Below are positions 1-64,000 of a stretch of 64,000 nucleotides of DNA, piece after piece. The stretch lies in contig BCJU01000001.1 of the NCBI GenBank assembly GCA_001600355.1, positions 517,178 through 581,177 on the forward strand, written 5' to 3'. This DNA comes from Meira nashicola (Eukaryota > Basidiomycota > Exobasidiomycetes > Exobasidiales > Brachybasidiaceae). Within the stretch, counting starts at the first letter, position 1, and every line of letters begins with the position of its first letter. The translations under genes were made by a program, and so were the position numbers. The notes under the pieces are model-generated. The model was not told where the DNA came from and did no database searches. It was given only the letters and a program-made list of their open reading frames with translations.

Positions 1-195
1 CATACGCAATGCACGACGAACCATGGTGTTCTTACCCATCAAAACGGTTGCCTTTCCGCGCAAAGAAGCACGAATTTGGTGCATTTGTTGGGAACCAACG
101 TTGTCGACATTGACGATGAAGATGGAGGGATAAGTGTCGAGCAATTCGTTCAACTTGACGAACCAAGCCTCCTTTGTAGCACGAGAGATACCCAT
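1..195 (-). CDS. RPP0: 60S acidic ribosomal protein P0, N-terminal part (cut by window edge)
   Basis: The reverse strand from the ATG at 195-193 encodes 65 residues beginning [12 protein letters not shown] and containing [21 protein letters not shown] and [12 protein letters not shown]. This is the conserved N-terminus of eukaryotic P0 (L10 family), which anchors the P1/P2 stalk on the large ribosomal subunit and binds rRNA at the GTPase centre. The reading frame stays open to base 1, so the rest of the gene lies outside the window to the left. No intron is seen in this part. It is transcribed divergently from the complex I subunit gene at 726. Identification is close to certain; only completeness is unknown. 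Confidence 0.95.
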
Positions 196-725
196 TTTGA
201 AAGATTAATTTGGTGAAAAAAGTGTTGTTTTTTTAAAAGTTGATTAGGATAGTAGCCACCGATGATCTCGTCGTGCGGATACAAGGGCGAACAGTTTACT
301 AAAATGAAAATGATCGACAGTCAGCAAATTGATCCTACCTTTAAATCTTCTTCATCGCTACTTACAGGCTTACGATCGTGATGGCTTCGAAACAACCTTA
401 CCAAGCTGCGGGTGCGCGCAAATAATCCCAAGAAGAATAAAATAAAATCACGTGTGTGCGCAAGGCCAGAAGGGGGACAATGCTTGCAAGCACAGAGCGT
501 CCCATGAGTTCTTCTAAATTGAGGCGCGTCACACACGGCATACACTTACTCCCAAGCTTTAGGAGTGTTGAACTTCATGCCTGGCACGCTTAAGCATCTG
601 TTTTCTGATTGGCACAGCTTTCAGGCCTTAATGGTGCGTGCATAGGCTAAAGGCATTAGACATTCAATGCAAACACACAATCTCATCTCCATCTCGACAT
701 CGCACTATAACAAATACGAGCAATT
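196..725. other. Divergent intergenic region between P0 and the complex I subunit
   Basis: No convincing coding sequence or tRNA was found in these 530 bases. Short open frames here lack family features. The region presumably holds both promoters and 5' leaders; no clear TATA box is visible, as expected for a ribosomal protein gene. Confidence 0.5.
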
Positions 726-1325
726 ATGGCAGTAAGTATCTTGATCGAAATGGGATCCGCCAATACATATGGAGTGCTTACGATAATCTGATCTTTCCCC
801 TCTTTTGCTTCCTTCTCATTACAGTCTGGTTTCGGTTTCTCAGGTGGTATGTATTTTATTATGACGATAGATTCAATCATCAAAAGACCAATCATCTGAC
901 CTTATTTCTCTCCTTATCCAGGACGGTCACGTTGTTTCACACATTGGCAAGAATTCCAAAAATGTTACGCACAAGCTGATTCAACTAGCGAATGTATTGC
1001 ACAAAAGGATGATTATTTGGAATGTCTACATCACAAGAAAGAGGTATGTATTTGTTTAAATACCTCTTGAGATTGCGACTGATACTGACTTTCTTCTTCT
1101 TAAATTCACTCACAGATTGAACGTATGAAGACTATTAGAGATACATTCTTGGCCCGTCAAGCAAAAGAAGCACATGAGAATAGAGCAAAAGGAGAAGTTA
1201 GAGCAACCAGTAGTGTTTTACGGCTAGGCATTATCGGACAGGCGGATCAAGGTAGCAGTGGAGATAAGGGCGGAAAGGAATCTTCTGATTCTGGTTCTTC
1301 AAGCGAAGGTGGAAGTGAGAAGTGA
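726..1325 (+). CDS. Complex I NDUFS5-type subunit (twin CX9C protein), four exons
   Basis: Four exons at 726-731, 825-846, 922-1043 and 1116-1325 join in frame to give 119 residues. The joined protein starts MASGFGFSGGRSRCFTHW, like fungal NDUFS5/15 kDa subunits of NADH:ubiquinone oxidoreductase. It carries two CX9C motifs (CFTHWQEFQKC and CIAQKDDYLEC) and then the family signature YLECLHHKKE. Such CHCH proteins are imported into the mitochondrial intermembrane space and oxidised by Mia40. All three introns begin GTAAGT or GTATGT and end AG. The first coding exon is only six bases (ATGGCA). The C-terminal ~40 residues are a Gly/Ser/Glu-rich tail beyond the usual family length. Presence of complex I excludes Saccharomyces- or Schizosaccharomyces-like yeasts. 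Confidence 0.88.
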
Positions 1326-1468
1326 ATATGATAAACACTTTCCTATCATCATAATATGAATGAGATACACTGAATAATCAACTTTTTAACGCAGTCGCAC
1401 GAAAGACAGGGTATATGATCTCATTGGCCAGGTATAGTGACTACATGCATGGATAGAGATTTGCAGAA

Positions 1469-4174
1469 TTATGAATCACCCAATTGATCAGCTAATTGAT
1501 TCGCGATTGGGGCAGGTATTCTTTGCAGGTAAGATCGAAGTTTGCTCTTATCCGTCTTATCAGCTGCGCATTTCGATACGTATCGCAACGACTCTTGCAC
1601 ATATCCTGCACTGATTAATTGAGCGATAAAAGGTTGATATCCGATTGGACTCTTTTTGGAATTAGCAAAAGCCCAAAGTCCATCAGTATCACGTCCACTG
1701 ATTAAAGCGGATATTTTGATATTCCAAAATTGTTTATCAGGTACTTTCCAATCAGCACGTACTTTTTCTGCCTTTTTTGGCATATCTTTTATCAAACAAG
1801 TGCGAATTGTATCATTCACACTTAATCCGACAAATCTTGTTCGACCGCCATCTTCTTTTTCCAGAGCAGATTGAAAGCCGAGTAAACGAACATATTCTTC
1901 CGATAATTTCGATTCCAGCGCTCTATCCTTCTCTTCGCCGAATAATTTTTGCGCTTCTTTGATGTATTGCACCTTTTGTGTGAGATCGCTATCTTTAGCA
2001 GCTCTCTCCAAGGCAAGTAATGCTCCTTCCGTTCGACGATCATCTTGAAAGTAGAAATCTTTCAGTAATTCCACATCCTCCTGTTTTGCATAAATTTCCA
2101 GCAAATTACTGGCAAGATATACGTGACTGCTAGGTGATGGTACATTTGTTGTTCCATCTGTAGCTACTAATCCAGGTGCACTTGCATCTGCAATCGGCGC
2201 TTGTACTAATCTGAAAAAGTCACCTCTGGAAAGTTGTGATTTAAGTCGAAGAAGCACATGATATACAAGATCTGTATCACCACTTTCAATAGCTTTTACC
2301 AATGCTAGCTTATCTTCGTGCATTGTCAAAAGTAAAGGTACTTGATCAACCGCTCTAGGCTCATGATCTAGCAGCTTTGTTGCCAATCTGGGTCTACCGG
2401 AATTCCATGCTGTCCTCGCAATCTCCGCATAACTTACCGAAGGTTGCATTTCAAATTTGGCCACAATCGCTCTGCATGTTTCATCGTCTGCTGCATTTGC
2501 ACTTGCACCTTGTGCCAAAGCTCCTGCTCCTGGTCTTGAGCGTGCAATCTTTCCACGAGCCCAATGTTTGAGCACAGAATCAGGTCTCAAGAATAAATAA
2601 TTTGTTATATGGAGAGATAACAGATGATGATTTCGATTTGTCAATCGTTTGATAAGCTGCTCCGCTCCCATAGCCCGATATTGTTCCACTGTGATAGGTA
2701 AGCCGACATCATATCGTCTTGCAGAATTCAAAACTCTCAAAGTTCTTGCAGTATCCACCAAGACACTAGGATCGAAAGCGTCAATAAATGACTTTCCAAA
2801 TGTAGCAGCTCGCATTAGCTTTCGTTGCCATTGCACATCCCATTCCATACTGGCAGCTTCTAAGCATGTATCGACAGCCAAAGATAAATCTTTACGTATT
2901 GCCCGAATACCTTCGTCTGCTTTTGCACTCTTTTTTGCATATTGTTCTGAAGCATCGAATAAAATGGCAGATGAATGCGTCGATCCGGGAAGGAAAATTG
3001 ATTTGGAAGATTCAGCGACTTTTTGAATGAACTCAAGTCGATCAGAAGAGACTGTACGTAAACCGTCCAATTCTGATACCATCTGAACTGTTCCAGCATA
3101 AAAGTATCGAATTGAATCTCCAAAAGGACCAACCATCACAATCTCGGAATCCCAAGCGATAGCCACCGTATTATTACCACACCATTCAATTTGACGTATT
3201 CCGATTTGCCTTAGATTGGTTGTTGAATTACCTTCTGTTGGCTGTTTGTATGCTTCGCATTGTTTTACATCGAATTCACTCAAACTTCTTTGAAAATCAG
3301 ACGAGACCACCCACAAGACATTGTCTGCTGTCATCAAAGCGAGTAAATTACCGTTTGGCGAAGGAGCAATGGCGGAAAATGGACCACGAGAGAGGCGCAT
3401 ATCCGTTGAACCGCTAACTGAATCAATGCTGAACACCGTACTCGAAGACGTAGGAGAGACGAGCAATTGTGTTAATCCAGAAGATGAGCTCTCGGGTGGA
3501 ACAATATTCCAGGCTGATGGTCTAGATCCAGAAGCTAAAGTGTTGCTTGGTAGAGAAGGCAATACTTGAGCATGAGAAGGTGCATCTAAGAAATCACTAT
3601 CAGCATTACGAATCGGGAAACGCCATTCTACGAAAGAACCACCTCCAGTCAAAGCAACCAAACCTTCGGGCCACATTCGCACATCCACGATTCCCGTATC
3701 GGTAGCCTCTTGTCCAAGCGAATATTGAACATAATAGCTTGTACTTGTTGCTTCTACAGGTCTAATTACATCAAAAGTAGCATTATTTGATCCAGCTCTT
3801 GGCGGAGAAGGACAAGGAGAAAATAGGGTATAAAGTCGAACATCACCTTCATCCAAAACGACTGCTAATTGTTCATTTGATGTAAATCCAAAACCAATTA
3901 TTCTATCAGATGCTTCCCAAGGTAATGTTTCAACCAATTGTCCTGCACTTGTATAAACGTGAATCTTGGGTTTTAATAAAGCTGCTTTACCTATTGAAAC
4001 AAGTTTGTTCGGATCCCTTGCTAAGGCTAAAAGACCTCCATTCTTTGCTGATGCAACGATATAATCCGATAATTCATCTATTCCCCATGAAAGTGAATAA
4101 ATTTCTGACTTTCGATAAAATACATCTTGCAAACTGGACCATTCCTGTGTAGGATGGCCCAGTGAAGTAGTCAT
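1469..4174 (-). CDS. VPS16: Vacuolar protein sorting-associated protein 16
   Basis: A single uninterrupted frame of 901 residues from the ATG at 4174. An in-frame extension to 4222 starts only at TTG and is rejected. The N-terminal ~420 residues look like a beta-propeller (IYSLSWGIDELSDYIVASA near the start, several WD-like strands). The C-terminal half is helical and ends with the Vps16_C features DTIRTCLIKDMPKKAEK, VPDKQFWNIKISAL and YQPFIAQLISAGY. Vps16 is a core subunit of the HOPS and CORVET tethering complexes, where it binds Vps33 and serves endosome-vacuole fusion. Length is slightly above the human protein (about 840). It is divergent from COQ1 across a 358-base region. Confidence 0.93.
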   Translation of the reverse strand: MTTSLGHPTQEWSSLQDVFYRKSEIYSLSWGIDELSDYIVASAKNGGLLALARDPNKLVSIGKAALLKPKIHVYTSAGQLVETLPWEASDRIIGFGFTSNEQLAVVLDEGDVRLYTLFSPCPSPPRAGSNNATFDVIRPVEATSTSYYVQYSLGQEATDTGIVDVRMWPEGLVALTGGGSFVEWRFPIRNADSDFLDAPSHAQVLPSLPSNTLASGSRPSAWNIVPPESSSSGLTQLLVSPTSSSTVFSIDSVSGSTDMRLSRGPFSAIAPSPNGNLLALMTADNVLWVVSSDFQRSLSEFDVKQCEAYKQPTEGNSTTNLRQIGIRQIEWCGNNTVAIAWDSEIVMVGPFGDSIRYFYAGTVQMVSELDGLRTVSSDRLEFIQKVAESSKSIFLPGSTHSSAILFDASEQYAKKSAKADEGIRAIRKDLSLAVDTCLEAASMEWDVQWQRKLMRAATFGKSFIDAFDPSVLVDTARTLRVLNSARRYDVGLPITVEQYRAMGAEQLIKRLTNRNHHLLSLHITNYLFLRPDSVLKHWARGKIARSRPGAGALAQGASANAADDETCRAIVAKFEMQPSVSYAEIARTAWNSGRPRLATKLLDHEPRAVDQVPLLLTMHEDKLALVKAIESGDTDLVYHVLLRLKSQLSRGDFFRLVQAPIADASAPGLVATDGTTNVPSPSSHVYLASNLLEIYAKQEDVELLKDFYFQDDRRTEGALLALERAAKDSDLTQKVQYIKEAQKLFGEEKDRALESKLSEEYVRLLGFQSALEKEDGGRTRFVGLSVNDTIRTCLIKDMPKKAEKVRADWKVPDKQFWNIKISALISGRDTDGLWAFANSKKSPIGYQPFIAQLISAGYVQESLRYVSKCAADKTDKSKLRSYLQRIPAPIANQLADQLGDS

Positions 4175-4532
4175 TTTGATCAAGGTTGAAATGTGAAGAT
4201 GATGGGAGAAAGTGTATGTCAAAACATCAAGTCTATTTTTGACGTTTGTGGCCAGTGCGAGTTGATTGATTGGATTGCTTGATCGACGCTTAAGTGAATT
4301 GAACGCGATTAAAACAGGACCCTAACTTCCGAGAACGCATAAATCAAGCCCTGAAGAAAATTTCAATTAGTCAGATTAAATTTTAAGAAGAAAGTCCGAT
4401 ACGCATGCGTGTTTTTTAAAGTGGATCCACTCAGCCGAGCGTTCCCGTAGGTATATTGATGGAATAAAGTGTTGATCATTCTAACATTTCTACTTCCACA
4501 TACTCGCAATTCCACCATTCTGTTTGGCTCAC
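4175..4532. other. Divergent promoter region VPS16 / COQ1
   Basis: No gene is seen. The stretch must contain the promoters of both flanking genes. There is no clear TATA box or RNA gene. Confidence 0.5.
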
Positions 4533-6134
4533 ATGGCAACAATGGCTAGCAGTAGCCTAATCAGAGGCAGCAGAGCAACCATAACCAATTCAACGATACG
4601 CAGAAGTAGAATTCAATTAACTCCTTCAATATCTTCACAGAGATATCAAGGAACATGGTCATCCGTAGTAGGAACGGCAAAGAGTTTATTAGGAGCACAA
4701 AATCCTCCACCACCTCCATCAAGCATTGGTTCATCTTCAAATCAAACACACAAGCCAATCATTAGAGATCCTCTAGAATTAGTAGGAAAAGAATTATCTT
4801 CACTACGCAGTAATGTTAGCTCTTTATTGGGAAGCGGACATCCTTCTTTAGACACGATTGCCAAATATTATTTTCAAGCAGAAGGTAAACATGTTCGTCC
4901 ATTAATGGTTTTACTTATGGCTAGAGCTACAAACGGACATAGTCCTCTTTGGCCAGAACTTTTGGCAAGATCGATGGCTCAAACACAAAAGGGAACAAAT
5001 CCAACTGCTGAAGCTGTAGAACACGAAATGGGAATTAATGAACCTTTAAGTCCAAAAGATGTTTTGAACGATTTCAATCCTCATATGGAAGGAATAGAAG
5101 GAAAATTACCGGAAATGCCCGCCACAGGAGATGCAGCTACAGAGGAAATGAGAAGATTGGCAACGGAAGAAGGAAATGCAAATATTTTACCAACCCAAAG
5201 AAGATTGGCTGAAATAACGGAAATGATTCATGTTGCATCACTTTTACACGATGACGTGATTGACAATTCGGAAATGAGAAGAGGAACCGCTTCGGCTCCT
5301 TCAGCGTTTGGAAATAAGTTGAGCATTTTAGGAGGAGATTTTTTACTTGCTCGTGCCAGTGTTGCATTAGCACGACTTAGAAATTGCGAAGTGGTGGAAT
5401 TATTGGCAACTGTTATTGCCAATTTAGTCGAAGGTGAAGTTATGCAACTTCAAGCACAATCTTCAAATTCTCATCCATCAGCACATAAAAGCGCTTTTAC
5501 CTCTTTTTGGAATTCACCAGCCGAACAAGAAGCACGAGAAAAAGCAGCAGAGGCGAATGAAGTGAATGTGAATGGACCTTCAGAAGCTATGTTTGAACAT
5601 TACCTACAAAAGACTTATTTAAAGACAGCTGCTTTGATCGGTAAATCCACTCGAGCTGCAACAATTTTGGGTGGATTTGGTGAAGATGCTATCCGTGCTA
5701 GTGGTTGTGGTTCAGAAGCAGAATTGATGGCAAAGAATGTTCGAGATGCTGCATATACATTTGGACGTAATGTTGGTATTGCATTTCAATTGGTTGATGA
5801 TCTTTTAGACTTTCGTTCCACTTCAGCCGGTTTCGGTAAACCTTCAGGTGGAGCAGATTTACGATTAGGATTAGCAACTGCGCCAGTCCTTTTTGCATGG
5901 CAAGAATATCCAAAAGAGCAATTGGGAGAAATGGTAAAACGTAAATTTTCCAAAGAAGGAGATGTTGAATATGCTCTTAGTATTGTACGAAAGTCAAAAG
6001 GACTTGAAAGAACGACGGAATTGGCAAAACATCATGCTCGATTAGCAAGTGATGCTCTTTTACAATTACCGCAAAGTGAAGCTCGAGATGCCTTGGAACA
6101 ACTAAATGAACAAATTATAAGTCGGGTCAAGTAA
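4533..6134 (+). CDS. COQ1: Mitochondrial polyprenyl diphosphate synthase (ubiquinone side chain)
   Basis: Single exon, 533 residues from the ATG at 4533; an upstream TTG at 4524 in the same frame is not used. It is a trans-isoprenyl diphosphate synthase. The first aspartate-rich motif is DDVID (residues 240-244) within the run SLLHDDVIDNSEMRRG, and the second is DDLLD (residues 422-426). GKHVRPLMVLLMARA is the substrate-binding region. The N-terminus is rich in Ser, Thr and Arg with few acidic residues, consistent with mitochondrial import. The enzyme makes the long isoprenoid tail attached by Coq2. Compared with yeast Coq1 there is an extra linker at about residues 155-205 and a second one near 310-350. 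Chain length cannot be read from sequence. Confidence 0.93.
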   Translation: MATMASSSLIRGSRATITNSTIRRSRIQLTPSISSQRYQGTWSSVVGTAKSLLGAQNPPPPPSSIGSSSNQTHKPIIRDPLELVGKELSSLRSNVSSLLGSGHPSLDTIAKYYFQAEGKHVRPLMVLLMARATNGHSPLWPELLARSMAQTQKGTNPTAEAVEHEMGINEPLSPKDVLNDFNPHMEGIEGKLPEMPATGDAATEEMRRLATEEGNANILPTQRRLAEITEMIHVASLLHDDVIDNSEMRRGTASAPSAFGNKLSILGGDFLLARASVALARLRNCEVVELLATVIANLVEGEVMQLQAQSSNSHPSAHKSAFTSFWNSPAEQEAREKAAEANEVNVNGPSEAMFEHYLQKTYLKTAALIGKSTRAATILGGFGEDAIRASGCGSEAELMAKNVRDAAYTFGRNVGIAFQLVDDLLDFRSTSAGFGKPSGGADLRLGLATAPVLFAWQEYPKEQLGEMVKRKFSKEGDVEYALSIVRKSKGLERTTELAKHHARLASDALLQLPQSEARDALEQLNEQIISRVK

Positions 6135-6306
6135 ACAAACATTTATATAATCCTGTACAACCGTCACCCAATACTCAAATGTACTTTTAGCCCCACCGTT
6201 TATATGCAAGGTGACCAATAGACTTTTTCTTAAGAAATGTTCAGTTGCGTATTTTGTTAAGCGTGTCCTTTTGGATATAGCCCCATATGATTTACACACT
6301 ATAAGG

Positions 6307-6315
6307 TATAAAAAA
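6307..6315 (+). promoter_or_regulatory. TATA box of secreted protein gene at 6364
   Basis: TATAAAAAA lies 49-57 bases upstream of the ATG at 6364, a usual distance for a TATA-driven fungal gene with a short leader. Confidence 0.55.
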
Positions 6316-6363
6316 GGTTTTTATTTTCGTTCAAAAGTTCCCCTTTCTCTATCTTCATCCAAA

Positions 6364-6891
6364 ATGTTCCTTAAAACTTTTAAAGTACTCTTTCTTATTG
6401 TAACGCTTGTCCAAGTGACACAATGCGTTCGTCCATCATCCTCAACATCATCTAGTAATGCTTCTGCCACTTTAGTACGCGGTCAAGACGATGAACCAAA
6501 CAATGCATTTGCAAATCCTGTTGCAGCACGCAAAAATTTAAAGAGTCAAGCCTTCTATCAACGTTTAGATGCTCATAATTTAAGCGCAAATTATCTTAGA
6601 CGTTATGGAGCTTCAGATGCTGAATTAGAAGAAGCTGGAAAAAAGAAGCAAGAATTGACAAAAGCAGCTATTAAAAGTGAAAAGAATGTTGTTAAACTTG
6701 ATAAGCTTGCTAAACAATTAGGTTCAAAAGATGATAAACAATTACAACGTTTACGTCCAAATCCACGTAGTACTAAAATTCAAAAGAAGCCTATGTCTAA
6801 TGAAGTACGTAAATTAACTGCTGGACAAAACACTGTTGTAAGCAAAAAATCTGGCTATAGCTTACGTTCAAAGGCGAAAAAGACTCAATGA
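6364..6891 (+). CDS. Small secreted basic protein, unknown function (pair member A)
   Basis: 175 residues from the ATG at 6364, chosen because it opens a clear signal peptide (MFLKTFKVLFLIVTLVQVTQ then C) and follows a TATA box; the longer frame back to 6211 would bury the signal. After the signal comes a Ser/Thr-rich linker, then a helical Lys-rich region (AFYQRLDAHNL, ELTKAAIKSEKNVVKLDKLA) and a very basic tail ending SLRSKAKKTQ. No cysteine follows the one at the signal boundary. I do not recognise a family. The neighbour at 7212 has the same architecture (compare KLDKLAKQL with KMEKVAKRL), so the two look like diverged tandem duplicates. A distant tie to the array at 22.8-28.3 kb is possible but unproven. 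Confidence 0.75.
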   Translation: MFLKTFKVLFLIVTLVQVTQCVRPSSSTSSSNASATLVRGQDDEPNNAFANPVAARKNLKSQAFYQRLDAHNLSANYLRRYGASDAELEEAGKKKQELTKAAIKSEKNVVKLDKLAKQLGSKDDKQLQRLRPNPRSTKIQKKPMSNEVRKLTAGQNTVVSKKSGYSLRSKAKKTQ

Positions 6892-7211
6892 TTTAAGTTG
6901 CTGCCTGTGTTTTCTTTTTCATTTTTTTTTCTTATAGACATCTTATAAACACTATCCTCCCCTTTTCTATTTCACATTTTAACAGAACACTATGCCTTTA
7001 TGACAATTATATTGACTGATTATGCATTTTCTTAAATGGCTGTACCGTGAACGCAAAAGCGGCTTCGTAGATGCTTGATTCGTACACATTTGTCAAGTCA
7101 TTTTTACTCAATTATGATCGGAAAGCCCCGCTGTTCACAATATTTAAAGCCAAATAATTTGATCAAATGTCTTCTCCTTACAACAACGATCAAACTTATT
7201 AACTATCTATA
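6892..7211. other. Intergenic region with TATA-like element for the second secreted gene
   Basis: No gene. A TATTTAAA element at 7141-7148 sits about 65 bases before the ATG at 7212 and may be its core promoter. The first part is pyrimidine-rich 3' untranslated sequence of the preceding gene. Confidence 0.45.
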
Positions 7212-7718
7212 ATGTTTCATCATAATGCCTTTGCATTTTTATACTTTACCTTCATCTTTTCAATTGTTTTGATACAATTTGGTAATTGTGTAAAATCAGA
7301 ACCCAATTCAAGATCTTCATCCTCATCATCACCAGTGAGTAATAACCATCAAGAGGTTGGAGCATCTTCATCAAAATATCCATATCATTCTCCAACTAAA
7401 TTTGCAAAAGGTTTACGTCGTAATGAAAAACATCATACAAAATTATACGTAATGTATTCTGATAAAATTGGATCAACAAATAATCCTTATTATCAATTGA
7501 TTTATAATTCACATGCTAAAGATAGCCTTTTACGTTCACGTAAAAGTGCGGAAAAAGCGGAAAAGATGGAAAAAGTTGCAAAAAGATTAAGAATCGATAG
7601 TAAGTTTTCCGTTAAAGATCAACCAAGAACTCGATTACAAGCTAAAAAGTCACAAGAAAGTCAACACGCAGCAACTTCATCACATTCTGCTGACACCAAT
7701 TCTGATGCTACATCATGA
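7212..7718 (+). CDS. Small secreted basic protein, unknown function (pair member B)
   Basis: 168 residues. The first ~26 residues (MFHHNAFAFLYFTFIFSIVL, then a stretch ending FGNC) form a signal peptide whose boundary carries a cysteine, as in the neighbour at 6364. A Ser-rich segment follows, then a Lys/Arg-rich helical part (SRKSAEKAEKMEKVAKRL) and a polar tail rich in Ser, His and Thr. No other cysteine and no membrane segment. No known family recognised. It lies head-to-tail with its likely paralogue and its stop is only 48 bases from the stop of the convergent U2AF35 gene, so the transcripts probably overlap. Confidence 0.75.
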   Translation: MFHHNAFAFLYFTFIFSIVLIQFGNCVKSEPNSRSSSSSSPVSNNHQEVGASSSKYPYHSPTKFAKGLRRNEKHHTKLYVMYSDKIGSTNNPYYQLIYNSHAKDSLLRSRKSAEKAEKMEKVAKRLRIDSKFSVKDQPRTRLQAKKSQESQHAATSSHSADTNSDATS

Positions 7719-7766
7719 TTAAGGACAGGGTAAAAATACAATTGATTAAAAGTACACAATGTGCTA

Positions 7767-8641
7767 CTATCTTGGCACAGGTGAAATACTCCTCCTTCGA
7801 TCTTCTGCATGACCATTTTGTCCTGATCTCCAATCACCACCACTTGCACCTTTTCTCCAATCTCCTTCTCCTCCTCTTCCACTTCCAATTTCTTCTTTCC
7901 AACCGCCACCACCACGAGATTTATTACGTTCTGCTTCTTTCTTTATCCTTTGTTCCATTGCTTGTTCATGTTGTAAATCTCTTAATAATCTTCTGTTTGG
8001 TGTTCTTACATGCATAAAATTGCAAAATCCTCCTCTTTGACAATCGTTTGTTTCATGTTGACGACAGCATGCTTCTCTGAAATCTGTTACAGGTGATAAT
8101 TCTGCAAATAAAGGCCTTTTGTTGTACCATCGATCATTCAAAGCATCAACTGCACGTTGAGCATCTTCTTCCCATTCATATCGAGCATACACATTTCCAA
8201 TCAAATGTTCACCAACATTATCGCAAACGTGCATTTCGACTAAAGATCCTAATTGTCCAAGTTCCACGTAAAAATCTTCGTAAAATTCGTCAAATTGTCT
8301 TTGTATTTCACTTTCACTCACTTCTACTTCTTGGGTAGAAGGACCTGCAGCTGGATTATTAGCATCAGTCACATTAACGTTTGCATATTTCGGATTTTGC
8401 CATACGTTTGATACGAGAATCGTTTGAGAATATTGTGGTTTAATATGCTTTCTAGAACATCTATCTCCATGTCTACATGCACCAATCTTGAAGTAAAACG
8501 AACAATTGACTTTGTCTTGCTCTGTTCCATAAATAGAGGCTATCAAAAATAGGTGGATTAAATGCGGTTATGTTAGTATTCAGTCGTACGACATTGCAAT
8601 AAATAAATCTGTAAAGTATACATACCTAAAAATGAAGCCAT
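7767..8641 (-). CDS. U2 snRNP auxiliary factor small subunit (U2AF35)
   Basis: Two exons, 8626-8641 and 7767-8539, join to 262 residues starting MASFLASIYGTEQDKVNCSF, the classic U2AF35 N-terminus. The 16-base first exon ends GTATGT. Domains in order: CCCH zinc finger 1 (CSFYFKIGACRHGDRCSRKH, residues ~18-40), a U2AF-homology RRM (~65-150, with HVCDNVGEHLIGNVYARYEW), zinc finger 2 (CCRQHETNDCQRGGFCNFMH), then a Gly/Arg-rich tail with RRRSISPVPR. The protein recognises the 3' splice site AG during spliceosome assembly together with the large U2AF subunit. Its presence fits an intron-containing genome. Confidence 0.95.
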
Positions 8642-9379
8642 CTTAATGGATCTTGAATGATGGTAAAGCAAGTAATGGTTGTAAGAATTCGGAGATAAAG
8701 TTAAGCAACTACATTAGAAATATACGTAATTAAAGCAACTCCGTATTGCTTCAGTACGCCACATTTTTGTTCCTGGTGTTAAATAAATAATTGACAACTG
8801 CATACCCTGTTGACCTTATTTTTTTTTGCACGTGAACAACAACAATAGTCTTCTGAATCTATGCGTAGAGCTTTGTTCAACACTGGCTTTGTGCCTCTAT
8901 TTTCATTTTTGCCCGCCCGCCCGGTTTGTCTGGGCGCGTTATCCCCTGCATCAATTTGTAGCGCGTTTTTAATTGCATAGATTCTCAATTTAACATCGCG
9001 CATACTATTCTACATCACACACGATCATCTAGATACCAACACTAAACACGATCAGAAGTACGGACATTGAGTAGGCAATCGTTTCGTATAGTTTGGAAGG
9101 TTTAGGTGATAACAGGGTATATATCTGACAAGGCTTTTCATCTTTGTTAGGCAAGAATACCATTGTTTGTTCTGTATCATATCAATCTTCTCCGCATTTT
9201 CTGATCTCCACTTTTCAACATTACCGTCATATCGACTACTCAACGATTTTCTCCGCCCATAATTTCATTTTAACCACATTCAAAATAAAAGCGCAACTTC
9301 ATATGCAGTGATCAAAATATCTTGAAAGGCGATCTTTTGACGAACGCAAGCATTTTATCTGCTTCTTGCTATATCGAAA
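8642..9379. other. Divergent intergenic region U2AF35 / ADA2
   Basis: No gene or tRNA was found in 738 bases. There is a GC-rich patch at about 8910-8940 made of repeated GCCC units in otherwise AT-rich DNA. The region should hold the promoters of the two flanking genes. Confidence 0.45.
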
Positions 9380-11794
9380 ATGACAATCAGTAGGCGAAAG
9401 AATAAGCCAGTTGCAAAGCAAGAAGAGAGTAACGGTGGAAGTAGTAGTAGAGCTGCTGAATCTGGAGTGCAATATCATTGTGATGTATGTGGACTAGATA
9501 TTTCAAGTACAGTACGGATATCGTGTGCGACTTGTTTTCCTCCAGGAGCATCAGATTCGTATGATGTTTGTTGTTCTTGCTTTCTCGAAGGACAAGAATC
9601 AGGATCACACAAAGCATGGCACGATTACAGAGTGGTTGAACAGCATGCCTACCCAATCTTTTGCGATGATTGGGGAGCAGATGAAGAATTGTTACTTATA
9701 GATGGAGCTCAGATATATGGTCTCGGAAATTGGGCAGACATAGCCGATCACATTGGTAATCGAACGAAAGAAGAAGTACAAGAACATTACATAAAAGTAT
9801 TTGTTGAAGGTAGAGATGGCACCGAATATGGAGAAAGAAGAGCAGAGGAAGCAATTAGCTCCACTTTAAACTCTGCCCAACCACCAGATGCACAAGGGAA
9901 GCGAAAGCTACTTCCAGTCGTTGGCCCTAACCCTGACTTCAAAGCCAGCGTAGATGCAGAAGAATTTCAAAAGCGAAAGCGACAGAGGATAGAAGATGCA
10001 AGATCTGGACAAGCAGCTTTCGGAGGTTCAGCGCCTTCTACACAATCACAAGGTGGAAAACCAGTGCCACCAAAACCTCTTGTCAGTGCGCCTACTTCTC
10101 ATAGCGAATTAGCAACGTTCATGCCTGGTCGTTTGGAATTTGAAGTCGAATACGAAAATGATGCTGAAAATTATGTAAAGGATATGGAATTCGGAAAGGT
10201 GTATAGATATGGTGGTGAAATAATACCGAGTGAGATGGAGGCATTAGGACGGAAAGCGGATCAGGGAAGGGTAAGAATGGAGGGAAGCGGTCGAGGTGGG
10301 CCAGGATTAAGTGGAAGGGGCAACAAAGGTACAAAAGAGGAAGGGGCTGAAGGAGGAGATACAACAATGGGCGATCAAGAGAAAGAAGATGAGGATGGCG
10401 ATCAAGATGAGACGAAAGACGGAGATGAAACAAGAGATGAAGATGGACAAGATGATGAAAGAGACGACGATGACGAAACTACACACGATCAAGACAATGA
10501 TCAAAGTCAGATGGACGCAACTGTAGATGGTGGTGACGCTGGAGATACAACAAATGGCCAAGCAAACACAAACGGTAATGCCGCTAGTGTTGCTGCTAGT
10601 GCACCTGCCGATACAGATGATCGTGCAGCGGATTGGGATGAAGAAGAAGCAGATTTGGAGCTAAAATTAATGGTGTTGGACATCTACAATGAACGTTTAG
10701 ATCGTCGTGGAAGAAGGAAAGAGTTTATCTTTGAAAGAAATTTGGTTGATTATAAGCGTACGATTGCAGCCGAACGTAGAAGGCCGAAAGAAGAAAGAGA
10801 ATTACTCAATCGAGTTCGTCATTTTGCACAGATGCAAACGACGATGGATTTTGAGGACTTCTATAATGGTTTATGCTTTGAAGATGCACTGAGACGAGCT
10901 GCTGCTCAATTGCAAATGTACAGAAGAGCTGGAATCACCAATCTAACCGAAGCTGCTAAATTTGACACCGAACAAGCTGAACGTGCTCGCCGTGCAGCAG
11001 TAGCAGCAGAAGGAGGTTTAGCTGCTTTTCCAGCTATTGGTTCTGTACCACGCTCTGCTGCTGGACGTGCGGCAGCTCGTGAGACTGCAACGCCTGATGG
11101 AAGTGAAAATGCGATTCAATTACCTTCAGCTGCTGCAGTAGCAGCTCCTCCAAAGAAGAAAGCAAGTAACTCTGTCAATCATTCCTCTTCAGCTACACCT
11201 GCAGACGGTGAAAAGAAGGCTGCACGTAAACCACCAAAACCGTTGGATTTATCTTCACATCCTTCTCTCAATTTATTAACAAGGGCCGAACAAGAATTAT
11301 GTTCTGTTGTACGAATTCAACCTCAAGTGTTTATGTTGATGAAAAAGGATATAATTGTTGAATTCGTTCGTAGGAAAGGCAAATTTAGCCGAAGAGAATC
11401 ACGTCAATTATTCAAATGTGATGTGAATAAAGTTGGAAAAGTTTATGACCTTTTAGAATCAGAAGGTTACCTTCGCGAAGCAAATCGATTGGGTCCTAAT
11501 TGGGATGGCACAGGAACTCCGCCTGGTTGGACAGCCCCACCTTCGTCAGCAGCAAAAGTGAACGGAGATGGAAAAATGAATGGTGCATCGACAAATTCGC
11601 CTGCACCGAGTCAATCTCTCCTCAAGAATGGCTCGAATACAAATTTATTATCCAACACGAATTCCCCCAAATCCCAAAATACGATCGGACAAGGTTCAAA
11701 CGGCATATCTCCCAAACCTTCATCTGCAACAAATTCCAACAATAGTCAGCCTCGACCTGCGTCAACGATAGATCGTCCAACGGCTTCCACGTAA
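9380..11794 (+). CDS. ADA2: Transcriptional adaptor Ada2 (SAGA complex)
   Basis: Single exon, 804 residues. Domains in order: a ZZ zinc finger (~31-80; YHCDVCGLDISS, ATCFPPG, DVCCSCFLEG); a SANT/Myb domain (~90-145; WGADEELLLIDGAQIYGLGN, IADHIGNRTKEEVQEHYIKV); the conserved Ada2 middle region (GRLEFEVEYENDAENYVKDM, ELKLMVLDIYNERLDRRGRR, ERRRPKEERELLNRVRHFAQ); and a SWIRM domain (~620-705; HPSLNLLTRAEQELCSVVRI, VRRKGKFSRRES). Ada2 binds Gcn5 and raises its histone acetyltransferase activity. The protein is nearly twice the length of yeast Ada2 because of a long Asp/Glu/Gln tract (about residues 320-420) and an Asn/Ser/Pro-rich C-terminal tail (about 710-804). It converges on XRN1. Confidence 0.95.
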   Translation: MTISRRKNKPVAKQEESNGGSSSRAAESGVQYHCDVCGLDISSTVRISCATCFPPGASDSYDVCCSCFLEGQESGSHKAWHDYRVVEQHAYPIFCDDWGADEELLLIDGAQIYGLGNWADIADHIGNRTKEEVQEHYIKVFVEGRDGTEYGERRAEEAISSTLNSAQPPDAQGKRKLLPVVGPNPDFKASVDAEEFQKRKRQRIEDARSGQAAFGGSAPSTQSQGGKPVPPKPLVSAPTSHSELATFMPGRLEFEVEYENDAENYVKDMEFGKVYRYGGEIIPSEMEALGRKADQGRVRMEGSGRGGPGLSGRGNKGTKEEGAEGGDTTMGDQEKEDEDGDQDETKDGDETRDEDGQDDERDDDDETTHDQDNDQSQMDATVDGGDAGDTTNGQANTNGNAASVAASAPADTDDRAADWDEEEADLELKLMVLDIYNERLDRRGRRKEFIFERNLVDYKRTIAAERRRPKEERELLNRVRHFAQMQTTMDFEDFYNGLCFEDALRRAAAQLQMYRRAGITNLTEAAKFDTEQAERARRAAVAAEGGLAAFPAIGSVPRSAAGRAAARETATPDGSENAIQLPSAAAVAAPPKKKASNSVNHSSSATPADGEKKAARKPPKPLDLSSHPSLNLLTRAEQELCSVVRIQPQVFMLMKKDIIVEFVRRKGKFSRRESRQLFKCDVNKVGKVYDLLESEGYLREANRLGPNWDGTGTPPGWTAPPSSAAKVNGDGKMNGASTNSPAPSQSLLKNGSNTNLLSNTNSPKSQNTIGQGSNGISPKPSSATNSNNSQPRPASTIDRPTAST

Positions 11795-11969
11795 TGGCAT
11801 AAAATTGTCAATCAATTTCCTTGTACACAAAAAAATTTTAATCATTTGTACTTTTATTGCAACAAATCAAACGTATACTAGCATGTCTTTGGAAAAAAGA
11901 GTAAAGATGATCAATTCATTGTGTGATGAACTATGATAAGATACATAGGATGTCATTCGAAATCGTTAT

Positions 11970-14900
11970 CTACTGATCTGCAGCTGCAAATCCACCTCTA
12001 CCGCGACCGCGAGGTTGATTGAATGGTCTTCCGGTTCCTCTGCCTAAGCCACCTCCTCGACCGCCGCCTCTGCCTTGTTGGGCATTACCATTCAAACCCA
12101 AATTCAAAGCTGCCAAATGTGGGTTCAAAGCAGCATCAACTGCGCCATTACGGGGAGCATATGGTCTTGGTCTTGCTTGACCGCTTGCTACACCTGCAAA
12201 CGGTACATTTGCATCTACATTGCCTCTTCCATTTCCTACAAAAGCATCACGACCCAATGATCGTAATCCAGCACCACGTGTTCCAATTGCTGGACCGGTA
12301 GGACGTGCAGGTCGGAATCCGGATGGAGGTCGGTAAGATTGTTGTTGAGCAGCAGCTCTTGCTTGTCCGTTTACGATAGACTTTGCCTTCTTTGCTGCCT
12401 CTACATTTGCGCTTGATATTAAAGTGCGTTGAAGGGCAGAAGGATGTTGGGGCGCTTTAACACTTCCATTTGCTTTCTTTGCATCTTCTCCATTGACTGC
12501 TCCAGCTTGTGGAGGTGAAGTAGAGTTTTGTGCAGGTGCTAAGGGGTCTTCTTTGCAAACAAATTGAGGCTGAGATAAGTTGAGAACGGTTGCAAATGGC
12601 ACTGTGCCACCGCAATAAGGACGACAACGATCATCCAGAGTGGTACCGGCCAAGAACGGTTGATCAAAAGCGATATCCAACACGCTTGAGCTAATACCGA
12701 TTACTACACCTCTTGAAGATAAAGGTACATTTCCAGTGTTGCTCACGTACACCACTCGATCACCTAATGTAAACTTTTGCGATGTGAGTCTGTATGGAGC
12801 ATGAGATGGCTTGAGCAATGCACTTCGTGGAACACCGCGTAGCATGATTCTCTTCATCTTATCTTTGTTATGCTGATTGATTCTTGCAATCAAGCTTTCA
12901 ATGGCATGAACCGACTGTTTGTCAAGTTGTTCGGCAAATAAAGGAACAGCCTCTAATTCTCGTACACCTTTTTCCTTAATCCATTGCTTAAGAGCTTTCA
13001 TCTTCTCAGAAGCATTCTTTCCAAAGAAATCTTCTGCGCTACGTAAATCTCTGTCGCGATTAGCCATCAAAGCTTGTGCAATTTCTGGAAATTGAGTATT
13101 CATGTCACGGATCAATTCAACAGTTTTGTCCGAAAATTCCCAGCCATTTGCACTTCTACGACTATATCCAATCACTTTTTGGCCTTTTGCTTCAAATTTA
13201 AGGTTCAGTCCGATATTAGTTCGCGAACTATCGCTCTCAACCAGCATGCTACTGGTCAACTTGCTCAACGCAAGACTACTGATTCCAAGTCGCTTGCCAA
13301 CAACATGCGCTGGGTAGTAATTTTCTGGAATTCTACTCTGCACTGCTTTCTGGATCAATTCATTTTCCTGCTTTTGATTGCCGAGAGAGATTAGTTCGAT
13401 TGCAATTTGCTTCGTTGAAATGGCAACGATACTGGCCGGACTTCCATACGCATGCGGACCAAGGTAAAATGCTCTCGACTTTTCTGGAAATTCAGCAGGT
13501 AATGGTAGCGGCGCACGTTCTACGTATCGCCTATCCTCGTGAGTGACACTTGCGACGGAAAGTTGAATTGCTTGTTCTACCTCCTGTTTCATATCCGGCT
13601 CGTACTCTTTTAAGAAGCTACCGTCTTCCATACGCTTTAGACCGAGCATTGTTCGTACATGCAGAATGACTTGCACATCACCAATCAATACACCAAACCG
13701 CTTGCTGTATTGATTCTCAATTCGGGCAGCTTTACGTTTCCATTCGCCCAATTCGGATGGTTCATGTGGCGTTTTGATCACTTCGCGTTTACCTTTTTTG
13801 TCCACTTTAGCTTCGTATAAGAAAAGTTCATCGGATACTGCCATTACAATACCTTCTGTTAAAAATGGCCATCCGACGAAAGTTCGATTGCCGAGGTACG
13901 ATGATGCGATGTCTTCAGTTTTGGTATCTTCGAATGTGTTTTCCACATTGATCACGATGCTTTGATTGCGACTTTCACTTTGGAAAATATTAACGCCGTG
14001 ATGTCCTAATCTACCATAATGGGGCAACGTTTTGATACTTGGGAATCCTGCCAGTGCATCGACACCCAATCCCACTCCATCGCACAAGCCCTTTACCAAA
14101 TGAAGGCCATCTAAAGTTGGTAAATGGAAGACTCCAACATCAGCCTTGCAATGTGCGATATCTGGGAAGATTCCAGGTAGCGAAGACCCATAGAATTCAT
14201 CCTTTGATTCACTATATTTTAATCGAACACTTTCCCCAAAACCATTTCGGCTCTTCTCTTCGGCTGAAAGGAGAGGTTGTCTTTTGTCCAAAGCAGTCAA
14301 TAGCCGTTTCTCGTCGATAAAAGGAATCTTCACAACAGCTTCCCAGCTTTGTTTTTTTCCATTAAAGTCAGCCTCGAAGTGGGTAGGATAAAAGTCGATA
14401 ATGGGAGAATTAGGATCTGTCATCAAATCACGGAAAGCTGGAGGAATGTGTTGATTACTCAAACTTGGTAGAACGCCCATCAATTGATCAAATGGTCGGA
14501 AAGGTTTGCCAAGCTCAAAGTCGAACTTCATATCTTCCAAACCTTTCAAATCGGAAATCATAGGGGCATAATGATAGTCGTAGAACCATCCCCAAGATGC
14601 GACACCATCGTAGTAATAGTGCAGAACCCATTGCAGTCCTTCAATATATCGATAGGTGAGCTTCTTCATCTGTTCATCATTGTTGTAGTCAATTCCAAGT
14701 TTTTGACGATAGTAATCTCGCTTCCAATCGTCAATTCGCTTGGCAAGCTTGCGTTGCATTTCTTCTTCCTCATCGTCGAGCTCGTCATCGTCATCATTAT
14801 TTTGGCTTGCCTCTTCGTAGCGTTTGATGACTCTATCCACGGCCGCCATTGCTTCTGGATCAATTTCTTCGTCTTCATCTTCATCGTCAAAGAGAGCTTT

Positions 14901-16256
14901 CCGTGCAATGGATATCGCCGGAGCATCTGCCTCAGGATCATACTCGTCAAAGTTGATGTCTAATCCCAAGTCACCTGCCAGTCTTTGCAAGAAAATTTGA
15001 TCGTTTTGCTTTGCCGTACTTTTCAAAAACATCTCACGAGGAGCACTTTTGGGTTCAATTTGCAGAGCTTTCAAGAATACTTTGACCTTCTCGAACATCA
15101 ATCTTTGTCCAGCTGTCATTGTTACTTTTGCTCCTCCTTTTCCCGAATGCTTTTTGGCCTTGTTTGCCTTCTGTTTTGACCAGCTAATATCACCATATTG
15201 CTCTTCAAAGAGATCACGTTCGACGATGGTCAATTCCGATAGAATCATCGCTAATCGGCCTGTCTTCAACACACCATCCTCGTTTATGTATCCACCTGCT
15301 TTGGGTAAGATACGCATGTAGATTCGGAAAAGAGTATCCAAAGCGCCTTCGTTGATGTGTAAACCTGGTAAATGCGGCAAGAAGTCATTACCCACAAAAA
15401 TGTTCAGCAGTATGAAATCATCAATTATGCGTTCAAGAGAAAATTCGAAGGGCAAAGCGGATTTCAAATCTTGAAATTCCAGATCTAGGTATTCGCGAAA
15501 TAGCGATAAATGTAAGAGGAAGAAATTTTGCGTTTCCAAGCTGCCCTTTCTTTTCTTCGAAGGGCCGAAATTGACTTCTTCACGCAACAATGCAAAATGA
15601 GGATCATGAGTTAGTAGCCCAAGCATGATCAAATCTGCATCCAGACCATACATGCAATGTCTAACGTTTTTGTTGTAATCCGGTTGTGCCTTGGCCAATC
15701 GAATGTATTCCATAATCTTATGTTCACCTTCTCCCGGAACATCGTGTCCAGAAAGCACAATTTCTACGTCCCTCCACAGTGCATCTTCAGTAACTTTTTT
15801 GGCCAAAAAATATTTAAGCTGAGCGGATAATCTTGCCATGAATGGCGTTCCAGGCGTGATACAATTTGAATCGAATGCTTCTTCTTCCGGAAGTTCCTCC
15901 CCTCTCTTTTCGGCTTTCTCGCGTAATTCCTTTGCTTCTTGCGCCGTTCTAAATCGACGGCTTCTTTGTTGATTCATTTTTGCACGAGGTGCTACACCAT
16001 CGATTGCAAGAAAGAAAAGTTTTTGTGGTTTAATTTTTGCAAAGATATGTTCTATATAACTGAATATAGCCAAGAACATATCCGCTTCGCTCATTCGAAA
16101 ATGTGCATCAGCATCGTTTGGATGCGAGCAATTATGGATGATACCGTTCATGTCAAGATACAAGTTATCGAATTCGGGAATACGTTTCTCCTCCACCAAT
16201 TGACTGATGAGCGGATATCGCTCCGACATAAATCGGAAGAATTTTGGAATACCCAT
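11970..16256 (-). CDS. XRN1: 5'-3' exoribonuclease 1
   Basis: Single exon, 1428 residues from the ATG at 16256. The N-terminus MGIPKFFRFMSERYPLISQL and the nuclease motifs YLDMNGIIHNCSHP, EAFDSNCITPGTPFM, GEGEHKIMEYIR, YGLDADLIMLGL and IFVGNDFLPHLP are diagnostic of cytoplasmic Xrn1, which degrades decapped mRNA. The active-site acidic residues in these motifs are intact. A strongly acidic insert lies between the two conserved regions (about residues 455-505). The D1-D3/SH3-like part follows, with KFTLGDRVVYVSNTGNVPLS. The C-terminus is low-complexity and ends in RGG-type repeats (GRGGGRGGGLGRG), unlike the shorter tail of some relatives and suggestive of RNA or granule association. Confidence 0.96.
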   Translation of the reverse strand: MGIPKFFRFMSERYPLISQLVEEKRIPEFDNLYLDMNGIIHNCSHPNDADAHFRMSEADMFLAIFSYIEHIFAKIKPQKLFFLAIDGVAPRAKMNQQRSRRFRTAQEAKELREKAEKRGEELPEEEAFDSNCITPGTPFMARLSAQLKYFLAKKVTEDALWRDVEIVLSGHDVPGEGEHKIMEYIRLAKAQPDYNKNVRHCMYGLDADLIMLGLLTHDPHFALLREEVNFGPSKKRKGSLETQNFFLLHLSLFREYLDLEFQDLKSALPFEFSLERIIDDFILLNIFVGNDFLPHLPGLHINEGALDTLFRIYMRILPKAGGYINEDGVLKTGRLAMILSELTIVERDLFEEQYGDISWSKQKANKAKKHSGKGGAKVTMTAGQRLMFEKVKVFLKALQIEPKSAPREMFLKSTAKQNDQIFLQRLAGDLGLDINFDEYDPEADAPAISIARKALFDDEDEDEEIDPEAMAAVDRVIKRYEEASQNNDDDDELDDEEEEMQRKLAKRIDDWKRDYYRQKLGIDYNNDEQMKKLTYRYIEGLQWVLHYYYDGVASWGWFYDYHYAPMISDLKGLEDMKFDFELGKPFRPFDQLMGVLPSLSNQHIPPAFRDLMTDPNSPIIDFYPTHFEADFNGKKQSWEAVVKIPFIDEKRLLTALDKRQPLLSAEEKSRNGFGESVRLKYSESKDEFYGSSLPGIFPDIAHCKADVGVFHLPTLDGLHLVKGLCDGVGLGVDALAGFPSIKTLPHYGRLGHHGVNIFQSESRNQSIVINVENTFEDTKTEDIASSYLGNRTFVGWPFLTEGIVMAVSDELFLYEAKVDKKGKREVIKTPHEPSELGEWKRKAARIENQYSKRFGVLIGDVQVILHVRTMLGLKRMEDGSFLKEYEPDMKQEVEQAIQLSVASVTHEDRRYVERAPLPLPAEFPEKSRAFYLGPHAYGSPASIVAISTKQIAIELISLGNQKQENELIQKAVQSRIPENYYPAHVVGKRLGISSLALSKLTSSMLVESDSSRTNIGLNLKFEAKGQKVIGYSRRSANGWEFSDKTVELIRDMNTQFPEIAQALMANRDRDLRSAEDFFGKNASEKMKALKQWIKEKGVRELEAVPLFAEQLDKQSVHAIESLIARINQHNKDKMKRIMLRGVPRSALLKPSHAPYRLTSQKFTLGDRVVYVSNTGNVPLSSRGVVIGISSSVLDIAFDQPFLAGTTLDDRCRPYCGGTVPFATVLNLSQPQFVCKEDPLAPAQNSTSPPQAGAVNGEDAKKANGSVKAPQHPSALQRTLISSANVEAAKKAKSIVNGQARAAAQQQSYRPPSGFRPARPTGPAIGTRGAGLRSLGRDAFVGNGRGNVDANVPFAGVASGQARPRPYAPRNGAVDAALNPHLAALNLGLNGNAQQGRGGGRGGGLGRGTGRPFNQPRGRGRGGFAAADQ

Positions 16257-17212
16257 TGTGACGATTGAATGTGTGCAAGGCTAGTATGTGCTTTTGAAAA
16301 TGATTGCTTGTTGTAATATGTATGATGGTGATGATACACTTGAGAAGAAATACCGTACTAAATGCCAACGAATAATGCGAATGCAAACAACGCAAAAAAA
16401 TTTGTAAGGAAGCGGAAAGAAGAAAAAGCTGAGCAGATCTCGGCGCCGTATCAACAAAACCCTAACGAAATTGAAATGAGAGGATGAAGGTGAAAAGAAG
16501 AACGAGATGACCTTCTTATATTTAAAAGGCTCCGAAAAGTCCTGTGGCGTATTTGTAGCAACAATGATGGTATTGAGCAATAATTGTTGCATTAGATGCT
16601 GCATTTGGATTGATGCATTGGCCAGTGTGACGCCTTTTCTAGTGCTAGACTAGGTAGAATACATGCGCACGCACTGTGAGACTACGTACCTAATGACTAC
16701 GCCTGCGTTAAAGTTCCATGCAAGCTTCAGTAATTGCTGACTACCAGAATGTTGTTTAACCGAGTCCCTTCCTTCATGCTCTGACATCTTCGGCCGACCC
16801 CTACGCGCTTCTTCTTCTTCTTGACAGGTTTGTGTAGACTTTGTACATAAGCCAGCCTAATGTAGCTTCGTAAGCGTTTTCATTCATAAACGCGATTCGG
16901 GTTTAAAAAGATGTGCTTTTAGCCTTGAGAAGACTCTCCACCTTTTGAGAACAGTGTCATGCAATCGGGTTACATGAACAGATAACCGTAAAAGCCTTAC
17001 CTCCGAGTCGTACACACTCTCAAAATTTTTACGAGAACCACCATCACTGCCTGTTGCGATCTCAACAGTAAAGATCGTAAACTGTTCTCTGTATCGTATT
17101 GGTATACTTTGAAGGTCAGAACGGCAGTAAATTCCTAATATCCTATCAGTGGCGATAGTCATCGCAAACACTTTCCTCGACTTTCTGCAACTTTCGGCTG
17201 GATCATAACATC
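16257..17212. other. Divergent intergenic region XRN1 / Lon
   Basis: 956 bases without a supported gene. Open frames here have no recognisable features. A CTTCTTCTTCTTCTT run occurs near 16808-16822. The region must carry the promoters of XRN1 and the Lon gene. No TATA box or heat-shock element stands out by eye. Confidence 0.45.
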
Positions 17213-20200
17213 ATGATTCCCGCTCATAGATTCGCAAATGCGGCAAGAGGGCGTAATGGAGCTATTATCAGATCAGCTCCAGCTCTAGCTGGTAGCGCAT
17301 ACAACGCATCATGTTCGACAATATTACAAACTCGGAAAGCTTTAATACACACCAACACCTCCCTTCTTCTAAGTGGCAAGGATAAAGAGGCAAAGGGTCA
17401 ACAATTTCAACACCCCTACTCACGATCACCTTTCGTTCGAGCAAGGCTAAAAGAGCTTTCATCTTTTGCTCCTTTGCAAATGCCTCGCTCTAAAGGAAAA
17501 GTATCTTTAAATGGAGAGGGAGAAGAAGAGGAATTTGATGGTAGGGATGAAGGACGTGAAGAAGCAGAAGTTGATGCTGTTCGGGAAGACGATGCTCGAG
17601 TCGAAGCATCTGCATCTGATAGTAAAGGATCTTCTGGACCTCCTTCCGGCTCTTCCGGTGCCGGTTCTGGAGCAGGTTCAGCAAGCCAATCTGGAGGTAA
17701 TTCGGGAAGTGGTGCATCTTCCGGATCATCTTCTGATGGAAATTCAAATTCTTCCAACTCAACGTCGGTTTTGAAACAATCTGTTCCCGTCAATTATCCC
17801 CAAGTTCTTGCCTTACCTATCACACGTAGACCGCTTTTTCCTGGATTCTACAAAGCAGTTGTTATAAAAAATCCAGCAGTATGCGCTGCCATTCGCGAAT
17901 CCCTAAAGCGTGGTCAGCCATACATTGGTGCTTTCCTACTGAAAGATGAGGAAGATGACGCAGATGTTATCACAGATTTAAGTAAAGTTCATCGGGTTGG
18001 TGTCTTTGCTCAAATCACTTCTATCTTTTCTCAGCAGAGCGCATCAAAAGGATCTAAGGATGGCAAAAGCGGAAATGCTACGAATTCAAATGTGAACGAA
18101 GACGAAGAAGGCTTGACAGCTGTTCTATACCCACACAGAAGAATTCGTATCGATGAATTACTACCGCCGGATGGCAAGGGTGTTCAATCTGAAAAAGCAG
18201 ATGGCCAAATTACCACAGAGACAGCTGCAAAGGTACATGATGTCCAACAAGAAGCGCGAGATTCAGGTGTCGTGCCTGACAAGAATGACGCAGATAGTGC
18301 CTCTCAATCGCCTGCTGGTCATGGAATGTCGTATCAAACTTCTTTCTTACAAGATTATGCAGTCTCGTTGGTCAATGTGACCAATTTGGAATCGGAAGAA
18401 TATAAGAAAGACGACGGTCTTGTCAAAGCCGTCAAGGCTGAATTGATTGCAGTATTCAAGGACATCGCTTTGTTAAATCCACTCTTCAGAGATCAAATTG
18501 CAAACTTTAGCATCTCTCAAGGATCGGGCAACGTCTTTGAAGAACCCGACAAATTGGCTGATTTTGCTGCTGCTGTTTCTAGCGGTGAAGTTGGTGAATT
18601 ACAGTCTGTCTTGGAAACGCTAAACGTTGGCGACCGATTGCAAAAAGCATTGCTGGTACTCAAGAAAGAATTGATGAACGCTCAATTACAAAACAAGATT
18701 AGCAAAGATGTCGAACAGAAAATTCAAAAACGACAAAGGGAATACTACCTTACTGAACAATTACGCGGAATCAAGAAAGAGCTCGGAATTGAGACCGACG
18801 GCAAGGATAAAATGGTAGAGAAATTCAAAGAAAAGGCAGCTACATTGAAAATGCCCGAGCAAGTGCGCAAAGTGTTTGATGAAGAACTAAATAAGTTACA
18901 AACTCTTGAACCTGCTGCTAGTGAATTTAATGTCACTCGCGGATACCTTGAATGGTTGACAAATATCCCTTGGGGCGTTCACAGTCCAGAAAATTATTCT
19001 ATCGCTAATGCTGTCAATGTTCTTGATCAAGATCATTACGGACTTAAAGACGTCAAAGATCGCATTCTCGAATTTTTGGCAGTAGGCAAGCTAAAAGGAA
19101 CAGTGCAAGGAAAGATTATCTGTTTAGTTGGCCCGCCAGGTGTTGGTAAGACTTCGATTGGTAAGTCTATCGCTCGTGCAGTACAACGTCAATTCTTCCG
19201 ATTCAGTGTGGGTGGTTTGAGTGATGTTGCGGAAATTAAAGGTCATCGTAGAACATATGTTGGTGCAATGCCGGGTAAGGCTATTCAAGCTCTGAAAAAG
19301 GTTGGAACGGAAAATCCCTTGGTCTTAATTGATGAAGTTGACAAAATCGGAAGAGGACATAATGGAGACCCATCCTCTGCATTGTTGGAAATGTTGGATC
19401 CTGAACAAAACGGAAGTTTCTTGGATCATTACATGGATGTTCCCGTCGATCTAAGCAGAGTGCTATTCGTATGTACGGCAAATACACTTGATACCATCCC
19501 ACAACCTCTACTGGATCGTATGGAAGTGATCGAAGTTAGCAGTTACACAGCTGAGGAGAAGAAGCATATCGCTCGTGGCTACCTTGCTCCTCAGGCAAAG
19601 GAAGCCAGTGGTTTGCAAGATGCCAACGTGACATTGCCCGATGCAACTATCGAATTCCTTGTGAGAAGTTATGCAAGAGAAAGTGGTGTACGTCAATTAC
19701 GCAAACTGTTGGAAAAAGTGTATCGAAAGATTGCATTTAATATTGTACGCGAGTATGGTGAAGATGTATTCCCTGAGCCAAAGAATGCTGAAGCTAGGCC
19801 AGAAGGAAAAGTTCAAGACGGTGGAGCAAGCATTTCGCCAAACTCTGAAAGCCCTAAACCTACTCAAGATGAATATGCACCAACAGCAGCAGTTGGATCT
19901 GCCGAAAGTAGTGCACAATCGGTCACACCTCCACCACCTCACTCTGCAGTGCCAGCAGAAGAGAGTAAGAAATCTTCCGAACAATCTTCAGTCGGTGAAG
20001 ATGGAAGTCCAAAAACTACTACTGAAGAAAGAAAGCCAATGGCCGTACCTCCAACAGTCGCAGTCGACATCACTATTGAGAGCCTAAGAGACTACATTGG
20101 ACCTCCCGTCTACCACAAAGACCGCCTTTACGAGACTATAGGAATGCCTGCCGGTGTTGCTACAGGTTTGGGATATTTGGGTAACGGAAGCGGATCATTG

Positions 20201-20815
20201 ATGCCTATCGAAACCACAACAATGCCAGGTAAAGGTAACTTGCAATTGACCGGTAAGCTTGGAGAAGTGATCAAAGAAAGTGCATCAATTGCATTAAGTT
20301 GGCTAAAGAGTCAAGCCTTCGAATTGGGCATCACGGATGATAACAAATCAAATTTGTTGGAAAGTCGTGATGTGCATTTACATATGCCTGAAGGTGCGAT
20401 TGGCAAAGAAGGTCCAAGTGCTGGTGTTGCATTTGTCACAAGTCTTGTTAGCTTGCTCACTGGAAGAACGTTGAGTACTGAATTGGCAATGACAGGTGAA
20501 GTATCTTTGCGTGGAATGGTTCTTCCTGTTGGAGGTTTAAAGGAGAAATTGTTAGCAGCTCATCGAGCAGGAATTAAAAAGGTCATCCTTCCCGGTCAAA
20601 ATAGACCAAACGTTGAAGCAGATGTACCCAAACCAGTTTTGAACGATTTGGAGGTACATTACGTAAATAACGTTTGGAGTGCTTTGGATGTAGCATTTGG
20701 AGAAGGACCTTGGACACAAAGAGCACGGGAAATGGAGAGCCTTGAGGGTAAAGAAGAAGGTCAAGCAAAAGACATCAGCAGCGATGGAGCGGGACAAGAT
20801 AATGTCAAAATCTAA
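17213..20815 (+). CDS. PIM1: Mitochondrial Lon protease
   Basis: Single exon, 1200 residues. An N-terminal presequence rich in Arg, Ala and Ser suggests mitochondrial matrix targeting. The Lon N-domain begins near residue 195 ([19 protein letters not shown]). The AAA+ module has Walker A GPPGVGKT (about residues 640-647) and Walker [11 protein letters not shown]. The protease domain has the catalytic serine in GPSAGVAF (S1069) and the lysine in GGLKEKLL (K1110), about the expected spacing. The enzyme degrades misfolded matrix proteins in an ATP-dependent way. Three low-complexity inserts lengthen it: a Ser/Gly-rich stretch near 130-190, a linker in the N-domain near 275-370, and a Ser/Pro/Glu segment between ATPase and protease domains near 860-950. 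It converges on ARP4. Confidence 0.96.
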
Positions 20816-20980
20816 ATAAATAGACAAGCAAACGCAAAATATGCACCAATGTATCCAAACATTCACCACTCTATCACATCTTTAGAAGTAGTAATTTTAA
20901 TGCAACAAACAATGTACACAGTATACAAAAAGATTATATTATCCCAAAATATTGTTTGCGTGATAAGTATATAAGACTAT

Positions 20981-22462
20981 TTACCTACAACGAGTATGAA
21001 CAATATTCGGGCCATGTTCGTCGTATTCTTGTTTACTAATCCACAATTGATGGAAAGTACCTAAGCTGGCCAAAATGCTTCCGCCTAACCAAGAAGAGAA
21101 TTTTCGTTCGATAACATTACCGGGTGAATGAATTTTGACCTTTTGACCTGGTAATTTCAATCCAAGCTCGTACGAAAGACGATCGTTGAAGCCTTGAATC
21201 ATAGAAGAACCACCTACACAAACGATATTTTGTAAAAGAGCAGCACGTGAATCTACATCGGTCGATTCGATTGCGCTCATGATTAAATCAATGATTGATC
21301 TATGAGATTGTTGTCCTGAAGCTGTAGGAGGTAAAACATCTCCCAAACCTTCGAATATCTGTGGAGTGAATAACACTTCTGGAGCTCTGAATCGTTCGAT
21401 GCCATAATTATCATTAAATCCATCAGGGAATTCAAAACTACGTAGAGGTCTTGCGGCTGCTTGTTGTTCGTTCCATGGTTCTTCCAAAATTTGCGCCAAA
21501 GTTTCCTTTGCTTCGTGTAAGATTCGCATTGTTTGGAATTGCTTGAATGAATCAGTTGTGTTTTCGATTCTCTCTTCGCGTAGCTTAGTAGGTGGTTTAG
21601 CTCCTGCAACTGTAGGTGCTTTGCTTTTGACGAGATAGTGTGGAATAATGTCGACTAAACCGCCTTGACGATGGCTGTTGGCTGGTGCGGCTGTGGTGAG
21701 ATCATACAGTAAAGCACGAGAGATGCAATCTCCACCTAAGCCAGCCTGTCTTTGAATGCCTTTTCGTAGAATGAACCCGTCTACAACAGGAATGGCTGAA
21801 GATTGAGAAGCACCGATATCAACGATCAAAGAAGTTGGCTTTCCAGCGGAAAATGAACTTAGAACGGTCGAATTGGCCAAATAAAATGCAGGAACGCCAA
21901 GACCTTCGAATGCGAATTGTGTTAATTCTTCCCTCGCTTCTTTTGAATTCCAAGATGGTTCTGTGAGTAAAAGTGGATGTTCTCTTGCATCACATCCTAA
22001 AACATCATCTAAGGAATATCTTGCTAATGCTAATGCAGAAGCAGGAGAAGTTAAAATTCCATCTTCCAAGGGATTACCGATTTCCATATTTGCACGCCAA
22101 ACGTTCACTCCTGCATCTCCAACGAATCTTTTTCTACTTTCAGCTTTTTGTTTCTGTTTTTCCCAATCTGAGATTGCCTTTTTGGTTGTTGTGGTTGTGG
22201 TGGTCCCATTTGTTGAAGTTCCATTAACTGTTTCACCATTTGTTTCTCTTGCTTCTTCTTGATTCTTTTCGTTTGTTTCAACACCTTCCATCTGTACATC
22301 ATCATCACCTTGTTCTTCTTCTTGTTCTGTCGGTAGCCAACCATAATTGGTAGGAATTAATGCTCTAGGCGTATCTTCACCTGCCCATCCTGCTCTAGTA
22401 GAAGATGAACCGATATCCAAAACGATTGCAGAGATATCATCTCCTCCGTATACGCCTGGCAT
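20981..22462 (-). CDS. ARP4: Actin-related protein 4 (chromatin remodelling)
   Basis: Single exon, 493 residues, the same size as yeast Arp4. The N-terminus MPGVYGGDDISAIVLDIGSS followed by SSTRAGWAGEDTPRALIPTN is typical of Arp4/BAF53. A linker at about residues 48-100, rich in Glu, Asn, Gly and Thr, replaces part of actin subdomain 2. The actin core follows (LLTEPSWNSKEAREELTQFA, SLIVDIGASQSSAIPVVDGF, NIVCVGGSSMIQGFNDRL). The C-terminus SWLGGSILASLGTFHQLWIS then KQEYDEHG is a family hallmark. Arp4 is a nuclear subunit of NuA4, INO80 and SWR1 complexes. It flanks the secreted-protein array on its left. Confidence 0.93.
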   Translation of the reverse strand: MPGVYGGDDISAIVLDIGSSSTRAGWAGEDTPRALIPTNYGWLPTEQEEEQGDDDVQMEGVETNEKNQEEARETNGETVNGTSTNGTTTTTTTKKAISDWEKQKQKAESRKRFVGDAGVNVWRANMEIGNPLEDGILTSPASALALARYSLDDVLGCDAREHPLLLTEPSWNSKEAREELTQFAFEGLGVPAFYLANSTVLSSFSAGKPTSLIVDIGASQSSAIPVVDGFILRKGIQRQAGLGGDCISRALLYDLTTAAPANSHRQGGLVDIIPHYLVKSKAPTVAGAKPPTKLREERIENTTDSFKQFQTMRILHEAKETLAQILEEPWNEQQAAARPLRSFEFPDGFNDNYGIERFRAPEVLFTPQIFEGLGDVLPPTASGQQSHRSIIDLIMSAIESTDVDSRAALLQNIVCVGGSSMIQGFNDRLSYELGLKLPGQKVKIHSPGNVIERKFSSWLGGSILASLGTFHQLWISKQEYDEHGPNIVHTRCR

Positions 22463-22772
22463 GTTTTTCTAAATATCGCTTTAAAAGATGGCAACGATTT
22501 GACGATGAACGGGTGATTGAAAAGCAGGAAGAAGGATGGATGCAATATAGTACTGGATGTAATATAGTACTGGCCATACTTTCTTCGCAGAAATGCACAT
22601 AATTTATTCAAACGCGTTACACTAACTACAGTGAGGGAATGCAAACGCGTCACAGCTGTGCTGCGTGTGCATGCATACACAAAGTAAAGAAAGGTGAGGA
22701 GGGGCGATAATCATGTTTTCTCTCCATCATCATCATCAAGAAGATCGACTGCAATACGCATGCAAAATATGA
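22463..22772. other. Intergenic region between ARP4 start and the secreted-protein array
   Basis: 310 bases with no gene. It contains a short direct repeat: ATATAGTACTGG occurs twice around 22547-22572, about 19 bases apart. It should hold the ARP4 promoter and the 3' end of the first array transcript. Confidence 0.4.
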
Positions 22773-23315
22773 CTATGAATAACCTTTGGGTAACTTTTTC
22801 TTAGATCTTAAATGGTCAACATTCTTTTCGCCCGGCAGCTTAACTCCATCTTTTAATTCTCGGATTAAAGTTTTGTGTTTTTGGATTTTATCACCATGTT
22901 CCAAACTTTTTGATTGAAGGTATTTTGTACGCGGATTATCATCACCTGGATGAGAAGGTGCATTAGGATTTCTAAAAGCAGCATTAAGTTCATCAATATA
23001 ATCTTCTTGTTCGATTCGATGATACATTTCTTTCGCTTTATGATAGTTTAATGTTCCTTTTGTTCTTTCCTTATTTTCATCTTGCATTCGTACATGCAAT
23101 TGATCATGTTCATTATTTAATACATGACCATGTTCTTGCGAATGACTATCAGCGTTTGTTTGGCCGCCGCGCATGTGGATGTGGGATTGATGGTTAGTAC
23201 CTTCTGTTACTTGAATGTTGACATGAGCATCTTTCACGTCACTGACATGAACTGCTTGAACGTATGTGAAAATAAGAGCGAGAAAGAAGATAGAACGCAT
23301 AATTACGTTAATCAT
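22773..23315 (-). CDS. Array member 1: small secreted protein
   Basis: 180 residues from the ATG at 23315; a second ATG at 23300 would also leave a full signal peptide (MRSIFFLALIFTYVQA). The frame further up begins only at TTG. The signal is followed by a His/Asp/Gln-rich segment unique to this member (HIHMRGGQTNADSHSQEHGH), then NYHKAKEMYHRIEQ, a middle helix with EHGDKIQKHKTLIRELKDG, and KLPGEKNVDHLRSKKKLPKG at the end. There is no cysteine in the mature part. It is the longest array member and lies at the downstream edge. Function unknown; secretion is inferred from the signal peptide. Confidence 0.82.
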   Translation of the reverse strand: MINVIMRSIFFLALIFTYVQAVHVSDVKDAHVNIQVTEGTNHQSHIHMRGGQTNADSHSQEHGHVLNNEHDQLHVRMQDENKERTKGTLNYHKAKEMYHRIEQEDYIDELNAAFRNPNAPSHPGDDNPRTKYLQSKSLEHGDKIQKHKTLIRELKDGVKLPGEKNVDHLRSKKKLPKGYS

Positions 23316-23660
23316 GTTTTGAGAAGAGGAAAAGAGATAAATGTGCAAAAATTGACCGTTTTATAATGTGCTTTTTTTCCTTTTCGCATTTTAATAAAAT
23401 GCAATTCACTGCTTTTCATTCAAACAACGCCCTCCTTTAAACGCAACCGAGAACAAGCCGATATTGGAATGGCAAAAAAAATGCAAATTTTATCAACATT
23501 ATTTACACAAAAGGGAGAAAACGCTAAAAACGAAGAAAAGGATGAAACTAGTCTTTTAAGTTTAATGCGCTCTTAGGACCAGGATGCATTGATTGACTTG
23601 TTATATCCATTTCTTGTGCTTTATGTTAGAGTATGATTATACGTCCTATATATCCTATAA
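23316..23660. other. Spacer between array members 1 and 2
   Basis: 345 AT-rich bases. Apart from the TATA box near the member 1 start I see no gene or remnant; the right part should be the 3' untranslated region of member 2. Confidence 0.4.
23359..23365 (-). promoter_or_regulatory. TATA box of array member 1
   Basis: TATAAAA on the minus strand, 44-50 bases upstream of the ATG at 23315. Confidence 0.5.
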
Positions 23661-24062
23661 TTAAGGTGAAGAGTTTGTTCTACTAGTCCCTACTTGAGGA
23701 TTTGCTGTTTGTCCCGAGTTGAGTTTTCTCTTTTTCGTGATATGCTCAACAGTTTTTTCTCCTTCAATCTTGTTTCCAGAATGAATATCTTTGATGATTT
23801 TATTATGCTTTTTTACCTTTTTATTGAAATAATTTGCAACAGAATTTAAATCAGAAGTAGTTTCTTCTTTTAGTGGTTTTTGATTAGTATTTACTTTTGA
23901 TAATTCTCCCAATGATGTCATTACACTTTTAAAATAGTTTTGATGTTCGGTTCGCTTTGCTTCGTGATATTCAATACGGCCTGAAGTTTTACCTTTTGCT
24001 TTATCATCAGCACATACAACTCTTTCGATAAGAAAAAAGATAAAAATCTTATTAACCTTCAT
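23661..24062 (-). CDS. Array member 2: small secreted protein
   Basis: 133 residues from the ATG at 24062 (MKVNKIFIFFLIERVVCADD), chosen because it places a signal peptide at the N-terminus; the frame continues 20 residues further without such a signal at its start. Family motifs: EYHEAKRTEH, then YFNKKVKKHNKIIKDIHSGN and KIEGEKTVEHITKKRKL, where the usual LPG is EG. The tail is polar (Asn, Ser, Thr). A cysteine sits at the end of the signal peptide and none follows. A TTTTATAAG element lies about 100 bases upstream. Function unknown. Confidence 0.8.
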   Translation of the reverse strand: MKVNKIFIFFLIERVVCADDKAKGKTSGRIEYHEAKRTEHQNYFKSVMTSLGELSKVNTNQKPLKEETTSDLNSVANYFNKKVKKHNKIIKDIHSGNKIEGEKTVEHITKKRKLNSGQTANPQVGTSRTNSSP

Positions 24063-24380
24063 GATGCAACATAGACGTAGAGAGGAACAGTATGCTTTTC
24101 TTTTCAAAAGATAGTCATACACTCAAATTTTAGCACCGCAACACTGCAACACAAATTGCGTGCTTATAAAAGTCTCTACGAGATTTGGTCATATGGTCTT
24201 ACATATGGTTGTAAGTACTTACCCGCATCGCCACAACACCGAACGGGTTATCAATTAAACACAAATGCGCTTTAAAAAGTCATAAATAGGATTGAGGTGA
24301 ACAAGAAAACATATATAAGAACAAAAGGATAGGTAAAGATTGAAGGAAAAGATGTTGAATACGTGAAAGGAAATATTGAA
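24063..24380. other. Spacer between array members 2 and 3
   Basis: 318 AT-rich bases with no coding feature seen. A TATA-like TTTTATAAG (minus strand, about 24163-24171) may serve member 2. Confidence 0.4.
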
Positions 24381-24761
24381 CTATAAAACTTGTTCATGTG
24401 ACTCTTTTGGATCATGTCCTGCTTCAATTTTAGCAAGCTTTTGCTCGAAGTGTTGCGGATTTTTAGGTCCAGGTAATTTATCTCCAGCACGAAGGAGAGC
24501 AATATCTTCTGTATGCTTAGAAGCTTTATGACTTAATTTTGATCGAATTGGTTGTAAGTTAACTGGTGCTACACCTCCATTTTGTTTGACCATATAATTA
24601 TGAGCCTCATCAATAAGCTTAATGTGTTCACCATGTTTTGCACGTTTTAATTTATGGTAATCTTCATTTCCTGATGTTCTTTTCTTCTCGACGTAATTAG
24701 CATAAAGAACATCATTGCAAATAGCAAAGAAGAATAAAAAGAATAAAAAGGAAGTTTTCAT
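24381..24761 (-). CDS. Array member 3: small secreted protein
   Basis: 126 residues from the ATG at 24761. A very hydrophobic signal peptide (MKTSFLFFLFFFAICNDVLY) is followed almost directly by EDYHKLKRAKHGEHIKLIDE, so this member lacks the Ser-rich linker of others. The middle part is LQPIRSKLSHKASKHTEDIA, and the C-terminal motif KLPGPKNPQHFEQKLAKIEA is intact. No cysteine lies in the mature part. Dibasic KKR and KR sites could be Kex2 targets, but this is only a possibility. Function unknown. Confidence 0.82.
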   Translation of the reverse strand: MKTSFLFFLFFFAICNDVLYANYVEKKRTSGNEDYHKLKRAKHGEHIKLIDEAHNYMVKQNGGVAPVNLQPIRSKLSHKASKHTEDIALLRAGDKLPGPKNPQHFEQKLAKIEAGHDPKESHEQVL

Positions 24762-25180
24762 GATAAAAGGTAAATGTGTTAGTGGTAAAAAAGAGATACT
24801 CGATTTCCTATCAATATTCCCTACTTAAATACTTTTTAGGGAGAAGACTTTTACACTATATTTCAAGCAATATACTGTCAAGAACATCGCATTCGCCTCG
24901 CATCGTCATGATGACGAATGCTATATACGATATCTTCCATGTATGAGCCATCGTGGCTATGTTTTGTTTTTTTCGCGCGAAAGGAGCACGTTTATGCGTT
25001 TAAGACCGGTGCAAAAAAATGGCAATACTCTATAAATATACTAAACAATCCTGTGCATTACCAAATATTCACGTATCTTGACATCGAATTTTCACCGCTT
25101 ACATCATTTTACGGCTTGATAAGTAAAAAGGCTGAATATATACAAAGCGATGATGATAAGGGGGGCTGTGTAGCAGTAAT
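24762..25180. other. Spacer between array members 3 and 4
   Basis: 419 bases, the longest spacer of the array. No signal-peptide frame or decayed family copy was recognised on either strand. Confidence 0.4.
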
Positions 25181-25615
25181 TCATGTCTTTTTGGTGCTTT
25201 TGGGTAATTTACCTCTATCATAAAGATATTTTTTCGTTTTTTTACCTGGTAATTTACGTACACGAGATAAATCCAACAAAGCATTAGTTTGTTTTCCTGC
25301 TTTCTTATTGAAATAATACATAACAGGTCTTAAATCTGTTTTTTTCTTTTGTTCTTCTGTCATTTTATCATTTTTAAATGTTGTTAGAATATCATATGTA
25401 TCTTTTGCACGATTAGCAAAATCATAAAATTTCACTTCTTTAGCAGCGTGATATTCAATATCTCCTCCCGTCTTTTTCCATTCAAAGTTTGACACACTTG
25501 GCTCGCCGCCCGTTTCACCTGGTTTACTTGATTCACCTTCTCCGCTAGCATTGATAGCATGAATGAATAAAAGAATAATCTTTAACATAAAAGTAAATTC
25601 AACTTTCATTCTCAT
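25181..25615 (-). CDS. Array member 4: small secreted protein
   Basis: 144 residues from the ATG at 25615 (MRMKVEFTFMLKIILLFIHA); an ATG two codons later is equally possible, and the frame upstream starts only at TTG. A Gly/Glu/Ser linker follows the signal peptide, then IEYHAAKEVKFYDFANRAKD, YYFNKKAGKQTNALLDLSRV and KLPGKKTKKYLYDRGKLPKS. The mature protein has no cysteine and a very basic C-terminus. It shares YFNKK with member 2. Function unknown. Confidence 0.82.
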   Translation of the reverse strand: MRMKVEFTFMLKIILLFIHAINASGEGESSKPGETGGEPSVSNFEWKKTGGDIEYHAAKEVKFYDFANRAKDTYDILTTFKNDKMTEEQKKKTDLRPVMYYFNKKAGKQTNALLDLSRVRKLPGKKTKKYLYDRGKLPKSTKKT

Positions 25616-25898
25616 ATTTGTCAATGCTTTTTAGATAAAGTGGTCTGTCTGCAAAATAAAATTCGCAAACATTTAACCTTAAATAATGCAGACATTTGCG
25701 TATCTTCCGCAACTTTGAAGGTTTAAAGATCAAAGTTTGTGTATGGCTTTGTATTCAAATGCATCGCTAGTTTGATATGCAATAAACTACTTGCCTCTTT
25801 CGTCATCTGTATAGGATTATAAATATTTCATTTAAGAGTAGATCATGATACGAAATGAACAGGGAATAAAGAATGAATATATATAGCTACACTAGCAT

Positions 25899-26357
25899 TT
25901 ATTCAGGAGGTTGATAATTCGCTCCAACTTTTCCCTTCTCTTTAAGATAATCGAGATTCTTTTTACCTGGAAGTTTATCATCATTTTTTAATTGATGAAT
26001 AGTTGTAAGATGCTTGCTACTTTTACGACAAAAATGATTGATAAGAGGAACTAAACTATGATTTTGATCAAATTCTTTTTTAGCAGATGGACCCTTAGAC
26101 ATATCTACGTAATCGTTTGGTTCTTGTAGTTTTTCAGCACTGTATGTTATTTCACGTAAAGTCATATGTTTGTGTAACTTTGCTCGATGATAATCTAGAT
26201 CACCTTTTGCTAATGGAGCTTCCTTTGGTGGGGATGCAGTAGAAGAAGAGCTACTACCTGCTACTTCTTTACCTTTTCCACTTGCACAATGTACATTAGA
26301 AATTGTTGTAACAGCATACCCAAAACTAATCAAGACGGAATGAAGACCTACTTTCAT
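25899..26357 (-). CDS. Array member 5: small secreted protein
   Basis: 152 residues. The signal peptide (MKVGLHSVLISFGYAVTTIS then NVHC) is nearly the same as that of member 6, and the similarity continues at DNA level through the 3' part, so the two are the most recent duplicates in the array. A Ser/Pro linker is followed by DLDYHRAKLHKHMTLREITY, HFCRKSSKHLTTIHQLKNDD and KLPGKKNLDYLKEKGKVGAN. One cysteine remains in the mature part (FCRK). A TATATATAT element lies about 65 bases upstream. Function unknown. Confidence 0.84.
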   Translation of the reverse strand: MKVGLHSVLISFGYAVTTISNVHCASGKGKEVAGSSSSSTASPPKEAPLAKGDLDYHRAKLHKHMTLREITYSAEKLQEPNDYVDMSKGPSAKKEFDQNHSLVPLINHFCRKSSKHLTTIHQLKNDDKLPGKKNLDYLKEKGKVGANYQPPE

Positions 26358-26418
26358 CTTTTTTGAGGGATTAAAGATGGTTTAGTGAAGCAAGATTGTG
26401 TAAGCCCTTAAATTCTAC

Positions 26419-26427
26419 TATATATAT
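26419..26427 (-). promoter_or_regulatory. TATA box of array member 5
   Basis: An alternating TATATATAT run 62-70 bases upstream of the ATG at 26357 on the minus strand. Confidence 0.5.
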
Positions 26428-26574
26428 GAATTAAAAACATTTTTGTGTAAAATCGGCAAAGATCATCGGGGTTTCCTCTTCCTTGTTTAGTTTGTTTATT
26501 TATCATCTACACACAGCATGATACACAAACTTCTTCTAGGTTATTATAATATGATATACGAATATAACTTGTAA

Positions 26575-27003
26575 TTAAGGAGTTGGTCGATAATTTGCTG
26601 GTATTTTTCCCTTCTTTTTAAGATAATCAAGATTTTTTAGACCTTGACGTTTATCACCATTTCTTAAATCTTGTATGATTGCAATATGTTTCTTACTTTT
26701 ACTACGAAAATGACGTACAACAGAACCTAAGTTGGTTCCTACTTTTGAGTGATCTATGTTACTATTCATTTTTTGAAAATCTTCTGCTGTTGCTGCAATT
26801 TCATGAAAAGTCATGTGTTTGTGTAACTTTGCTTTATAATAATCCGTATTCCCTTTTACGAAAGGAATGCCTTCTTGAGAAGTGGAAGCATAAGTACTCT
26901 CTATTACTTCTTTACCTTTTGAGGTACTTGAACAATGAACGTTGGAGAATATTGTTATAACATATACTATACTAACCAATACGGTATATAGACCTACTTT
27001 CAT
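26575..27003 (-). CDS. Array member 6: small secreted protein
   Basis: 142 residues from the ATG at 27003 (MKVGLYTVLVSIVYVITIFS then NVHC); the frame upstream of it starts at TTG. Family segments: NTDYYKAKLHKHMTFHEIAA (H of the motif is Y here), HFRSKSKKHIAIIQDLRNGD and KRQGLKNLDYLKKKGKIPAN, where LPG has become RQG. It is the close duplicate of member 5. No cysteine follows the signal boundary. Function unknown. Confidence 0.82.
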   Translation of the reverse strand: MKVGLYTVLVSIVYVITIFSNVHCSSTSKGKEVIESTYASTSQEGIPFVKGNTDYYKAKLHKHMTFHEIAATAEDFQKMNSNIDHSKVGTNLGSVVRHFRSKSKKHIAIIQDLRNGDKRQGLKNLDYLKKKGKIPANYRPTP

Positions 27004-27173
27004 CCTCTTTGAGATCAGAGATGGTTTATAACACAAGAATCAATGAATCGCACTTCTGTTTTGTGTATATTTATTAAAGAGGATTGGGGCTTACCAGTCT
27101 TTGCAGTGTACACACACACAGTCTAAGTAAAAATCATTTCATTATGCAAATACCGATGGACATACACACACGA

Positions 27174-27592
27174 TCAATTTTCAAAAGTATGAGGTAATTT
27201 AACCTTATTTGCCAAATCAACAACAGTTTGAGGACCAGGTAATTTACGTAAAAATGTTAAATCTTTTACATTTCGATGATTTTTTTTATCTTTCTTTCAA
27301 GATGTTGAACGACAGGTTCGATTCCATGTTCAGAACAAAAGAAATGATTTGGTTTTTTCTTATTTTCTGCAATTTGTTTTGCAAATGCTTCACGACTTCT
27401 ACTGTGTAAATCTAAATCTCTTCCTAATTTAACTTCGTGAAATTGTTGATCTCCTTCAGTTCTTTCCATTGTTTCAGCATGACTTTTACCTTTACCTTTT
27501 TTTGTGTTCTTATTATTGCCAACGCATGATGCGTATAAAATAAGAAAAGAGAAAAGATAAAAAAGGCAAGTTAAAAAACCAACTTTATTCAT
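27174..27592 (-). pseudogene. Array member 7: small secreted protein, frameshifted in an A8 run
   Basis: The frame from the ATG at 27592 encodes a signal peptide (MNKVGFLTCLFYLFSFLILY then ASC), a Lys-rich linker, the motif QQFHEVKLGRDLDLHSR and VVQHLERKIKK, then runs into a stop at 27266 after 108 residues. The expected C-terminal module (DLTFLRKLPGPQTVVDLANK, ending with a stop at 27174-27176) is present in another frame. The frames part company at a run of eight A on the gene strand (27280-27287). A single-base length change in that run explains it, either a real mutation or a sequencing error. The truncated 108-residue product would keep the signal and first motif. Confidence 0.75.
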
Positions 27593-27890
27593 CTTGACAA
27601 TGAAGGTTGTGGATAAAAAAAGAAAGAAAGTATGCTAAATGACGTGCTTTTATCTTGTATTTTAATCTGAATACGCCAAACAAAAGTGTTTTATATGCAA
27701 TCGGAGTCATAGATTACTAGATTTACTTGAAAGATAAGTTGTTTATCATAAGTAGGGCGTTTACAAAATCATTCAAAAGCTTTGGCGTAATATTTGTATC
27801 TTTTCTTCCGAAGTGCAATGGAATTATAGATATCATTTGATAAGAAACATGAATTCATAGTATGATTATTATAGAGCATAATACCATATC

Positions 27891-28325
27891 TCATTCTTTT
27901 CCACCTCTACTCAAAGCATATTCTTTTCTTTCTTTGAGTCTTAATTTTCTCAACGATTTTGGACCTGGTAAAGCGTTCATTTCGGTTAAAGCCAAAACAG
28001 CAAATTCATTCTTTCTTGCTTTAACGTCAAAATGATCAACTACAGGTTTCATATCATTCATTAAAGTGATTTGATTATCTTTTGGATTTAATAAACTTTG
28101 TGCAATTTGTTGGGCGTGTGCAACTTTTGCTCTACTATGAAAATCTGCATTTCTTTTCGCTTTAAATTTATGATAATCAATCGTACCACTTGTTCTTACT
28201 GATGATGAAGTACTGGCAGTAGTAGTAGATTGAAGTTCTTTACCCTTTTTCTTGACGCAATTGACTCCATCAATCGAGATATAAATAAACACAATAAGTG
28301 TCACAAGGACACGAATAATAACCAT
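27891..28325 (-). CDS. Array member 8: small secreted protein
   Basis: 144 residues if translation starts at the ATG at 28325, which has an ideal context (ACCATGG) and opens a signal peptide (MVIIRVLVTLIVFIYISIDG then VNC). In-frame ATGs at 28337 and 28409 exist; the latter would give 172 residues with a buried hydrophobic segment, that is, a signal anchor. After a Ser/Thr linker come TIDYHKFKAKRNADFHSRAK, VVDHFDVKARKNEFAVLALT and ALPGPKSLRKLRLKERKEYA. It is the first gene of the array in the direction of transcription and begins close behind the PEX5 stop, so its promoter lies in the PEX5 3' region. Confidence 0.78.
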   Translation of the reverse strand: MVIIRVLVTLIVFIYISIDGVNCVKKKGKELQSTTTASTSSSVRTSGTIDYHKFKAKRNADFHSRAKVAHAQQIAQSLLNPKDNQITLMNDMKPVVDHFDVKARKNEFAVLALTEMNALPGPKSLRKLRLKERKEYALSRGGKE

Positions 28326-28472
28326 GGTTATTAACATGTAAGTAGAAAGAAGAAAACTCTTTCCTCTCTCAAAGAGAGACTTTAAACACTTTTCAAGATG
28401 TACAGCCATGTGTAAAGGTACTTGATATGCAAAAAAAAAGGAATAAATAATCTATTAAATAGTAGAAATTGT

Positions 28473-31073
28473 TTACATAGTTGGCTCCATTGCAACATTG
28501 TTTCCTTCACCTTCCGATCCCCAAAATTCGCTAGGATCAAAAGCGTCCAAATCATGCTTTGCCGCAAGATCAGCTAAATCTGGACGATCTAGTAATTCAC
28601 AACAAACTCTTAAAGTTTCGAAAAGACTACTTGAAGTAACGCTACTATTTCTTGCTGTTGCTGTAGTTTCTTGCATCATTGCATCTCCGCTTAAATCAAC
28701 ACTTTCAGATTGTAAACATAAAGCTGTGTAAATATGAGAAGCAGCTTCACGATACATTTGTAAATTTAAACATGAAATACTCATGTTAAAATGACAACGT
28801 ACAAAGCCAGGCTTCAAATCCAATGCTTGTTGATAATACCTTAAAGCTTCTGCACTTCTACCCGAATTGCTCAATGTTGCACCTAATCGATTATACATTA
28901 ACCAATCATCAGGTCGTACCTGTAAAGCTGCTGTGAAACAATCGACAGCTTTATCGTAATCTTCTGAAGCATTGAACAAAACACCTAAAGCTACTTGAAT
29001 ATCGGCATCAATATTGTTTTGAGTGGAACTATGTCTTGCCAAAGCGATCAACAATTTAATTAATGCTTCATGACGTTCGATTTGTGTTTGAGATGCTTTG
29101 TTGATTGGATTTTGTGATTCGTCAAATTGTTTGCGATATTCACGTACGATTGCACGGTATTCCGGAGTTGCATCAACCCATCGTTCGACTGCCTCTAAAG
29201 CAGCATTACGATCAGATTCGTTCGTATAACTAACAGCAAGAGCTAGCCAAGCCTCGCGAATCGTTGGATCGATTTGAATAGCTCTTTGAAGTGCAGCAAT
29301 GGCCAAACCTTCTCTTTCATTCTCTTGTTGTTTAACACCCAAATCTAACCAAGCACTTGCATTATTCGGATCTTGTTGAACGGCAGCTTCCCGTTCTAAA
29401 ACAGATTGCATATCTGCCGGTAAAGCTGCAGTTGTGGCCTCACGAGCAGGATTAGATGTAGCACCGATGTATGGATTATAAGCATGAAACTGATATTGTG
29501 GTGCTGAAGCAGCAGAAACTGGAGCTTCGCGTGATTGTTCCAAACCTGCACTTGTTGCTTGCCATGTATCCCAATCTTTTTGTAAAGCATCCCATTCGGC
29601 AGCTTGCATTCCTGGTACTCCGCGACCTTTGTTGCCTTGCCATTGTCGTCCAACAAAATCTGCATTTTCTAATTCGTCAATGTCTTCTTCCATTCCATTG
29701 GATGATTTGCTGTCTTGCTTCAATCCTGCTGCTGCCGGTCCAAGGTGTGCGCCAAGTAAGCCTTGATATTTCATGAACTCTGCATCGTCTTCTGCCCTTC
29801 TTTGAACTTCATCTCCTCCATCCCCTACAAATGCCATCCTATTCATGCGCAATTGTTCTTCTGCTTCCTTTTGTGCTTCTTCTTCTGCCCATAAATCGTT
29901 CATCATTTGTCGACCTTCAAGCTCTTCTTTTAAAGCATCAGGCCCATGTGCAAGTACTCGAGTAGAGTTGAGAGCATTCATTTGAGATCTTTGATTCATC
30001 GCTTCCATCTGATTATTGGGTTTTTGTGTTGTGCTAGCGGAAGGGTCAAACGCTCTCCCTTTGCCTTTGTCTAGAACGGGTGCTTGAGCAGCATTCTGTT
30101 GATCTACAGGTGTTTCAACAATATCGGTTCCTTGTATACCTGCTTGTCTATCACGAACTTTTCGCATCAGGTTAAGAAATTTACTCTGCTTGAACTTGTC
30201 ATTAGTCTCATGTTCGACAGTCGACACAAGTCTACCGGCCGTCTTTGCCAACTCGTCTGCTTCATTTGGGTCAATCGGTCTTTGTGCTTGTTCGGCATTT
30301 TGCTCTGGGATTTCTGAAATCTGTGCAGAAGGCACTGGTTCTTGATGTTGTTCAATAGCACTGAAAGCTGTATTCCATTGATCGGTATCTGAAGCAAGGC
30401 TTTGACCAGTTTGTTGTACGTTTTGCATTGTTGACATTGGACGATGAACTTCTTGAGGAGCAAAACCTGGACGATTCATAATGCCCATTTGACCTGCACC
30501 ATAACCTTGATAAGACATTGGCATAGGGCCGTAGGACATTGGTCGATGTAGTTGATTTTGATGAACGTGCTGTGGTTGATGTTGCAAAGACGATTGTGAG
30601 CTTGTTGGATTTGCATTCATTGCAGATGGAGAATACTCCCTTGCCCAACGAGAATCAGCATTGGTTGTAGGTGGTGTACAATGTCTGAAACCTCGTTCAA
30701 AATGTTCTCTTTGAGCAGCTGGAATAGATTGATTTTGTTGAGCGGGATGATGCTGCCATGCTCCATTCAAATCAACTTGTGGCGAATGATGCGTATATGC
30801 TGATGATCTTGAACTTTGTGCTAAAGGCAAAGCACCTTGTAAAGGTTGCATATCAAAAGAAGGTCCACCATTTTGAAAGAATGCCGGATTATCTGATTGT
30901 CCACGTGTATGATGTTGATGACCTCTAAATGTAGGCATCATATTTGCATCACCTTCTCCATCAAATCGATCCATCTGAGTACTACGATCTTGCCCAAATC
31001 GCTTTCCCAAACTTTGCAATGGGTTTGAGGGCCCACAAGCGGGCCCTCCCGTTACCAAATCTGACAACGGCAT
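28473..31073 (-). CDS. PEX5: Peroxisomal targeting signal 1 receptor
   Basis: Single exon, 866 residues from the ATG at 31073 (an upstream in-frame GTG is ignored). The N-terminus MPLSDLVTGGPACGPSNPLQ has the conserved cysteine (C13) used for ubiquitin-dependent recycling. The long disordered N-half is Gln/Asn/Met-rich and contains Trp motifs such as WNTAF and LWAEE that bind Pex13/Pex14. The C-terminal TPR region (~560-800; NASAWLDLGVKQQENEREGL, EAWLALAVSYTNESDRNAAL, RPDDWLMYNRLGATLSNSGR) binds SKL-type signals. It carries cargo into peroxisomes. At 866 residues it is longer than most Pex5 proteins because of the disordered half. It borders the secreted array on its right. Confidence 0.95.
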   Translation of the reverse strand: MPLSDLVTGGPACGPSNPLQSLGKRFGQDRSTQMDRFDGEGDANMMPTFRGHQHHTRGQSDNPAFFQNGGPSFDMQPLQGALPLAQSSRSSAYTHHSPQVDLNGAWQHHPAQQNQSIPAAQREHFERGFRHCTPPTTNADSRWAREYSPSAMNANPTSSQSSLQHQPQHVHQNQLHRPMSYGPMPMSYQGYGAGQMGIMNRPGFAPQEVHRPMSTMQNVQQTGQSLASDTDQWNTAFSAIEQHQEPVPSAQISEIPEQNAEQAQRPIDPNEADELAKTAGRLVSTVEHETNDKFKQSKFLNLMRKVRDRQAGIQGTDIVETPVDQQNAAQAPVLDKGKGRAFDPSASTTQKPNNQMEAMNQRSQMNALNSTRVLAHGPDALKEELEGRQMMNDLWAEEEAQKEAEEQLRMNRMAFVGDGGDEVQRRAEDDAEFMKYQGLLGAHLGPAAAGLKQDSKSSNGMEEDIDELENADFVGRQWQGNKGRGVPGMQAAEWDALQKDWDTWQATSAGLEQSREAPVSAASAPQYQFHAYNPYIGATSNPAREATTAALPADMQSVLEREAAVQQDPNNASAWLDLGVKQQENEREGLAIAALQRAIQIDPTIREAWLALAVSYTNESDRNAALEAVERWVDATPEYRAIVREYRKQFDESQNPINKASQTQIERHEALIKLLIALARHSSTQNNIDADIQVALGVLFNASEDYDKAVDCFTAALQVRPDDWLMYNRLGATLSNSGRSAEALRYYQQALDLKPGFVRCHFNMSISCLNLQMYREAASHIYTALCLQSESVDLSGDAMMQETTATARNSSVTSSSLFETLRVCCELLDRPDLADLAAKHDLDAFDPSEFWGSEGEGNNVAMEPTM

Positions 31074-31543
31074 GTTCACCTCTCCTTCGGTGGGGAATTA
31101 TATAATTATGTCCTCATATGATGTGTTACGGAGATGGTGTATACTGGCCTACTTCCTTTACTGTTCTTGACGTTCTGCGGTCGACGTATTTGCCACCTTG
31201 ATAAAAATGTGAATCTATGGCGATGGTGATGGTATCAACATAAGATTAAAATAAAAAGCCAATCTTTGAATATCTTAATCGATTCGGCCACTCGGTAATT
31301 AGACCTCCTTCTCGCAGTATTATGGGACACGCATCCAATGCATACATAGTCTGGTCTAATACATGTAAATTTAAAAAGTCCACTTTAATCCTATTTTTCA
31401 CAAGCCTTCCTTAACTCCAGCCTTTTGCTTTGCTTTGCTTTGCTTTATGAGCAGGTAAGCAATTTCCCCGGTTCCGGCTCAATAGTCAAGAAATCAACCG
31501 CTCAAGCATTCTAACACCGGCTATTTGCCCGGTTGCGTGCTTA
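31074..31543. other. PEX5 upstream region with short TTTGC tandem repeat
   Basis: No gene. It contains four copies of TTTGC at 31424-31443. The PEX5 promoter must lie here. It runs directly into the large palindrome. Confidence 0.5.
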
Positions 31544-31865
31544 GTGCCTCCCGATTTAACGGCGCTCGTCGCGTTTTCTTATACGCCCAATTACTAGTAA
31601 GCTGAATTTTTATCGTACTTCATTAGAGAGATAGATTCCTTCCTTATTTAGGTATAAGAATTAGGTATAAAATATATTAGACTAGANTATNTNNNNTNTA
31701 NNNNNNNNTANANNNNANATANTCTAGTCTAATATATTTTATATCTAATTCTTATACCTAAATAAGGAAGGAATCTATCTCTCTAATGAAGTACGATAAA
31801 AATTCAGCTTACTAGTAATTGGGCGTATAAGAAAACGCGACGAGCGCCGTTAAATCGGGAGGCAC
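31544..31865. repeat. 322-bp palindrome with mirrored N bases at its centre
   Basis: The left arm 31544-31686 is the reverse complement of the right arm 31723-31865 (143 bases each); by eye one mismatch exists (31665 against 31744). The axis lies between 31704 and 31705. The 36 central bases are a mix of A, T and N, and the N positions are themselves symmetric about the axis, as are the A/T calls. Flanks differ on the two sides (CTTA before the left arm, CATGG after the right arm). It could be a fold-back element or an inverted duplication. It could also be an artefact of a read that turned back on itself. There is no coding frame and no clear target-site duplication. Confidence 0.9.
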
Positions 31866-32061
31866 CATGGGGCGCGAGTAGAAGCACCCGTGAGACAAAT
31901 AATTTATACCCCGCTCTGGCAATTTATCTTATAACTCAATCTTAGACTTCCACAAAAGTCGACAAGCAAAAATGAAAAGTCTGAAAGCACGTATGGTCAT
32001 AAAGGCTGTATGGACGTTATATAAAACGAAATTTGAGCCAAAAGTAGGAAAATAAATCATT

Positions 32062-33816
32062 CTAGAAGTTAATGAGTCCCTTTTGTCTTGCACCCAAGAT
32101 TGCAGTAACAAGGAAGAGTAACCAAACAATTCTTGATCGTAAAGATGAGCGAGCCTGTTTCGTTGTTAGATTATTTTGGGTATGACGTCAAAGGTATATG
32201 TTTGTAAAAAGAAAGGGAGAGAGAAAGGAGTGGAAAGAGGTATTTGGTTTGAGTATATGTTTTTAAGATGGAAAAAGGCAAAAATGATAGAAAAAGTATC
32301 AAACCACTCAACTTACCGGTGATGAGCTGGCATGGGGATTCTTTGGCTTTGAGAACCTGACTGGTTTACCAGAAACTGCAGCAAAGTATTCTGCTGCACC
32401 CTTTTGATGTGGTGGATAACGTTTTGACATGATATATTCAACAACTTTTCCTATAACACCTTTATCAGGTGCATATAGGGTCGAACGTTCATGAGAAAAG
32501 GTCTTGAATCCGTACTCTCCATGATAGTTACCATGGCCCGCAGGTCCAGTTCCCCCGAACGGCAACGAAGATATCGCGAATTGCAACAACGTCTCACCAA
32601 TCACAGCACTTCCTGACCTGGTGCGATCCAAGATTTTTTCGGCATTCTTTGATGAGGAGAAGATATAGAGTGCCAACGGTTGATCTTTGCTATTGATGAA
32701 TTCAATTGCTTCATCAACGTTACGAACAGTCAAAACAGGTAAAACAGGTCCAAAGATCTCATCAGACATCAATGAATCTTCTTTGCTATTAATCTTGACA
32801 ACTGTAGGCACGATTAATCTTTGTGATTCGTCTGTTTGACCACCATAAGTAATTGTACCCTTTGTATCGGTGATCATGCCTGAAATTCTCTTGAAATGAC
32901 CATCACTAACGATACGACCGTAAGAATCAGATTTAGCTGCACCTCCTTTGCTTTTGGGGAAGAATTCTTCTAAAACTTTGTTTAGTTCCGCGATAAATTT
33001 ATCTTGAATAGAAGCCGCGCATAAAATATAATCTGGAGCGATACACGTTTGACCGTTGTTTAGAGTTTTACCCCAAACGATACGATGTGCTGCGATATTC
33101 AAATCAGCACCTTCATCGACGAAAACGGGAGATTTGCCTCCCAATTCCAAAGAAACTGGGCAAAGATGTTTAGCAGCTTTTTCAGCAACGATTCGGCCAA
33201 CTCTTCCGTTACCGGTGTAAAAGATATGTTCCCAACGAAGATCCAAGAGAGCAGTTGATTGTGGGATACCTCCGTTGACAATTCTTCCTGTATCTGGGTC
33301 CATATATTTGGGCCAAAGTTCACCAAGTAATTTGGCAGAATGTGCAGAAATTTCAGAAGGTTTCAAAACATAAGTGTTTCCGGCTGCAATCGCTGCGATC
33401 ACTGGACCAACTTGAACGTTGAGAGGATAATTCCATGCACCTAAAACAAGAACAGCACCTTTAGGTTCCTTTCTAACACAAATCTTGTGTGCTGCCCAAG
33501 TTAAACCTGCCCATTTATTTTCCGTTTTAGCCCATTTATCTAAACTGTCAATCGCTTCAACACAATCGTTGATCATAATTTGTGTTTCACCGAATTCGGT
33601 TTCAAAGCTAGGTCTACCTAAATCTTTCTTGCATGCTTCAATGATCGCTTGACGATTTTCTAAAAACAAATATGTCAATTGTTTTAATTGATTTTTGCGG
33701 TAAGTTAAATCGCGAGTCTTTCCTGTCAAGAAATTCTTACGAAGAGTCTCATTAATCTTTACAATCTCTTCAGGAGAAGTGAAAGGTAATTTAGCTGCTT
33801 CTGGTAAAGATGTCAT
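32062..33816 (-). CDS. Fatty aldehyde dehydrogenase, ALDH3 type, tail-anchored
   Basis: Exon 1 (32317-33816) encodes 500 residues of an ALDH3-family enzyme: LGAWNYPLNVQVGPVIAAIA, the catalytic glutamate in SLELGGKSPVFVD, and the catalytic cysteine in LNNGQTCIAPDYIL. Read through, the frame would stop after three more codons, but those codons are a perfect donor (CCG then GTAAGT). A 162-base intron with acceptor AACAG leads to exon 2 (32062-32154), which adds 30 residues in frame, including the hydrophobic stretch IVWLLFLVTAILGA near the very end. This gives 530 residues with a C-terminal membrane anchor, like yeast Hfd1 and mammalian FALDH. It oxidises long-chain aldehydes to fatty acids. Retention of the intron would give a soluble form. 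Confidence 0.88.
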
Positions 33817-34593
33817 CTTGATTAAACTTTTCTTGATTTGGGAAAGTGTAAGATGATGATGGTGGTGTTACAAGAAAGAGTACACCGAGACACAATCAGA
33901 TTCTTCGCAGTAAGCTGACGAATATTTCATGCAAGAAGCGGTCAACCTTTAGCGGCTACCGAGTGTATGCACATACATATACATTCATCTACCGCACAGT
34001 CCTTTTTTTGTTTGTTCGATCTGGAGGAGAATGGTGCGGGGATGGCACGTCAAGTGCCCAAAATAACGGACTACCCGCGTCTGTTTAAACTAAGACTAGA
34101 GTTGCCACTTTTCATTTCATCAGAAGCCGCGCTACGCTGCGCTACTTTCTCACATTTAATTGTGCGTGAATGCATTTTAACACCGAGGCCGAATACGGAA
34201 TTCGGTCTACGGTTTGTTTTTAGATGGGTTTATATGTTCTATACATTGTCATATCTCTAGAATCAATGACGACAAAAAAGAATGTCTTGTTATCTTTTAA
34301 GCTGAGCATGGAAATAAGGAAATTTAGGCTGAAAAGAAAACATTACTTGCTGAGCAGCTTTTCATGATGTTATTTCGACGTGACTTTAAGAAATTTAATG
34401 AGAATTCATACGCAAACTGACTCCGCTTTTTATGGTAAAGCCGGTATGATATTGTCACGCTATAAGGCCGAAAACTCATTAAAGCTTTCAAGGTATATAA
34501 TCAAGTATGAAATTGTAAGAATCAAATCTCATTTCATCTCAGAATTAAATCTCATTTCACCTCAATCTCATCCACACTTCTCACCATTTGGCC
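33817..34593. other. Divergent intergenic region with TATA box of the secreted gene
   Basis: 777 bases without a supported gene. TATATAA at 34494-34500 lies 94-100 bases before the ATG at 34594 and is the likely core promoter of that gene. The left part should hold the aldehyde dehydrogenase promoter. Confidence 0.45.
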
Positions 34594-35034
34594 ATGAATA
34601 ATTCATCAACCCTCTTAGACTTCATCTTTGTCTTGATATTTGCATACTTTATGCTTATTCAACCGGGGCAAGCAGTACCTGTGCATACTCTATCAGTAAA
34701 ACAAACCAAATCAATTCATAGCACAGCAATTTCTCATGATTTGCATTTGCCTCACTTTGCTGGTAATCAAAAACGTGGCATTACATTGAATCAGATCAAA
34801 TATCCCTTCAAACAAGCATCAAATAAAGCACAAAGATTTCGTTTTGCAACAAAAGAAAAATATTTCGAACTAAGATCTGGCATGAAGTTTGCTCTTGGCT
34901 GGCATGAAGAAGGAAGAATGTTTCAAGCTAAAGCCGATGAACAAGCAAAAAAGTATAATAATTTATTCAATTCTGCCAAAAAGAGGAGGGAAGATCTGAT
35001 TAAAGAGAAAGCCAACAAGAAAAGAAAGCAATGA
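34594..35034 (+). CDS. Small secreted basic protein, orphan
   Basis: 146 residues from the ATG at 34594; the frame begins two codons earlier only with TTG. The N-terminal ~28 residues (MNNSSTLLDFIFVLIFAYFM, ending QPGQA) are a signal peptide. The mature part is rich in Lys, His and Gln, with HDLHLPHFAGNQKRGITLNQ, FRFATKEKYFELRSGMKF and a strongly basic helical tail (AKKRREDLIKEKANKKRK). There is no cysteine. Size, basic charge and promoter resemble the array proteins, but the YHxxK and LPGxK motifs are absent, so it may be an unrelated or very diverged member. No known family recognised. Confidence 0.72.
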   Translation: MNNSSTLLDFIFVLIFAYFMLIQPGQAVPVHTLSVKQTKSIHSTAISHDLHLPHFAGNQKRGITLNQIKYPFKQASNKAQRFRFATKEKYFELRSGMKFALGWHEEGRMFQAKADEQAKKYNNLFNSAKKRREDLIKEKANKKRKQ

Positions 35035-35250
35035 TTCTGTATAAATCCTATCAAAGCCAGCAGTCAAGATCTCTCCCTGATTAGGAATCAGATTTCCAAT
35101 AAGAAAGCAGCAAAGGTTCACACAATTATAACCCCCCCGTACTACCTCGATCTCTATTTTCTCAAAATTTCTAAAACACTCCCTTGGACGGCTTGTATAT
35201 TACTGTACTGTATCAATATTTTCGTATAATGAATAAGCAATGTGACGAAA

Positions 35251-35914
35251 TTAGGCGCTGTATAGTTCTTCCTTGAGGTTGATGCCTGAACGAGATGAGA
35301 AACAAAACACGAAAAAGTTTAGCGATTGCCTATGCTTCCATTATAGACACTTCCTATACACTCACCAAGTTCTTCCCGAATAGGTTTCAATGCATCAAGG
35401 TATTTTTGGTATTGACCTTGATTTTCAACTTTTTCCTTAATACCTTCGAAAACACGAACTGCAGTCGAATAGTCGTTCACACGACGACTAGCACGCAAAG
35501 CAGCTTCAACAACTTCAGGTGCGGGAACCAAATCGTATGAGAAACAATTGTTCAATCCACGTTGTAATTCGAACAAATCATCAACAGCATCAAAGAAAGA
35601 AGTGTAACGAGATGTGAATGCTTCGAAAGATTCATCTTCGTGATGGGAAGCATATCCGCGAACTGTGTGTAAAAAGAAAGAGAAAGAGTAATAACGCAAG
35701 ATTGAAAAGGTCAGCTAATTGTTCTTGCAGGAGAGTGTACAGAGTAACCCTTTTGCGAATAATCATCTTCAAATGACTTCCTACATAACACCTCCCAACT
35801 TCCCCATTACTTACCTTGACGCATAGCAATTGGTGCAGAATAACGACCCAACATCGAAGCTCTAACACTTGTACCAGCTGCGGCTGTACGGATAGCACCT
35901 GTAAGGAATGACAT
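35251..35914 (-). CDS. COX6: Cytochrome c oxidase subunit 6 (COX5A family), three exons
   Basis: Exons at 35815-35914, 35366-35662 and 35251-35285 join to 143 residues. Exon 1 is a mitochondrial presequence (MSFLTGAIRTAAAGTSVRAS). Exon 2 holds the mature core (HHEDESFEAFTSRYTSFFDA, VPAPEVVEAALRASRRVNDY, VRVFEGIKEKVENQ, YLDALKPIREEL). The 35-base exon 3 completes the end as GINLKEELYSA. Donors are GTAAGT and GTGAGT and acceptors CAG. Reading through the second donor gives a false end at 35319. The protein is a nuclear-encoded matrix-side subunit of complex IV. Confidence 0.93.
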
Positions 35915-36577
35915 CTTGTCTATATGTGATCGTCGTGATGGCCGAATAAGAAATCGATGATGGCTATGATGAAGAAGCTTCAAAGTGGATTAAGAATTTG
36001 TCACTAAAAAAAAGGCGCTGGCTAATGATCTGCCGAAGATACGCAAGCACGAAGAATTGAAATCAAAGCATAGAATACAGGCATGCACGCAGACAGGCAC
36101 ACTTTATGACGCCCAAATCAACTTCAACCTGTCAGTAAGAAGAAACAGCCCTCTCCAATCGAAAGAAAAACTCCCTTTCCGATTTGGGCCAAAAAAAAAA
36201 CGCGTGCGCCTGTAGTAACAATACAGTACTACAATCGAAATTCAACCAATTGTCAGCAAAATGAAGCGCGCCAGCCCACACACCCAATCCGAACTTTACC
36301 GCCTGTTAAAGACAGAATCACGTGCAAATTGGAATCATTGTTTGCTGGTCAGTGTTGGCTTTCGTGAACGCACGCATACGCCGACATGCAAGCGTGTAAA
36401 AGCACAGCCAAAGGAGGCATCACCACGCTCAGGCCAGCCAAGAGTAAGATAGTGGGGATGGATTTGAATGAACACCAACACCATCATCAATACTTACATT
36501 GAAAGGAGTCAACTTGGTACACATTTGCACAACATCATACTCAGCATCCACATCTTTGCATTGATAATAATACAAAC
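35915..36577. other. Divergent region COX6 / ARC15
   Basis: 663 bases with no supported gene. A ten-base A run followed by ACGCGT lies at about 36191-36205; ACGCGT is the core of the MBF-type cell-cycle element, though a single copy may be chance. Both promoters must be here. Confidence 0.4.
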
Positions 36578-37118
36578 ATGGACAGCTTTCGCAAGATAGA
36601 CGTTGATAAATACGACGAAGATGTTTTATTGGAAGAAGAATTGATAGATGTTGATACAAGATCACCAACAGAATTAAAACAGATAGCTCAACAGAGAACA
36701 GTAGAAGTTCGTTCTTTGATCGGAAAAGGTGATCCACGTGGAGCATTAGCGGTAATTTTGAATGATCCACCTTATGGAGATGCAAATGCAAATTTAGAAG
36801 CGAAAAATGCAACCCTTTCTGCTCTTTTGGAAATCTTTAATGTAACAAAATCTTCCGATGTTGCTCAAATCGTTAAATCTCTCAACGTTGAAGAACAAGA
36901 CGTTTTGATGAAATACCTTTATAAAGGACTTGCAAGTCCAGAATTAGGAGCAAGTGCAGTTCTACTGGGATGGCATGAAAAGGTAAGTTTGAATAGCCTC
37001 ATTGAAAATCATGCAGCATTTACTAACCACTCTTATTCTCGTCTTTCCATGACAGCTCACTGAAGCAGCAGGAACAGGATGTATCGTTCGTGTTCTCACT
37101 GATCGTCGGCGTGTATAG
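36578..37118 (+). CDS. ARC15: Arp2/3 complex subunit 5 (p16-Arc)
   Basis: Exons 36578-36982 and 37056-37118 join to 155 residues. The protein starts MDSFRKIDVDKYDEDVLLEE and contains GDPRGALAVILNDPPYGD, VEEQDVLMKYLYKGLASPE and ends LTEAAGTGCIVRVLTDRRRV, all conserved in ARPC5. The intron begins GTAAGT and ends CAG and is needed to reach the conserved C-terminus. ARPC5 helps hold the Arp2/3 complex together, which nucleates branched actin at endocytic sites. Confidence 0.94.
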
Positions 37119-37396
37119 ATCTATTCTGATCAGTAATCGTTCACCTTGTAATTCATATCTTCAAACATCATTATTCAGATCTTATATTCATCTTCTTCAC
37201 TCAGTCTAAGTAAGAGTTGAATTGGAGCAGTGTGATTGCAGTAGGTGTACATGATGTTTGAATGTCAGCGTAACAATCTTTGCGTATAAATAGGTGTATG
37301 AATGGTTTGATAAAAAGAAAAAGGGAGATATAGAGTTGCATGCATATTCGTAACTGGTCATAAAGATAATTAAAGATGAGAGCATGTTTGAATTGA

Positions 37397-39578
37397 TCAA
37401 ATTTTTAGCTCTAAAAAGCCTTTCACGTCACCGTGATGACTGAGCATATCTGATCGACCTTTATTTCGATCATTTGTTCGATCATCTTCAACCTCATCAT
37501 CAGATCCTTGACCTGTTCGTTTCAACTCTCGTTTTGCCTTTGCATTGAGAGCTTTTCTTACTTTTTCCGCTTTACGTAACTCTTTTCTCTCATGCATACT
37601 AAGATTTCGTGTCACCGGTCTTGGCGTCACTGTCGTCTTTGCTCTCGGCGTCTTTTCTGGATCTTCTCTTGAATTTGTACGTGTATGTCTGATGTTTCGT
37701 TTATTTGATTGTCCAACATTAGATTCTCCTTCATCCGCCGTACTTCGACCAAGAGGTGAAGAAGCATAATCAGCCCAATCAGAAGGCGTATGTTCACCAC
37801 TGTGAACGCTAATATTGGCAATCGCATTTGCTGCCACCGATCCTACAATATCTGGCGTATGACTTCCTCCTTTCTCTCCTGATTGCATAGGTGAACGGCT
37901 ACGGGAGCGTCTTTTTGGACTGCGAAGACTTGATGTTGGATCTTTCGATGCAGTTCTTTTGCTTCTTCGTACATCATTTGAATACTTTAGCTTTGATCCG
38001 CTCGCTTCTGGCGAATCATCTGTTGTTGCATGCGTAGATGCAGACGCACCTTCTATACTCGAATGAGTTCCGACCGTATCAACAGATGAAGGAGAAACCG
38101 CTCTCCAATCGCGCATATGGTCCGGCATAGGTGAATGAGATGTTCGTGCAGACACATCTGTACTCTCACCAAGAGGAGTAGGAACATTACTACTGCTCAA
38201 AGTATCTGAACGAGCGATCGATCGTGGTCGAAGTGCTAGCATAGTCGATTGACTTTCCGCCATTGCATCATGATCAGAAGATTGTTCTCCTTCTTCATCT
38301 GCTACAGTCTCGTTTGCTAATATGGCTTCCAATGCTTCTTCCCAACCGCCATGTCTTTTGATATAAAAGCGAACCTGTTGCAAAGTATATCCACGTGTAC
38401 TTCTCAAAACTAATGCTTCCTCTGTCGTGGGCTCAGGATCCTCTCCTTCTTCTTGTGCAAGAGCAACATTTGATGTATTATTCTGAGCTGCAGATTGACC
38501 ATTTACTGATGCTCTTCCTTCATTGATCCTCGGTAATCCTGTATGAGGACCATTGATATTTCGTATTGAAGAATAATGTTCCCAATTATGGTATGCTATC
38601 CATAAAGGACCGTATGCTTCAATTTGTGAAATCTGCGTTGGTGGTGGAGGAGTAGTGATTGTAGCACTAGTCGAAGGAACATTGAGCGTACCAACATTTT
38701 CAGCTGATGCTAACGCTGTCTGTCTATCCACCTCGTTCACACTTTCCGTACTTTCCGATGCGATTGGCGAAGATGAACGATTATTGATTGTTCGATCTGA
38801 TGCTATGAATGCACTCGACAACGTGATTGATGATGGACCGGTCACTTCTGTAACTGGTTCACCTCCTTTCTTTGCCCTTCTCATTCGTCTTAATGCACGT
38901 TCACTTGGCGGTGGACCTTCTGATCCAGGTTCACTACGATTTTGTGCCATCAGTCTCTCTTGCTCTTTTCGTTCGCGTTCTTGTATAGCTTGAGGTGATT
39001 CGTCATCTCCCGATACAACGTAAACGAGTCCGGGCTGTACGATTTTAATTTCTTTTTGTTTCAAATGAGCGAATGCTGATAATTCTAAATGTCCTCCATA
39101 CGTTCCTGATTGTCGCATTGAACGAACATAATCTTCAAAAGGTTTCTCAACATCAATAAAAGCGGCAAATTTATCAGAACGTGATTCTAAGTAATCGCAA
39201 ACGTTTTGACGAAGGATAGCGTGTTGATTAGGATAGCCATAAAGTTGATCTGATAAAGCGCGAAAGAGACAATTTCCATCTCCTGTGATATTTGCAGCAT
39301 ATAATCCCATCGATCGTAATTGGGCGTTCAATTCCTTTTCAACCTGTGCTGGATCTTCTAAACCATTGTTCAACTAAACACAAACAAGACGATGAAGGTG
39401 ATTGTGTAAGCTATCATTCTGCTGTTATTCCCTTTCAACTTTTACAACTTACCTTTGCACGACTACTCCTAGTCACTCTTTCACCTCCTACATTCTTTTG
39501 AGCGGCCCTTCTTCCACCTTTAGCAGACGAGCCTTTGGCTACGCCTGCTCTACGACCTTTTTGTTGTCCATGCGGCAT
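37397..39578 (-). CDS. OTU-domain deubiquitinase, OTUD3-like
   Basis: Exon 1 (39453-39578) and exon 2 (37397-39373) join to 700 residues; donor GTAAGT, acceptor TTTAG. Exon 1 encodes a very basic 42-residue N-terminus (MPHGQQKGRRAGVAKGSSAK). The OTU domain follows with the catalytic Asp/Cys in ITGDGNCLFRALSDQLYGYP (D74, C77) and the catalytic His in AYHNWEHYSSIR, separated by a long insert (about residues 170-265). A UBA-like helix region is seen in TRGYTLQQVRFYIKRHGGWE. The C-terminal half is disordered, rich in Ser, Arg and Glu, and ends in a Lys/Arg-rich helix (ERKELRKAEKVRKALNAKAK). This order matches OTUD3. The enzyme removes ubiquitin; substrates are unknown. Confidence 0.85.
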
Positions 39579-40736
39579 AGCAGCCGCCTCCTTTCCTTTT
39601 TCTTCTTGTTTGTATGATACCCGTCTTGTGTACTCTTTTGATAAATGTTCAAAAGGTTCCCAATTGTGTGTGAATAATGAATTAGATGAAAGAATGTGTC
39701 AAAGTTCTCATCACACCTTCAATTCCGATAACGAGATCGACGATACTACGACGACGACAATCAAGTCGACGACGAAGTACGATCGAACTGAATCGAATTG
39801 AAGATAAAAGAAGTGGGGAAAGAAGAAGGAAACGGGTCCGAACAAGGTTTCTGTCGTTTGATTTTTTTATCTTCTGGAAATAGTTGATCAACTTGGTTTG
39901 TGCGTCACGACTGTCAGACGAGCATATCCCCCGCTTGTTGATAATAATTACACACACACACATCAATCATATATTCTAGAATAGATAAAATTTTCAAACT
40001 GCATAATAAGCCTACGGCGTGCAAATTACAGTAGTCATAAAAAATTGTATTGGTGTGTATTAGGCTAATTATATCTCTCTTTTAGTGCACAGCTCGCTCG
40101 CCAAAAAAACAAAAATGCGAATTTTATGTGTAGAAAGGCGCCGCTATCCTTTACGGAAGTTGCAAAGCGGTCAATGGCCTTTCGTGTTCTATCCAGCTCA
40201 TGCAACTACTTTTACGGTATTTTTCCCCTTTTTTACACGTATGTATGGAGGCATTGCGTAGCGCCGCTTCATTATGGCGGAAGGGCATAAGAGCAGTATA
40301 AAATTAGGAGTGACGCAAATGTGTATGTATGAATGTAAACTAGACAAAGGTACCTTTTTATGAGTTATTATTTATGCAAATAAGGGTCTTGAAAGAAGGT
40401 GGGGTCCAGCGACTAAGGAAAAGGAGTAGCATTCATTCTCGGACATGATTGCTCAGCATAGGAAATATTCTCATTGGAAACAACCCTGGCTTACTCTGTA
40501 ACCAATCTTAAAAGCTTCTTTCAATTAGCGTGGTGCATATACATATGATAGACATTGCAGCTTTAATGCACCAGTCCGCCTCCACTGCTTTTAGAGCTTT
40601 AATCTTGATTAAGATGCCAAGGCTGTGTCGTGCGTGATAATAGAAGGATTAACTGGAGTAATATAATGCTATATATAGGCTTGCTTCTCACTTTGATCAT
40701 TTTTCATACATCATTATTATTCATTTTTTGCTCAAA
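39579..40736. other. Divergent intergenic region of 1.16 kb with TATA box for the gene at 40737
   Basis: No supported gene or tRNA. The stretch near 39730-39780 is made of repeated GACGAC-type triplets. TATATATAG at 40670-40678 lies about 60-67 bases before the ATG at 40737 and is its likely core promoter. Confidence 0.45.
40670..40678 (+). promoter_or_regulatory. TATA box of the PPxY/ZZ-like gene
   Basis: TATATATAG located 59-67 bases upstream of the ATG at 40737, a usual core promoter distance. Confidence 0.55.
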
Positions 40737-41951
40737 ATGGGTTCTACACAAAGAGAAGAAATGGTACCGGCACCACCGCCGTATATGGAACAATCATCGA
40801 CTACATCTTATGCACCTCCGTCATTCCCTCCTCCTTCAACGAACGGCACGAATGGACAATCCTCATCTTCATCTTCGTTTGCGCCACCTCCATTTCCACC
40901 CCCTCCAACAAATAATGCTGAAAATGGAGAAAAGAAGAAAGCGTATAAAAATATCGAAGAAGGAGAAGGATATGCTGGCGCTCCACCTGATTTAATACAA
41001 GCACCACCAACATATGAACCTTTTTCGTTTGAAGATGAATATGCAAGATTTTCACGTTTTGCAGCAGAAAGTGGAATACCTCGTTGGCATTCTGCACCAG
41101 TTTATAATGTTTATCATGATAAAAAGAATTCAAAATTATCATTTCATTTCGCACTTCCATCAACACTTCCGCCTTGTGCATGTGGACTAAACTTTGATTG
41201 TGATTGTGGAAGGAGGAGACCATCAATTTGGGAAACAACAACTAAAAGAAGTGGTCTGTTTTCTTCTTCATCTTCGAAAGTTGTATTAGAAAGAATTTCA
41301 AACTTTAACTGTAAATCATACTTGGCATTAACAGCATCAAGGTTATCATCATCATCACCTCAATCTTACAAAATCCTAAACGAACGAGATCAAAAATTAA
41401 CAGAATTAATACAAACAAACGATCAACAAAAAATGTTTGAATTTATTGATGGTCAAAGATTATCTTGGATTCGATTTGGATCTAGAATAGAATTACAAAA
41501 TGCTGCAAGACAACCTTTAGCAATCTTTCATACAAACGTAATTCCAGCTCGATTAGAACTTACAGCGTTCGCATGGGCACGTATGCCAAGTGATGAATTG
41601 GAATGTGATTATAAAGGTTGTTCTATGAAATCTCTTTATGGATTCGTTTTTCGTTGTTTTGATTGTTCAGAAAAAGTTCCTGAAAAAAGTAAAAAAGGTG
41701 GCTTTGATCAAGAGGAAGAAGATGGAAATCCTTGGGTTGAAACTTTTGACATTTGTGAAGCTCATTTGATGGATGAATGCGCATCACATCCCCCAAATCA
41801 TCGTTTTCGTAGATTGCCAAGACCTTTTGGTGAATATGACGATGCGGTATATGAGACACCACTTTTACGTGTAAGAGATTTACAAGCTCAAAGGCTCAGT
41901 CAAGAAATTGTCATCATGACATTAGCATGTATGCTTCTAGAAAAGCAATAA
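40737..41951 (+). CDS. Protein with PPxY motifs and a ZZ-like zinc finger, unknown function
   Basis: 404 residues from the ATG at 40737 (a TTG three codons earlier is ignored). The first ~100 residues are Pro/Ser-rich and contain the WW-domain ligands PPPY (near residue 14) and PPTY (near 90), plus poly-proline runs. The middle carries a cysteine cluster CACGLNFDCDCG (about residue 142). The C-terminal region has the spacing of a ZZ zinc finger: CDYKGC, FRCFDC, DICEAH, CASHPPNHRF. No enzyme domain is seen. PPxY motifs in fungi are typically bound by Rsp5/Nedd4-type ubiquitin ligases, so an adaptor or a substrate is one reading. I do not recognise an orthologue. Confidence 0.75.
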   Translation: MGSTQREEMVPAPPPYMEQSSTTSYAPPSFPPPSTNGTNGQSSSSSSFAPPPFPPPPTNNAENGEKKKAYKNIEEGEGYAGAPPDLIQAPPTYEPFSFEDEYARFSRFAAESGIPRWHSAPVYNVYHDKKNSKLSFHFALPSTLPPCACGLNFDCDCGRRRPSIWETTTKRSGLFSSSSSKVVLERISNFNCKSYLALTASRLSSSSPQSYKILNERDQKLTELIQTNDQQKMFEFIDGQRLSWIRFGSRIELQNAARQPLAIFHTNVIPARLELTAFAWARMPSDELECDYKGCSMKSLYGFVFRCFDCSEKVPEKSKKGGFDQEEEDGNPWVETFDICEAHLMDECASHPPNHRFRRLPRPFGEYDDAVYETPLLRVRDLQAQRLSQEIVIMTLACMLLEKQ

Positions 41952-42012
41952 AAGCTAAAAGTTTGATTGAAATATAATACAGTAACAATACATATATTTT
42001 CGGAAGTACTAA

Positions 42013-42783
42013 TTACCCCTCATTGTTTGGTTTTGGTGTTGATTGATCGGGTATTGGCGTTGCTGCTGCTGTACTAGAAGCAGTTTCTTGTCTTTGTCGA
42101 TTTCCTGAATCGGTTTGCATTTCATCTTCATTTGTACTAGGTTGTTGCTCCTCTTCTCGATTCGCCTCTTCAAATCGATTACGTACTTGAATGCTTCTGC
42201 TTAGCATTTCCTTCAGATCAGATTCCAATCCCTCTAATCTCTGCTTCTTCTTTCGATTATCTTTCATCAATGCAGCCCTCTTCGCTTGTAATTGTTGCTT
42301 TTCCTCTTCTAGCCTTTTACGTTCGCTTAATTCAAATCGTAATCTGGCCAAATAAAGTTTATGTGAATTGGTCATAATCTCTTCCGTTCTTTCATCTTCC
42401 GGAGATCTTTGTAAAAATTCATCCACATGAATCAAATTGACATTCTCATATATCGATTGAAATGATTTGCAATTTCGAATTTCTTCTTGTAAATGACGTT
42501 TTTGATATTTAAGATTTTGTAAAGCTAAACTTGCACTATCAACCTTTGATCGAATTTCCGTTACCCTTCCTTTACCATTTCGTGCATCTTCATGGACTCT
42601 ACGCGAAGTTGCACGTAATTGTGCAAAAAGTGGTGAAGATTGGTGTAAAAGTGAGAATCTTTCTTCGATTGTCGTTAATCCGTTTGTAGATATTTCTTCT
42701 TGTTCAATTGTTGAAAGCAGTCTTTTTTGCAATGAAGATGCGACTGCCGTTATAGGCATTTGTTCATCAGCCGCCGTCGCCAT
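42013..42783 (-). CDS. THO complex subunit 5 (THOC5/Fmip) homologue
   Basis: 256 residues from the ATG at 42783, which has a good context (A at -3, G at +4). In-frame ATGs upstream (for example at 42843) have poorer context and would add residues without family features. The core ALQNLKYQKRHLQEEIRNCK, with FQSIYENVNLIHVDEFLQ after it, is the THOC5/Fmip signature. Long coiled-coil segments follow (ERKRLEEEKQQLQAKRAALM, KKKQRLEGLESDLKEMLSRS). The tail is polar. THO couples transcription to mRNA export. The protein is shorter than animal THOC5, as is usual for fungal forms that carry only the N-terminal coiled coil. Confidence 0.8.
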   Translation of the reverse strand: MATAADEQMPITAVASSLQKRLLSTIEQEEISTNGLTTIEERFSLLHQSSPLFAQLRATSRRVHEDARNGKGRVTEIRSKVDSASLALQNLKYQKRHLQEEIRNCKSFQSIYENVNLIHVDEFLQRSPEDERTEEIMTNSHKLYLARLRFELSERKRLEEEKQQLQAKRAALMKDNRKKKQRLEGLESDLKEMLSRSIQVRNRFEEANREEEQQPSTNEDEMQTDSGNRQRQETASSTAAATPIPDQSTPKPNNEG

Positions 42784-43227
42784 TCTTCTCCTTTTTGTGA
42801 GTTTGTTGTAATCAAGTAATGGTAGTGGATTGTGATATGCCATATGATTAATCCATAAAAATGCACATCTACACTTCACGTGCTTTTTAGCTTGTAAAAG
42901 GGGCTTTAGCGCGTTGGAGAACCAGATATGAAAACAGGGGGTGATTCGTTTCGTTCTTTGTGGTCGCGTCAAAAAGACTGTTATTGTTAGCGTGTGTTGG
43001 TTAACAAAAGGTAACAAGGTGCGTGCATGCGTGCGTTGCGCTGCGCGGTCTGCGCGCTGTTGGTTTACCATTCAACTCTAAAAATAAGAGTAACATTGCA
43101 TTTCATTATACATATGCTCGGGAGAGAACGAAGAGCGACTGTGTATTGTCACAGTTAACTATTGACGATCATCCCATCCCTCTAATAATTAAAGTTTTTC
43201 AAACATACACAAAACATCTCGGAAAAT
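42784..43227. other. Divergent promoter region THOC5 / myosin light chain
   Basis: 444 bases, no gene accepted. A GC-rich patch of GCGTGC/GCGCTGCGCG units lies at about 43020-43058. Both promoters must be here. Confidence 0.4.
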
Positions 43228-43730
43228 ATGGCAGACGCAGAATACAAGGAAGCATTTGCACTTTTTGACAAAAAAGGAACAGGTCATATCGCCAGAGAAT
43301 CTTTAGGTGACCTTTTACGTGCATTAGGACAAAATCCAACTCAAGCAGAAGTGGCAGAATTAGCATCAAGTGCACCAAAAGATATTGATTTTCAATCATT
43401 TTTAAACATTCTTCATAGACCAAACGGTTTCAAGCCTGCAGGTACTGCTGGTAAGTAAGGGATTGTATAGTAATTCATAATCATTTTTGGCCTTTGTTCG
43501 CTTACACACACCCATTCTCACACAATTCAGAGGAATTCGTTCGTGGATTCCAAGTCTTTGATAAAGAAGGTAATGGTTTCATCGGTGCTGGTGAATTGCG
43601 CTATGTTTTGACCAGCTTAGGAGAAAAGTTGAGTGATGAAGAAGTGGACGAATTGATGAAAGGTGTTCAAGTAGGAAGTGATGGAAACGTCAATTACGAA
43701 TCTTTCGTTCGTCAAATCTTGGCTCAATAA
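43228..43730 (+). CDS. CDC4: Myosin essential light chain (Cdc4/Mlc1 type)
   Basis: Exons 43228-43450 and 43531-43730 join to 140 residues, the size of fission yeast Cdc4. EF-hand-like repeats are visible: [55 protein letters not shown] and [18 protein letters not shown]. Loop residues show that not all hands can bind calcium. The conserved [20 protein letters not shown] run is formed only across the intron (GTAAGT donor, TTCAG acceptor). The protein binds IQ motifs of type II/V myosins at the cytokinetic ring. The symbol follows fission yeast and is unrelated to the budding yeast F-box gene of that name. Confidence 0.88.
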
Positions 43731-44038
43731 ATTGTCCAAAGCGCTTCTTTATTTTCATCGTCGTTCGCTGCTGTACAAACGTCTTGTTCCGATCCTGTAT
43801 ACTTATACTATTCGCCATACAATGAAATAGGCGCTCAGGTCGCCATTCATCGTCATTTTTGGAAGCAGACCTAAAAGAAATAGAATGTCAAATATTGTAT
43901 TGCATTGGTTCTACAGAGTTAAAGTATAAAGTATAGCACATTTGTTTTGTTGATTTCCCCCAAGATTGAGGAGAAGAAAATTCAACTTCTGGAATGTGGC
44001 TCGTTCCAGAATTGAGAATGTAGTTGAGATACATTTGC
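43731..44038. other. Convergent 3' region, myosin light chain / TRAP-alpha
   Basis: 308 bases of 3' untranslated sequence of two convergent genes. No coding feature is seen. Confidence 0.4.
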
Positions 44039-44821
44039 TCACTTTCGGCCTGAACGTGGCTTTGGGCTACTTGCGCCGCCTGATTTGCGCAAATGATGAG
44101 ATGGAATCCAATCCTCGTCGTATGCAGAGGATGAAGCGGAAACTGGTTCAACTTTTTGTCCTTTTGTACCAACAGTTGCACCTGATGCAACATTTGCTTT
44201 GGTAGTGCTTGCTCTTTGTTTTCTCTTATTAACCGAATTAGAGCCAGGATAATTCTTACTTGCCCAATAAATAGCTGTACCTACAATAGCTGCCAAAAGA
44301 GCATACAAAGATAACAATTGCACGTCAAACCAACTCTTTGCAGGTTCAACAACAGAAACGGAACCGGTATAAGCGTGTAAGTTGTGCACTTTGCTCGTTT
44401 GACCATCTTTGACTAAGATGCGAAATTCAACTCCAACTTCTTGAGGTTTGAATTCCGGGTAAAAGTCAAAAGGTACTTGCAAAGGTTGTCCATTTGTAGG
44501 CTTGAGAGGCAGAGATTTGAATTTTGTAGAAGTCATGTTTCGCATCACATATCCTTTCTTTCCTTGACGATCGCGATTCAAGAATGCTCCTGTGATACTT
44601 TCCAAAGTGAGAATTCGATCTGAATCGATTCCTGATTTAGGTTGTGTGAGAGTGAACACTACTCTGTTTGCTTGACCGTTTGATACTCTGTTAAAAGCAT
44701 TGTTTGGGAATGTCGTTTGAACATTAACGTCAGGAGTATCATTTGCTTGTGCTTGAATTAATGTAGTCAAAGACAAAGCACAAATTGCCAATGGTAGCAG
44801 AACAGCTCTTAGCATATGCAT
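44039..44821 (-). CDS. TRAP-alpha / Irc22-like ER membrane protein
   Basis: 260 residues from the ATG at 44821, chosen because it opens a signal peptide (MHMLRAVLLPLAICALSLTT) and has A at -3; an in-frame ATG at 44878 would hide the signal. The lumenal domain (NAFNRVSNGQANRVVFTLTQ, VPFDFYPEFKPQEVGVEFRI) matches the translocon-associated protein alpha family. One membrane segment follows (LLSLYALLAAIVGTAIYWAS), then a basic cytosolic tail (NSVNKRKQRASTTKANVA). In animals TRAP sits next to Sec61; the fungal Irc22 group is poorly characterised. Confidence 0.82.
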   Translation of the reverse strand: MHMLRAVLLPLAICALSLTTLIQAQANDTPDVNVQTTFPNNAFNRVSNGQANRVVFTLTQPKSGIDSDRILTLESITGAFLNRDRQGKKGYVMRNMTSTKFKSLPLKPTNGQPLQVPFDFYPEFKPQEVGVEFRILVKDGQTSKVHNLHAYTGSVSVVEPAKSWFDVQLLSLYALLAAIVGTAIYWASKNYPGSNSVNKRKQRASTTKANVASGATVGTKGQKVEPVSASSSAYDEDWIPSHHLRKSGGASSPKPRSGRK

Positions 44822-45344
44822 TTTGATGGGGGATTGATCTATGATGATGGATAACATCAAAGTTGACCCATGTGACATTCACCCTCTCACCTCCATTTCA
44901 TCTTCTTCTCGAGCGCGCCCCGCCCACTATGAGCCAAAAGACGCCACAAAAGCAGACAAAATGTCTGGCCTAGTCTAGTCTTGGGCCAACTGTATGCAGC
45001 AGTAGATCTTACACGCCCGTGCGATGTATGTAGTCTACAGCCAGCGAGGTTTGAGCAATTCATGTTTGTTCGACGTGTTTCTTCTTGAGCCTGCCTATTA
45101 AATGTACCTGCGTGTAACTTTATTCTGTTAAAAGCCAAGCCTTTGTATTGAATTGGAGCAAATGCCGCACGCTTAGGCTCGCAAAACGCTCCGTGGAACC
45201 GTTTTCCGGTTTATGCGTAGGATTATTGTGTGTAGACTATTTCCCCGCAAAAAAATAAAACAGTGAAGGAATCTGATTAACCGAGTGAAACAACAATTTC
45301 CTCCGCTCTTTTTATTTTTCTACTTCTTCACCACCACTTACAAA
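44822..45344. other. Divergent intergenic region TRAP-alpha / acetoacetyl-CoA synthetase
   Basis: 523 bases with no supported gene or tRNA; the middle (44900-45070) is more GC-rich than its surroundings. Both promoters should be here. Confidence 0.4.
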
Positions 45345-47489
45345 ATGACATCCGCTGCTGAAGAATCCGCTTCTGCAGCCGTTTTAGGTAAATTAGTCTA
45401 TACGCCAAAGAATGTGGAAGAAACAAGGATTGATCAATTTCGTCAAACAATATCGAAAAAGTATCAAATTGATCTTCCTGATTATGATGCTTTTTGGAAA
45501 TGGTCATGTGATCATGCATCTGAATTTTGGACAGAATGTTGGGAGGAGGTGAAGATTATAGCAAGTAAGAGTGTAAAAGAAGCATTACCATCCCATAAAA
45601 TACCCAATATTTATCCTCCACCAAAATGGTTTGAAGGATCAAGATTAAATTTTGCAGAGAATCTTTTGCGTAATTCTCAATCAAATTCTCCTCTTTTGGA
45701 TCAACCTGCTTTAATTCAAACAGCAGAAGCGGATCCAAGTAAACCTGATTCATTTCATCAAACTGTAACAACCCAAAGACAATTACGTTTGCAAGTTGCA
45801 CAAGCTGTTCGTGCTTTACGTGCTAGAGGTATAATTGCAGGTGATCGAATTGCCAGTTATAGCAGTAATTGTTCGGCAAATGTTGTTGCATTTCTTGCAA
45901 GTGCTGCAATCGGTGCTATTTGGGTTTCAAGTGCGGCCGATTTCGCTCCTCAAGGTGTACTGGAAAGACTTAAAACCGTTCGTCCAAAAGTCTTGTTTGC
46001 AGTAGATGGTGTTAGATACAATGGACGTGTACATGATCATTTGAACAAATTGGAAGAAGTTGTCAAAGGATTAGAAGATGGTATTGAAAAAGAAGAACAA
46101 AAATTACAAGAAGTGATCGTTATTCCCTACTTGAATCAAATAGGTTCTCAAAGTGACTCTGCAAAACATCAACACACAAATTGGGATGACTTTTTGCAAA
46201 GCGGAAAAGGTACGAGTGAAGATGATTCAAATTTCGAGTTTGAACAATTGGACTTCAATCATCCACTTTGGATCTTATTCTCTTCAGGTACAACTGGAAA
46301 ACCTAAAGCTATCATGCATCGTTCTGGTGGAATGTTGATTCAAATGGCAAAAGAACTTCTTTTACATGGAAATATGACTCCAAAAGATACCTTTTTCTAC
46401 TATACTACACCTGGCTGGATGATGTGGAATTGGCTTGTTGGAGGATTGTTGACAGGAGCTCCTTTGGTTTTATTTGATGGATCGCCTTTGAAGCCTGCTT
46501 CAACTTTATGGACTTTATCTTCACAATTGGGTATTACGATCTTTGGAACTTCTGCTGCTTATCTTTCTGCTTTAGAAAAGACTGGTTTTAAGCCTCGCGA
46601 GACATTCCCAAATTTAAAGGTAAAGCAAGTTTTATCGACAGGTTCACCTTTACGAGCAGATTTATATCCATGGATAATGGAAAATGTAGGTCCAGAAACG
46701 TTGATAGGATCAATTACAGGAGGAACGGATATTTGTTCTTTATTTGCAGGTCATAATGTTGCACTTCCAGTTTATGCTGGAGAAATACAAGGGCGTAACT
46801 TGGGAATGAATGTAGACGTTTTTGATGATGCAGGTAATTCAATTTTGCCCGGTAAAGGATCGGGTGATTTAGTATGCAAAACAGCTTTTCCTGCTCAACC
46901 TTTATCATTCTTTTCACAATCAGAAGAACGTCATTTTGATACATATTATTCACAATTCAAAGGCGTTTGGTATCATGGAGATTACGTTGGCCTATCAACA
47001 CATGGTGGTTTGGTAATGTTAGGTCGTAGTGATGGAGTTTTAAATCCGGGTGGAATTCGATTTGGATCTTCAGAAATTTATGATGCATTGGAAAAGGATA
47101 AAATGTCTGGTAATTTACAAGAAGTTGAAAATTGGCTAGTTTGTTCACTTAAAACACCTTCAGGAGATGATGAAGTTGTAGTATTATTTTTGATTTTAAA
47201 AGAAGGAAAGGATAGCTTAAAAGCAGATCAATTAAACTCTTTGGAATCACATATCAAATCACTCATTCGACAAAAGAGAAGTGCAAGACATGTTCCAAAA
47301 TATATTCGTATAATCGAAGGAGTTCCATTAACTTTAAACGGTAAATTAGCAGAAATTCCAGCTAAAAAATTAATCAATGGAGCGCCTTTATCAACCATCA
47401 ATTCTGCAACTCTTCAAAATCCAGATATTTTACAATCTTATGTAGAAGTAGGCAAAGAGCTTAGAGAAGCACTTGCAAATGGTAAATAA
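45345..47489 (+). CDS. Acetoacetyl-CoA synthetase
   Basis: Single exon, 714 residues from the ATG at 45345 (AAAATG context); an in-frame extension to 45285 is unlikely. ANL superfamily enzyme with the adenylation P-loop ILFSSGTTGKPKAIMHRSGG, then FYYTTPGWMMWNWLVGGLL, SITGGTDICSLFAG, YHGDYVGLSTHGGLVMLGRS and the C-terminal lysine region LTLNGKLAEIPAKKLING. The N-terminal DAFWKWSCDHASEFW and PKWFEGSRLNFAENLLRN are typical of acetoacetyl-CoA synthetase rather than acetyl-CoA synthetase. It activates acetoacetate in the cytosol, feeding sterol and fatty acid synthesis or ketone-body and leucine breakdown. Fungal forms are about 670 residues; extra length is in the linker near 240-300. Confidence 0.92.
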   Translation: MTSAAEESASAAVLGKLVYTPKNVEETRIDQFRQTISKKYQIDLPDYDAFWKWSCDHASEFWTECWEEVKIIASKSVKEALPSHKIPNIYPPPKWFEGSRLNFAENLLRNSQSNSPLLDQPALIQTAEADPSKPDSFHQTVTTQRQLRLQVAQAVRALRARGIIAGDRIASYSSNCSANVVAFLASAAIGAIWVSSAADFAPQGVLERLKTVRPKVLFAVDGVRYNGRVHDHLNKLEEVVKGLEDGIEKEEQKLQEVIVIPYLNQIGSQSDSAKHQHTNWDDFLQSGKGTSEDDSNFEFEQLDFNHPLWILFSSGTTGKPKAIMHRSGGMLIQMAKELLLHGNMTPKDTFFYYTTPGWMMWNWLVGGLLTGAPLVLFDGSPLKPASTLWTLSSQLGITIFGTSAAYLSALEKTGFKPRETFPNLKVKQVLSTGSPLRADLYPWIMENVGPETLIGSITGGTDICSLFAGHNVALPVYAGEIQGRNLGMNVDVFDDAGNSILPGKGSGDLVCKTAFPAQPLSFFSQSEERHFDTYYSQFKGVWYHGDYVGLSTHGGLVMLGRSDGVLNPGGIRFGSSEIYDALEKDKMSGNLQEVENWLVCSLKTPSGDDEVVVLFLILKEGKDSLKADQLNSLESHIKSLIRQKRSARHVPKYIRIIEGVPLTLNGKLAEIPAKKLINGAPLSTINSATLQNPDILQSYVEVGKELREALANGK

Positions 47490-47549
47490 ATGAAGTAGTG
47501 TATAGAATAGAATGAATTTGAATAATGTATGACTGTCGTCTATAAGGGT

Positions 47550-47573
47550 GGGGTAAATTTGAGAATTTACCCC
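47550..47573. promoter_or_regulatory. Perfect 10-bp inverted repeat between AACS and gluconokinase
   Basis: GGGGTAAATT, a four-base loop TGAG, then AATTTACCCC. It lies 60 bases after the synthetase stop and about 127 bases before the gluconokinase ATG. It may form a hairpin in the 3' end of the first transcript or be a dyad-symmetric protein-binding site for the second. Which, if either, cannot be told. Confidence 0.4.
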
Positions 47574-47699
47574 CACGCGTAAGAATTGAGGCGTATCCTG
47601 GTTTTTGGGGCTGTCAGGCGCCTTCGGACCGGTGAGAGTGTGTCTTGTCCGAATGTTGTTCTCGGCTACCATCAAGTGATTCTATCATCGTTACCGAAG

Positions 47700-48579
47700 A
47701 TGTCTAGCGGTGATAATGATAAACCAATTTTGATCATTGTTATGGTAAGAATGAATGTTTTGTCATAATTTAATGATAACCTGACACTAATTTATTATCC
47801 TATTACCTCTTTAGGGCACTTCTGGTAGTGGTAAATCAACATTAGGAACTCAATTAGCACATTCTCTCAAAATTCCATTCGTTGATGGAGATGATTTACA
47901 TCCAAATAGTAATATAGAAAAGATGTCAAAAGGAATTCCACTTGATGATCAAGATAGATTACCTTGGTTATTATCAATACGTGAAACGGCATTAAGAATA
48001 TGTAAGAAACAACAACAACAACAGTCTTCTTTCGATAAACCTGATCAAAAAACACAATCGATTCGTCAACTTGCAGAACAATATGAAACTAGTCATCAAC
48101 AAAAAGCAAAAACACAAGATGATATTTTGAAAGAAGCTGAAAAAGCTAGAAAAGAATTAAATGAAACAGGTCAAAAGAATGAATCAAAAAGTGTAAAAGA
48201 AAACGAAAAATCTGAAACAAATCAAAATAAACACAACGCATGTGTAATCGCTTGTTCTGCTTTAAAGAAATCTTATCGTCATTTGCTTCGGCATGGTTTA
48301 TCCGAATCAGAATCAGAAATTAATTTACCGGCAGATGTGGATGATCATCTTCATAAAGATGCATTGGACGTTTATCACGTTTACCTAAAGGTCTCACCGG
48401 AAGAGCTCTTACGAAGGATGCACGAAAGAGCAGGACATTTTATGAAAGAGGATATGCTTAAATCTCAATTGGCCACTTTGGAAGATCCAACAGGTGAGCC
48501 GCGAACATTAGTACTTGATGATGGACCTGTACCAAATCTCGTAGAAAAAGGAAGAGATTATTTCACCTCGATTTTGTAA
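47700..48579 (+). CDS. Gluconokinase, with a long polar insert
   Basis: Exons 47700-47744 and 47815-48579 join to 269 residues; donor GTAAGA, acceptor TTTAG. The first exon gives MSSGDNDKPILIIVM and the P-loop GTSGSGKST follows directly at the junction. FVDGDDLHPNSNIEKMSKGI and PLDDQDRLPWL are typical of the GntK family, as are VIACSALKKSYRHLLR and HERAGHFMKEDMLKSQLATL. The enzyme phosphorylates gluconate to 6-phosphogluconate for the pentose phosphate pathway. Bacterial GntK is about 175 residues; the extra length is a Gln/Lys/Glu-rich low-complexity insert at about residues 73-140. It converges on the RpiB-type isomerase gene. Confidence 0.9.
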
Positions 48580-48683
48580 TTTCTTAGCTATCACAATGTA
48601 ATGACGATTGTATGTTCTAGAGTTTCATGTCTCATTTCTTGTATGAAATGGTATCAACATCAACAGTGTTTGAACTTATAGAT

Positions 48684-49227
48684 CTATTCTTCTTCGTAAC
48701 TGCAGATTGCTTTAACCTTTTCGGCAGAAGCACTACCTTTGTCGAAAACGTGTCCTAGCCATTGCTTGGCCAAATTACGTGCTAATTCGATACCAACAAC
48801 ACGTTGACCCATGCAAAGAACTTGAGCATCATTACTCAAAACACTACGTTCAACGCTGAATGGATCATGTGCAGTAACGGCACGAATACCTTTAACCTTG
48901 TTTGCTGCAATTGCGACACCTAATCCTGTACCGCAAATGAACAAACCGCGATCTGCTTCACCTGCAGCGATCTTTTTAGCAGCTGTCACAGCTACATGAG
49001 GGTAGGCTGGAGGGAGAAAGGAAGATTGTCAGAATGTCATGATTTGAAGGGAATTGATTTAATTTGAGTTATCAACACTCACCTGTCTTGTCAGTCTTTT
49101 CATTCACACCAACGTCGACAACACTTGCCACACGAGGATCCTTTTCTAAATCAGCCTTGATCGTTTGTTTGTAATCGACACCTGCGTCATCACATGCCAT
49201 AACGATTCTCCATTTGGGTGCAGACAT
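48684..49227 (-). CDS. RpiB/LacAB-type sugar-phosphate isomerase
   Basis: Exons 49083-49227 and 48684-49006 join to 155 residues, the usual family length. The N-terminus [20 protein letters not shown] is the substrate-binding beta strand. [20 protein letters not shown] holds the catalytic-cysteine region, and [20 protein letters not shown] and [18 protein letters not shown] follow. Family members convert ribose-5-phosphate to ribulose-5-phosphate; many fungal members are described only as ribose/galactose isomerases, so the exact substrate is open. Donor GTGAGT, acceptor CAG. Its stop lies about 100 bases from the stop of the gluconokinase gene, another sugar-phosphate enzyme. Confidence 0.88.
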
Positions 49228-49849
49228 TTTGGTATTTATGTGTGTAGTAATTGAATGGGATAGATGTCTAAAAAATTATTAGTGGCTATGGTTGTGAAGA
49301 AAGAAGATTCGGAAATACGGTCCGTACTCCAATCAATTCAGATCTGCCTATAATTCGCACAAATTTAAAGTTTAGATATTCTCCCCTTCTCAATTCTCCT
49401 TTCGGTGGCAAGTCTAATTACCGGGAATGAACAGGAAATCCCATATACATACATGCATACATTTAGCGGACAAGGCGTACGGGGAAGGCAGAATTTCGGT
49501 GTTTTATTGCATGAAAGGAGGTGGAGTGATCATTTGGGGAGTCAAGGGCGTAGTGACTGTACGCCTTGCTCGCACGGGCAAAATTTAATAAGAATTAGAC
49601 TAGACGCTCTCCCCTTTAGTCGTTTTTGAGTCCTTTTTTCTAATGGACAATGGTGCCCATGCATTCATTACACGTGTTGAACGCTGGTAATCTTCTCAGA
49701 ATTAGAAGTTCGGGTGGATGGCCGATAAGAAAGTACAACTAGAGCATTACTTCCAACAAAAGCATCATTTAGCTACACTTTTCGTCATGAGATAGTCTTG
49801 ATTTTCTGGTATATACAACTTTTCATCAACTTAAAATAGGGCGGGAGAG
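49228..49849. other. Intergenic region with a spaced 10-bp inverted repeat
   Basis: 622 bases without a supported gene. CAAGGCGTAC at 49471-49480 and its reverse complement GTACGCCTTG at 49559-49568 are 78 bases apart. No tRNA fold was found between them. Promoters of the isomerase and COG7 genes must lie here. Confidence 0.4.
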
Positions 49850-52800
49850 ATGAGCAAAGCTGGAAATGAGGCCTATGAGGACCCCAGCTCAAACAATGCT
49901 GGTCCTTCTGGATCGCCAAAAGGACATTCTCCTCTTTTATCTCCGGGTTCTTCAAGAAGGCCATCAGCATTATTGAACAGATTACCGCTTCGTAGGAATT
50001 ATTCTGGTTTGCTTGGATCCGGAGTAACAAATGAAGATGATGCGCTTCTCAAACAATTGGATGGAGCGGATGATCCAAATGATTGGCTTAATACAGCATT
50101 GTCAAAAAAGGGAAAGCTAGAAGAAGGAAATGAAACACAATCTATTGCACAAAGTAGGAGAGGAAGTGCATCTTCATTACTCAAACTTGATTCTCAATTA
50201 GCTCATCTATCCACCGTTCTTTCCATCTCTAGACAAGATACACTTTCTCGTATGGACACTACTATGGCATCAGTGACAGAAAGTATACCTAAACTTGGAT
50301 TAGAACTTCGATTAATGCGGGATGCAGCACTTGTACTACGACAGAATATAGCAGATGTACGACAAAGAGCAAGCGCAGCAGAAATCAGCCGGTCTGAATC
50401 AAACGAAAGTGAAATTAATGGCAAGCAAAGTACAGAGGCAAACGTTGTATTAGAAAGACTTGCTTCTCTATCTTTTCTTTTGGAACGAATGACAGCTGCT
50501 CGTGACGTTTTGAGTTTAGCAGAATCTTGGTCAACGCTTTCTACTGATGTAACGGCTTATTTGGCTGATGCGAAATTCGAAGTAGCAGCAGCAAGGTTAG
50601 CAAAAGCTAAATCATCATTAAGCGTTTTCGAACGAACGCCAGAATATGAAGGTCATAAGAAGCTATTGGATGGTTTATCCAATAATTTGGAAAATCGCAT
50701 GACTCCTACTTTGATTGATGCGATACGTGATAGAGATATCGAACAAGCAAAGAAGTTTTATCAAGTTTTCGCAATCATTAATCGACAAGAACAATTTGCA
50801 AGCATATGGAGAAGAACTAGAGCTGAAGAATGTTTGGCAGAATGGGTTCGATTTACTTCTTCCAAGTCTGATGAACGAGAGAATGTATTGTCTCTGTTAG
50901 AGAAAAAGTTTTTCGAATCTCTTCTTGGTCTTTTAGAGGAGGAACGCAAGATTGTAGGACAAGTATTACCAAGCAATCCTCGCGAAAATGTCGCCAAATT
51001 GGTCACTTCAACTTTGACTTCCCTCGAGCCAGGATTTGTTTTTACAATAAATAAGATAGTAGATGGTCAAGGTAGCACCGCGGTGATAGGAGCAGTAGAT
51101 TTGCACCACATCTTACGCAGAGCTGTCATACGGATTGCTGATTGTATTGTTCGAACAGATCTGGTTTCTGCATTGGCAGATGAAAATGTTCCTTCCATAT
51201 CACCCGTCGACCTCAAAGTTGCAAATGCTAATGATCTCAAGCCAAATTCAGCCATCAGCACGAGTCCGGAAGTGCGACCCAAACCTTTGACAGCATCGAA
51301 CACCAAAAGGTTGAGTGTCAGACGTATGAGCGGCATTGGCGTACCAAAAGGACCTACAAGTTCGACAGAGCAGCAAAGTGATTTGACTCATTCTCCTAAC
51401 ACTTTGATGCTGCCTGAGAAACCTTCACAATGGGAAATCATTTTAAGTCTTGTGCCTCCTCCGGAAGATTGGGAACAAAGATTGTTGGAACCCATACTCG
51501 ACCTACAGCTCAACTTCGAATCATTGGAGAGGAGTTATCTAGGAGATTCTATAAAGAAATACGAATTTACTCGGACAAATTTTGATGAAGGAAACAAGGT
51601 CTTGATTGGATCGGATTTGGTGATCGGCTTAAGAAAGATGATCGATGATTCCACCAAATCAATGACAGGTGCTATCAAACGAACGCGGCAATCGACCTAT
51701 GGACTCAGCTGCGATGGCTTAATCTCATGTATGGATGATATTATATCTTCTCTAATCTCTCATGCTAAAGATGTTCTGGATACGCGAACTGCAATTGCGT
51801 TAGAAGAAGCACAAAGACAAGCTCATGAAAAGTTGACAAAACTAGAAAAGAAAGAAGACGATATGTATGGCATGGGCTTCGCATCCTCTTCATCTTCATC
51901 TGAAGGTGTAGAATGGAAAGCGTTCGAAGAAGGAATGTCGGTTCTATCGACCTTACACGATGTTTTAGATACTATAAAAGGGTTGGAGGTTATTGCTGCA
52001 GATCAAATGAACGACTTAGCAGACGTCTTTCTTCCATTGCCAGGCTCTAATCCGGCTGATACGATTAAAAGACTTTGTACGGATGAATCTGGTACATCGA
52101 CGGCTGTTTTACGCTTGTTATTGGATGCTAGCAAAGGTAGGCTGCGATCTGGAAGTTTGATTGGAACATTGAAACGTATGCGTGCAATTCATTCTCGATC
52201 TTCAAAGAATTTATCATCCAACACCGCCGGCCAGCCTGTACCCGTCTTATTCCGTCAAGCTCGACTTTCTCTATTGGAACAAACAAAAGGCGTTCAACGT
52301 CATTTGACAAATATGATCTTGTCACCTTTGATGCCACATTTGGAATTATACGCAGGCTTATCGATTTGGTCTGCGAATCGTCTTCCAGGTTCGGTAAATG
52401 AATATGACTTGGCAATGCCAACGTTCAGTTTAAGTCCTACAGAGGATATGAGCCGTATAGGAGAAACACTTTTGGACCTACCGCGTTTGCTGGAAGTATG
52501 GAGTGAATTACCGCAATTCAAATGGAGCGTACAAGGATTGACTTTTTCGCCGGCTTCTTCAAAGGATATTGTTATGGCTGATGGCCTATTGGAAACACCG
52601 ATCGCGATCGATCAAGATATTAGTGATCCTTTCGAATCCCCATCTGTTTCAATGAGTCCAAAGCGAGAAAAGAGATTATCATTACATGGTGGAAGTGGAA
52701 GTGCAGGCTTACAAAGTACTACTTCTTCTGCATCTAATTCTGCTGTCTCTCCAGGTCAAGAACGTAGAACGACATCTGGAACGCATAGACATACACCTTC

Positions 52801-53356
52801 GGTTGCAGCAATTGCAACTTTGCCAGCTCGAAATGAACAAAATCGCCGTCAAGCTGAACAAAAATTGAATAAAAATGGTCAACAGAATGGTGAAATTGCT
52901 GATGCTCAAACGGCTTTACAAAGTTATTTGACTTCTATCAGTCTCACTTTGGTTTCGCATTTGATTTCACTCGTTTTACCATCTATCGCACAATTAACAG
53001 CAGCAGGAGCTTCTCAATTAGCAGCAGATTTGGATTACCTTTTAACAATCTTATCTGCTTTGAACGTGACACAAAATATTACACAAAATGAAGAAGCACA
53101 AAATGTTAGCGGAGCTGATGCATCATCGATGGAGGAAATTACTGGCCTCTTACGAAGCTTAGAAGCTTGGAGAGATATTTGTAAGATAAAAGATCAAGAT
53201 GGAAGACGCTTACGTCACCTTGTTCGTTCCGGTCAAGCAGCTAGAGGTGGTAGTCTGGGTGATCCGATTGACGGTTTCGATGGAGATGAGAATAAGCTGA
53301 GAAGTTTGTTGGGCACTCATGCCTTTGATATGGTTGCACGTATGAGAGGATGGTGA
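49850..53356 (+). CDS. COG7: Conserved oligomeric Golgi complex subunit 7
   Basis: Single exon, 1168 residues. The N-terminal third has the Cog7 features: DPNDWLNTALSKKGKL, LSRMDTTMASVTESIPKLGL, a coiled coil, SLAESWSTLSTDVTAYLADA, FERTPEYEGHKKLLDGLSNN and DRDIEQAKKFYQVFAIINRQ. COG tethers retrograde vesicles at the Golgi. The protein is longer than animal COG7 (about 770) because of Ser-rich linkers at about residues 460-530 and 925-1000. The C-terminal part ends with a helical segment GDENKLRSLLGTHAFDMVAR. Confidence rests on the N-terminal pattern; the rest is diverged. Confidence 0.8.
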   Translation: MSKAGNEAYEDPSSNNAGPSGSPKGHSPLLSPGSSRRPSALLNRLPLRRNYSGLLGSGVTNEDDALLKQLDGADDPNDWLNTALSKKGKLEEGNETQSIAQSRRGSASSLLKLDSQLAHLSTVLSISRQDTLSRMDTTMASVTESIPKLGLELRLMRDAALVLRQNIADVRQRASAAEISRSESNESEINGKQSTEANVVLERLASLSFLLERMTAARDVLSLAESWSTLSTDVTAYLADAKFEVAAARLAKAKSSLSVFERTPEYEGHKKLLDGLSNNLENRMTPTLIDAIRDRDIEQAKKFYQVFAIINRQEQFASIWRRTRAEECLAEWVRFTSSKSDERENVLSLLEKKFFESLLGLLEEERKIVGQVLPSNPRENVAKLVTSTLTSLEPGFVFTINKIVDGQGSTAVIGAVDLHHILRRAVIRIADCIVRTDLVSALADENVPSISPVDLKVANANDLKPNSAISTSPEVRPKPLTASNTKRLSVRRMSGIGVPKGPTSSTEQQSDLTHSPNTLMLPEKPSQWEIILSLVPPPEDWEQRLLEPILDLQLNFESLERSYLGDSIKKYEFTRTNFDEGNKVLIGSDLVIGLRKMIDDSTKSMTGAIKRTRQSTYGLSCDGLISCMDDIISSLISHAKDVLDTRTAIALEEAQRQAHEKLTKLEKKEDDMYGMGFASSSSSSEGVEWKAFEEGMSVLSTLHDVLDTIKGLEVIAADQMNDLADVFLPLPGSNPADTIKRLCTDESGTSTAVLRLLLDASKGRLRSGSLIGTLKRMRAIHSRSSKNLSSNTAGQPVPVLFRQARLSLLEQTKGVQRHLTNMILSPLMPHLELYAGLSIWSANRLPGSVNEYDLAMPTFSLSPTEDMSRIGETLLDLPRLLEVWSELPQFKWSVQGLTFSPASSKDIVMADGLLETPIAIDQDISDPFESPSVSMSPKREKRLSLHGGSGSAGLQSTTSSASNSAVSPGQERRTTSGTHRHTPSVAAIATLPARNEQNRRQAEQKLNKNGQQNGEIADAQTALQSYLTSISLTLVSHLISLVLPSIAQLTAAGASQLAADLDYLLTILSALNVTQNITQNEEAQNVSGADASSMEEITGLLRSLEAWRDICKIKDQDGRRLRHLVRSGQAARGGSLGDPIDGFDGDENKLRSLLGTHAFDMVARMRGW

Positions 53357-53463
53357 CTGTAACATACTTTTTGTAAAATTTAAATACTTCATCAAATGTA
53401 AAGATATGCGAGAGATTATTATAGTAAGATTGCAAAAGATAAAATAAAGTGATACATTTTCGT

Positions 53464-54627
53464 TTATGCTCCATTGACGGATCTGCGAGCTTCGACGGCA
53501 GAATTTAACTTTTGCAAGAAATCAACAGTTGTTTCCCAAGAAACACAACCGTCTGTTATACTTTGACCGTAAACGAGATCAGTCTTTTCTTGTACTCCTG
53601 CTTTTGGTTCAGATTGTTTTCCTTCAACCAAATTGCTTTCGATCATGACACCAGTGATTGCCTTTTCTCCTTTACTTAATTGCTGACAAATTGCTTCAAC
53701 ACCATTTGCTTGTTTACGGTAATCTTTTTCGCTATTTCCGTGACTGCAATCGATCATAATACTTGGATGACGATCGGGTAATTGTTTCAATAATTCTGCT
53801 TTGCTATCTTGAACGCTCTTTTCGTCGTAATTGACACCTTTCTTTCCACCGCGATGAATGATGTGTAAATCATTGTTTCCAGTTGTTTTAACAATTGCCG
53901 CTAGACCTGCTTCAGTAACACCCATGAATGCATGTGGACGAGAACTTGCACGGATTGCGTCTACTGCAACTGTTAAACCACCATCGGTACCATTTTTGAA
54001 ACCGATTGGCATGGAAAGACCGGAAACCAATTCACGATGAAGTTGTGATTCTGTTGTTCTTGCTCCGATTGCTCCCCAGCTGTAAATATCAGAAGTGTAT
54101 TGAGGTGAGATTGTGTCTAAGACTTCACAAGCGACTGGAACGCCTGAAGCAGTGAGATTGATTAATAGATTTCTGGCAATCTTTAATCCTCTGTTAATTT
54201 GGAAAGATCCGTCCAAATCAGGATCGTTAATTAAACCTTTCCAGCCAACTGTAGTTCTTGGTTTTTCAAAGTAAGCACGCATAACCAAGACTAATCCAGG
54301 CAAAGAGGGAGCGATTTCTTTTAATTTTTTACCGTATTCCAAAGCTGCATCAACGTTGTGAATCGAGCATGGACCGACGACGACTAAAAGACGATCATCT
54401 TTACCGTTAATCACTGCACTTGATTCAGCTCTTGCGCGTGCGATTGTATGTTTTGCTGCATCTGTGACGGGTGTTTCGTGAATTAAAAGTGCTGGTGGAA
54501 TTAAAGGTTGATATTCTGTAATATGAACGTCATTTTTGTAAACGTATTCTTTTTGGCCTGCAACCGTCTTTGTGGGAACGGAAGTAGTTGATGAAACGAT
54601 AGCATCAGATAATGGTGCAGGTGACAT
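53464..54627 (-). CDS. 3-deoxy-D-arabino-heptulosonate 7-phosphate (DAHP) synthase
   Basis: Single exon, 387 residues. The type I DAHP synthase motifs are all present: LVVVGPCSIHNVDAALEYGK, MRAYFEKPRTTVGWKGLIND, LDTISPQYTSDIYSWGAIGA, ARTTESQLHRELVSGLSMPI, GFKNGTDGG, IMIDCSHGNSEKDYRKQ and SITDGCVSWE. The enzyme joins phosphoenolpyruvate and erythrose-4-phosphate in the first step of the shikimate pathway. Fungi have Phe- and Tyr-inhibited isozymes (Aro3, Aro4); sequence by eye does not decide which this is. It has the usual length plus a slightly long N-terminus. Confidence 0.95.
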   Translation of the reverse strand: MSPAPLSDAIVSSTTSVPTKTVAGQKEYVYKNDVHITEYQPLIPPALLIHETPVTDAAKHTIARARAESSAVINGKDDRLLVVVGPCSIHNVDAALEYGKKLKEIAPSLPGLVLVMRAYFEKPRTTVGWKGLINDPDLDGSFQINRGLKIARNLLINLTASGVPVACEVLDTISPQYTSDIYSWGAIGARTTESQLHRELVSGLSMPIGFKNGTDGGLTVAVDAIRASSRPHAFMGVTEAGLAAIVKTTGNNDLHIIHRGGKKGVNYDEKSVQDSKAELLKQLPDRHPSIMIDCSHGNSEKDYRKQANGVEAICQQLSKGEKAITGVMIESNLVEGKQSEPKAGVQEKTDLVYGQSITDGCVSWETTVDFLQKLNSAVEARRSVNGA

Positions 54628-55252
54628 AATTTTGAAATGAAAAGGATGGTGATGGGAAGATTGTTAGAACATTGAAAGCAGTCTCGCTGGAACACAATCG
54701 AAGCAAAGGCGGACATTGAAACGTTCCTTCTTGAGTCACAAATAATGCACGTTGAGTATGGCACTTTACCAGTCTTACCTCGGCTCATTTTCGGACGTCA
54801 ACCCTAAATAAAAAAAAAATATTCCACCTTTCAAAATGTATTATCGTGTGCGGCGGCGGCGGCTTTTTCGCCAAGCTTCTTTTGAACACTTTTTTATTTA
54901 TTTCATCGCGCGGCTTGTGGCTTTCAATGTGGGACTGAAACAGGCTTCCCGCATCTCTTATTGTTATTATGTAATCGTCTCTGGCGCGAAATAAGAAATC
55001 TCGGAAAAATATATAATAAAATTCCGAATTGCCATTAATGGAATGGATTTCCATTTCTGATCGGCTTTTAATCACACCAATCGCATGGCGAGTAAGCTAG
55101 ATCACATAATCTACACACATCTTTTTTCCGGTGATTATTTTATATACACAAATTTAAATTCCGGAAGTATAACTTGATAAACTATAAAATCTTCATAGAA
55201 AGCTGCTTGTACGTATCATAAAATTATCTTCAACCTGAACAACATTAATATA
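54628..55252. other. Divergent region with (CGG)n and TATA box of the NmrA-like gene
   Basis: 625 bases with no supported gene. A short CGG run (four copies) occurs at 54851-54862. TATAAAA at 55183-55189 is 64-70 bases before the ATG at 55253. Confidence 0.5.
55183..55189 (+). promoter_or_regulatory. TATA box of the NmrA-like gene
   Basis: TATAAAA 64-70 bases upstream of the ATG at 55253, the usual position for a regulated fungal gene. Confidence 0.55.
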
Positions 55253-56191
55253 ATGACGACGATAAACGTTGCTTTAGTTGGCTCAAGCGGAGTTCTCGGT
55301 CATGCAATTTTACAGAAGTTATTAAAAAGCAAAGAAAAGTATCTCGTTCGCGTTTTAAGTTCTCGTCAGCAGGTTATTAATGATAAAGATGGTGATCAAG
55401 TGGATAATCGATTGATCTCTTATAATTCCGACTCTCTTACGATCTCAAAAGAGCTAAAGAATATTGATGTAATAATTTTAGCATTTTCATCTTCAAAAAG
55501 CGATATCTTTGAAACTTCAAAACTTTTTATTCAAGCAAGCATTTTTGCAGGTGTACGTAACGTACTCTTATCTGACTTTACTGGCGATATTGATGCACCA
55601 AACCTACGTGAATTGATCGCATGGAATGGAAAGATTGATGTTCGAGATTATATTCGTTCTTTACAAAGAGAAGGGAAAATTAATTGGGCAAGTATTGCAA
55701 ATGGTTCATTCTTAGAATGGGGTATAGAAAATAAATTTGCTGGTATTTTTTGGAATGAAAAACGTGCAGATCTTATCGATCAAGGTCGCCATACTTATGC
55801 TATTTCGAGTATTGATACAATCGTTCAAGCTGTAATAAAAGTTACAGAAAAACTTGTTCAAGATAAACAAGTCAATAGAACTTTCTTTATTGCTGATGAG
55901 CACGTTTCTCAGAAACAACTTTTAGATATCTTTATTGCAAATACCGGAAAAGATGGTTGGATTATAAATAATTTAAACTCTAAAACAAGATTAGAAGAAG
56001 GTTTAAAAGCTTTTAAAGCTGGAGAATTTCGAATAGGATATATCAAAGCAATCACTTCAGCCGTTATTGGTGACCAAGCTAAATATGTAAAAGTAGGTTC
56101 TTTCGAAAAAGAATCAATTCGTGATATGGCTGAGTTAGGCATTGTTCCTAATAAGGAAGTAAAGGAGGAATTCATTGCTTCATTAACTTAA
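55253..56191 (+). CDS. NmrA-like / isoflavone reductase-like NAD(P)-binding protein
   Basis: Single exon, 312 residues. The N-terminus TTINVALVGSSGVLGHAILQ has a Rossmann nucleotide-binding loop (GSSGVLG) typical of atypical short-chain dehydrogenases of the NmrA/PCBER group. DVIILAFSSSKSDIFETSKL, FAGVRNVLLSDFTGDIDAPN and WASIANGSFLEWGIENKFAG match that fold. Members are either reductases of small phenolics or redox sensors; the substrate here is unknown. The gene is very AT-rich and converges on an MFS transporter gene. The pair plus the kinase-like gene at 58.5 kb form an accessory-looking block. Confidence 0.82.
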   Translation: MTTINVALVGSSGVLGHAILQKLLKSKEKYLVRVLSSRQQVINDKDGDQVDNRLISYNSDSLTISKELKNIDVIILAFSSSKSDIFETSKLFIQASIFAGVRNVLLSDFTGDIDAPNLRELIAWNGKIDVRDYIRSLQREGKINWASIANGSFLEWGIENKFAGIFWNEKRADLIDQGRHTYAISSIDTIVQAVIKVTEKLVQDKQVNRTFFIADEHVSQKQLLDIFIANTGKDGWIINNLNSKTRLEEGLKAFKAGEFRIGYIKAITSAVIGDQAKYVKVGSFEKESIRDMAELGIVPNKEVKEEFIASLT

Positions 56192-56208
56192 TCAAATAAT
56201 GTTATAAC

Positions 56209-56260
56209 ATTTATTTATTTATTTATCTATTTATTTATTTATTTATTTTTTTATATTTAA
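56209..56260. repeat. ATTT-type microsatellite
   Basis: About a dozen copies of TTTA/ATTT with a few interruptions, between the stops of two convergent genes. Confidence 0.8.
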
Positions 56261-56276
56261 TTAAATGATTGATTGA

Positions 56277-58106
56277 TTATAGTGTATCTACTTCATAGCC
56301 TTCACGAATATCTTTCGGAATTCGAACAAATAATACTACAACAATAATGCCAAGTACGCCTAAGCCAGTTCCGAAATAAAAAGCAGCCCGAATACCACGT
56401 AAGGGATCTTGAAGATTTTTATTTAAATGATCATCAATCACACCTCCTAAACCAGCTCCTAATGCTAGACCGAAATTCAAAGCTGTACCTACAAGTCCAC
56501 CTGCAACTCCTTGTTGTGACTTTTTAACCGTATTAGAAGCTAATAATTGAGCAGCAGTAAATAAAAAATCTGGACCAAAAGAAACGAAACACATTGAGAA
56601 AAATATATGTGTCCAATACGTTGTTTCGGGTGAACATGTGGCTAGTAAGGTGTTTGCTACGGTTAAGCATGTCAAACCGGCCTATAAAGAAAAGTTTTAT
56701 CAGATAAATTTTCATTTTAGAAACCCTATTCTTAAACTCACAATCATGATTGCTTGTCCTGGTAAGATACGAGTAAATTGTCCAGCTGCTATAGCTGCAA
56801 CAAAAGCACCCAATGTAAAGGGAATAAAGTAGGCTTGTGTTAGGAGAGGAGAAGCAAGTTTGGTTCGAATAAAAAGTTGTCCAGCATCTAAAGAAAAAAA
56901 GAAGAAGAGAAATTTTACTTAGGATTATGTTGATAAGAATGGCCTAAAGATAAAATAAGACTCACAAACAACATAAACACCAAAGCTTAGGAAACCACAA
57001 AAAGCAGAAAAGAGTAGCCAACCAAAAGTAGGCGTTTTCCAAATACTAAAGGGTAAAACGGGAGATTTTGCAAATTTAATTTCCCAAGCTGTAAAAGCTA
57101 ATAAAGCTACTAAGCCAGCAATCAAAGTACCATAAACACTTCCGCTTTGCCAACCATCCACGGTCGATTGACTAAAAGAGAAATTAAAAAGAATGAGTCC
57201 ACTTGCACCCAAAAATCCTCCTATATAATCGATTGAGCCACCTATTCCTTTACCAACTTTAGTGGGAATGAGTAATACGCTGGCAAAGAAAAGAGCAGCA
57301 TTGATTATAGCTCTAATTGATATATGTAAGGATCTACTGCTATACTCCCAATCTGTCTATATTCATATAAATACTCACAGTGACCACCAAATCCAACTAG
57401 GCGAAACAAGTTGAGCTAGCATAACTTGAAAAACGGATCCACCAGCAGCGCTAAAAGGAGCAAGAGCGCCAAATAAACCAAAAATCAAAGCTCTTTTCTT
57501 TCCAGGTTCAAAGGAAGTAGCTAATAAAGTTATACCAGCAGGTAATAGTAAACCACAAGAAATACCAGCTAAACCACGACAAGCGTCAAAAAAAGCAGAT
57601 TTATTTGCAAAACCTGCAATTAAATTCCAAATAAACATCCATATCATCGATCCACGCCAAACAATTTTTGCACCTAAGACGTCACATAATTGACCACCTA
57701 TAACAACGAAAGCGGAGGCTGTAATTGAATATGCTGCTAGAATCCATGTCGTTTGACCTAAATCATTTTTTACTCCAAGTGATTCTGCAATTACATTTTG
57801 TGCACTGATGGTCTGTATATTTCATAAAAATGTTAGTCTTTTCTTTAAAAATATGCTTCTGTTTTATCTTCAATAATCACTTACAGCACCAAATGGAATC
57901 AAGCTGACTGATTGACCAGCTAAAACCAAGCAAATATATAACACAAATTGTAAATTACCCGAGAAGAAAGAATTGTCATCTTCCCCATCTTGCATTACTA
58001 GGCCCCGCTCTCTTTTGAGATTATCTGAATTGCCTTCTCCGTTCTTAGACTGTTCGTCTTTATCCTTTAACGTTAGCTTTAATAATTTCTGTTTAAAAGA
58101 GTTCAT
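56277..58106 (-). CDS. MFS transporter, DHA2/Atr1-like, five exons
   Basis: Exons 57885-58106, 57379-57812, 56966-57312, 56742-56887 and 56277-56681 join in frame to 517 residues; donors GTAAGT and GTGAGT, acceptors all AG. A short acidic/basic cytosolic N-terminus is followed by many membrane segments. Characteristic pieces are ILAAYSITASAFVVIGGQLC then DVLGAKIVWRGSMIWMFI (motif A region), CRGLAGISCGLLLPAGITLL (motif C-like) and FGLFGALAPFSAAGGSVFQV. Length and motifs fit the 14-helix drug:H+ antiporter group that includes yeast Atr1. Substrate unknown. This is the most intron-rich gene of the window. It converges on the NmrA-like gene. Confidence 0.85.
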
Positions 58107-58495
58107 AGCGATCGATAATCTTCTATTGACAATGATCCTTCACAGCTATTACCTTCGATATATTTAGACTTTGGCTTCCTAAAAATTTTCTGGTGGCTTT
58201 TCCATTGAAAAAATGTCCGATAGATGCATATATATACATTCTATATACATGTAGAAGAACAGCAAGTAACCGCAAAAGTCCTATTTCCGCAAATGTGCGC
58301 ATTCAACGTACATCTGACGTATAAAAGGTATATTTCCAAATTTCCGTAAATTTCCGGATTTAAGTATATAATAAAGAAAATGTCTGTTCGGAGTGGAAAT
58401 ATGTACCTGAGTTCGACTAAATTAGCATCTTTTACGATCAGAAGAGCTAAAAATAGACTTTTGCAATACAAACAAGCGCTCATTGATCCTGTACT
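58107..58495. other. Intergenic region upstream of the MFS gene
   Basis: 389 very AT-rich bases without a gene. Several TATATA-type runs occur (for example near 58224-58245), which may serve the MFS gene. TTTCCG and CGCAAA words recur near 58270-58350. Confidence 0.4.
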
Positions 58496-59647
58496 CTAAG
58501 AATTTGCGGCCAAGTCCGATTGAGTGAGTTTTGTATATTGTTCTTTAAATTCTTCGAAAAGCTTCAAAAGTGCTTTCAAATCTAAACGATCGGCTTTGTT
58601 GCATTTAGTGATGAACCATAACATATTATGCAATTCAAAAGTGATAGAAAGCAGATAACCATATTCTGCTTCTAGATAAATTTGTTCTCCTGTATCCGTA
58701 TCTCCGGTTAATTTGTTCCATTCTTTAGCATATGTTTGACAAAAGTGAACTTTTTCTTCTTTAGAAAATTTTTTGCAATTTACAATCTTATTCTCTTCAT
58801 CGAACCATTTGAACATCTTGTGCAAATAATGTCCGCCAATATCGAAACCTCGATAGTTGTACATTACATTTTCAAAATCAATTAATGATATTTTACTTTC
58901 TTTTGGCTTCGGGTGATTTTTGACCATCGTATTCATGTATTGTACATCATGAATACACCAACCTGTCTTTGCTTTGATACTTTTCATAGCATTTCCAACA
59001 TCCTTTACCTTTTCAGCAAAATCATAATCAATCAAACTATCAATGCAAACGCCAGCTTCCTCTCCTAAGATTTTGAGTTTTGATAACTTGTGTAAACTTT
59101 GAAGTCCTGTAATGACAGCATCAAAATACGTTTCGATAGAAGTTTTTGTCATTGATAAAAGTTTTATATTATGAAAATGAGCAAAAGATATAGCAATATC
59201 AGCTCTGATTTCATCATTTTCAACATCAATAGGCTCTAAAGTACGACCATCCAAGAATTCATCAATTCTGCCTTTTACTCCATCCTTCGTTTCGAAAAAC
59301 CCATAAACTTTTGCACCTTTACCCGATAAGCTAAATTGATGACATATTTCTGTTTCTTGTTCTTTAGATGGAATCATATGTCTGAAAATATCAATTCCCA
59401 CAAATTCATCAAAAAATTTAATAAAAACTTTTAAAGGTTCATTAGTAATCTTACCATCAAGAAGCATCGGTCTTTCAACGATACAATGAGAATTGGTAAA
59501 TTTAGCTTGATATAAAAGTTGAATTGAATCACAATTAATCAAAGGCCATTCTTGTAGAAAGAAGGAGCTGATTATTTCTTGTATTACTCTTTTCGCGGGT
59601 ATTTGATCTTCACCAAGCTTGACCGGAATTAACTTGGGAGAGATCAT
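58496..59647 (-). CDS. Choline/ethanolamine kinase-like protein, divergent
   Basis: Single exon, 383 residues. The C-terminal lobe has the kinase pattern: CIHDVQYMNTMV stands where choline kinases have HNDxxxxN, and SLIDFENVMYNYRGFDIGGH is very close to the choline-kinase metal-binding segment. The N-lobe contains IDEFLDGRTLEPIDVENDEI. The family transfers phosphate from ATP to choline or ethanolamine. The catalytic loop is altered (HD preceded by I rather than HND), so activity and substrate are uncertain. The gene is AT-rich, Lys-rich and single-exon, and sits next to the MFS gene in a block that looks accessory. Confidence 0.78.
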   Translation of the reverse strand: MISPKLIPVKLGEDQIPAKRVIQEIISSFFLQEWPLINCDSIQLLYQAKFTNSHCIVERPMLLDGKITNEPLKVFIKFFDEFVGIDIFRHMIPSKEQETEICHQFSLSGKGAKVYGFFETKDGVKGRIDEFLDGRTLEPIDVENDEIRADIAISFAHFHNIKLLSMTKTSIETYFDAVITGLQSLHKLSKLKILGEEAGVCIDSLIDYDFAEKVKDVGNAMKSIKAKTGWCIHDVQYMNTMVKNHPKPKESKISLIDFENVMYNYRGFDIGGHYLHKMFKWFDEENKIVNCKKFSKEEKVHFCQTYAKEWNKLTGDTDTGEQIYLEAEYGYLLSITFELHNMLWFITKCNKADRLDLKALLKLFEEFKEQYTKLTQSDLAANS

Positions 59648-60606
59648 TTTGTTTATTGTCGATATGAAGAAAGCTCAAGATAGGGAACATCGTCATAAAT
59701 GGCAATCAAACAAGAGCAAATATTTGCCTGATGGTAGTCATTAGCACTTCATTAGGCCTCCGCGGAGAACGCCGAGTCATTAGGAGCCCTTAACTTGAAG
59801 TTTATGAACCTCCCCGCGTCTCTTTGGATTATTTGCTTACTTAATATTGTGCGCGTTTCCATCTTGGCGTTCTTTTAATTCCTATACCGTTGGCTTTACT
59901 CAATTTAAGCGGCGGTGGATAAAGAGGAGGCGGCGGTAAAGGTGTCATTTTTGCCGCATAGCCCCGCGTAAAAATGCGTGCCAATGTAGTCTACATGGGC
60001 ATTAAGCACTTTTCTTGATTCTGGACTATATAGAGTAATCAAAAAGCGCGTACTCGGCTGTATCGCCACAAAAGTGAATTTGGCACTGCATTTTGCCTCT
60101 TCACCGCCTTTTTACCCTTTTTAAAATGTTCCTTCGTTCTTTCCCCTAATTCTTGGGAAATGCACACACATGGATGTACATAGACTAGGAGGAAGGAGGG
60201 TTACTTGAGCTTTTACACATTGTACACGCTTAACACGACGGGCTTTAATATAAGAGCTATGAATAGAAATTCGCACAGGGACGAGTTTTGATGTTTTTTT
60301 TCTTATTGTAGACTGATTAGAAGCACTTCATGCGCCTTTCTCCAATGCCAAGATCGTGGCTCTTATTTTTAGGTGTGATAATGGAAATCATCTGCCACGC
60401 AGAACTACAATCACATACATACATACATATTTCCGCTTCCTTTTTCACAGCCATCAAGGATCTTCTTATCTTTTCTTTCAATCGATTATCGGCATAACGG
60501 CATATTCTAAAAACTATAAACTCATTTGAAAGCAAGAATCGTTTTGAATTTGTGATCCTCATAAGCACAAAGCATACACACACATACGTAAGACCATCTC
60601 AACATA
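59648..60606. other. Divergent intergenic region of 0.96 kb
   Basis: No supported gene or tRNA. It has a short CATA repeat (about 60415-60430). The promoters of the kinase-like gene and of the exchanger gene must be here. Confidence 0.4.
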
Positions 60607-62223
60607 ATGGTCACAACACCAACATCTGAAAATCCTACCAATGTTGGCATAACACGGCCAACAAAGCGTGCCACAATTGCAATGGAAGAAGGAAGGTTTG
60701 ATGAAGAAAAAGGTGAAGGGAGTAGTAGTAACAGTAATGGGGGTGCAACTGATATAAAAAATAGTCAAGAATCAGGCTTAGTTGGTGATACAAAGAATTC
60801 TAAACCAAATTCACTTCGTCATTCGATCGCAAGAGAAGCTACAGCTGATACAAACGGAGAAGGATTAGGAGGTCCAGGAATGGGAGTACCAAGAAGGATG
60901 ACAACCTTGGAAATGGAAGGTAGAACATTGAAGAAGTCTTTCACCTCCCTTTTAACGCCACAACATCGTTTAAAGCCCGCGCCTGGAATTGGAGAAAGTA
61001 TGTTAAACGTTCTCAAGTATACATGGCTTAATGTATTGCTTTTGCTCATCCCTGTCTCATGGGCTCTATACTTTACCTTGGATCGTGATACAAAAGGAGG
61101 CTCGCTTGCTATCTTTTTAACATCTTTCTTGGCCATTATGCCTTTAGCAGGTTTACTCTCATACGGTACAGAAGAAGTTGCTTTACGTGTAGGTCAAACG
61201 TTAGGAGGTCTTTTGAACGCAACTTTGGGAAATGCAGTAGAATTGATTGTGGCAATTATTGCATTGTTTCATTGTGAATTGGTTATCACTCAAACATCTT
61301 TGGTCGGTTCAGTTTTGTCAAATTTATTGCTCGTTTTGGGCATGTGTTTCTTCGTCGGAGGTTTACGATACAAAGAACAAGAATTTAAACAAACAGCCGC
61401 TCAACTAAACACTGGAATGCTTACTATGGCAGTCATTAGTGTTCTAATACCCGCTTCTTTTCATGCAACGTTAGGAGAAGATATTCAAGATAATGTTGAA
61501 AGGCCTGATTTGTTACAAATGTCACGCGGAGCTTCAGTTATACTATTTATCATTTATCTTGGCTATCTTTGGTTCCAACTTAAATCGCACACTCACCTTT
61601 ATGCTGATGATAGTGAAGCAGAAGAAGAGCCAACTTTGCACATTTACGTTGCTTGGGGTACACTTGTCGTTTCTACCGTTTTGGTAGGCGTTACTTCTGA
61701 ATGGTTGGTTGATTCCTTGGACGGTTTTACAAGCGGTTATGGAGTCGGAAAAACGTTTGTCGGTTTGGTTTTATTACCAATCGTTTCCAATGCAGCAGAG
61801 CACGTAACAGCAGTTTTAGCAGCTCGTCGTAATGCCGTGGATTTAGCTATGGGTGTTGCCGTAGGATCATCAATTCAAATCGCTTTGTTTGTTATCCCAT
61901 TATTAGTCATTATCGCTTGGATAGCCGATAAGCCTTTAAGTTTATTATTCGATCCTTTTGTGGCAATTTTGATGTTCTTGGCCGTTTTGATTGTTTCTTA
62001 TGCAATCGCTGACGGTCGTTCGAATTGGATGGAAGGATATATATTGATGAACGTTTTCGTCTTGATGGCTTTGGCTTCTTGGTACGTTCCAGATTTGCGT
62101 ACCGATGATCCCGCTCAAATTACCAAATCTACTTTGTTCCCTGATGAGTATTGCCGAAATCGCGATTTCTTTGCTATGCTTGTTGGAGGGGGAGGAGGAG
62201 GATCAGGTTCAGGATCATCTTGA
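60607..62223 (+). CDS. VCX1: Vacuolar Ca2+/H+ exchanger (CAX family)
   Basis: Single exon, 538 residues. A polar N-terminal tail of about 130 residues (with RRMTTLEMEGRTLKKSFTSL) precedes about 11 membrane segments. The two alpha-repeats are clear: GNAVELIVAIIALFHCELVI and NAAEHVTAVLAARRNAVDLA with MGVAVGSSIQIALFVIPLL. A short acidic loop (DDSEAEEEPTLH) separates the halves, as usual in CAX proteins. The exchanger moves cytosolic calcium into the vacuole in return for protons. The C-terminus ends in a Gly/Ser run. The long N-tail may be autoinhibitory, as in plant CAX1, but this is inference. Confidence 0.92.
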   Translation: MVTTPTSENPTNVGITRPTKRATIAMEEGRFDEEKGEGSSSNSNGGATDIKNSQESGLVGDTKNSKPNSLRHSIAREATADTNGEGLGGPGMGVPRRMTTLEMEGRTLKKSFTSLLTPQHRLKPAPGIGESMLNVLKYTWLNVLLLLIPVSWALYFTLDRDTKGGSLAIFLTSFLAIMPLAGLLSYGTEEVALRVGQTLGGLLNATLGNAVELIVAIIALFHCELVITQTSLVGSVLSNLLLVLGMCFFVGGLRYKEQEFKQTAAQLNTGMLTMAVISVLIPASFHATLGEDIQDNVERPDLLQMSRGASVILFIIYLGYLWFQLKSHTHLYADDSEAEEEPTLHIYVAWGTLVVSTVLVGVTSEWLVDSLDGFTSGYGVGKTFVGLVLLPIVSNAAEHVTAVLAARRNAVDLAMGVAVGSSIQIALFVIPLLVIIAWIADKPLSLLFDPFVAILMFLAVLIVSYAIADGRSNWMEGYILMNVFVLMALASWYVPDLRTDDPAQITKSTLFPDEYCRNRDFFAMLVGGGGGGSGSGSS

Positions 62224-62358
62224 TCATCGAGTAATCTACTTTTAGCTGTTTCATCTCTTGTCAATTTTGCTTATACCGCTTAATCATATCATCTCATGTA
62301 CGTTTAATCTTATTCAATTTAGTCTCGTGTATATGCACATATTTGTTAGATCTTTGTG

Positions 62359-63225
62359 TTAATCTTCTGCAAGCAAGACGTATTCCCTTTGACTTGCGCC
62401 TAATTTGATTGTATCTCCAGTTCGTAATTCATAATAACGTGAAGATGGTAATTCAGTCTTATTAACGAAAGTGCCGTTTGCAGAATCCAAATCGATCAAA
62501 AATGGTTTCGTTTGTCGTTTTTCATCACCAAATTCGTTTCTTTCAGTGATTGATCTAAATTGAATAACAGCATGTTGTTTTGAAATACTTTGATGATCGA
62601 CTGGAATATCAACGACAGTATTATCTCTACCTATCAAATAACAAGATTGTCTTGAAATATGTAAAATTTCTATCTCTTTTCCATCTTTGAAAACGTATAA
62701 ACGCCATTTCTTTTTTGGCTTTCTTGCTTCAGGTGGTTCAAAGTACTTTAATTGAACGCCATTTTTGTTATTACTCTCTTTTGCTAATAAGCCTGAAGCT
62801 CCAAAATCTGGTTCCAAGCTGGTAGAGTTTTTATCTTTCGAATTTTCTTCACCTGTTCCGTATCTATCATCGTATGCTTGACGTTCCTTTTCTCTATCAC
62901 GTCGAAATTGAGTGGATGTAGAAGGTGAAGTGGACCTTCTTCGAGTACTTCTATCACTATCATAATCTCTTGTATTTCTATTTTTGTACCTCCGATCGTC
63001 TTTCTCAGAACGTTCGCTTCTTCTTTCTCTGTATTTGTCATATCCTCCATCATCCCTTCGAGAATATTCTTTGCGTCTTTCGTTTCGTTCACTTTTGTAA
63101 TAATCATCTTTGTCATTCTCCTTCTTCTTCTTTTCTGGCTCTTCATCCCATTTGCTACGTCTGGATGAGGAACCTACTTTTCTATCATCATATCCTCTAT
63201 CCCGTTCTCTTTCCTGTCTTGACAT
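62359..63225 (-). CDS. FHA-domain splicing factor, SNIP1/Pml1 type
   Basis: 288 residues from the ATG at 63225; an in-frame frame to 63267 is less likely. The N-terminal ~140 residues are an Arg/Ser/Asp/Glu-rich tract (DRSTRRRSTSPSTSTQFRRD). The FHA domain occupies about 175-285: WRLYVFKDGKEIEILHISRQ, CYLIGRDNTVVDIPVDHQSI, SKQHAVIQFRS and LIDLDSANGTFVNKTELP. This order is that of human SNIP1 and yeast Pml1, a subunit of the RES complex that helps retain and splice pre-mRNA. FHA domains bind phosphothreonine. Confidence 0.9.
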   Translation of the reverse strand: MSRQERERDRGYDDRKVGSSSRRSKWDEEPEKKKKENDKDDYYKSERNERRKEYSRRDDGGYDKYRERRSERSEKDDRRYKNRNTRDYDSDRSTRRRSTSPSTSTQFRRDREKERQAYDDRYGTGEENSKDKNSTSLEPDFGASGLLAKESNNKNGVQLKYFEPPEARKPKKKWRLYVFKDGKEIEILHISRQSCYLIGRDNTVVDIPVDHQSISKQHAVIQFRSITERNEFGDEKRQTKPFLIDLDSANGTFVNKTELPSSRYYELRTGDTIKLGASQREYVLLAED

Positions 63226-63639
63226 TTTGACAGGCGTAAAGTATGTGAATGTGTAGAAGAATGTCACAAAGAGGAAGTCGTTTGCTTGTTTTGCCTTTTG
63301 TAACGCGCCGACACCCGAAAGGCTTTTTTTTCGGATTTTGTAGGATTTTCGGCAATGTATGCATTAAATTGTCCGAACGAGTCTAAAACTTTCTCTCCAC
63401 ACAACGTAGCGCCGTACATGAATGTATGCTGCATAAAGATGAATTCTTGAAGCCGATTTTACCATTTAGATGAATAATTCTTGTTGTTCATTTTTGATCC
63501 CGGTAAAGACGTTTTTGTGACTCAATTTACAAGCGTCTTTCATCACGGCATTATCGGATAGAACGATCAGATCGATGAAAGGTATAAAGGACGCTCAACA
63601 TTCATTTGCAATATTTAAGACCAGAACTACATCTTGAAT
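63226..63639. other. Divergent region with TATA box of the methyltransferase gene
   Basis: 414 bases, no gene. TATAAAG at 63583-63589 lies 51-57 bases before the ATG at 63640. Confidence 0.45.
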
Positions 63640-64000
63640 ATGCTACGTCAACCTACAAAAAGACTCGCTTTTTCTATCAAAGCTTATTCAACAATACAAT
63701 CACGAACGATCAAGATGGCTGCATTTTCGGATTCATCGTTTGACTTTAAAGGTTATCAAGCCAATAGACCCCGGTATCCTGATCTGCTTTATGATACAGT
63801 CTTACAATTTCATAAAGGTGATCGTGAAACAGTTTTAGATCTTGGTACTGGACCAGGACTATCATTATTTCCTTTTGCATATCAATTTAAACATCTTATT
63901 GGTTCTGATCCATCAGAAGGTATGATAAGTCAAGCAGAACAAGCATGGAAAGGGTGGAAAGAAAGTCAAGAAAACAAAGTTGCAATTCAAGCAAAAGACG
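63640..64000 (+). CDS. Class I SAM-dependent methyltransferase, N-terminal part (cut by window edge)
   Basis: 120 residues are visible from the ATG at 63640; a second in-frame ATG at 63715 gives a form lacking the first 25 residues. The basic start (MLRQPTKRLAFSIKAYSTIQ) could be a mitochondrial presequence. FDFKGYQANRPRYPDLLYDT and the SAM-binding motif VLDLGTGPGLSLFPFA followed by LIGSDPSEGMISQAEQA match fungal trans-aconitate methyltransferase-like (Tmt1/Crg1) proteins. The gene runs off the right edge, so the acceptor substrate cannot be judged. Confidence 0.85.
   Translation, partial: MLRQPTKRLAFSIKAYSTIQSRTIKMAAFSDSSFDFKGYQANRPRYPDLLYDTVLQFHKGDRETVLDLGTGPGLSLFPFAYQFKHLIGSDPSEGMISQAEQAWKGWKESQENKVAIQAKD

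Follow-up and report, generated by a model that had tools for sequence, protein, structure and literature searches.

A tandem array of eight homologous genes for putatively secreted proteins, with a predicted clasped helical hairpin, between ARP4-like and PEX5-like genes of Meira nashicola

Tandem rows of genes for small secreted proteins often serve against hosts or neighbours, and the locus described here raises the question of whether its eight adjacent open reading frames, all located on the minus strand at 22773-28325 of the window (the whole 64-kb stretch of DNA analysed), belong to a row of this kind. The open reading frames and the Pfam and PDB matches of the flanking genes agree with the sequence-only reading of this DNA, which had placed eight neighbouring minus-strand genes between ARP4 and PEX5 (Table 1). 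The GC content is 39.3% in the window and 39.9% in 68 kb taken from other loci of the genome. A search for 5.8S rRNA yielded no match among the 39 candidates scored out of 857 from the first pass.

Table 1. Genes of the array and of its two flanks (positions within the window)
Feature	Position	Strand	Description
ARP4-like actin-related protein (left flank)	20981..22462	-	PF00022, E 7.2e-121; best PDB match Arp4
g1	22773..23315	-	180 aa; hydrophobic N-terminus, then ~60-residue extra His-rich region, then clasp-hairpin domain
g2	23661..24062	-	133 aa; one domain; second motif diverged to IEGEK
g3	24381..24761	-	126 aa; one domain
g4	25181..25609	-	142 aa counted from upstream Met
g5	25899..26357	-	152 aa; one domain; structure predicted
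g6	26575..27003	-	142 aa; closest paralogue g5; second motif diverged to RQGLK
g7	27174..27592	-	interrupted gene; first piece 27266-27592, 108 aa
g8	27891..28325	-	144 aa; one domain
PEX5-like PTS1 receptor, TPR (right flank)	28473..31073	-	best PDB matches PEX5-related protein and PTS1 receptor

One family at two loci

The motif [DENQ][YF][HY]xxK is present, as had been proposed, in every array gene (8/8), and when all six frames of the window were scanned for G...[YF][HY]..[KR], ten matches appeared, the eight array genes and two elsewhere. The LPGxK-like motif described for the later part of each protein holds in its strict form for five of the eight, but it has diverged in g2 and g6, and in g7 it reads LPGPQ and lies in another frame. 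In leave-one-out profile comparisons, all 11 units (the eight array genes, with g7 represented by its first piece only, and three units from a second locus) scored 26.2-62.2 bits, compared with 10.1-16.9 bits for the best shuffle, and none of the 2000 shuffles per unit attained the real score. The eight array genes are one homologous family, beyond chance. Identity of the paralogues to g1 is 21-31%; the g5 and g6 proteins are 53% identical, and their genes share two DNA blocks with 74% and 76% identity. The common domain unit comprises about 95 residues and follows the pattern TxGxxxYHxxK...KxxK...PGxK. Among 12 rows of the alignment (15 aligned rows minus three close orthologues), columns G52, K112, K115 and G131 are fully conserved and Y56, H57, K60 and K133 are conserved in 11, while the middle of the domain varies in sequence and length among members.

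The second locus of the family, located 2.7 Mb from the array on the same contig, contains a one-domain gene and a two-domain gene. In the two-domain protein (228 aa) the copies are 51% identical over 90 residues (E 7e-33); the domain is duplicated within one protein, and the unit of the family is therefore a repeatable domain of about 95 residues. In Kex2-processed repeat proteins of the Rep1 type, repeats are separated by KR sites. In contrast, neither unit of the two-domain protein contains a KR or RR site, the linker included, and in the array, where every protein has a single domain, g1-g8 contain 0-2 such sites each. The second locus, the two-domain member and the interruption of g7 had no place in the sequence-only reading.

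Several gene models deserve comment. The g2 protein is identical to database entry P0012. For g4, the 142-aa form is that of P0003 and is also matched by P0005; in our alignments g4 was included in a 135-aa form (start 25588). An alternative in-frame Met of g8 at 28409 would yield 172 aa, the length listed for its relative P0004. The open frame of g7 stops past the KxxK motif, and the remainder, up to a stop codon at 27174-27176, lies in a different frame. P0007, an uninterrupted natural relative of g7 from another source (59 of 63 residues identical to the first side of g7), covers both sides without loss of residues at the junction, judged by eye, and an intron was thus rejected as the cause of the break. 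P0009 is a fragment with the interrupted end of g7 and is found on two database contigs, the longest comprising 15,602 bases. The break may represent an assembly error or a real break.

Secretion, predicted fold and searches for known families

A hydrophobic N-terminal stretch was detected in all eight proteins (maximum 11-residue Kyte-Doolittle mean 1.61-3.14), and six passed a stricter filter with a threshold of 2.3, below which g2 (2.25) and g5 (1.81) fall. Hydropathy is consistent with the signal peptides proposed earlier (in six of eight under the stricter filter), and on this basis the array proteins probably leave the cell. They are 126-180 aa long (108 aa for the first piece of g7). 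Mature parts, which were defined by cut sites placed by eye, contain 0-1 Cys and 10.8-19.2% Lys and have a pI of 8.1-10.1 (above 9 in seven of eight); mature length is 95-158 residues in uninterrupted one-domain members. The earlier description of small, Lys/His-rich and nearly Cys-free proteins therefore stands for Lys and Cys, but 'His-rich' suits only some members because His content of the mature parts runs from 0.8% (g4) to 10.1% (g1). Hydrophobins have eight conserved cysteines. The array proteins share small size and putative secretion with these and with Cys-rich fungal effectors, but differ from both by their 0-1 Cys, as the first reading had stated.

No Pfam-A model exceeded its cut-off among the eight array proteins. 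At E <= 1, six had one sub-threshold match each, all different, and two had none; these matches were taken as chance. The best was Bap31 (0.0064; 16.8 bits, cut-off 22.7), which covers residues 6-59 of g8, including the hydrophobic N-terminus. Likewise, P0008 and the three second-locus proteins gave no Pfam match over cut-off (best OVT1, 0.0028), neither g5 nor alignment A2 retrieved a PDB entry by sequence, and Foldseek searches with the predicted models gave no match at E <= 0.001, all in line with the earlier view of an unrecognised family. In a control scan of prokaryote contigs with alignment A4, which combines g1 with its two relatives, a pattern was matched by 19 stretches, none of which was confirmed. 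Three protein searches returned 12 identifiers (six encoded in the window, five lgn and one jgi); one of them missed P0008 although P0008 was in the query, which indicates limited sensitivity. In the literature we recognised no account of this family, a weak negative, as a protein motif is not searchable as text.

In the AlphaFold2 model of g5, the domain blocks reach pLDDT values of 87-98, with lower values at the tip (68-80) and over residues 41-50 (77). Helices are predicted at 54-78, 90-100, 103-124 and 135-140, with bridge residues at 49, 52, 129 and 133 only. For the 228-aa protein, the second copy was modelled in the same order as g5 (blocks 131-220, pLDDT 94-98). In the predicted fold, both motifs clasp the open end of an antiparallel helical hairpin; this fold is confident in two divergent members, whose models are not independent because their alignments share rows. 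Bacterial secreted helical hairpins of the WXG100/ESAT-6 type carry a WXG motif between two helices. The resemblance to the array proteins is one of shape at most: identity is 12% and 8%, the structural Z lies inside the tool's stated background for helical models, and the array proteins have hydrophobic N-termini and lack W-x-G, which is absent from all 15 rows of alignment A2.

While a cluster of small secreted-protein genes in a fungus is familiar, the protein family encoded by this one had no sequence match in the PDB and reached no Pfam cut-off. A defined domain, a confident predicted fold and a few invariant residues bring eight orphan genes down to a single testable problem, in which fold, ligand and target are addressable on a single member.

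Relatives, age and divergence of the paralogues

The relatives found in the sequence sets searched are a close one, with 84-90% identity, and a more distant one, with 44%. Close-relative proteins pair one-to-one with four of the eight array members (g1, g4, g5 and g8); for example, P0011 is the counterpart of g5 (85% identical), and P0006 (84% to g1) as well as the more distant P0008 (44-46% to g1) retain both regions of g1. No counterparts were found for g2 and g3, and for g7 only P0007. In the tree, g6 is placed outside g5 and its partner, and P0008 groups with g1. The one-to-one pairs and these two placements indicate that the placeable paralogues separated before both the close- and the distant-relative split, which does not support recent expansion, the sequence-only reading having proposed an expanding family. 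P0005, P0006 and P0011 (for g4, g1 and g5) are each encoded on one contig, the longest of 2654 bases. Should the three share one contig, g2 and g3 might be missing from it, because g1-g5 span 3585 bases here.

The whole-gene dN/dS of g5-g6 is 0.52, which does not support an arms race. Their hairpin tip has the highest pN of five segments (0.39), at a near-saturated pS of 0.72. Divergence from the close relative at the amino-acid level is mixed. It is 7.8% in the mature part and 31.8% in the signal region of g4, and 5.7% and 20.0% in g8 (signal region taken as residues 1-50 of the 172-aa form). In contrast, g1 and g5 show the opposite pattern, with 16.5% and 15.1% in the mature parts but 9.1% and 12.0% in the signal regions. 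This comparison cautions against taking arrays of this kind to be young and in an arms race. Co-regulation is not supported, as none of the 8- or 9-base words is common to at least 5 of 11 upstream regions (including one from a non-member); shorter words are AT-rich and show mild enrichment only.

Possible roles of the array

We consider it somewhat less than an even bet, at roughly 45%, that the array encodes a putatively lineage-restricted, effector-like secreted family in which a cationic clasp is conserved and the tip varies. The N-terminal TxGxxxYHxxK would pack on the C-terminal PGxK and thereby clasp the open end of the helical hairpin. Judging from conservation, the Tyr/His/Lys set might either hold the fold or bind an acidic ligand such as pectin, a different acidic polysaccharide or phosphate groups. 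The variable hairpin tip would fix the target of each member, and the protein set might act, effector-like, at the cell surface of a host or a neighbour. A wider and more doubtful proposal is that of a new fungal secreted domain superfamily, in which the Tyr-His-Lys / Lys-x-x-Lys / Gly-x-Lys set reads one class of acidic ligand, the domain occurs singly in arrays and doubled in one chain, and the tip is a changeable recognition loop, with one scaffold for several extracellular targets.

Typical features of fungal candidate effectors are a secretion signal, small size, the lack of a recognised domain, lineage restriction and host-induced expression; signs of diversifying selection are common but not required. 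Small size and, by hydropathy, a secretion signal are found in the array proteins. Cluster 19A of the smut fungus Ustilago maydis is reported to encode 24 secreted effectors (PMC4081774) and, like the array here, consists of tandem genes for small novel secreted fungal proteins. Compared by description, the array differs from 19A in being one homologous family with one domain, known from genes alone.

The basic pI, high Lys content and near absence of Cys, together with the helical g5 model, would also suit cationic antimicrobial proteins directed at competitors, i.e. secreted Lys-rich helical hairpins that require no host and act on nearby microbes through their membranes or nucleic acids. 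This is rather unlikely, however, as the invariant Gly, Tyr, His and Lys residues and the confident clasped domain exceed the needs of a simple amphipathic peptide, and mature parts of 95-158 residues (uninterrupted one-domain members) are long for a pore peptide by general knowledge. Alternatively, the proteins might belong to the fungus's own wall, capsule or mucilage, binding acidic polysaccharide and having no enemy or host target. Although the good conservation of mature g4 and g8 in the close relative, the conserved Lys positions and a domain repeatable in one chain, which suits a cross-linker, are consistent with such a role, we regard it as unlikely, since low paralogue identity (21-31% to g1, 53% for g5-g6) and a length-variable middle would be unusual for one structural role. 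Finally, the interruption of g7, the P0009 fragment with the same end on two contigs and the loss of some second-motif residues in g2 and g6 might point to a partly decaying array in which some copies are no longer functional. This is the least probable of these explanations and a very unlikely one, considering that seven of eight frames are open, as are the counterparts of g1, g4, g5 and g8 at 84-90% identity, that the dN/dS of g5-g6 is below 1 and that g7 has an uninterrupted relative in P0007.

Array between ARP4-like and PEX5-like genes

The genome carrying the window comprises 17.88 Mb in 20 contigs, and the window represents bases 517178-581177 of contig 1 (C1). Eight adjacent minus-strand ORFs (g1-g8), which the sequence-only reading had placed between ARP4 and PEX5, were found there together with both flanking genes (see table). 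The GC content of this interval is 33.1%, versus 41.4% and 38.9% on its two sides. The motif Gxxx[YF][HY]xx[KR] is present in every array ORF, and ten such motifs, eight of them in array genes, were detected when the entire window was scanned in six frames. All members have a C-terminal domain in common, with 21-31% identity to g1 in an alignment of the eight. Leave-one-out profiles were built from the remaining units; g5 and g6, and likewise the two halves of a two-domain protein, never entered the profile used on their partner. Each of the 11 units scored higher than any of 2000 shuffles with its own composition; as the units had been picked as relatives, this tells whether each belongs and not how many exist.

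Other parts of the sequence-only reading hold to a lesser extent. A signal peptide had been assigned to each gene; a hydrophobic N-terminal stretch is indeed found in all eight ORFs, but only six pass a stricter filter, g2 and g5 falling short. Strict LPGxK, a later motif of this kind having been claimed throughout, occurs in five of eight members. The mature proteins had been described as Lys/His-rich, but histidine is high in some members only (range 0.8-10.1%); g1 is longer than the others owing to an additional His-rich stretch of some 60 residues, part of which is retained in its relatives P0006 and P0008 (database protein ids). Finally, all eight ORFs are present, but g7 is interrupted: its open frame runs only a little way past KxxK, and the portion with LPG reads in another frame. 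P0007, from another source, is a natural g7 relative without this interruption. The fragment P0009 ends with the same interruption and sits on two database contigs, neither longer than 15,602 bases, and the break is therefore not limited to the 6.97 Mb contig of this genome.

Coordinates of genes and ORFs (C1, contig 1)
Feature	Location	Strand
ARP4-like gene, array flank	window 20981-22462	minus
PEX5-like gene, array flank	window 28473-31073	minus
Second-locus gene, one domain, 118 aa	C1:3253813-3254169	plus
Second-locus gene, two domains, 228 aa	C1:3254719-3255405	plus
Secreted-looking protein adjoining second locus, 168 aa	C1:3255629-3256135 (L012/L027)	
Secreted-looking ORF, 175 aa	window 6364-6891	plus
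Secreted-looking ORF, 168 aa	window 7212-7718	plus
Secreted-looking ORF, 146 aa	window 34594-35034	plus
Run of eight ORFs, each at least 90 aa	C1:3236078-3245222 (L026)	minus
Secreted-looking protein, contig 3	L040 1195-1815	minus
Secreted-looking protein, contig 3	L040 2105-2632	minus

Second locus and family size

Searching the genome with seven single-protein queries (g5, g8, the two second-locus proteins, P0008, g3, g4) revealed one locus beyond the array, seen with five queries (two being its own proteins) and not with g3 or g4. The two domains of its larger protein are 51% identical (E 7e-33). By eye, its neighbours are a gene whose protein start resembles a TFIIIB subunit (BRF1-like) and a gene for a CHZ1-like small acidic protein. 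Weak matches at C2:3518613 (E 0.12) and C3:1139094 (E 1.2) were dropped; neither was recovered by a domain profile made from the members themselves and run on the ORFs of the window and eight fetched loci, both places included. At E <= 1 this profile found only the eight array genes (in the case of g7, the first piece) and both genes of the second locus. The family in Meira nashicola therefore comprises no fewer than 10 genes with 11 domains between them, both counts being lower bounds.

The adjoining 168-aa protein has no family match, no Pfam match over the cut-off, and only weak matches elsewhere in the genome. Several ORFs of the L026 run share, by eye, a similar short membrane-like stretch; this run is perhaps another local duplication. 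An Rfam 5.8S rRNA search of the whole genome gave no match among the 39 of 857 first-look candidates scored, and rDNA may be absent from the assembly.

Relatives, history and selection

Three protein-database searches returned 12 ids. Six are encoded in the window (P0001, P0002, P0003, P0009, P0010, P0012), five of them confirmed identical to g8, g1, g4, g5 and g2, and P0009 being part of the g7 first piece. Four (P0004, P0005, P0006, P0011) belong to a close relative, presumably a single species, and are 84-90% identical to g8, g4, g1 and g5; the others are P0007 and the more distant P0008 (44% identity to g1). Apart from the window's own proteins, none of the 12 ids is a counterpart of g2 or g3. 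Screening the prokaryote collection with the alignment of g1, P0006 and P0008 gave no confirmed match. Absence from other taxa is only weakly tested because one protein-database search missed P0008, a member of its own query.

In a domain tree of 16 rows, with P0007 standing in for g7, g1 groups with P0006 and P0008 (support 98/97), g5 pairs with P0011 (96/96), g6 branches just outside this pair (92/93), and the second locus is set apart (96/97). Four forks are open, and the joins of the long g3, P0007 and g2 branches are possibly false according to a program warning. By this tree, the placeable members were already distinct when the lineages parted, and a recent expansion, as the earlier proposal of an expanding family suggests, is not supported.

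Between g5 and g6, dS is 0.65 and dN 0.34 (ratio 0.52); pN is highest in the tip segment of the predicted hairpin, where pS is also near-saturated. Versus the close relative, the mature parts of g4 and g8 differ less than the signal region and those of g1 and g5 more, a comparison that has no housekeeping background rate and thus permits no claim of fast or slow evolution. Judged from these substitution patterns, the selection evidence does not favour an arms race.

Possible role

The protein family is real and absent from the libraries searched, and its kind is familiar; new here are the definition of the domain, the clasped-hairpin fold predicted for it, and a second locus that includes an internal repeat. 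We consider a secreted, cationic predicted-hairpin family working outside the cell in an effector-like role most likely (probability roughly 0.45). The putatively secreted proteins would act extracellularly as cationic hairpins, the conserved Tyr/His/Lys set would serve either to keep the clasp together or to bind an acidic group, and each member's tip would vary according to target. By analogy, arrays of this sort are well known in effector-like roles, an example being cluster 19A of Ustilago maydis with its 24 genes (PMC4081774). An antimicrobial function is a rather unlikely alternative, proteins of the fungus's own surface are slightly less probable again, and a partly decaying array seems improbable.

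Further secreted-looking genes were noted. The L040 pair are neighbours without Pfam match at E <= 0.01, one being very Lys/Arg-rich by eye. The 146-aa window ORF, Lys-rich by eye, found only its own place in a genome search at E <= 1. The adjacent 175- and 168-aa window ORFs, also Lys-rich by eye, have no Pfam match, and besides itself the latter has weak genome matches (E 0.04 and 0.16); both resemble the array proteins in style but not in sequence.
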